IMG/VR virus record: IMGVR_UViG_3300045950_000007
Location: 1 to 20,009 of that record
Reading direction: 5' to 3' (one strand)
From: a virus
DNA length: 20,009 nucleotides
The position numbers were made by a program, and so were the translations under genes. Shown here one piece after another: positions 1 to 20,009 of the stretch. The first letter of the stretch is position 1; the number at the start of each line of letters is the position of its first letter. A model generated the notes under the pieces. That model ran no database searches, had not been told where the DNA came from, and saw nothing but the letters and a program-made list of their open reading frames with translations.

Positions 1-256
1 GCTGCTCGACGGTCTGCGCCAGGCTGGCGACGCACTCGCCTGGCAGGCCGGCGACGCGCTCCCAGTCGGCCAGCAGCTCGTAGGTAGTGCGCGGGTCGGC
101 CTCGTCGATGATCTGACTGGCGCGCGCGTCGACGCGGGCGAACTCTTCGGCGAAGGCATCGAGCAGGCGGGTGAGCAGCGCACCCGGCTCGCGCGGCCAG
201 GCGGGGCCTTGTGGCAATAGAGCCTGGAGCTGGCTCAGGTAATCGGCGCGGCTCAT
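1..256 (-). CDS. Mu gp48-like baseplate/tail protein (DUF2313), partial
   Basis: The first 85 residues of a protein that runs off the left edge are visible. It begins MSRADYLSQLQALLPQG, followed by PAWPREPGALLTRLLDA and then RTTYELLADWERVAGLP. This is the characteristic start of the Mu gp48/YmfQ family (DUF2313), which sits at the baseplate next to gp47 in contractile-tailed phages. The ATG (complement of 254-256) overlaps the stop codon of the baseplate J gene in an ATGA junction, which fits translational coupling. The family assignment rests on the N-terminal pattern and on its position after gp47. The tail fibre genes would be expected further left. Confidence 0.88.
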   Translation of the reverse strand, partial: MSRADYLSQLQALLPQGPAWPREPGALLTRLLDAFAEEFARVDARASQIIDEADPRTTYELLADWERVAGLPGECVASLAQTVEQ

Positions 257-1305
257 GCCCATGTGATCGTCCCCATCGTGGCCATCTGGCCGGTGGTGTG
301 CGTCACGTCAGCGGCGGGCGCGGTCATGGTGTAGTTGGTCTCGCCGGCGGCAATGCTGATGGCCTCGCGGATGTGCGAGAGCAGGATGGTGCCGCCCGGC
401 TCGGCCTCGCGGCGCAGCAGGTCGGTGAGCTCGGCCTGCACGGCGGCCTTGACGGCGGCGGTGTTGGGCGTGACGGCGATGGTGAAATCCAGCGGCACGG
501 CCACGGGCGCGACCACGGTCACGTCCGCCGTGACCGGACGGCGCGCATCGATGTAGTCCTGCACCGACGCCACCTCGGCGGCGTCGGGGATGATGCTGGC
601 GTCGTCGTCGCGCACGAAGCGCACGGTCACGGTGCCGATGCCCAGCTCCTGCGGGTACACCCAGGCGCGGCTGACGCCCGCCACCTCCAGCGCCCAGGTG
701 ACGTAGTCGAAAGATGCGCCGCCGTGCGGGGCTTCCTTGAGGCGCGCCAGCAGCCGCGCGCGCAGGTCATCGTCCGACTCGGTGTCCGAGCCTCCGACGA
801 GGCCTCCGCTGGCCACGGTGGCCGCGCTGGTGACGCCCGCGATCGGCGTGGTGAGGGTAACGGCTACTCCGGCGATCGCATTGCCTGCCGCACCGGCCTC
901 GACGGCCGTGACGGCGGCTGTCACCGTGCCGGCGGACAGCGTAGCGTCCGCATCGGTCGCGTATTCGATGCCGTCAGCGCGGATCAGCGACGTGCCGGCC
1001 GGGACCAGCGTGCCGCTGGTCCCGGTAAAGGTGACATTGCCCGCCGCAGCGGCCGCAGCCTTGCGCGGCTGGTCGAGCCACAGCGTCGCCCATCGATCCA
1101 GGTATTCGACCTCGGCGGTGTCCGGGATCACCTGGTCGGCCAGCCATGCGATGTGCCCGTGCAGCCCGTGTGACACACCGGCGATCAGCCCGGCCAGCAC
1201 ATTGAGATTGCTGCGCCGCAGCCTGGCGTCCGCGCCGGGCAGGCCGGCCTCGATGTCGCCCTGGGCACGGTCGATCAGGTTCTGCAGGGATGGGCGTGAA
1301 AACAT
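253..1305 (-). CDS. Baseplate J-like protein (Mu gp47-like)
   Basis: This 350-residue protein is of the baseplate J family (Mu gp47, P2 gpJ, T4 gp6 relatives), which forms the wedge of the contractile-tail baseplate. It begins MFSRPSLQNLIDRAQGDIEA. The middle contains a long Ala/Val/Thr-rich beta region (about residues 85-170), the segment GGSDTESDDDLRARLLARLK and then PHGGASFDYVTWALEVAGVSRAWV, all typical of the family. The length is close to Mu gp47. The start codon shares one base with the gp46 stop (TAATG), and the stop overlaps the start of the gp48-like gene. No truncation or frame break is seen. Confidence 0.95.
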   Translation of the reverse strand: MFSRPSLQNLIDRAQGDIEAGLPGADARLRRSNLNVLAGLIAGVSHGLHGHIAWLADQVIPDTAEVEYLDRWATLWLDQPRKAAAAAAGNVTFTGTSGTLVPAGTSLIRADGIEYATDADATLSAGTVTAAVTAVEAGAAGNAIAGVAVTLTTPIAGVTSAATVASGGLVGGSDTESDDDLRARLLARLKEAPHGGASFDYVTWALEVAGVSRAWVYPQELGIGTVTVRFVRDDDASIIPDAAEVASVQDYIDARRPVTADVTVVAPVAVPLDFTIAVTPNTAAVKAAVQAELTDLLRREAEPGGTILLSHIREAISIAAGETNYTMTAPAADVTHTTGQMATMGTITWA

Positions 1306-1766
1306 TATGAGGCGCTCCAGAGTTTGTCGAACTTATAGCGGGTCGTCGTGCCGTCGGGTTTAACGATGTTGATCTGCGCGCCGATGATGCCCGCCGGGTG
1401 GTTGCGCACGATCCAAGTCTCGACGCTGACCGACCTGGCCACGCCGTCGCGCACCATCCACTCCAGAGCCTCTTCGCAGTATTCGCGCATCCTGGTGACG
1501 GTCTCCGGAAGCAACTTGGCGCGCTCAAGCAGCCAGAGGCGGCTGCCCATCCTGTCGCCTTCCTCGCCGGCGAACGCATCCAGCCAGGTGCCGCGCCGGT
1601 CTTCCGCGCCGCCTGGAATCGCATCGTCGTCCTCGGCGCGGCGATCGGTGAACAAGCTCAACAGCACGGAGGTGGTCAGGCCATCGTCCTGGGCGAGCAG
1701 CATGGACTCGACGGCGTAGTCCGCGCCGCGCTCCATGTCGATATAGACGGTGCGAATGTCGCTCAC
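1305..1766 (-). CDS. Mu gp46-like baseplate protein
   Basis: This 153-residue protein belongs to the phage GP46 family, a baseplate component that sits between the spike (gp45) and baseplate J (gp47) genes in Mu-like phages and is functionally comparable to T4 gp25-type proteins. Visible family marks are TVYIDMERGADYAV near the N-terminus, DDGLTTSVLLSLFTDRRA, the segment RGTWLDAF and the tryptophan-containing end FDKLWSAS. The ATG overlaps the gp45 stop (ATGA) and its own stop overlaps the gp47 start, so the three genes are probably translated as a coupled group. Confidence 0.93.
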   Translation of the reverse strand: MSDIRTVYIDMERGADYAVESMLLAQDDGLTTSVLLSLFTDRRAEDDDAIPGGAEDRRGTWLDAFAGEEGDRMGSRLWLLERAKLLPETVTRMREYCEEALEWMVRDGVARSVSVETWIVRNHPAGIIGAQINIVKPDGTTTRYKFDKLWSAS

Positions 1767-2284
1767 TGCGGGCCTCCGGTATTGCTGCCGCCGGTCTGCA
1801 CGCCGCCATGCGTGTGCATCTTGAGGCTGATGCCGCCGGCCGTCACGTCGCCGGTCACCTGCACGTCACCGCTGAACGTGGCCAGCGGGGAGTTCACCTC
1901 CAGCCTCGTTCCGGCGGTGAACTGGATGATGCGGCCGCGCTTCAGCACGATCTTGTCGCCTTCGTCGGTGTACAGCGCGACCTCGCCAGCCTGCAGCCCC
2001 TTGAGACGGAAGCGCCGGTCATCCATCGCCACGACGATCCCGTGGTCGCGGTCGCCGGAGATGCAAGCCATCAGCCCCTCGGCACCGGCCTTGGGAACGG
2101 AAGTGAAGCCGTAGTTCTGCAGGCGCTCGACGCCGTCGCGCACCTCGCTATCGAGCAGCTTGACCTGCACCAACTGGATGCCGCCGGCGTCGTTCACGGC
2201 GGCCAGCACCGCACGCGAGATCATCAGTCGCACTCGGCGGCGCAGCGGCGCGACCAGCTTGTCGAAGATGGTGGCGATGTCCAT
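1763..2284 (-). CDS. Mu gp45-like baseplate spike (gpV-type)
   Basis: This 173-residue central spike protein pierces the outer membrane at the tip of contractile tails. The start MDIATIFDKL at 2284 is chosen because its ATG overlaps the gp44 stop (TGATG) and a GGAG lies about 9 bases upstream. A longer reading in this frame is only the shadow of gp44. An N-terminal OB-like region (about residues 30-125) leads into a repetitive beta region (FSGDVQVTGDVTAGGISL) and the end MHTHGGVQTGGSNTGG. His157-x-His159 is the HxH motif that binds iron at the apex in Mu gp45 and P2 gpV. The family is clear; metal binding is inferred. Confidence 0.93.
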   Translation of the reverse strand: MDIATIFDKLVAPLRRRVRLMISRAVLAAVNDAGGIQLVQVKLLDSEVRDGVERLQNYGFTSVPKAGAEGLMACISGDRDHGIVVAMDDRRFRLKGLQAGEVALYTDEGDKIVLKRGRIIQFTAGTRLEVNSPLATFSGDVQVTGDVTAGGISLKMHTHGGVQTGGSNTGGPQ

Positions 2285-3384
2285 CAGAAAACGCTCCATT
2301 CGTCGCCGCTCTTTTTGGCGGACGCCTGCTTCTCGCGAATCTTCCCCGAGAGTCCTGCTGATTGCTTCCCCGCGATCAGGTCGAACGCCTCGCGTCCGCA
2401 CAGCCTCAGCTCGGCGCGTGTGCCGTTCTGTTCGTCCAGGGTCAGCGCCACCGAGGCCACCAGCAACTCGGCATCCACACCCAACCAGGGAGATGTGAGC
2501 CGCACCATCGTGTTCGGCTGCCAGAGCTTCCCGCCCGGCGTGCGCCAGCCCTGCACCGTCACGGTGGCGCGGCTGCTGCGACCGCGGCGCACATTGCGCT
2601 CCCACGCGGCGCGATCCTTGTAGGTGGCGTGCGGGCCACGACCTTCCGCCAGCACGACCAGCGGGCGGTAGCGTGTAACAAAGCTGTCAGAAGCTTCCGC
2701 GCGCACTTGGGAATGAGTCTCCGGCGTTTCGAGGTCGTCATCGCTGCCGCGATCCTGCCCCTTCACGATGTACTTCGAGTAGCGTTCCTTCATGCCGAAT
2801 TCGCCGGATGCAGCCAGGATGTTCACACCTTCCACCAGCTCGGCGACGTGCTGCGTCTCCTTTGCGCGCGTCAGCACCAGGCCGCCCTTGCCGTCCGAAA
2901 CGGGTAGCACCGCGCGCATGCGGCACGCGCGCTCGATGCATTCGTAGGCCGCTTCCCCTTCCTGAATCGAAAAGCTCTCGAAGGCTTTGCCCATGTCGGT
3001 TTCGACCGAGACGAGAATCTTGAACGGCGCACAGACATCGCGCACGACCCTGTCCAGCGCGGCATTCATCCACTGCCCTGATTTATGGATGGCCGCGCAA
3101 TCGACCAGGTCGCCAGCCGCATCGCGTCCGCTGACCTGAAAATCGTGCTGGGTGTCGGTGTAGGAAGGGCGCGCATCATCCACCCATCCGGTGATGACGG
3201 TCTCGCCGTCGGCGAGCACCTCGCAGCGCTCGCCGCGCTTGATCTGGCGTGGCGTATCCTGCCCCGGCCAGCGCTCCGACACGCCCAGCTCGAAGCTGCC
3301 CGCGATCTGCTCGATGCCGCGCTCGATGCGCGCCGTCTTCCAGCCGCCGTACACCACGCCGTTGATCTTGATCTCCGCGCTCAT
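2284..3384 (-). CDS. Mu gp44-like (gpP) baseplate hub protein
   Basis: This 366-residue protein matches the Mu gpP / gp44 baseplate hub (late control D-like fold), which connects the tail tube to the spike. The N-terminus has EIKINGVVYGGWKTARIERGIEQIAGSFELGV and RGERCEVLADGETVITGWVDD, the two beta motifs typical of hub domain 1. Mid-protein RPLVVLAEGRG and GWRTPGGKLWQPNTMV are characteristic of the gpP family. The start overlaps the gp43 stop (ATGA) and the stop overlaps the gp45 start. In Mu a late promoter lies just before gene P, but there is no intergenic room for one here. Confidence 0.92.
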   Translation of the reverse strand: MSAEIKINGVVYGGWKTARIERGIEQIAGSFELGVSERWPGQDTPRQIKRGERCEVLADGETVITGWVDDARPSYTDTQHDFQVSGRDAAGDLVDCAAIHKSGQWMNAALDRVVRDVCAPFKILVSVETDMGKAFESFSIQEGEAAYECIERACRMRAVLPVSDGKGGLVLTRAKETQHVAELVEGVNILAASGEFGMKERYSKYIVKGQDRGSDDDLETPETHSQVRAEASDSFVTRYRPLVVLAEGRGPHATYKDRAAWERNVRRGRSSRATVTVQGWRTPGGKLWQPNTMVRLTSPWLGVDAELLVASVALTLDEQNGTRAELRLCGREAFDLIAGKQSAGLSGKIREKQASAKKSGDEWSVF

Positions 3385-4586
3385 GCCGCCAGCACCTCCA
3401 GCGCGCTGCCGCCCGGCACGAAACCGGGATGGCGCACGCCGTTGCGCGAGACGATCTCCGCATCGCGCGACGGGTCGCCGTACAGACGGTAGGCCAGCAC
3501 GATGGCAGGCACCGTGGCGCGCGGGGTGACTTCCACCAGCTCGGTGAGGTCTGCGGCGCGCGTGCCGATGTCCTTGACCAGCGCCACGCGCAGGTCGGTG
3601 AGCGCGACATAGACGCTATCCGGCGCGGTCTCGGCCTGCGCCTGCAGCGCATCCGCCAACTGGTCGCGCACCGCGAGCGCCTCGGTGCGGCTGGCGAAAG
3701 TAACCTGACTGGCCGCGCGCGCCGACTCCACCAGCGCGGTGCGCTGCACCAGGTTGACCACGGCCGCCTGGTTGACGCCCTGCTGCACACGCGACGGCGT
3801 GGTGGCAGGCACCGAAGGCAGCGGCGTGAATCCGGATTGCGCCGTGCCGAACCCCGACAGCGTAGCCGTAGCCTGGCGAGCGGAAGAAGGGGAAAGCAAC
3901 CCGTTGAGCGCGCCGATCTGCGTGCCGAAGCGGCTGGCCAGATCGTTCGGCGTGCCGAGCAGCGACTCGGCCGCCCCGAGCAACGCATTCAGCTCAAAGT
4001 TGAATGCAGGCAGGATGTCCATGTCCGGCAGGTAGGAAAGGATCGTCCCGCGCACTCCATTGATCGCGGCCGTCACGTTGGACAATGCCGAAGTGCCGAC
4101 GAATGACGGAAAGCCGGAAACCTTGAATCGGCTGGCGAAGTCGCCGCGCACTGCGGATAGCGCGGTATCCGCCGCGCCGGACACCATAGACGGCGTGTCC
4201 ATGCGCACGGTCGGGAAACGGTTGCTGCCTGCCTCGATAAAGGTGAGCGAGTAGCTCGCCAGTCCGCCCGCTTCGATGCTCTCGGATGGGCGGCAATCCT
4301 GCACCGCCACCTGCATGTGCCCGCGCGTCGGGTGCACCAGCTCGCCGGGACCAGCCTGCTCGCAGGCGGCCTCCAAGCGATCGCGCCAGACGATGTAGTT
4401 GTCGCCGATGACAAAGGCCTCGATGGTGAACTCGCGCGCCTTGCGACCCATGTCCTCGACATAAGGGTCATCGCGGCCCGGATAACTGTGCACCACGTTG
4501 CGCCGGCCGAGCGCGGCCGATGCCGTGCGGAAGCGGAACTCGACGCCCCGGAAGCTGCCCTTCTGCCATTGGTCACGCCAGGCCAT
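3381..4586 (-). CDS. Mu gp43-like (gpN) tail/DNA circularization protein
   Basis: This 401-residue protein belongs to the Mu gpN family (DNA circularization protein N-terminal domain), a tail component between the tape measure and the hub. The N-terminal 110 residues carry the family marks: SFRGVEFRFRTASAALGRRN, HSYPGRDDPYVEDMGR, FVIGDNYIVWRDRLEAACE and PTRGHMQVAVQD. The middle third is Ala/Ser/Leu-rich and low in complexity. The C-terminus ends in VIVLAYRLYGDP-type and SRNGVRHPGFVPGG motifs common in this family. It starts in a TGATG junction with the tape measure stop. The name reflects history; in the virion it is a baseplate or tail protein. Confidence 0.92.
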   Translation of the reverse strand: MAWRDQWQKGSFRGVEFRFRTASAALGRRNVVHSYPGRDDPYVEDMGRKAREFTIEAFVIGDNYIVWRDRLEAACEQAGPGELVHPTRGHMQVAVQDCRPSESIEAGGLASYSLTFIEAGSNRFPTVRMDTPSMVSGAADTALSAVRGDFASRFKVSGFPSFVGTSALSNVTAAINGVRGTILSYLPDMDILPAFNFELNALLGAAESLLGTPNDLASRFGTQIGALNGLLSPSSARQATATLSGFGTAQSGFTPLPSVPATTPSRVQQGVNQAAVVNLVQRTALVESARAASQVTFASRTEALAVRDQLADALQAQAETAPDSVYVALTDLRVALVKDIGTRAADLTELVEVTPRATVPAIVLAYRLYGDPSRDAEIVSRNGVRHPGFVPGGSALEVLAA

Positions 4587-6355
4587 CAGTTGGCTCCCAC
4601 CATCGTCGGGCCGGAGTGGACGTTAAACCGCACGCCCGGCTGGCTGGATTTAACGCTGGCGTTGGCTCGGCCGTCCTGGTCGATCTTGATGCGGATGTCG
4701 CCTTTCAGATTAGCTTCCGCGTTCAGCGTGTTCAGCGCCATCTCGGCATCCTTGCTGCCGAAGAACTTCATGATGCGCAGCGCGATCTTGCCGACCAGAT
4801 CGGTATGGCCGAGCGCGTATCCACCCGCCAATGATGCGGTGCCGACGCCGGCGGCCGTCCCCATTGCACCCCAGCCCATCATGCGCAGCGCCGCCATATC
4901 TGAACCGCCCAACAGCGCGGCGCCAGTCAGGAATTTACGGGCGGCCGCGCCTCCCTTGACCAGCGTATCTGTAGGTATACCGATCCCCGACATACCGTCT
5001 CCCGGCATATTGACCACGAACACCGGAGTTACCCCGGCAGCCGTCTCCAGCGCCTTGCCGGCTGCGACCCCAGCGCCGACACTGCCGAACCTGCCCGACA
5101 GCGCCTTGAGAGCCTTGCCGCCATAGCGCGCGGTAGCCAGCGTTCCCAGCGTCAGGGCCGCACCGCCGAGCAGCATGTCCTTGCCGTCGAGACCGAGGCC
5201 GCCGTTTTCTTTTTTGTTCATGAGTAACCTGATGCTGCCATCCACTGCATCGTTGATAGGCTCGGCAAACTCATCCGCTGCTTCGCGCAGTGCTGCCCTC
5301 AGGCGGCCAACCTGGTCGATGGAATTATCGATCGCCTTGGGCAAGTCGCGCGCGATCGCTCCGCTCGCCCCGGATATCTGCGTGGCGAACTGGTTTACCT
5401 TGCCCAGCATGTCGCCGGACAGCAGCACACGCAGTCCCTTGATGGTGTCCAGGTCGGCATTGCCGAACGCCTTCTGCACGAACAGGGCTCGCTCCTTTTC
5501 CGTGCCGAGCTTGTCGTATTGCTTCTTGATGTCGGCGAGCACCTCAAGCGGATCTCGGCGCTTGCCGTCCTTGTCGAAGAACTTCACGCCGGTGGCCACC
5601 TGCGCATCCTTCATGTAGCGCAGGTTGGTGAAAAGCCGCAGCGTGCTGTCTGCCAGCGTGGCCAAGCGCTCCGGCTGGCGCTCGATCTGCGACAACCCTT
5701 CGATGAAGGCCAGCGTCTTGTCGAAGCCGAAGCCCGCCGCAGCCGCATTCGGGCCGATGCGCGCGAAGATGCTGGAAAGGTTCTGCAGTTCCGCGTTGCC
5801 CAAGCGACCGGCCACGGTCATCTTGTCCAGGATATCGGTGGCCATTTTCGGCTTGGCCAGATCGAAATCGAAGGCGGTCCCGGCCACGGTCAGCGCGCTG
5901 GTCAGGCTATCCGCACTCGCGCCGGTCACCGCCATCGCCTTGTTGGTGGCATCGATCACCGGCAGCGCTTCGTTAAATCTCAGCCCGGCCTGCACGGCAT
6001 TGTTGAACCCCTGCTGCAGTTCATCGACCGACTGACCGGTGTCCCTGCCCATGCGGAACAGTTCCTTGCGCAGGTTGGCCACATCGGCCTCGGCCACACC
6101 GGCGGTCTGGCCGATCTGCGTCAGGCTCTTGTCCATGCGCGCGGATTGGGCGATGGTGGCCACCGCGCCGACCGATACGCCAATCGACGCGAGCCTGCCT
6201 TCGACCGTGTTGAGCACTCCCTTGAGCGCCTCGAACTCGCGCTTCACGTTGCCGGTGAAGCTGCGCACGCCGCGCTCGCCGGCCACCAGCCCGGAGACAA
6301 ACCGGGCCGTGTCGGCATAGAGCTTCATCGATAGCGTTAAATCACGGGTTCCCAT
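4586..6355 (-). CDS. Tail tape measure protein (Mu gp42-like)
   Basis: This 589-residue protein lies exactly between the tail assembly chaperone and the gpN gene, the place of Mu gp42. Residues about 80-310 match the phage minor tail / TP901-type tape measure core (QTAGVAEADVANLRKELFRM, SVDELQQGFNNAVQAG, ALTVAGTAFDFD). The C-terminal half has hydrophobic glycine-rich stretches (about 385-405 and 475-515), as expected for a protein that may enter the host membrane. Tape length sets tail length; at the usual rule of roughly 1.5 Angstrom per residue a tail of about 90 nm is inferred, a little shorter than Mu. The start overlaps the frameshifted chaperone reading frame by 14 bases. Confidence 0.93.
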   Translation of the reverse strand: MGTRDLTLSMKLYADTARFVSGLVAGERGVRSFTGNVKREFEALKGVLNTVEGRLASIGVSVGAVATIAQSARMDKSLTQIGQTAGVAEADVANLRKELFRMGRDTGQSVDELQQGFNNAVQAGLRFNEALPVIDATNKAMAVTGASADSLTSALTVAGTAFDFDLAKPKMATDILDKMTVAGRLGNAELQNLSSIFARIGPNAAAAGFGFDKTLAFIEGLSQIERQPERLATLADSTLRLFTNLRYMKDAQVATGVKFFDKDGKRRDPLEVLADIKKQYDKLGTEKERALFVQKAFGNADLDTIKGLRVLLSGDMLGKVNQFATQISGASGAIARDLPKAIDNSIDQVGRLRAALREAADEFAEPINDAVDGSIRLLMNKKENGGLGLDGKDMLLGGAALTLGTLATARYGGKALKALSGRFGSVGAGVAAGKALETAAGVTPVFVVNMPGDGMSGIGIPTDTLVKGGAAARKFLTGAALLGGSDMAALRMMGWGAMGTAAGVGTASLAGGYALGHTDLVGKIALRIMKFFGSKDAEMALNTLNAEANLKGDIRIKIDQDGRANASVKSSQPGVRFNVHSGPTMVGAN

Positions 6356-6805
6356 TGGTCGGTTTGGTCAACATTCCCACGTAGTGGTTAAATTCGACGG
6401 CTGGCAGCGCGAGAATCTCCTGGCGCGACCAGCCGGTTTTAAGCGCGATCAGCAAAATGCAGTCCAGCACTCCGCGCTGATGCGCTATACGGCTTCCCCC
6501 AGCGCGTCGATCTCCACCTGCTTGTTGCGCAGTGCGCGATAGTCGATCGGCTTGAGCTTCTTCAGCATGTTGGTGGTGAACGGCCCGTTGAATTCCTGCC
6601 CGTCGTCAGACGTCACCTTGACCAACTGCCGCAGCATCATCTGGGCGTTGAATATGATCGGCGTCTCGACGCCGCCACCCTGTTTGGCGGCCTCCAGCTC
6701 CGCATCCATCATGTCGCCGGTATCGGCCTCGCGCATCTCGAAGCCGGTGTAGGTGACCCCGCCGATCTGCATGCCGCGCACAAACTTTCCAGTCGCAGAT
6801 TGCAT
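6342..6805 (-). CDS. Probable -1 frameshift product of the gp41-like tail assembly chaperone
   Basis: The gp41-like frame stops at 6485, but the -1 frame stays open from the G5 run (complement of 6496-6500) to a TGA at 6342-6344. A shift would add about 50 residues, including RGVLDCILLIALKTGWSRQ and EILALPAVEFNHYVGML, and give a protein of about 154 residues. The pattern of tryptophan, then EI-x-x-LP and EF-x-x-Y, is what tail assembly chaperone extensions (lambda G-T type) look like. The gene pair sits directly upstream of the tape measure, as in other long-tailed phages. The extension has no good ribosome binding site of its own. Shift efficiency and the exact codon are inferred. Confidence 0.72.
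6485..6805 (-). CDS. Mu gp41-like tail assembly chaperone
   Basis: This 106-residue protein of the Mu-like FluMu gp41 family is a cytoplasmic chaperone for the tape measure and is absent from the finished virion. It reads MQSATGKFVRGMQIGGVTYT, then GFEMREADTGDMMDAELEA and finishes with DYRALRNKQVEIDALGEAV. The start at 6805 is preferred over a TTG 15 bases upstream because it forms a TGATG junction with the tube gene and has a clear AAGGAGG about 7 bases upstream. A G5 run near its 3' end probably lets ribosomes enter a second frame. Confidence 0.9.
   Translation of the reverse strand: MQSATGKFVRGMQIGGVTYTGFEMREADTGDMMDAELEAAKQGGGVETPIIFNAQMMLRQLVKVTSDDGQEFNGPFTTNMLKKLKPIDYRALRNKQVEIDALGEAV
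6496..6500 (-). promoter_or_regulatory. Candidate ribosomal frameshift site (GGGGG)
   Basis: The end of the gp41-like gene reads GCG CTG GGG GAA GCC GTA TAG. The five G residues let a GGG-reading tRNA re-pair perfectly one base back, after which the -1 frame is open for about 50 codons. This is not the classic XXXYYYZ heptamer, because GAA would re-pair with GGA with one mismatch. Mu itself has been reported to use a -2 shift at this gene; the -2 frame here ends after about 22 codons, so -1 is preferred. Confidence 0.55.
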
Positions 6806-7155
6806 CACGCCTCCTTGCAATCGGTGCCGAAGAAGGTCGCCTTCACGCCGTCTTTCGACAGCTCAGGCACCGGGCCGCTGAATGCATCGGTGATCACGAA
6901 GCTCTTGCCGTTGTCGGTGTCGAAGCTGATCGTGGCGTTCTTGATGCCCTGGATTTCCTTGAGGCTGATGTCGGCCGTATGGATGATGGTGCAATCCACC
7001 TGCGGCGCTTCGATCTTTTCCTGGTGGCCCGCCACGCCAGCATCGCCGACCACGGCTTCGCGGCTCACGCCGCCGAACTTCAGGCTTGCGCCTTCCTTGG
7101 TGTTGTAGCGCTTGCCGGCGACGGTGATGAACGCGCGTCCGAATACTTGTGCCAT
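6805..7155 (-). CDS. M: Tail tube protein (Mu gpM / gp40-like)
   Basis: This 116-residue major tail tube protein polymerises inside the contractile sheath and forms the channel for DNA. MAQVFGRAFITVAGKRYNTK, then GASLKFGGVSREAVVG and VDCTIIHTADISLKEIQG, match the Mu-like tube family (FluMu gp40), whose usual length is near 118. It directly follows the sheath gene with an 11-base gap carrying an AAGGGAA ribosome binding site about 8 bases before the ATG, as expected for a highly made structural protein. Its stop overlaps the gp41-like start (TGATG). Confidence 0.94.
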   Translation of the reverse strand: MAQVFGRAFITVAGKRYNTKEGASLKFGGVSREAVVGDAGVAGHQEKIEAPQVDCTIIHTADISLKEIQGIKNATISFDTDNGKSFVITDAFSGPVPELSKDGVKATFFGTDCKEA

Positions 7156-7166
7156 GTCGATTCCCT

Positions 7167-8645
7167 TTACAGAATGTATTGAACAGCTGCCGCGAACACG
7201 TCAAACTGGTTGACGAGGTTCGGCGGAAGGATGGCGTTGACCCGGTTGGTATCGGCGTCGGAGCGCACCACGACCAGGTCTTTAATGAATTGGTCGAGGT
7301 CTTCCAGCAGACCGACCTTCTCCAGCTTCATGGCCGTGCCGATGTTGACGTTGCGGATCAGCTTTGGCGTGGCGATCGCCTGTCCAGGCTGGATGCGCTC
7401 CAGAACGTCGTCGCCCGCCAGCTTGTGGCGCGGGAAGTTGGTCAGCACGTCGCTGCGGAACGCGAAGCGCATGTAGTCCGCCGTCCACTTGGTATTGAGC
7501 TTGAGCAGGCTCACGTCGTCCATGCCGAAGGTGTTGGTCTGGTAGGTCGTCACCACCTGGCTGATGCTGGCGTTGCCGGCCTGGTCGAACACGATGGTGC
7601 TGATGCCGTCGTGCAGCAGGTTGTTGCGCTCGGTATCGGTGAACCTGTCCGCCTCGGCCGGAGCCGCGACATCAGGCAGCGCCAGCGATCGGAACGGCAC
7701 CGCCGGATCGATCGCGCCGCTGAACTCGCAGGCCGCACCGAACTGCGCCGAAATCACCCAGGGCAGCGACGGCGACTTGTAGAGGCCGCAGACCGTGCTG
7801 TGCGCGCTGTTGCGCGCGCCGCCGTAGGTGGAGAGCGCCGAGAAGCTGCCGTTCTTGTGGCCGAACACGTGGCCGGCGCGCATGCTCATGCCGCCCCAGC
7901 GGATCTGCAGCTCGTTTTCCATCAGCGCCATGTTGGCGGCATCCGTCCAGCCCATCAGGATGGTGTAGGGCGAAAGCGTGCTCATGGCCGTGATGGCCGC
8001 AGACACGTCCGGGTTGCCGGTGCCGTTCGCCATCGCGGTGATCGCCAGCGTCAGCCCGGCCGGGGTGAACTCGCCCTGGTAGTAGTTGACGCGCATATCG
8101 ATGTCGTTGCCCTCGACGCCCTTGTGGCGGCTGGTAACCGTCACGGTTCCGAGGTTCGCGGTCGCGGTCACCGCGCCGTCGGCGTCGGCATTGATCGCGG
8201 CAGCCACGTTGGCGGCCACCTGCGCCGCGGTCTGGGCGGAGGTAATCGCGACGGTCAGCCTGCGCCATCCGATGTAGAGGTACAGCGTGCCGCTCTCGAT
8301 CGGCGATCCGGTGAATGCCAGACTGCCGGAAGCCGCGACGCCGGCACCGTTATCGTCCAATGCCAGCGCGTAATACTCGGTATACGGGTTGACCTTGAGC
8401 GCCGCCGCGATCTGCTGCGCCAGCATCGAGCCGCGCCCGAAGTAGTTCACGCCGTCTTCCTTGCGGCTGACGCGGGTCAGCACGCCGGCGGCGACCGTGC
8501 CGGTGGAAAGGCGCTGGCCGAGAATCAGGATGCTGTGCCGCTGCTGCGGCAGGCCGCGCACGGAGCGGGTGTGGTCGACCTCGATGAACGCGCCCGGATC
8601 GCGCCAGTCCACGGGTATCGTCATGAAAGTAATGTTGTCCGGCAT
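7167..8645 (-). CDS. L: Tail sheath protein (Mu gpL / gp39-like)
   Basis: This 492-residue contractile tail sheath protein compares with about 495 residues in Mu gpL. It starts MPDNITFMTIPVDWRDPGAF. Family marks are RSVRGLPQQRHSILILGQ, an internal beta domain (about residues 90-170), the stretch YTILMGWTDAANMALMENEL and a C-terminal domain with NVNIGTAMKLEKVGLLED and a final FDVFAAAVQYIL. A CAGGAGACC ribosome binding site lies just before the ATG. It sits between the small gp38-like gene and the tube gene, the standard order. The long open frame on the other strand over the same bases is a GC-driven shadow. Confidence 0.96.
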   Translation of the reverse strand: MPDNITFMTIPVDWRDPGAFIEVDHTRSVRGLPQQRHSILILGQRLSTGTVAAGVLTRVSRKEDGVNYFGRGSMLAQQIAAALKVNPYTEYYALALDDNGAGVAASGSLAFTGSPIESGTLYLYIGWRRLTVAITSAQTAAQVAANVAAAINADADGAVTATANLGTVTVTSRHKGVEGNDIDMRVNYYQGEFTPAGLTLAITAMANGTGNPDVSAAITAMSTLSPYTILMGWTDAANMALMENELQIRWGGMSMRAGHVFGHKNGSFSALSTYGGARNSAHSTVCGLYKSPSLPWVISAQFGAACEFSGAIDPAVPFRSLALPDVAAPAEADRFTDTERNNLLHDGISTIVFDQAGNASISQVVTTYQTNTFGMDDVSLLKLNTKWTADYMRFAFRSDVLTNFPRHKLAGDDVLERIQPGQAIATPKLIRNVNIGTAMKLEKVGLLEDLDQFIKDLVVVRSDADTNRVNAILPPNLVNQFDVFAAAVQYIL

Positions 8646-8681
8646 GGTGGTCTCCTGTTAAATGCCTCGGTTGTTTAACGG

Positions 8682-8867
8682 TTACTGCGCGTCCTGCTTC
8701 TTGCCCTTGGGCGGCTCGCTCAAGGTCACGTCGCCATCGGCCTCGCGTCGCGCCCAGTAGCTGCTGTGCGTGACGGTGTCGCCGCCCTCCGGCAGGAATG
8801 TGCCGTCTTCCTTGCGCACGCGCAGCCCCTTGACGGGCTTGGCGATGACGGGTTGTCCGAATTGCAT
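8682..8867 (-). CDS. Mu gp38-like small protein (DUF2635)
   Basis: This 61-residue protein of the DUF2635 family is found immediately before the sheath gene in Mu-like phages (Mu gp38). The reading is MQFGQPVIAKPVKGLRVRKE, then DGTFLPEGGDTVTHSSYWARRE and a lysine-rich tail GKKQDAQ. The PVKGLRVRKEDGTFLPEGG block with the following YWARR is diagnostic of the family. A strong AGGAG lies about 6 bases upstream of the ATG. The function is not established; the position suggests a role in tail assembly or in the sheath initiator region. Confidence 0.88.
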   Translation of the reverse strand: MQFGQPVIAKPVKGLRVRKEDGTFLPEGGDTVTHSSYWARREADGDVTLSEPPKGKKQDAQ

Positions 8868-8876
8868 GGTCGTCTC

Positions 8877-9470
8877 CTATTGAAGTTGTTGGGTGTCTTG
8901 CAGTTCCGGCTTGCCGGTCGTGAAATCCTGGGGATCGCCCGCCCACTTGCCGTGTTCCGCCGCCGTTACGTGCGGCGGAATGTCGTAGTCGGTGCGCAGC
9001 GTGGCGAAATTCGCCAGCGCCGTTTCGTCGATGCCCGCCGGCATCGTGGCGCTGGTCTCGACGCGCACCACGCCGACCGTAAGTCCAGCCTGGAACAGCT
9101 TGTCGTCGTTCATGAAGTCCACACCCGCGACACGCCAGACACAGCCCCCGGCGCGGCCGTTCTCTGCGAGGCCGATCACGCCCTCCAGCATCCCGTACAG
9201 GCCGATCACCTTGCCGTCACCGCGCCGCGCGTCTTCGTGGCCGCGCGCGTTGCGCGCCACGCACGCCAGGCCGAACGGCACCGCCAGCACGCCGGAATCC
9301 GCCTTGTATGGATGCCCGGCCACCACATAGACGGCCGGTGCATCGGCCGCCATGCGCTTGACCAGATTGTCGCCGTCGAGATCGGGCAGCGTGTCCACCC
9401 TCGCCAGCTTCTGCTTGAGTGGGCTCTGCTCGACCATCGAGACCAGCCCGGCTTCCATCTCCGCGAACAT
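8877..9470 (-). CDS. Mu gp37-like protein (DUF1834)
   Basis: This protein of about 197 residues begins MFAEMEAGLVSMVEQSPLKQ and belongs to the Mu gp37 family, a conserved tail-region protein probably acting at the tail terminator or neck side. The block AVYVVAGHPYKADSGVLAVPFGL followed by LACVARNARGHEDARRGDG and the ending EHGKWAGDPQDFTTGKPELQ fit the family. The start is set at 9470 by a TGATG junction with the gpG-like gene and a GAGGGGG upstream; the longer open frame is only the gpG shadow. Biochemical function is unknown. Confidence 0.85.
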   Translation of the reverse strand: MFAEMEAGLVSMVEQSPLKQKLARVDTLPDLDGDNLVKRMAADAPAVYVVAGHPYKADSGVLAVPFGLACVARNARGHEDARRGDGKVIGLYGMLEGVIGLAENGRAGGCVWRVAGVDFMNDDKLFQAGLTVGVVRVETSATMPAGIDETALANFATLRTDYDIPPHVTAAEHGKWAGDPQDFTTGKPELQDTQQLQ

Positions 9471-9961
9471 CAATGTGCCCCCTCGATGCGCGCCTGGAGA
9501 ATGTCCAGGATGTCGCCGGCGTTTTCGTCGTTCACGCCCAGGTATGGGCGCGCCGGAATGGTGACTTCCTTGGCACTCACGAACGCGCCGCTGGCCAGCC
9601 GGAAGCGCAGCGACGTGGCGAACTTTGGCTTGATGACCCCGCCGAGCTGATGGATCGCCGCATAGATGCGGTTGGTACCCCACTCGGCGAACTTGCTGCC
9701 GGAGCGGCTGGTGATGGAACCGGCCAGGTGTCCGTCCCTGGTCAGCGTCTTTCCGCCGTGCAGTTGCACGCGCAGGCTGGGTTTCCAGCGGTTGCCGTCC
9801 GGACTGATCTGCAATCTGAACCGCTCGCGGGTAGAGCTTTCGCCGTAGGTGGCGATGTCGCGCATGGCGTCAGCCGGGTTCCGCCCCAGCGCGATCAGCG
9901 CCATCAGCTTGGTGCGGATGCCGCTGTCATCGATCTCGGCGCGAATGCTGATGCCGCTCAT
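9470..9961 (-). CDS. G: Phage virion morphogenesis protein (Mu gpG / P2 gpS type)
   Basis: This 163-residue protein begins MSGISIRAEIDDSGIRTKLM. The segments STRERFRLQISPDGNRWKPS, LTRDGHLAGSITSRSGSKFAEWGTN and YAAIHQLGG followed by IPARPYLGV are typical of the virion morphogenesis family that includes Mu gpG and P2 gpS (tail completion). The start overlaps the gp36-like stop (TGATG). In Mu this gene follows F and precedes protease I; here it lies between gp36 and gp37, a changed gene order. The function as a tail completion or head-tail joining factor is taken from the family. Confidence 0.92.
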   Translation of the reverse strand: MSGISIRAEIDDSGIRTKLMALIALGRNPADAMRDIATYGESSTRERFRLQISPDGNRWKPSLRVQLHGGKTLTRDGHLAGSITSRSGSKFAEWGTNRIYAAIHQLGGVIKPKFATSLRFRLASGAFVSAKEVTIPARPYLGVNDENAGDILDILQARIEGAH

Positions 9962-10461
9962 CAATAGCCCTCCAGCGCGCCGGGCGTGAATACCCTGTTC
10001 GGTGCGGAATGGCTCACCGCAGCTATATCTTGCACAGGCACCTGGTTGTCGTTCGCGCCAAGATTGACCGATCCTTTGCTGATCGCCTCCAGCAACTTGA
10101 CCGCGTCCTTGTAGCGCTGCGTGATCTGCTCGGTGGCGATGTCGTCGTAAAGCGCATAGCGCGCAAGATCGCACGCGACGCCGATCACCAGTCGCGGCAC
10201 TACGGACAGCGGCGTCGTGTAGCGCCCCATCAGATAACCGTCGATCACGCTGTCCGCATCCATCAGCCTCTGGTTGACCACTGCCAGCGCCGCCGCTGTC
10301 GCGGCTTGTTCATCCGCCGTGTAGCCGCTCATGCTGCCGCCCGCAGCGGCCGTTTGCAGCATCGCGGCGGACACCAGGCGCGGCATGCCGCGATCGGCAC
10401 GCTGCGCAATCTCTTCGGCAGAGAACCGATCCAGCAGGACAGTGGCGGAGGCGTAGCTCAT
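9961..10461 (-). CDS. Mu gp36-like protein (DUF1320), probable head-tail adaptor
   Basis: This 166-residue protein of the DUF1320 family (Mu gp36) is likely a head-tail connector adaptor. It begins MSYASATVLLDRFSAEEIAQ. The segments AAALAVVNQRLMDADSVIDGYLMGRYTTPL and VVPRLVIGVACDLARYALYDD are the diagnostic helical core. It starts 6 bases after the gp35-like stop and ends in a one-base overlap with the gpG-like gene. The adaptor role is by family and position; a repeat of the AAAGG-rich linker at residues 37-45 is unremarkable. Confidence 0.9.
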   Translation of the reverse strand: MSYASATVLLDRFSAEEIAQRADRGMPRLVSAAMLQTAAAGGSMSGYTADEQAATAAALAVVNQRLMDADSVIDGYLMGRYTTPLSVVPRLVIGVACDLARYALYDDIATEQITQRYKDAVKLLEAISKGSVNLGANDNQVPVQDIAAVSHSAPNRVFTPGALEGY

Positions 10462-10467
10462 CGCGGA

Positions 10468-10818
10468 TTACTGCGCGGCGTTGATCTGCGCCCAGGCCGC
10501 ATCGCGGTCGGCAGCAGCGACCGGCCAGCCGGTGATCGCGGCGATGGGTTCGGTCTTCGGTGCGCCGCTCTTCGCCCACAGCGCCTTGTCGTTGGCATCG
10601 AGCTGCCCGATGGCGGACACGATGGCGACGATGCGTTCGGCATCGTCGGCGGGGGCGGTCAGCGTGTTGCCTGCGGCCGACACAGCGCCCCGTTCGATTG
10701 CTTTCACCGCCAACAGGTCTTCGGCTTCCTTGTCTTCCAGGTCGATCGGTTCACCGACGCCGTATTCCTTGCCGTCGTGGCGGATCGGGCTTGCAACTTG
10801 ATAGGTTTTCTTTGCCAT
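10468..10818 (-). CDS. Mu gp35 / HI1506-like protein
   Basis: This 116-residue protein matches the Mu gp35 (FluMu HI1506) family found right after the major capsid gene. The N-terminus MAKKTYQVASPIRHDGKEYG with VGEPIDLEDKEAEDLLAVKAIE is a small beta/alpha domain. The C-terminus (LDANDKALWAKSGAPKTEPI then ITGWPVAAADRDAAWAQI) resembles the HI1506 helical domain. A GAGGAAA ribosome binding site precedes the ATG. The role in Mu is not well defined, but a neck or head-completion function is plausible. The gene is separated from the capsid gene by 65 bases that contain a long hairpin. Confidence 0.82.
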   Translation of the reverse strand: MAKKTYQVASPIRHDGKEYGVGEPIDLEDKEAEDLLAVKAIERGAVSAAGNTLTAPADDAERIVAIVSAIGQLDANDKALWAKSGAPKTEPIAAITGWPVAAADRDAAWAQINAAQ

Positions 10819-10844
10819 GATTTCCTCTTGTCTCTTGGCCTAGT

Positions 10845-10869
10845 CCACGCCGCCATCGAGGCGGCGTGG
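10845..10869 (-). other. Strong hairpin after the major capsid gene
   Basis: A perfect 10-bp stem (CCACGCCGCC / GGCGGCGTGG) with a five-base loop lies between the capsid and gp35-like genes. No U-run follows on the minus strand, so a full intrinsic terminator is unlikely. It more probably attenuates transcription or protects the 3' end of the capsid message, a common arrangement after major capsid genes. Confidence 0.6.
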
Positions 10870-10883
10870 GGGCGGCACTTTCA

Positions 10884-11822
10884 CTAAGCGACCGCGTTCT
10901 GGATCAGGTAACCGGCTGCGGCTGCGGCGATCACCGGGGCACGCTCGTCGGTGACCGGGTAAATCCAGCTCTTGGCGTTGCGGTCCTGGTAGGCCATCTC
11001 GACCATCGGGTTGCCGCGCAGGCGGTAGGTGTAGCCGTAGCTAGGCAGGCCACCATCGTCCGCCGTGGCGATCTCGGTGAAGGCGACGATCACATCCTTG
11101 CCCCACACGTCGGTCATGGTGCCGGCGTTGTCGTAAATCGCGTCGCCGCTCACGACGCGCTCGACGTCGAACAAGTCCGCCAGCATCTCCAGCGTCAGGC
11201 TGTCGCGGGAGGTGTACTTCACGCGATCGACAAGCTTCGGGTGGCGCTTGGCCGCCTTGAACGCCTTGGGAGAAAGCACCACCGTGTTGGGGCGCTGGCC
11301 AACCTGCGCACGGATCACCTCGACGGCGGTGTCGATGTCGCCAGCGGGGTCGGACACGCCGCTGGCGTAATCAGACCACTGCGAAGTTCCGGCCAGCGTC
11401 GTCTTGTTGGCTGCGGCATAGTTCGCCGCGTTGCGGGCGATGGTCGCCGCCTGGTATTCGTTGGTGAGCAGGATGATGTTCTGCGTCTTGGTGACCGCGC
11501 CGCGCCCCATGTCGATGCCGGGCACCTGGTTGGCTTCCTGCAGATGTTCGAACGGCACCTTGCCTTCCAGGGAATGTTGCTCCAGCGCATAAGGTGCGCC
11601 GAGATGGCCGAACTGAACGCGCTTGGTATTGGAGCCGGGGGCACGGGCCGTGTTGTACAGCACGAAGTCTTCCTTGCCGAACTGGAGGATCTTGCCGCCG
11701 CGCTGATCGACCGGGACGACCGGGAACAGGAAGTCGGCCACCATGCGGCCGTTCTTGTATCCCTGGGCAACCGTAGTCAGGATCGGGTCGATCACGCGCG
11801 CTTGTGCGTTGGTCATACTCAT
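10884..11822 (-). CDS. Major capsid protein (not Mu gpT type)
   Basis: This 312-residue protein lies between the cement protein and the gp35-like gene, where the major head protein is expected. It reads MSMTNAQARVIDPILTTVAQ, then a block VADFLFPVVPVDQRGGKILQF with FGKEDFVLYNT, and later TVVLSPKAFKAAKRHPKLVD and DVWGKDVIVAFTEIATADDG. This is the pattern of a HK97-fold capsid subfamily common in GC-rich transposable phages and unlike Mu gpT, which starts quite differently. AAAGGAA lies about 8 bases before the first of two nearby ATGs, so the first is preferred. The fold assignment is inferred from family pattern and context. Confidence 0.9.
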   Translation of the reverse strand: MSMTNAQARVIDPILTTVAQGYKNGRMVADFLFPVVPVDQRGGKILQFGKEDFVLYNTARAPGSNTKRVQFGHLGAPYALEQHSLEGKVPFEHLQEANQVPGIDMGRGAVTKTQNIILLTNEYQAATIARNAANYAAANKTTLAGTSQWSDYASGVSDPAGDIDTAVEVIRAQVGQRPNTVVLSPKAFKAAKRHPKLVDRVKYTSRDSLTLEMLADLFDVERVVSGDAIYDNAGTMTDVWGKDVIVAFTEIATADDGGLPSYGYTYRLRGNPMVEMAYQDRNAKSWIYPVTDERAPVIAAAAAGYLIQNAVA

Positions 11823-11846
11823 GGTGTTTTTCCTTTCAGGTAATGG

Positions 11847-12194
11847 TTAAGCTGCGTTCGGGATCAGCAGCACTTCGATGAACTGCCCGGCTGCGGACGC
11901 AGCCTCCAGCGCCACGGCCACCTTCGCGCCGGCCACTGCCCAGGGAATCGCCTTGCCGTTCGCGTCGGCCTTCAGCGTTGCGCCAGCCGTAATGGTTGCA
12001 CCCGCCTCGACGATGGTAGTGCCCAGCGCATCGACAGCCAGCGCAGCACCGTCTGCCGCATCGGTAGTGGCGACGCCCAGGGTGTTCTCATCGGCCACCG
12101 CCTGGTCGCGCAGCGGGGTCACGAAACGGTGGGCAGTCACGGCGCCGCTGGCGAGAATGCTCAGCGTCAGCAGCGGAATAGATTGTTTGCTCAT
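11847..12194 (-). CDS. Capsid cement/decoration protein (DUF2190)
   Basis: This 115-residue protein begins MSKQSIPLLTLSILASGAVT. It is rich in Ala, Gly, Thr and Val, with the segment AVADENTLGVATTDAADGAA followed by VEAGATITAGATLKADANGK, which is the beta-rich pattern of DUF2190 capsid cement proteins. These trimerise on the outside of the shell after expansion. The gene sits directly between the scaffold and the major capsid genes and has a strong AAGGAGA ribosome binding site. Mu itself has no gene in this place; related transposable phages do, so this marks a different head module. Confidence 0.85.
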   Translation of the reverse strand: MSKQSIPLLTLSILASGAVTAHRFVTPLRDQAVADENTLGVATTDAADGAALAVDALGTTIVEAGATITAGATLKADANGKAIPWAVAGAKVAVALEAASAAGQFIEVLLIPNAA

Positions 12195-12216
12195 CTTGGT
12201 CTCCTTGTTGAGAGGG

Positions 12217-12699
12217 TTATGCGCTCACGGCGGCCAGCGCGGCCTCGTAAGTCGTCTTGTGTGCAGCCTGGTGGGCCAGCGCTTTGTTGTGCAGCGCCAG
12301 GCGGTCTGCGTCCACGCCGTAGCCGGAGGGGGCGGCGAAGTTCACCGTGCCGTCCGCATCGCCGCCGGCACCCGCCACCTCGCCGAACTCGACCTGCTTG
12401 GGCTGCGCCTGCAGGAATTTCTTGAAGGCGTCGATCAGCGGCTTCTTGGCGTCGCCTTCGCCGAACTCGATGACCTGTTCCTGCCCGGCCATGTAGTCCA
12501 GCGTGGCGACCGCCAAGTCCTTGTTGGCGGGTAGCAGCTTGCCTTCCTTCACCAGCCCTTCGGCGAAGGACAGGTGGTCGGCGTGACGCGCATCGGCTGC
12601 GCGCTTTTTCTCGGCTTCGGCAAACTCGGCCAGCCTGGCCTTGTTCGCGGCGTTCTCGGCTTCCAGTTCGGCGAGCCGGGCTTTCTCTTCAGCGGACAT
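12217..12699 (-). CDS. Z: Internally started head scaffold (Mu gpZ-like)
   Basis: Inside and in frame with the protease gene lies an ATG (complement of 12697-12699) preceded by AAAGGAG at the ideal distance (bases 12705-12711). The resulting protein of 160 residues begins MSAEEKARLAELEAENAANK and forms a long charged coiled coil (to about residue 50) before a C-terminal domain with LLPANKDLAVATLDYMAGQE. Mu encodes scaffold Z as the 3' part of protease gene I, and lambda does the same with C and Nu3. The strong internal ribosome binding site is the direct evidence that the scaffold is made separately. Confidence 0.82.
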   Translation of the reverse strand: MSAEEKARLAELEAENAANKARLAEFAEAEKKRAADARHADHLSFAEGLVKEGKLLPANKDLAVATLDYMAGQEQVIEFGEGDAKKPLIDAFKKFLQAQPKQVEFGEVAGAGGDADGTVNFAAPSGYGVDADRLALHNKALAHQAAHKTTYEAALAAVSA

Positions 12700-13377
12700 T
12701 TCGTCTCCTTTCGGTTGTGGATCGGCGAATGCCGGAGCGGGCGCGCCGGCGGCTTGGTCTTCTCTCAGGGATTCGTCCAGTTCCTTCCTGGCGGATTGCT
12801 CCAAGCTCTGGACGGTGTAGGGCGGGATCACCGAGTCGGCCTCATCCTTGCCGAACTTGCCGATGATCCAGTCGCGCAGGCTGCGCCACAGGCTGGCGTT
12901 GTCCACGTCGTCCCATTCGGCGAAGTCGGCCGCGCCGATCTCTTCGGAGAAGGTGAGCAGACCATCTTCGGCTTCCGAGAACTCAGGGTCTTCCATCCCC
13001 TTGATGGCGGGGGGTACCGCGCCAAGAAATCCGATATGTTTGACGTAGTACACGCCCGGAACCGGGTTGCCCGGATGATTGGGCGGATAGAAAGAGGCCG
13101 AACGCTTCTTCCAGCGGCCGGCCTTCACGTCTTCCGCAAAGGCTGGCTCGACTTGGCGAGGCACAGCCAGCAATATGCCTGGCTTGGACACAATGGAAGC
13201 CGCCCAGCCATAGGCCGGGTCGTCAGTCTTGGGATGCCCCTTCACGAAGGGGGCTTCGTGAAGGGCGGGATCGTATGCTGCGGCAGTGGCATCCAGCATT
13301 GTCTGGGTGAACTCGATCACCTCGCCGCTCATCGCGGTGCGTTTGCCGGGCTTGAATATTTGAATGGGCTTGTTCAT
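12217..13377 (-). CDS. I: Head maturation protease with scaffold domain (Mu gpI-like)
   Basis: This 386-residue Mu-like prophage I protein starts MNKPIQIFKPGKRTAMSGEV. The protease part (about residues 1-160) carries the family marks AAAYDPALHEAPFVKGHPK, DDPAYGWAASI and KRSASFYPP with the block GFLGAVPPAIKGM. The C-terminal 160 residues are the coiled-coil scaffold that is also made alone. The protease cuts the scaffold during prohead maturation. The start is fixed by the conserved IQIFKPG segment. No ribosome binding site is visible; instead a hairpin ends 1 base before the ATG. This is the first gene after the central non-coding region, so it probably begins a new transcript. Confidence 0.93.
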   Translation of the reverse strand: MNKPIQIFKPGKRTAMSGEVIEFTQTMLDATAAAYDPALHEAPFVKGHPKTDDPAYGWAASIVSKPGILLAVPRQVEPAFAEDVKAGRWKKRSASFYPPNHPGNPVPGVYYVKHIGFLGAVPPAIKGMEDPEFSEAEDGLLTFSEEIGAADFAEWDDVDNASLWRSLRDWIIGKFGKDEADSVIPPYTVQSLEQSARKELDESLREDQAAGAPAPAFADPQPKGDEMSAEEKARLAELEAENAANKARLAEFAEAEKKRAADARHADHLSFAEGLVKEGKLLPANKDLAVATLDYMAGQEQVIEFGEGDAKKPLIDAFKKFLQAQPKQVEFGEVAGAGGDADGTVNFAAPSGYGVDADRLALHNKALAHQAAHKTTYEAALAAVSA

Positions 13378-13378
13378 G

Positions 13379-13398
13379 CCGCCATTCTGGGATGGCGG
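13379..13398 (-). promoter_or_regulatory. I: Hairpin at the protease I start codon
   Basis: CCGCCAT and ATGGCGG form a 7-bp perfect stem around a six-base loop, ending one base before the ATG of the protease gene on the minus-strand message. It covers the place where a ribosome binding site would be, and no Shine-Dalgarno sequence is visible. It could limit protease initiation relative to the internally started scaffold. Confidence 0.5.
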
Positions 13399-13412
13399 AC
13401 TTGACGAGGCGA

Positions 13413-13430
13413 TACCGAAACGTTTCGGTA
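13413..13430. promoter_or_regulatory. 18-bp perfect palindrome, operator-like
   Basis: TACCGAAACGTTTCGGTA is a perfect 18-bp palindrome 36 bases upstream of protease I. The core GAAACGTTTC with a central CG resembles LacI-family operators in general. It would lie just downstream of the candidate promoter start point, a position suited to repression. It does not match the TTAT-N6-ATAA type site of the Mu late activator C. The binding protein is unknown. Confidence 0.5.
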
Positions 13431-13464
13431 CTGCCGGAGGGGCGGGTTGCGTGAGGCGCTTTTT

Positions 13465-13493
13465 ACCCTAACAGACCTCCCGGAAAAATGCAA
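13465..13493 (-). promoter_or_regulatory. Weak candidate promoter for the protease/head operon
   Basis: On the minus strand TTGCAT (complement of 13488-13493) and TAGGGT (complement of 13465-13470) are spaced by 17 bases, pointing at protease I. The -35 element matches 4 of 6 consensus bases, the -10 only 3 of 6. Mu late promoters are weak and need activator C, so a poor match is not disqualifying. Position after a terminator is the main argument. Confidence 0.3.
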
Positions 13494-13618
13494 AACGGGG
13501 AGCTACCGCAAAACCCGCATCCGAAACTACATAAAATCACCCGCGCAAAGGCCGTTAGACCACCGTTAAAAACGGCGCGCGCGATTTTTGGCTATATCGG
13601 CGCGTGGCGATGGGTAGT

Positions 13619-13639
13619 AAAACGCCGTATGGGCGTTTT
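13619..13639. terminator. Bidirectional intrinsic terminator
   Basis: AAAACGCC, loop GTATG, GGCGTTTT forms an 8-bp stem with A-run on one side and T-run on the other, so it can terminate transcripts in either direction. On the minus strand it lies about 180 bases after the MuF stop and would end the lysis-packaging transcript before the protease operon. The T-run is five on the plus strand and four on the minus strand. Confidence 0.65.
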
Positions 13640-13678
13640 TCCTGATTCCAGAAAATTCGGGAGAAAGGGATGTCTTCC

Positions 13679-13708
13679 TTGCCCCCCCGGTTGGAGTGGG
13701 ACTATACT
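13679..13708 (+). promoter_or_regulatory. Candidate plus-strand promoter for a structured RNA
   Basis: TTGCCC (13679-13684) and TATACT (13703-13708) are spaced by 18 bases; the -10 matches 5 of 6 and the -35 matches 4 of 6 consensus positions. It points to the right, against all genes, straight into the structured element that follows. Chance occurrence cannot be excluded in a single hit. Confidence 0.35.
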
Positions 13709-13711
13709 TGC

Positions 13712-13829
13712 CCTAAGCGGGTGCGACACGGTGCTATTCCCCCGGCCGTAACACGGCAGCAATGCCGGAGTGCTATGTGGGGTTGCCGGGAAACCGGAAT
13801 GGGGGGCCCCACCACCCGCGATTATTTTT
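13712..13829 (+). ncRNA. Possible structured small RNA, antisense to the MuF 3' end
   Basis: GCGGGTG (13717-13723) pairs perfectly with CACCCGC (13813-13819), enclosing about 90 bases. Inside, GTGGGG (13777-13782) pairs with CCCCAC (13807-13812), which abuts the closing stem, and contains CCGG-GAAA-CCGG (13786-13797), a GNRA-type tetraloop hairpin. Another small stem is GCCG/CGGC at 13745-13757. A U-rich tract (13821-13829) follows, as at an intrinsic terminator. With the upstream promoter this reads like a small RNA of about 115 bases. The same pairings could act in the minus-strand message as a 3' structure of the MuF transcript. No known RNA family is recognised. Confidence 0.35.
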
Positions 13830-15000
13830 CTCCCTTCCTCAGCAGCCTGCGAATTTCCTCATCACGCTTCACTTGGTTGCTCGACAACCGCCTGAAGCTG
13901 GTCATGAATACCGCCTTGCCCGTCCCGGTTGTCTTGACCACGGTCACATACCCATCCAGTTCGAGCAGGTAGATCAGCGATCTGTCGCTGTCCTGGATGC
14001 GCATGCCGCGCTCGATGGCCTGTTGCACAAAGGCATATTCCTCCAGCGTCAGCTCGGGGTGCACCTCAAGCTGCTTGGTCATGGTCTCGGAAGACAGCCG
14101 CACCGTGTGCGTCTTCGCGCCGATCGCGGCCGCGTCTGCATCGGTCAGCACGCCGATCGGGAACACGCCCTCCGGTTTCGCATAGAAGCGCGCGAATGCC
14201 TCGCCGGACACGAACCCCTTGAGCACGCCGGAGGCCAGCGGCACGTCGGCCGCATCGAGCTTCTCGGTGATGAACTTCGGCAGGTTGGCCAGCCGCCCGC
14301 CCGGCGGGTAATGGAAGGAGGGGTGCACGCCCTGCGGGATCTGCTGCACTTCGCCGGTGCGTTTGTTGGTGTAGGCGACCATCGGCACCTTGGGTGAATC
14401 GCTCACCGTCAGCCCGCGCCGCTCCAGCATGCCACCGGTCATCTGGATCGCGCGGCACTTGCATCCCCATTCCTTCACCGGCATGTGCGACTGCCAGAAC
14501 GGATCGTCCACCGGCAGCACCATGCCGTCCCACGCCGCGTGCTGCAGGCGCGGGTGTTCGCTGTTGTTGCCGTCGTACTGCAGGTAAGGGAAGCTCTGCT
14601 TGCTCGCCTGGATGCGCTCCCACTGGCCTTCGCTGTGGGCCGTGCGCAGATTGGTGTCGTAGATCGTCTTGAGGCGGCGCGTGCTGCCGAGCTGCACGTT
14701 CTTGACCTCGCCGGTGAGCGGGTCTTCCAGGTCGGCGCGGCCCCACCAGCCTTTCTGCACCAGGAGCGGTTTCAGGTTCTTGCGGAAGTCGGCGAACGTG
14801 GTGCCGTCGGCGAGTGCGCCGTCCACGGCCGCGCGGATGTCGCGCAGCAGGTCGAGCTGCATGGCCTTGGCCACGGTGAACGCGGCCTGGTGTTCCTGCT
14901 GCCAGACATCGCGCCAGTCGAAGCCGATCTTGTAGCCCTTCTGCCGGAAGAAGGCGATCGCTTCTTCCGGCGGCAGGGCCGCGAACTTAATTTGCGCCAT
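13822..15000 (-). CDS. F: MuF-type head protein with C-terminal PBECR-like nuclease/toxin domain
   Basis: The product has 392 residues. The minor head protein core (about residues 109-182) shows RLKTIYDTNLRTAHSEGQW, then EHPRLQHAAWDGMVLPVDDPFW and PVKEWGCKCRA, the classic MuF signature. MuF proteins bind the portal and travel in the capsid. The C-terminal part (about 296-388) reads HTVRLSSETMTKQLEVHPEL, then GYVTVVKTTGTGKAVFMTSF and a basic end. This matches the pattern of phage-barnase-EndoU-colicin-RelE-like nuclease (PBECR2) domains, with candidate active residues Lys309, His314, Lys356, Thr367, Ser368 and Arg370. It starts in a 14-base overlap with the portal gene. The MuF part is certain; nuclease activity is inferred. 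Confidence 0.9.
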   Translation of the reverse strand: MAQIKFAALPPEEAIAFFRQKGYKIGFDWRDVWQQEHQAAFTVAKAMQLDLLRDIRAAVDGALADGTTFADFRKNLKPLLVQKGWWGRADLEDPLTGEVKNVQLGSTRRLKTIYDTNLRTAHSEGQWERIQASKQSFPYLQYDGNNSEHPRLQHAAWDGMVLPVDDPFWQSHMPVKEWGCKCRAIQMTGGMLERRGLTVSDSPKVPMVAYTNKRTGEVQQIPQGVHPSFHYPPGGRLANLPKFITEKLDAADVPLASGVLKGFVSGEAFARFYAKPEGVFPIGVLTDADAAAIGAKTHTVRLSSETMTKQLEVHPELTLEEYAFVQQAIERGMRIQDSDRSLIYLLELDGYVTVVKTTGTGKAVFMTSFRRLSSNQVKRDEEIRRLLRKGEK

Positions 15001-16444
15001 TCAGGCGGCCCCACAGCCTGGCGGCGAACTGCCCTTGGGCCAGCGCCTCGGCCAGCTTGTCTGCGTCCATGTCGCGGATCAGCTCCGGCAGCCGCGCCTG
15101 GAATTCCTCGAAGCTGTCGGCCTCTGCGGCCAGCGCGACGATGGGCGCGATCAGCGGATCGGTGACGCGCTCCCAGTCGCCGGCGAGATCTTCGGCGAAG
15201 GCATCCAGCTCATCAAACACCGCTTCCGCAAACTGCGCACCTTCTTCATTCAGCTTAATTGGCTGCGCACCGGGCTCAGACTTCACCTCCACCCAATCCC
15301 CGCCATAGGTGTCCTGGATGTACTTCAGCGTCGGCTTGAATCCCATCTTGCTGATGAGCTCGTCGCGCTCGGCGGTGGTGTTTGCGTCTTCCTCGTCCTC
15401 GCACTTGCGCCACACCGTCGGCAGCGCGGCGCCGGGGAAATTCCATTCCACCAGCCACTTCACCACCGTGGCGTTGAAGCTCATGCACACCAGGTCGGCG
15501 TCGGCCTTGACGATGTCCGCGCGCACGTCGCCCTGCAGCTCGTCATTGCCCAGCTTACCGGGCGTGCCCTGTGTGCTGGCGGTCTGGCCCAGCGTCACGC
15601 GGGCGATGGCCGCATCCATGCGGTCATAGAGCGCGGTGTAATCCGCCGTGCCGCCGCGCGTGGCCTCCAGCAGCTCCGCTTCCACCCCCTGCGGGAAGAT
15701 GATGGCGCTGTCGGTCTGGATGGCTTGCAGCGCCGCCAGCAGCTTGTCCTGGTCAGGCTCGGAGGTTCCTGCCGGGTACTTGCCGACAGCCGTCGGGCTG
15801 CCGAACTTCTCCAGGAACACCAGCCAGAACTTGACGCCGCTGCGTTTGAAGAACACCGGCCAGTAGAGCCAATGTGCCAGGCCGAGGCCGTAGGGTTCGT
15901 CGTCGTGGTCGCTGCCGGTGGCGAAATGCCAGAACTTCTTCTCCGGCAGCTCTTCGCCCATCGGATTGGCCGATGTGCGCAGGCGTAGCGACATGTCCGG
16001 CGCGAAGCCGAAGCGGCGGCGGTCGCGCACCTTGATGCCGCCACGGCTGGTGTCCAGCACGATCTTGCCTTCCTCCACGGCATAGAGCGGCTCGGCCACC
16101 GCGTAGCCGTAGAACACGCCGTAGAGCATCTTCTCGGTGATGTCGTCGAACGCGATCTTGCCGATCTGTTCTTCGATGAATTGCGCCGCCAGCTTGTCGA
16201 TGCGCTTCTCTCCGCCCGGACGCACCTCCCACGGACGGGAGATCACCGCGCGCACGCGCTGCCCGAAGCAAGCTTTCACCTGGTCATCGCGCAGCACCTC
16301 CTGATAGATCAGCAGGTCGCCGTTTCCCTTGAGCGCCAGCAGGCGGTCGGTGGAAGGCAGCAGCGGCAGGCCATCCACGTAGCCGCGCGTGATGTCGCGG
16401 CCGTCGCGCGTGGTGGCGATTTCGTTCTTGAGTTCTTTTTCCAT
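14987..16444 (-). CDS. Portal protein (DUF935, Mu gp29-like)
   Basis: This 485-residue protein of the DUF935 family forms the dodecameric portal at the packaging vertex. Marks are ITRGYVDGLPLLPSTDRLLA, CFGQRVRAVISRPWEVRPGG, MLYGVFYGYAVAEPLYA and KFWHFATGSDHDDEPYGLGL, followed by FKRSGVKFWLVFLEKFGSPT. These blocks are characteristic of Mu gp29 relatives. The ATG follows a GAGGTG and a 34-base gap after the terminase. The stop overlaps the MuF gene. The C-terminal 100 residues are acidic and helical, as is usual in this family. Confidence 0.95.
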   Translation of the reverse strand: MEKELKNEIATTRDGRDITRGYVDGLPLLPSTDRLLALKGNGDLLIYQEVLRDDQVKACFGQRVRAVISRPWEVRPGGEKRIDKLAAQFIEEQIGKIAFDDITEKMLYGVFYGYAVAEPLYAVEEGKIVLDTSRGGIKVRDRRRFGFAPDMSLRLRTSANPMGEELPEKKFWHFATGSDHDDEPYGLGLAHWLYWPVFFKRSGVKFWLVFLEKFGSPTAVGKYPAGTSEPDQDKLLAALQAIQTDSAIIFPQGVEAELLEATRGGTADYTALYDRMDAAIARVTLGQTASTQGTPGKLGNDELQGDVRADIVKADADLVCMSFNATVVKWLVEWNFPGAALPTVWRKCEDEEDANTTAERDELISKMGFKPTLKYIQDTYGGDWVEVKSEPGAQPIKLNEEGAQFAEAVFDELDAFAEDLAGDWERVTDPLIAPIVALAAEADSFEEFQARLPELIRDMDADKLAEALAQGQFAARLWGRLNGAN

Positions 16445-16478
16445 TCAACACCTCACACCAAGCCCGCGAGGGCGTTAG

Positions 16479-18230
16479 TTACATATACCCGGCCATGCCG
16501 CCGGATGCGGCCACGCGCTTGATTCCGGTGCCGCGCAAATCCATTCCGCCGCAGCGCGTTGTCGCTACCATCCACAGGATATGCAGCGCGCTCAGCCCGT
16601 CGTAGTGGTGGCTGCTCTGCTTCTCCGGCCAGCTATCCAGCTCTGCCAGCAGCAGCGTCAACGCCGGATTGAACAGGATGCGCGGATCGAAAGCGTCGGT
16701 GACGTACGGCTCCAGCGACTCGATGCGTACCTCCATGTCCACCGTGGCGGTGATGCCGACCAGCGGCAGCGCCACGCCCTTGGCCAGCCCGGCGGTGACG
16801 AAGGTTTGGCGCGAATGTTCGTAGGCGTTGTTGTTCTCGAAGCCGATGGCGATGCACTTGAACTCGCGCTGGAACTCGATCAGGTCGGCCTCCAGCTTGC
16901 TCGGCACGCGGCGCTTGATGGCCGCATACTCGACGTGCAGCCGCTGGCGCTGCGTGTCGTACAGTCCGCCCACAATCGCCGACGGGTCTGACTTCTCGCC
17001 CTTGCCCATCGACGGGTCGCAGGCGCCGAACGGCTTCCAGTGCGGCAGGCGCGACACATAGAATTTGACGGGATCGAACACCTTGTCCTCGTCGCTGCGC
17101 GGGTCGCCCTGCATTTCGGTGGCGAACGCCTTGGCGTTCTTGGCGCGCTGGCGCATCAGCCAGTACAAGCTGCGCACCCCCGGCCACGAGATCTTCGCCC
17201 CTTCGTCCATCTCGGCCTGGTGCGCCTGGTAGAACAGGCTGGATGGCAGCTGCGTCTCGTCCAGCACCTCGCCGCGCTCGTTGGCGGCTTCCTCGGCAGG
17301 CTTGTCCTGGTTGAGCATGATCGCCTGGCATTCTTCCCACAGCTCCATGCGCTTTGGCAACTCGATCAGCGCGCGGAAGTGGTGCACCAGGTGGCCGATG
17401 GCGGCCTTCGCCCGGCTGATCGGGTCGTTCTTGTTGAGCACGGTGCCGACGCCGACGAATTTAACGGTGCCGTCCGGCGGGCCGAGGAAGTCCACGGCCT
17501 TTTCCAGCCAGTCCCAGCGGTTGTTGCACTCGGTCGGGCTCTTCGCTTCCTTGTCGGTGATCAGATCGTCTCCCAGCAGCAGCTTGGGGCGACTGGCGCC
17601 GTGGAACGTACCGCGGATGGCCTGCTCCGCGCCGAAGGCTTCCATCTTCACGCCGCTGTGCGTGGTGAACTCGCCGATCTTCCAGTTCTTCGTCGGGCCG
17701 CAGGCTTCCGGGAAGTCCAGCGCCAGCGCGGCGTTGACCGTCAGCTCGACCTTGACCACTTCGAGCAGCTTGGTCGGCAGCTTGGTCTCCGCGCCCAACA
17801 TGGTGATGTAGTCGATGAAGTAAGGCAGCGGTGCGGCTTCCGGCCAACCGACTTCCTTGCGGATGTCCGGCTTTTGCAGCAGCGCGCGCACCGCCACCCA
17901 GCACGGGCCGACCTTGGTGGTCAGCGAGGATTTCGCCTCGCCGCGCGGAGCCACCCACCATTCCTTCGCGCCGCCCGGCTTGTCCAGGATCAGCGGGAAG
18001 CGCTTGAAGAAGTGCTGGTGGAACTGCGACGCCGGCGGCCGGATGTGGTGCGGGAAGTAGGTGTAGGCGAAGAACTCGAAGTCCCCATCGAGCAGCACGC
18101 GCTTGCGGCGCGCGAGCCGCGCCGCCGGTGACGGGTCGAGACCGACCTGCTTGGCCTCGATCTCCGCGCGCAACCCACGGGCCAGCTCGGCGATCTCGTC
18201 GCGAAAGGCTTTTTCGGCAGCGTTAGCCAT
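16479..18230 (-). CDS. Large terminase subunit (Mu gp28-like)
   Basis: This 583-residue packaging motor starts MANAAEKAFRDEIAELARGL. The start at 18230 is chosen because it overlaps the DUF1804 stop by 8 bases; the longer frame adds only arginine-rich shadow sequence. The ATPase has a Walker A variant APRGEAKSS (about residues 94-102) and Walker B RPKLLLGDDL (about 214-223). The nuclease has Asp405 in FGACDPSMGKGEKSDPSA, Glu/Asn in IGFENNNAYE (about 463-471) and Asp544 in HHYDGLSALHI, the RNase H-like acidic triad. In transposable phages this enzyme cuts host DNA next to the phage ends for headful packaging. Confidence 0.95.
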   Translation of the reverse strand: MANAAEKAFRDEIAELARGLRAEIEAKQVGLDPSPAARLARRKRVLLDGDFEFFAYTYFPHHIRPPASQFHQHFFKRFPLILDKPGGAKEWWVAPRGEAKSSLTTKVGPCWVAVRALLQKPDIRKEVGWPEAAPLPYFIDYITMLGAETKLPTKLLEVVKVELTVNAALALDFPEACGPTKNWKIGEFTTHSGVKMEAFGAEQAIRGTFHGASRPKLLLGDDLITDKEAKSPTECNNRWDWLEKAVDFLGPPDGTVKFVGVGTVLNKNDPISRAKAAIGHLVHHFRALIELPKRMELWEECQAIMLNQDKPAEEAANERGEVLDETQLPSSLFYQAHQAEMDEGAKISWPGVRSLYWLMRQRAKNAKAFATEMQGDPRSDEDKVFDPVKFYVSRLPHWKPFGACDPSMGKGEKSDPSAIVGGLYDTQRQRLHVEYAAIKRRVPSKLEADLIEFQREFKCIAIGFENNNAYEHSRQTFVTAGLAKGVALPLVGITATVDMEVRIESLEPYVTDAFDPRILFNPALTLLLAELDSWPEKQSSHHYDGLSALHILWMVATTRCGGMDLRGTGIKRVAASGGMAGYM

Positions 18231-18723
18231 ACGCCTTCGCCAGCTCGTCTCCGAACGGCCCGAGGATCTCCGCGAACGCGGGCGCATGCTGCGGGTAGTT
18301 CGCGCGCACGAAGTCGGCCAGGCGCTTCGCCACGTCCGTGGCCACGGCCAGCCTGTTCGTCTCCGGCATCAGTTTGCGGCTGACCGCCATGATCTTGTTG
18401 TAGGCATCGGCAAGGCTGGACAGTGCCTGCACCTTGGCTTCCGGCTTCATGTCAGGCGAGTTCTGGATCATCTCCAGCGTGGCCTGCACCTGCTGCACCA
18501 CCACGGCCAGCGTCTGGCGCACCACCTCCTCGATGCCGCCGCCGGCGATCATCTGCGCGGCGCGGGCTTTGTCCCAGTCGTCGCCCAGCTCCTTCGCCTG
18601 GCGCTTCCAGTTGCGCACGGTGGCATGCGGCACTTCGTGCTTGGCCGCTGCCACTTCAAGCGAGAGTTGCTCGAAAACGTAAGCCGCGCGGACGGCGCGG
18701 CGGATATCGTCACCGTGGGCCAT
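18223..18723 (-). CDS. DUF1804 protein, probable small terminase (Mu gp27-like)
   Basis: This 166-residue protein begins MAHGDDIRRAVRAAYVFEQL. The N-terminal 45 residues form a helix-turn-helix (LSLEVAAAKHEVPHATVRNW followed by KRQAKELGDDWDKARAAQM), the hallmark of DUF1804. The rest is helical and includes VVQQVQATLEMIQNSPDMKP. DNA-binding and position immediately upstream of the large terminase suggest a small terminase role. A GGGAGAG site precedes the ATG at 18723; readings from further upstream run across the gp26-like gene and are rejected. It overlaps both neighbours slightly. Confidence 0.9.
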   Translation of the reverse strand: MAHGDDIRRAVRAAYVFEQLSLEVAAAKHEVPHATVRNWKRQAKELGDDWDKARAAQMIAGGGIEEVVRQTLAVVVQQVQATLEMIQNSPDMKPEAKVQALSSLADAYNKIMAVSRKLMPETNRLAVATDVAKRLADFVRANYPQHAPAFAEILGPFGDELAKAYG

Positions 18724-19012
18724 TGATCTCTCCCGGCGATGGACGGCGCACGCCCGGCGTCTGGCTGCGGCCCAGCGCCACGTCCTCGCCTCGATCCGTG
18801 AGACGCACAGCATCCATCTCCAACTGCTCGACCAGGCCCATCTCGGCCAGCCAGGCGATCTCGGCCGCCATCTTGTCCGCGCCGGTGACATAGCCGGTCA
18901 GCTCGACCTGGTTGCGCAGCGCGGCGCGGTTGAGGGTGTATCCCGGCGCGAAGTACAGCGCCAGCAGGATAGCCAGGCGGCGAGCGGCGGCGATGTTGTC
19001 GGAGTAGCTCAT
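18710..19012 (-). CDS. Mu gp26-like winged-helix protein
   Basis: This 100-residue protein starts MSYSDNIAAARRLAILLALY. The segment TLNRAALRNQVELTGYVTGA with DKMAAEIAWLAEMGLVEQLE and RLTDRGEDVALGRSQT looks like a winged helix: a recognition helix region followed by a wing and a short RRPSPG tail. The position between gp25-like and gp27-like genes matches Mu gp26 and its relatives. The start overlaps the upstream stop (TAATG). Function is unknown; DNA or RNA binding linked to packaging is plausible. Confidence 0.8.
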   Translation of the reverse strand: MSYSDNIAAARRLAILLALYFAPGYTLNRAALRNQVELTGYVTGADKMAAEIAWLAEMGLVEQLEMDAVRLTDRGEDVALGRSQTPGVRRPSPGEINGPR

Positions 19013-19422
19013 TATTTCTTACCCCCATTCAGCAGGTATTCATGCACGGTTTGCAACAGGTTGTGCACGCCGGAAAACTCACCGGTCAACTTGCTGATTT
19101 CTTTGCTGACGCCGTTAATTTTTTCGTGTATTTCGGACAAGTCGTCATGCGTTGGCGATTTTTTGGCGTTGGCTTCCAGATAAGAAATGCGCTCGTTGTA
19201 GTGCGGGGCTTTTCCTTCAAGGTCTTCTTCCATTCGTTTGAAACGAGCATCCATTGCCAGCTCGCGCTGCTTGCGCAGCTCGTCTTGAGTGGCAAAGCGC
19301 GCATCCAGGCTTTCCTTGAATTGCTTGGCCAGTATCTTTCCAAACGCCCAGATCATGGTGGCGAAGGTGACCACAATCGCGGCTATCGCAGTGATCAACT
19401 GCCACATTTCAATTTGCAACAT
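19012..19422 (-). CDS. Mu gp25-like membrane coiled-coil protein (DUF2730)
   Basis: This 136-residue protein starts MLQIEMWQLITAIAAIVVTF at 19422, where GGGAGGAG stands about 7 bases upstream; an upstream in-frame extension covers the zinc finger gene and is rejected. One N-terminal membrane helix (about residues 7-28) is followed by a long charged coiled coil (about 35-125), the layout of DUF2730 / Mu gp25 proteins. The stop overlaps the gp26-like start. The gene is visibly less GC-rich than its neighbours, with AT-rich codons such as AAA, GAA and ATT. The role is unknown; an accessory lysis or packaging-complex anchor is possible. Confidence 0.78.
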   Translation of the reverse strand: MLQIEMWQLITAIAAIVVTFATMIWAFGKILAKQFKESLDARFATQDELRKQRELAMDARFKRMEEDLEGKAPHYNERISYLEANAKKSPTHDDLSEIHEKINGVSKEISKLTGEFSGVHNLLQTVHEYLLNGGKK

Positions 19423-19423
19423 A

Positions 19424-19639
19424 TCAACTCCTCCCTGTTCGTTCTCGGTGCGCCTGGCATCCCGCGCAAAACTGCACGCCCGGCACCGCCTTGCGTCGTT
19501 CATCCGGTATCCGCTCGCCACATCCCGGCATGCGGCACCATTCGGCAGATTCCTGCGTCGGCTCAGGCAGGCGCGCGGCCTCCTGGCGCGCCTCCCACTC
19601 CTTCAGCTCCAGCTCCTGCGCGCGGTCCTCCGGCCTCAC
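19424..19639 (-). CDS. DksA/TraR-type C4 zinc finger protein
   Basis: This 71-residue protein starts from a GTG that overlaps the Rz-like stop (GTGA). A charged N-terminal helix (EDRAQELELKEWEARQEAAR) leads to a zinc finger with Cys35, Cys40, Cys58 and Cys61 in EWCRMPGCGERIPDERRKAV followed by PGVQFCAGCQAHRERTG. The PGVQFCAGCQ block is typical of TraR/DksA family proteins, which bind the RNA polymerase secondary channel. The first cysteine pair is spaced by four residues rather than the usual two, which is slightly odd. Mu-like prophages often carry such a gene near lysis genes. A transcription role is inferred. Confidence 0.82.
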   Translation of the reverse strand: MRPEDRAQELELKEWEARQEAARLPEPTQESAEWCRMPGCGERIPDERRKAVPGVQFCAGCQAHRERTGRS

Positions 19640-20009
19640 TGCGCGCCCGTTTCCATCAGGTGGTCGATCAGTTCGTCGTGCCGCTTGCGGTCTTCGGCGC
19701 AGAGGCGGGCGTTGATGGCGACGTTGTCGAGGGCTTCTCGGGGCGTAACAGGACCGGCTGGTGCGACTTCGCCAGCAGCTCCGCCGGTATCGCCTTCAGC
19801 GAGCTCGGGTTGCCAGGCGGCGTTGTACAGGCCGACCCAAGCGCCGCTGAGCAAAGCAGCATGAACGCCAGCCTGCGCCGGTTCGCATTGCGCGAGATTC
19901 GCGTCTTTCTCATGGTCCAGCCTCTCTTTCCAGTTGCGGTAATAGTTCTCGGCCTTGCGCTGCCAGGCGATGACGTTGGCGGCGTGCGTCTTGCCGCTGA
20001 CCAGCGCGG
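19636..20009 (-). CDS. Rz-like inner membrane spanin, N-terminus beyond the window
   Basis: The frame is open from the right edge to the TGA at 19636-19638 and gives the last 123 residues or so of a protein. After the edge it reads SGKTHAANVIAWQRKAENYY and RNWKERLDHEKDANLAQCE, a periplasmic helical segment typical of Rz-like spanins, then a Pro/Gly/Ala-rich linker and a C-terminal LCAEDRKRHDELIDHLMETG. The N-terminal membrane anchor would lie outside the window. The out-of-frame lipoprotein nested within it supports the call. Spanins join the inner and outer membranes in the last step of Gram-negative lysis. Confidence 0.8.
   Translation of the reverse strand, partial: ALVSGKTHAANVIAWQRKAENYYRNWKERLDHEKDANLAQCEPAQAGVHAALLSGAWVGLYNAAWQPELAEGDTGGAAGEVAPAGPVTPREALDNVAINARLCAEDRKRHDELIDHLMETGAQ
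19668..19913 (-). CDS. Rz1-like outer membrane spanin lipoprotein, nested in the Rz-like gene
   Basis: This 81-residue protein lies in another frame wholly inside the Rz-like gene. It starts MRKTRISRNANRRRLAFMLL, a basic stretch followed by a short hydrophobic signal and CSAALGSAC, where the last cysteine is a likely lipid attachment site (the GSAC box is imperfect). The rest is proline- and serine-rich (PPGNPSSLKAIP, RPEKPSTTSPSTPASAP), as in Rz1 proteins. A GAGAGG ribosome binding site precedes the ATG. The nested layout is the known Rz/Rz1 arrangement. Lipoprotein processing is inferred. Confidence 0.75.
   Translation of the reverse strand: MRKTRISRNANRRRLAFMLLCSAALGSACTTPPGNPSSLKAIPAELLAKSHQPVLLRPEKPSTTSPSTPASAPKTASGTTN

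Follow-up and report, generated by a model that had tools for sequence, protein, structure and literature searches.

A Mu-type tail module with an extended chaperone frame

The window (the whole stretch of DNA that was analysed, 20,009 bases of a virus record) carries a Mu-type tail module on its minus strand, laid out as follows:

7167-8645, minus strand: sheath gene
6805-7155, minus strand: tube gene
6485-6805, minus strand: gp41-type tail assembly chaperone, 0 frame, 106 aa (ATG 6805-6803, TAG 6487-6485; PF23746 and phrog_508)
6512-6515, minus strand: Shine-Dalgarno (SD)-like GGAG, a proposed stimulator, 12 nt before the GGG codon, where anti-SD pairing peaks in both classes of loci described below
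6496-6500, minus strand: G5 run, the proposed slip site CTG GGG GAA (GGG at 6499-6497)
6443-6485, minus strand: stem-loop, a proposed stimulator, 8 nt after GAA, first helix 6485-6480 with 6448-6443 (covariation, 13 loci)
6342-6497, minus strand: -1 frame extension (T-like domain), 51 codons plus TGA 6344-6342 (pN/pS, alignment of 37 loci, helical model)
4586-6355, minus strand: tape measure gene (ATG 6355; PF10145, E=1.1e-27; phrog_973)

The chaperone gene sits between the tail tube and tape measure genes, as frameshifted chaperone genes do, and its product belongs to the Gp41_Mu family (PF23746; E=1.9e-9, 38 bits against a curated cut-off of 27), with a further match to phrog_508 (E=5.8e-11), in agreement with the tail chaperone identity first proposed for it. 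Its start was placed at ATG 6805, which overlaps the tube stop by 1 base, in preference to an alternative TTG at 6820 (6485-6820). The 3' end reads GAC GCG CTG GGG GAA GCC GTA TAG, with CTG at 6502-6500, GGG at 6499-6497 and GAA at 6496-6494, the G5 run spanning 6500-6496. The -1 frame is open from upstream of this run; the first post-slip codon would be GGA (6497-6495), with reading continued to TGA (6344-6342), for a 51-codon extension, with 48 codons beyond the 0-frame stop (GSRIAHQRGVLDCILLIALKTGWSRQEILALPAVEFNHYVGMLTKPTNGNP) and an end that overlaps the tape-measure ATG at 6355 by 14 bases. The original prediction had placed the end of the gp41-like frame at 6485 and an open -1 frame from the GGGGG run to 6342, with a W...EI..LP..EF..Y motif in its translation and a 14-base overlap with the tape measure start, and was accurate in each of these respects.

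Neither the window extension nor the DNA of the region matched any named phage; a DNA search with a piece of L087 returned short partial matches only, and Rfam gave a single match, far under the gathering score.

Survey of Mu-type junctions

Scanning genome contigs for gp41 gave no match; the sheath was therefore used as the anchor for scans of virus and genome contigs, to which Mu and two named relatives were added. The 148 loci so numbered (L001-L148) became 145 once L001 (part of the window) had been replaced by the window itself and L002-L004, on contigs shared with L010, L011 and L013, had been removed. Eighteen of the 145 were lost (17 with no tape-measure ORF in the stretch, and L077, with no sheath match) and two more (L071, L137) had no gp41 match, leaving 125 loci with sheath, gp41 and tape measure (L037 weakly, E=0.0023), of which 91 were kept once near copies had been taken out. 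These 91 junctions comprise (i) class A, 37 loci including the window, in which a ..G_GGG_G phase leads to a -1 extension, (ii) class B, 36 loci including Mu, with.GG_GGG_CGA and a -2 extension, (iii) 15 canonical heptamers, and (iv) three unclassed loci, namely L056 (CGG GGA GAG, -2 frame open), L057 and L091 (chaperone and extension in one frame). L091 is from a prophage of Marinomonas rhodophyticola, and its near relative L099 needs a -2 shift; the in-frame state of L091 may be a natural fusion, decay or a sequencing error.

Held-out loci came from gp41 searches of 369, 399 and 394 genomes (partly overlapping sets), with matches in 6, 2 and 6. From these 14 loci, L150 (the prophage of L089 itself) was left out, L155 had no gp41 match, and L157, L158 and L159 were copies of L013, L088 and L100; nine new loci remain.

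Coding signal in the -1 extension

Within the class-A extension, pN/pS was 0.23 in the -1 frame against 1.04 and 2.37 in the other frames (34 loci, pairs 70-97% identical), the same value as for gp41 in its own frame in this set (0.23); the 34 are the gap-free loci, i.e., the 37 minus L084, L114 and L135, dropped for length. Alignment of all 37 yields the consensus LLLALKTGWSRAEILxLPxAEFNHYL. The class-A HMM matches the -1 frame in 37 of 37 loci and none of the 37 combines an intact gp41 with a broken -1 frame, which amounts to a consistency check only, since an open frame was required for membership and the HMM was built from those same loci. AlphaFold2 predicts the extension alone to be helical (mean pLDDT 84.7, pTM 0.63; helices at 2-21, 25-29 and 33-44), and Pfam gives weak matches (E up to 0.1) to DUF6760 in 23/37 class-A extensions and to Phage_TAC_7 in 4/37. 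Judged by its pattern of substitution, the -1 extension frame is coding; the window presents a coding extension in a different frame that overlaps the end of the chaperone ORF.

The slip site

The sequence (C/T)TGGGGGAAGCC is kept in four of four loci (the window, L002, L003 and L004), as is GGGGGAAGCC in four of four close relatives; the predicted G run was compared in the close relatives and persists in all four, such that a conserved slip site lies within the overlap. Across class A, GGG_GAA occurs in 36 of 37 loci (the exception, L124, has GAG), though in these genes GAA serves for 43.5% of Glu and GGG for 10.7% of Gly; as class A was defined by its G run, only the GAA count is free of selection bias.

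The window site, G_GGG_GAA, does not conform to the canonical X_XXY_YYZ heptamer, nor is it among the 15/91 junctions (mostly T_TTT_TTG) recovered by a heptamer scan. The slip site of lambda is the canonical heptamer GGGAAAG, which appears among the surveyed loci in held-out L154; the window site is non-canonical. The earlier description of the site as non-standard stands as to form and needs refining as to precedent: GGGGGAA is the only "fivetwo" motif among the joined SEA-PHAGES actinophage tail chaperones, in the portion of PMC10885494 available, and Streptomyces phage Ozzie (MF541410) reads GTG GGG GAA GCC TGA, with the same codon phase as the window and the same GCC and nearby stop. The annotated chaperone join in Ozzie is -1 by its coordinates, the shift also proposed for the window. 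The likeness described here is one of site, and the annotated stretch of Ozzie lists no sheath gene, unlike the window module.

In five loci of the TTTTTTG type (L117, L123, L127, L128 and L111), some 170-200 extra bases lie between extension and tape measure on the minus strand. Each of these inserts has an antisense ORF of about 55-65 aa with the look of a two-helix membrane protein (in L117, MNGLKSFFVWAVLLVVLYATWQVIAADGW...), and is perhaps an extra gene.

Codon phase and the size of the shift

Mu (NC_000929) resembles the window in its homologous chaperone family, gene order, G5 run, and extension just before the tape measure; however, in Mu the site is CGG GGG CGA and the open frame is -2, whereas in the window they are CTG GGG GAA and -1. 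The window does not have Mu-type -2 geometry: its site reads TG_GGG_GAA and not GG_GGG_CGA, and its -2 frame closes at 6441-6439, 16 codons beyond the 0-frame stop. Both this early closure and the contrast with Mu had been predicted, and both hold. A -2 frameshift has been reported for Mu (in the available parts of PMC5009743 and PMC2628397), and the former review, in the part consulted, names as -2 users phage Mu, arteriviruses and one Trichomonas virus. Elsewhere the Mu shift is called exceptional, and Pseudomonas Mu-like phages with flexible tails are given T_TTT_TTC (PMC4378225, excerpt); KS10, a transposable phage, is reported to have no frameshift signal in the text available of PMC2628397. 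A gp41 protein search of named phages gave three records, of which two belong to one phage, and the -2 geometry is seen in all three; Mu, Shewanella phage MuM16-2 and Vibrio phage martha all have (C/A)GG GGG CGA and an open -2 frame.

The class-B extension behaves as its -2 frame would predict, with pN/pS of 0.28 there against 0.92 and 2.85 (same-length pairs, 65-97% identical). CGA follows GGG in 35/36 class-B loci, though it accounts for 6.9% of Arg codons.

To relate phase to frame, runs of exactly five Gs were counted in the last 90 nt of gp41 across the 91 loci. Where G5 begins at codon position 2, the -2 frame is open in 36/37 cases, the -1 frame alone in none, and both in 6; where it begins at position 3, the -1 frame is open in 40/43, with both frames open in 22 of those. 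The three position-3 exceptions are all class-B loci (-2 alone in L040 and L060, neither in L035), and the two runs beginning at position 1 (L084, L114) are in loci that also have a class-A site. Cases with a single open frame number 30 for -2 only at position 2 and 18 for -1 only at position 3. In the held-out set, the -2 frame of all six new position-2 G5 loci stays open from the run to beyond the stop; in one of these loci, L156, the run precedes the stop by 74 nt and the -2 frame closes 64 nt beyond it. No new position-3 G5 locus appeared there, so that only the -2 half of the rule was probed. Held-out L153 (GGGAAAC) and L154 have a -1 KTGW-type extension, and L163 counts against a strict phase rule, since its -2 frame is open although it has only the four Gs of GAG GGG CGA. 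Across Mu-type tail modules the same G5 signal occurs in two phases, of which the window site is one, and it is no oddity of a single phage.

Flanking signals

In class A, anti-SD pairing peaks at one offset, with -6.4 kcal/mol there and -1.0 (SD 2.6) as the background for the genes, and class B has an SD-like peak of -7.4 at nearly the same offset, Mu itself having no GGAG there. Downstream, the class-A interval from +8 to +68 folds better than its shuffles (mean z -2.34; 28/37 below -1) compared with four control windows (0.04 to -0.27); for the shorter interval from +8 to +48 the mean z is only -0.82, with 12/37 below -1. Class-B downstream folding is weaker (mean z -1.09, 15/36 below -1; controls -0.07 to -0.36).

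For the clade of the window (13 class-A loci), the stem-loop has 82.1% of cells paired and 22 cells changed on both sides. Its covariation score of 0.379 was matched by 0/500 shuffles and by no slid version, while the number of pairs changed on both sides was reached in 44/500 shuffles and the number of further pair types in 124/500. RNAalifold returned only a weaker form of the stem-loop for this clade; over all 34 alignable class-A loci it found no strong common stem (-5.6 kcal/mol), nor did either of the other two class-A clades give a clear one, and we thus claim the stem-loop for the window's clade alone. The likely stimulators of the slip are the GGAG, which would pair with 16S rRNA, and the stem-loop downstream.

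Proposed mechanism and alternatives

From this comparison of loci, we consider it highly probable that the window encodes a programmed -1 ribosomal frameshift of the lambda G/GT kind within a Mu-type tail module. Most ribosomes would complete gp41 (106 aa) and a minority would slip: the peptidyl-tRNA-Gly on GGG 6499-6497 would move back one base, onto the first GGG of the G5 run, after which GGA would be the next codon and translation through the 51 codons would give a gp41-T fusion ending just inside the tape-measure gene. In lambda, a minor -1 fusion is likewise encoded before the tape measure gene, and its added domain is thought to bind the tail tube protein (PMC5009743, in part); by analogy, we infer a role in tail assembly for the window fusion. 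We also infer that the slip is ribosomal and that the P-site tRNA is the mover, together with any efficiency; for two HK97-like chaperone genes, 6-7% frameshifting has been reported (PMC3711429, excerpt). A reporter study in E. coli counts against easy slippage on a G run without stimulators: in section 16 of PMC4066793, G_GG.G scored above background but this was ascribed to SD-driven initiation and not slippage, and G_GG.G_GG.U without a stimulator gave the lowest value among all heptamers.

The same product would arise if the tRNA-Gly on GGG and the tRNA-Glu on GAA both moved back by one, with GAA re-pairing to GGA via a middle G.U pair. The preference for GAA over GAG in 36/37 class-A loci, though GAA is 43.5% of Glu codons, argues for such a tandem movement, as does the standing of GGGGGAA as the sole "fivetwo" form (in the same portion of PMC10885494); however, the middle-position pair would be poor. 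In class B, moreover, the tRNA on CGA cannot re-pair with GGC, so the slide there would be by the P-site tRNA alone, and a common mechanism would favour the P site in both classes; we regard tandem slippage as possible but short of probable. A slide by two to the 5' end of the five Gs in class B would correspond to the slide by one in class A. The slide by one that pairing also allows in class B would reach a stop after a further 2 to 42 residues (≤9 in 23/36 loci). A -2 and a +1 shift in class B are indistinguishable from sequence; -2 is the shift reported for Mu, and L152 retains GG ahead of GGG with a TGG (Trp) codon in place of one for Arg.

Alternatively, the -1 frame might be a separate small protein made by translational coupling, started after the gp41 stop (e.g., at GTG 6470-6468, which the window does possess) or with the G run acting as a Shine-Dalgarno sequence, G-rich tetramers having driven SD-type initiation in the reporter study (PMC4066793, same section). 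An ATG, GTG or TTG is found in the -1 frame in 30/37 class-A loci, at varying places from 30 before to 66 after the slip, and 33/36 class-B loci have a start-like codon in their own extension frame. However, in seven of the 37 class-A loci, L011 (the L003 contig) included, none of these three codons occurs over that interval. In the 34 aligned loci two start-like codons in total are found in the 19 columns around the slip (10 before it to 8 after it), and no column is conserved as a start, the best (13/34) lying inside the domain. Re-initiation in class A is unlikely, since no start codon is conserved and seven loci lack one over the interval; coupling would also leave the fixed codon phase unexplained, and we consider it improbable for the window, its GTG notwithstanding. 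Gain or loss of a G by RNA polymerase within the homopolymer run is more improbable still: an added or lost base would shift the frame at any phase, whereas here the frame tracks the phase, and five Gs make a short run for transcriptional slippage. We therefore retain the ribosomal -1 slip as very likely a real programmed frameshift, one that would serve an ordinary purpose and use a site already known in actinophages.

Apparent exchange of chaperone cassettes between tail modules

The extension domain, as compared by profile, is common to both shift sizes in at least one case, L028, whose extension in the -2 frame is matched by the class-A HMM (E=5.9e-12). The same HMM matches L086 (A_AAA_AAC) and L069 in the -1 frame, and other -2 loci faintly (L032, 0.015; L145, 0.032; L040, 0.093), no further one falling below 0.5. 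Comparison of extension profiles by hhalign gave probabilities of 72.7% for A-B, 97.3% for A-H and 50.9% for B-H; the A-B link is weak by itself and rests on L028. By eye, the extensions of two -2 loci, L151 and L152, resemble the -1 KTGW-type domain.

On a sheath tree (built by a quick method, with several long branches), the distribution of -1 and -2 needs at least four changes, and the pairs L015/L111, L083/L116 and L127/L145 have close sheaths with differing cassettes and shift types. The chaperone cassette thus seems to move separately from the sheath, probably through exchange by recombination.

These observations would fit a single mechanism in which GGAG, 12 nt and GGG form a common signal, the tRNA-Gly slides back to where the G5 run begins, and codon phase sets the size of the shift, with one preceding G giving -1 and two giving -2. 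The downstream frame would have moved with the phase, and the Mu -2 shift would be one setting of a shared device passing between phage backbones as a cassette. We hold the case for this unified account to be evenly balanced.

Significance

The kind of event described here is already known; what appears new is that the Mu gp41 family has a -1 form of it, together with the apparent rule by which phase determines shift size. A search of the open-access literature by title found nothing on a -1 G5 site in Mu-type gp41. The extension also shows how gene callers can overlook a conserved domain that lacks a conserved start codon. If the phase rule is true, related chaperones would use one G5 run in two phases with matching downstream frames, and what determines how far a ribosome slips could be tested by moving one base.
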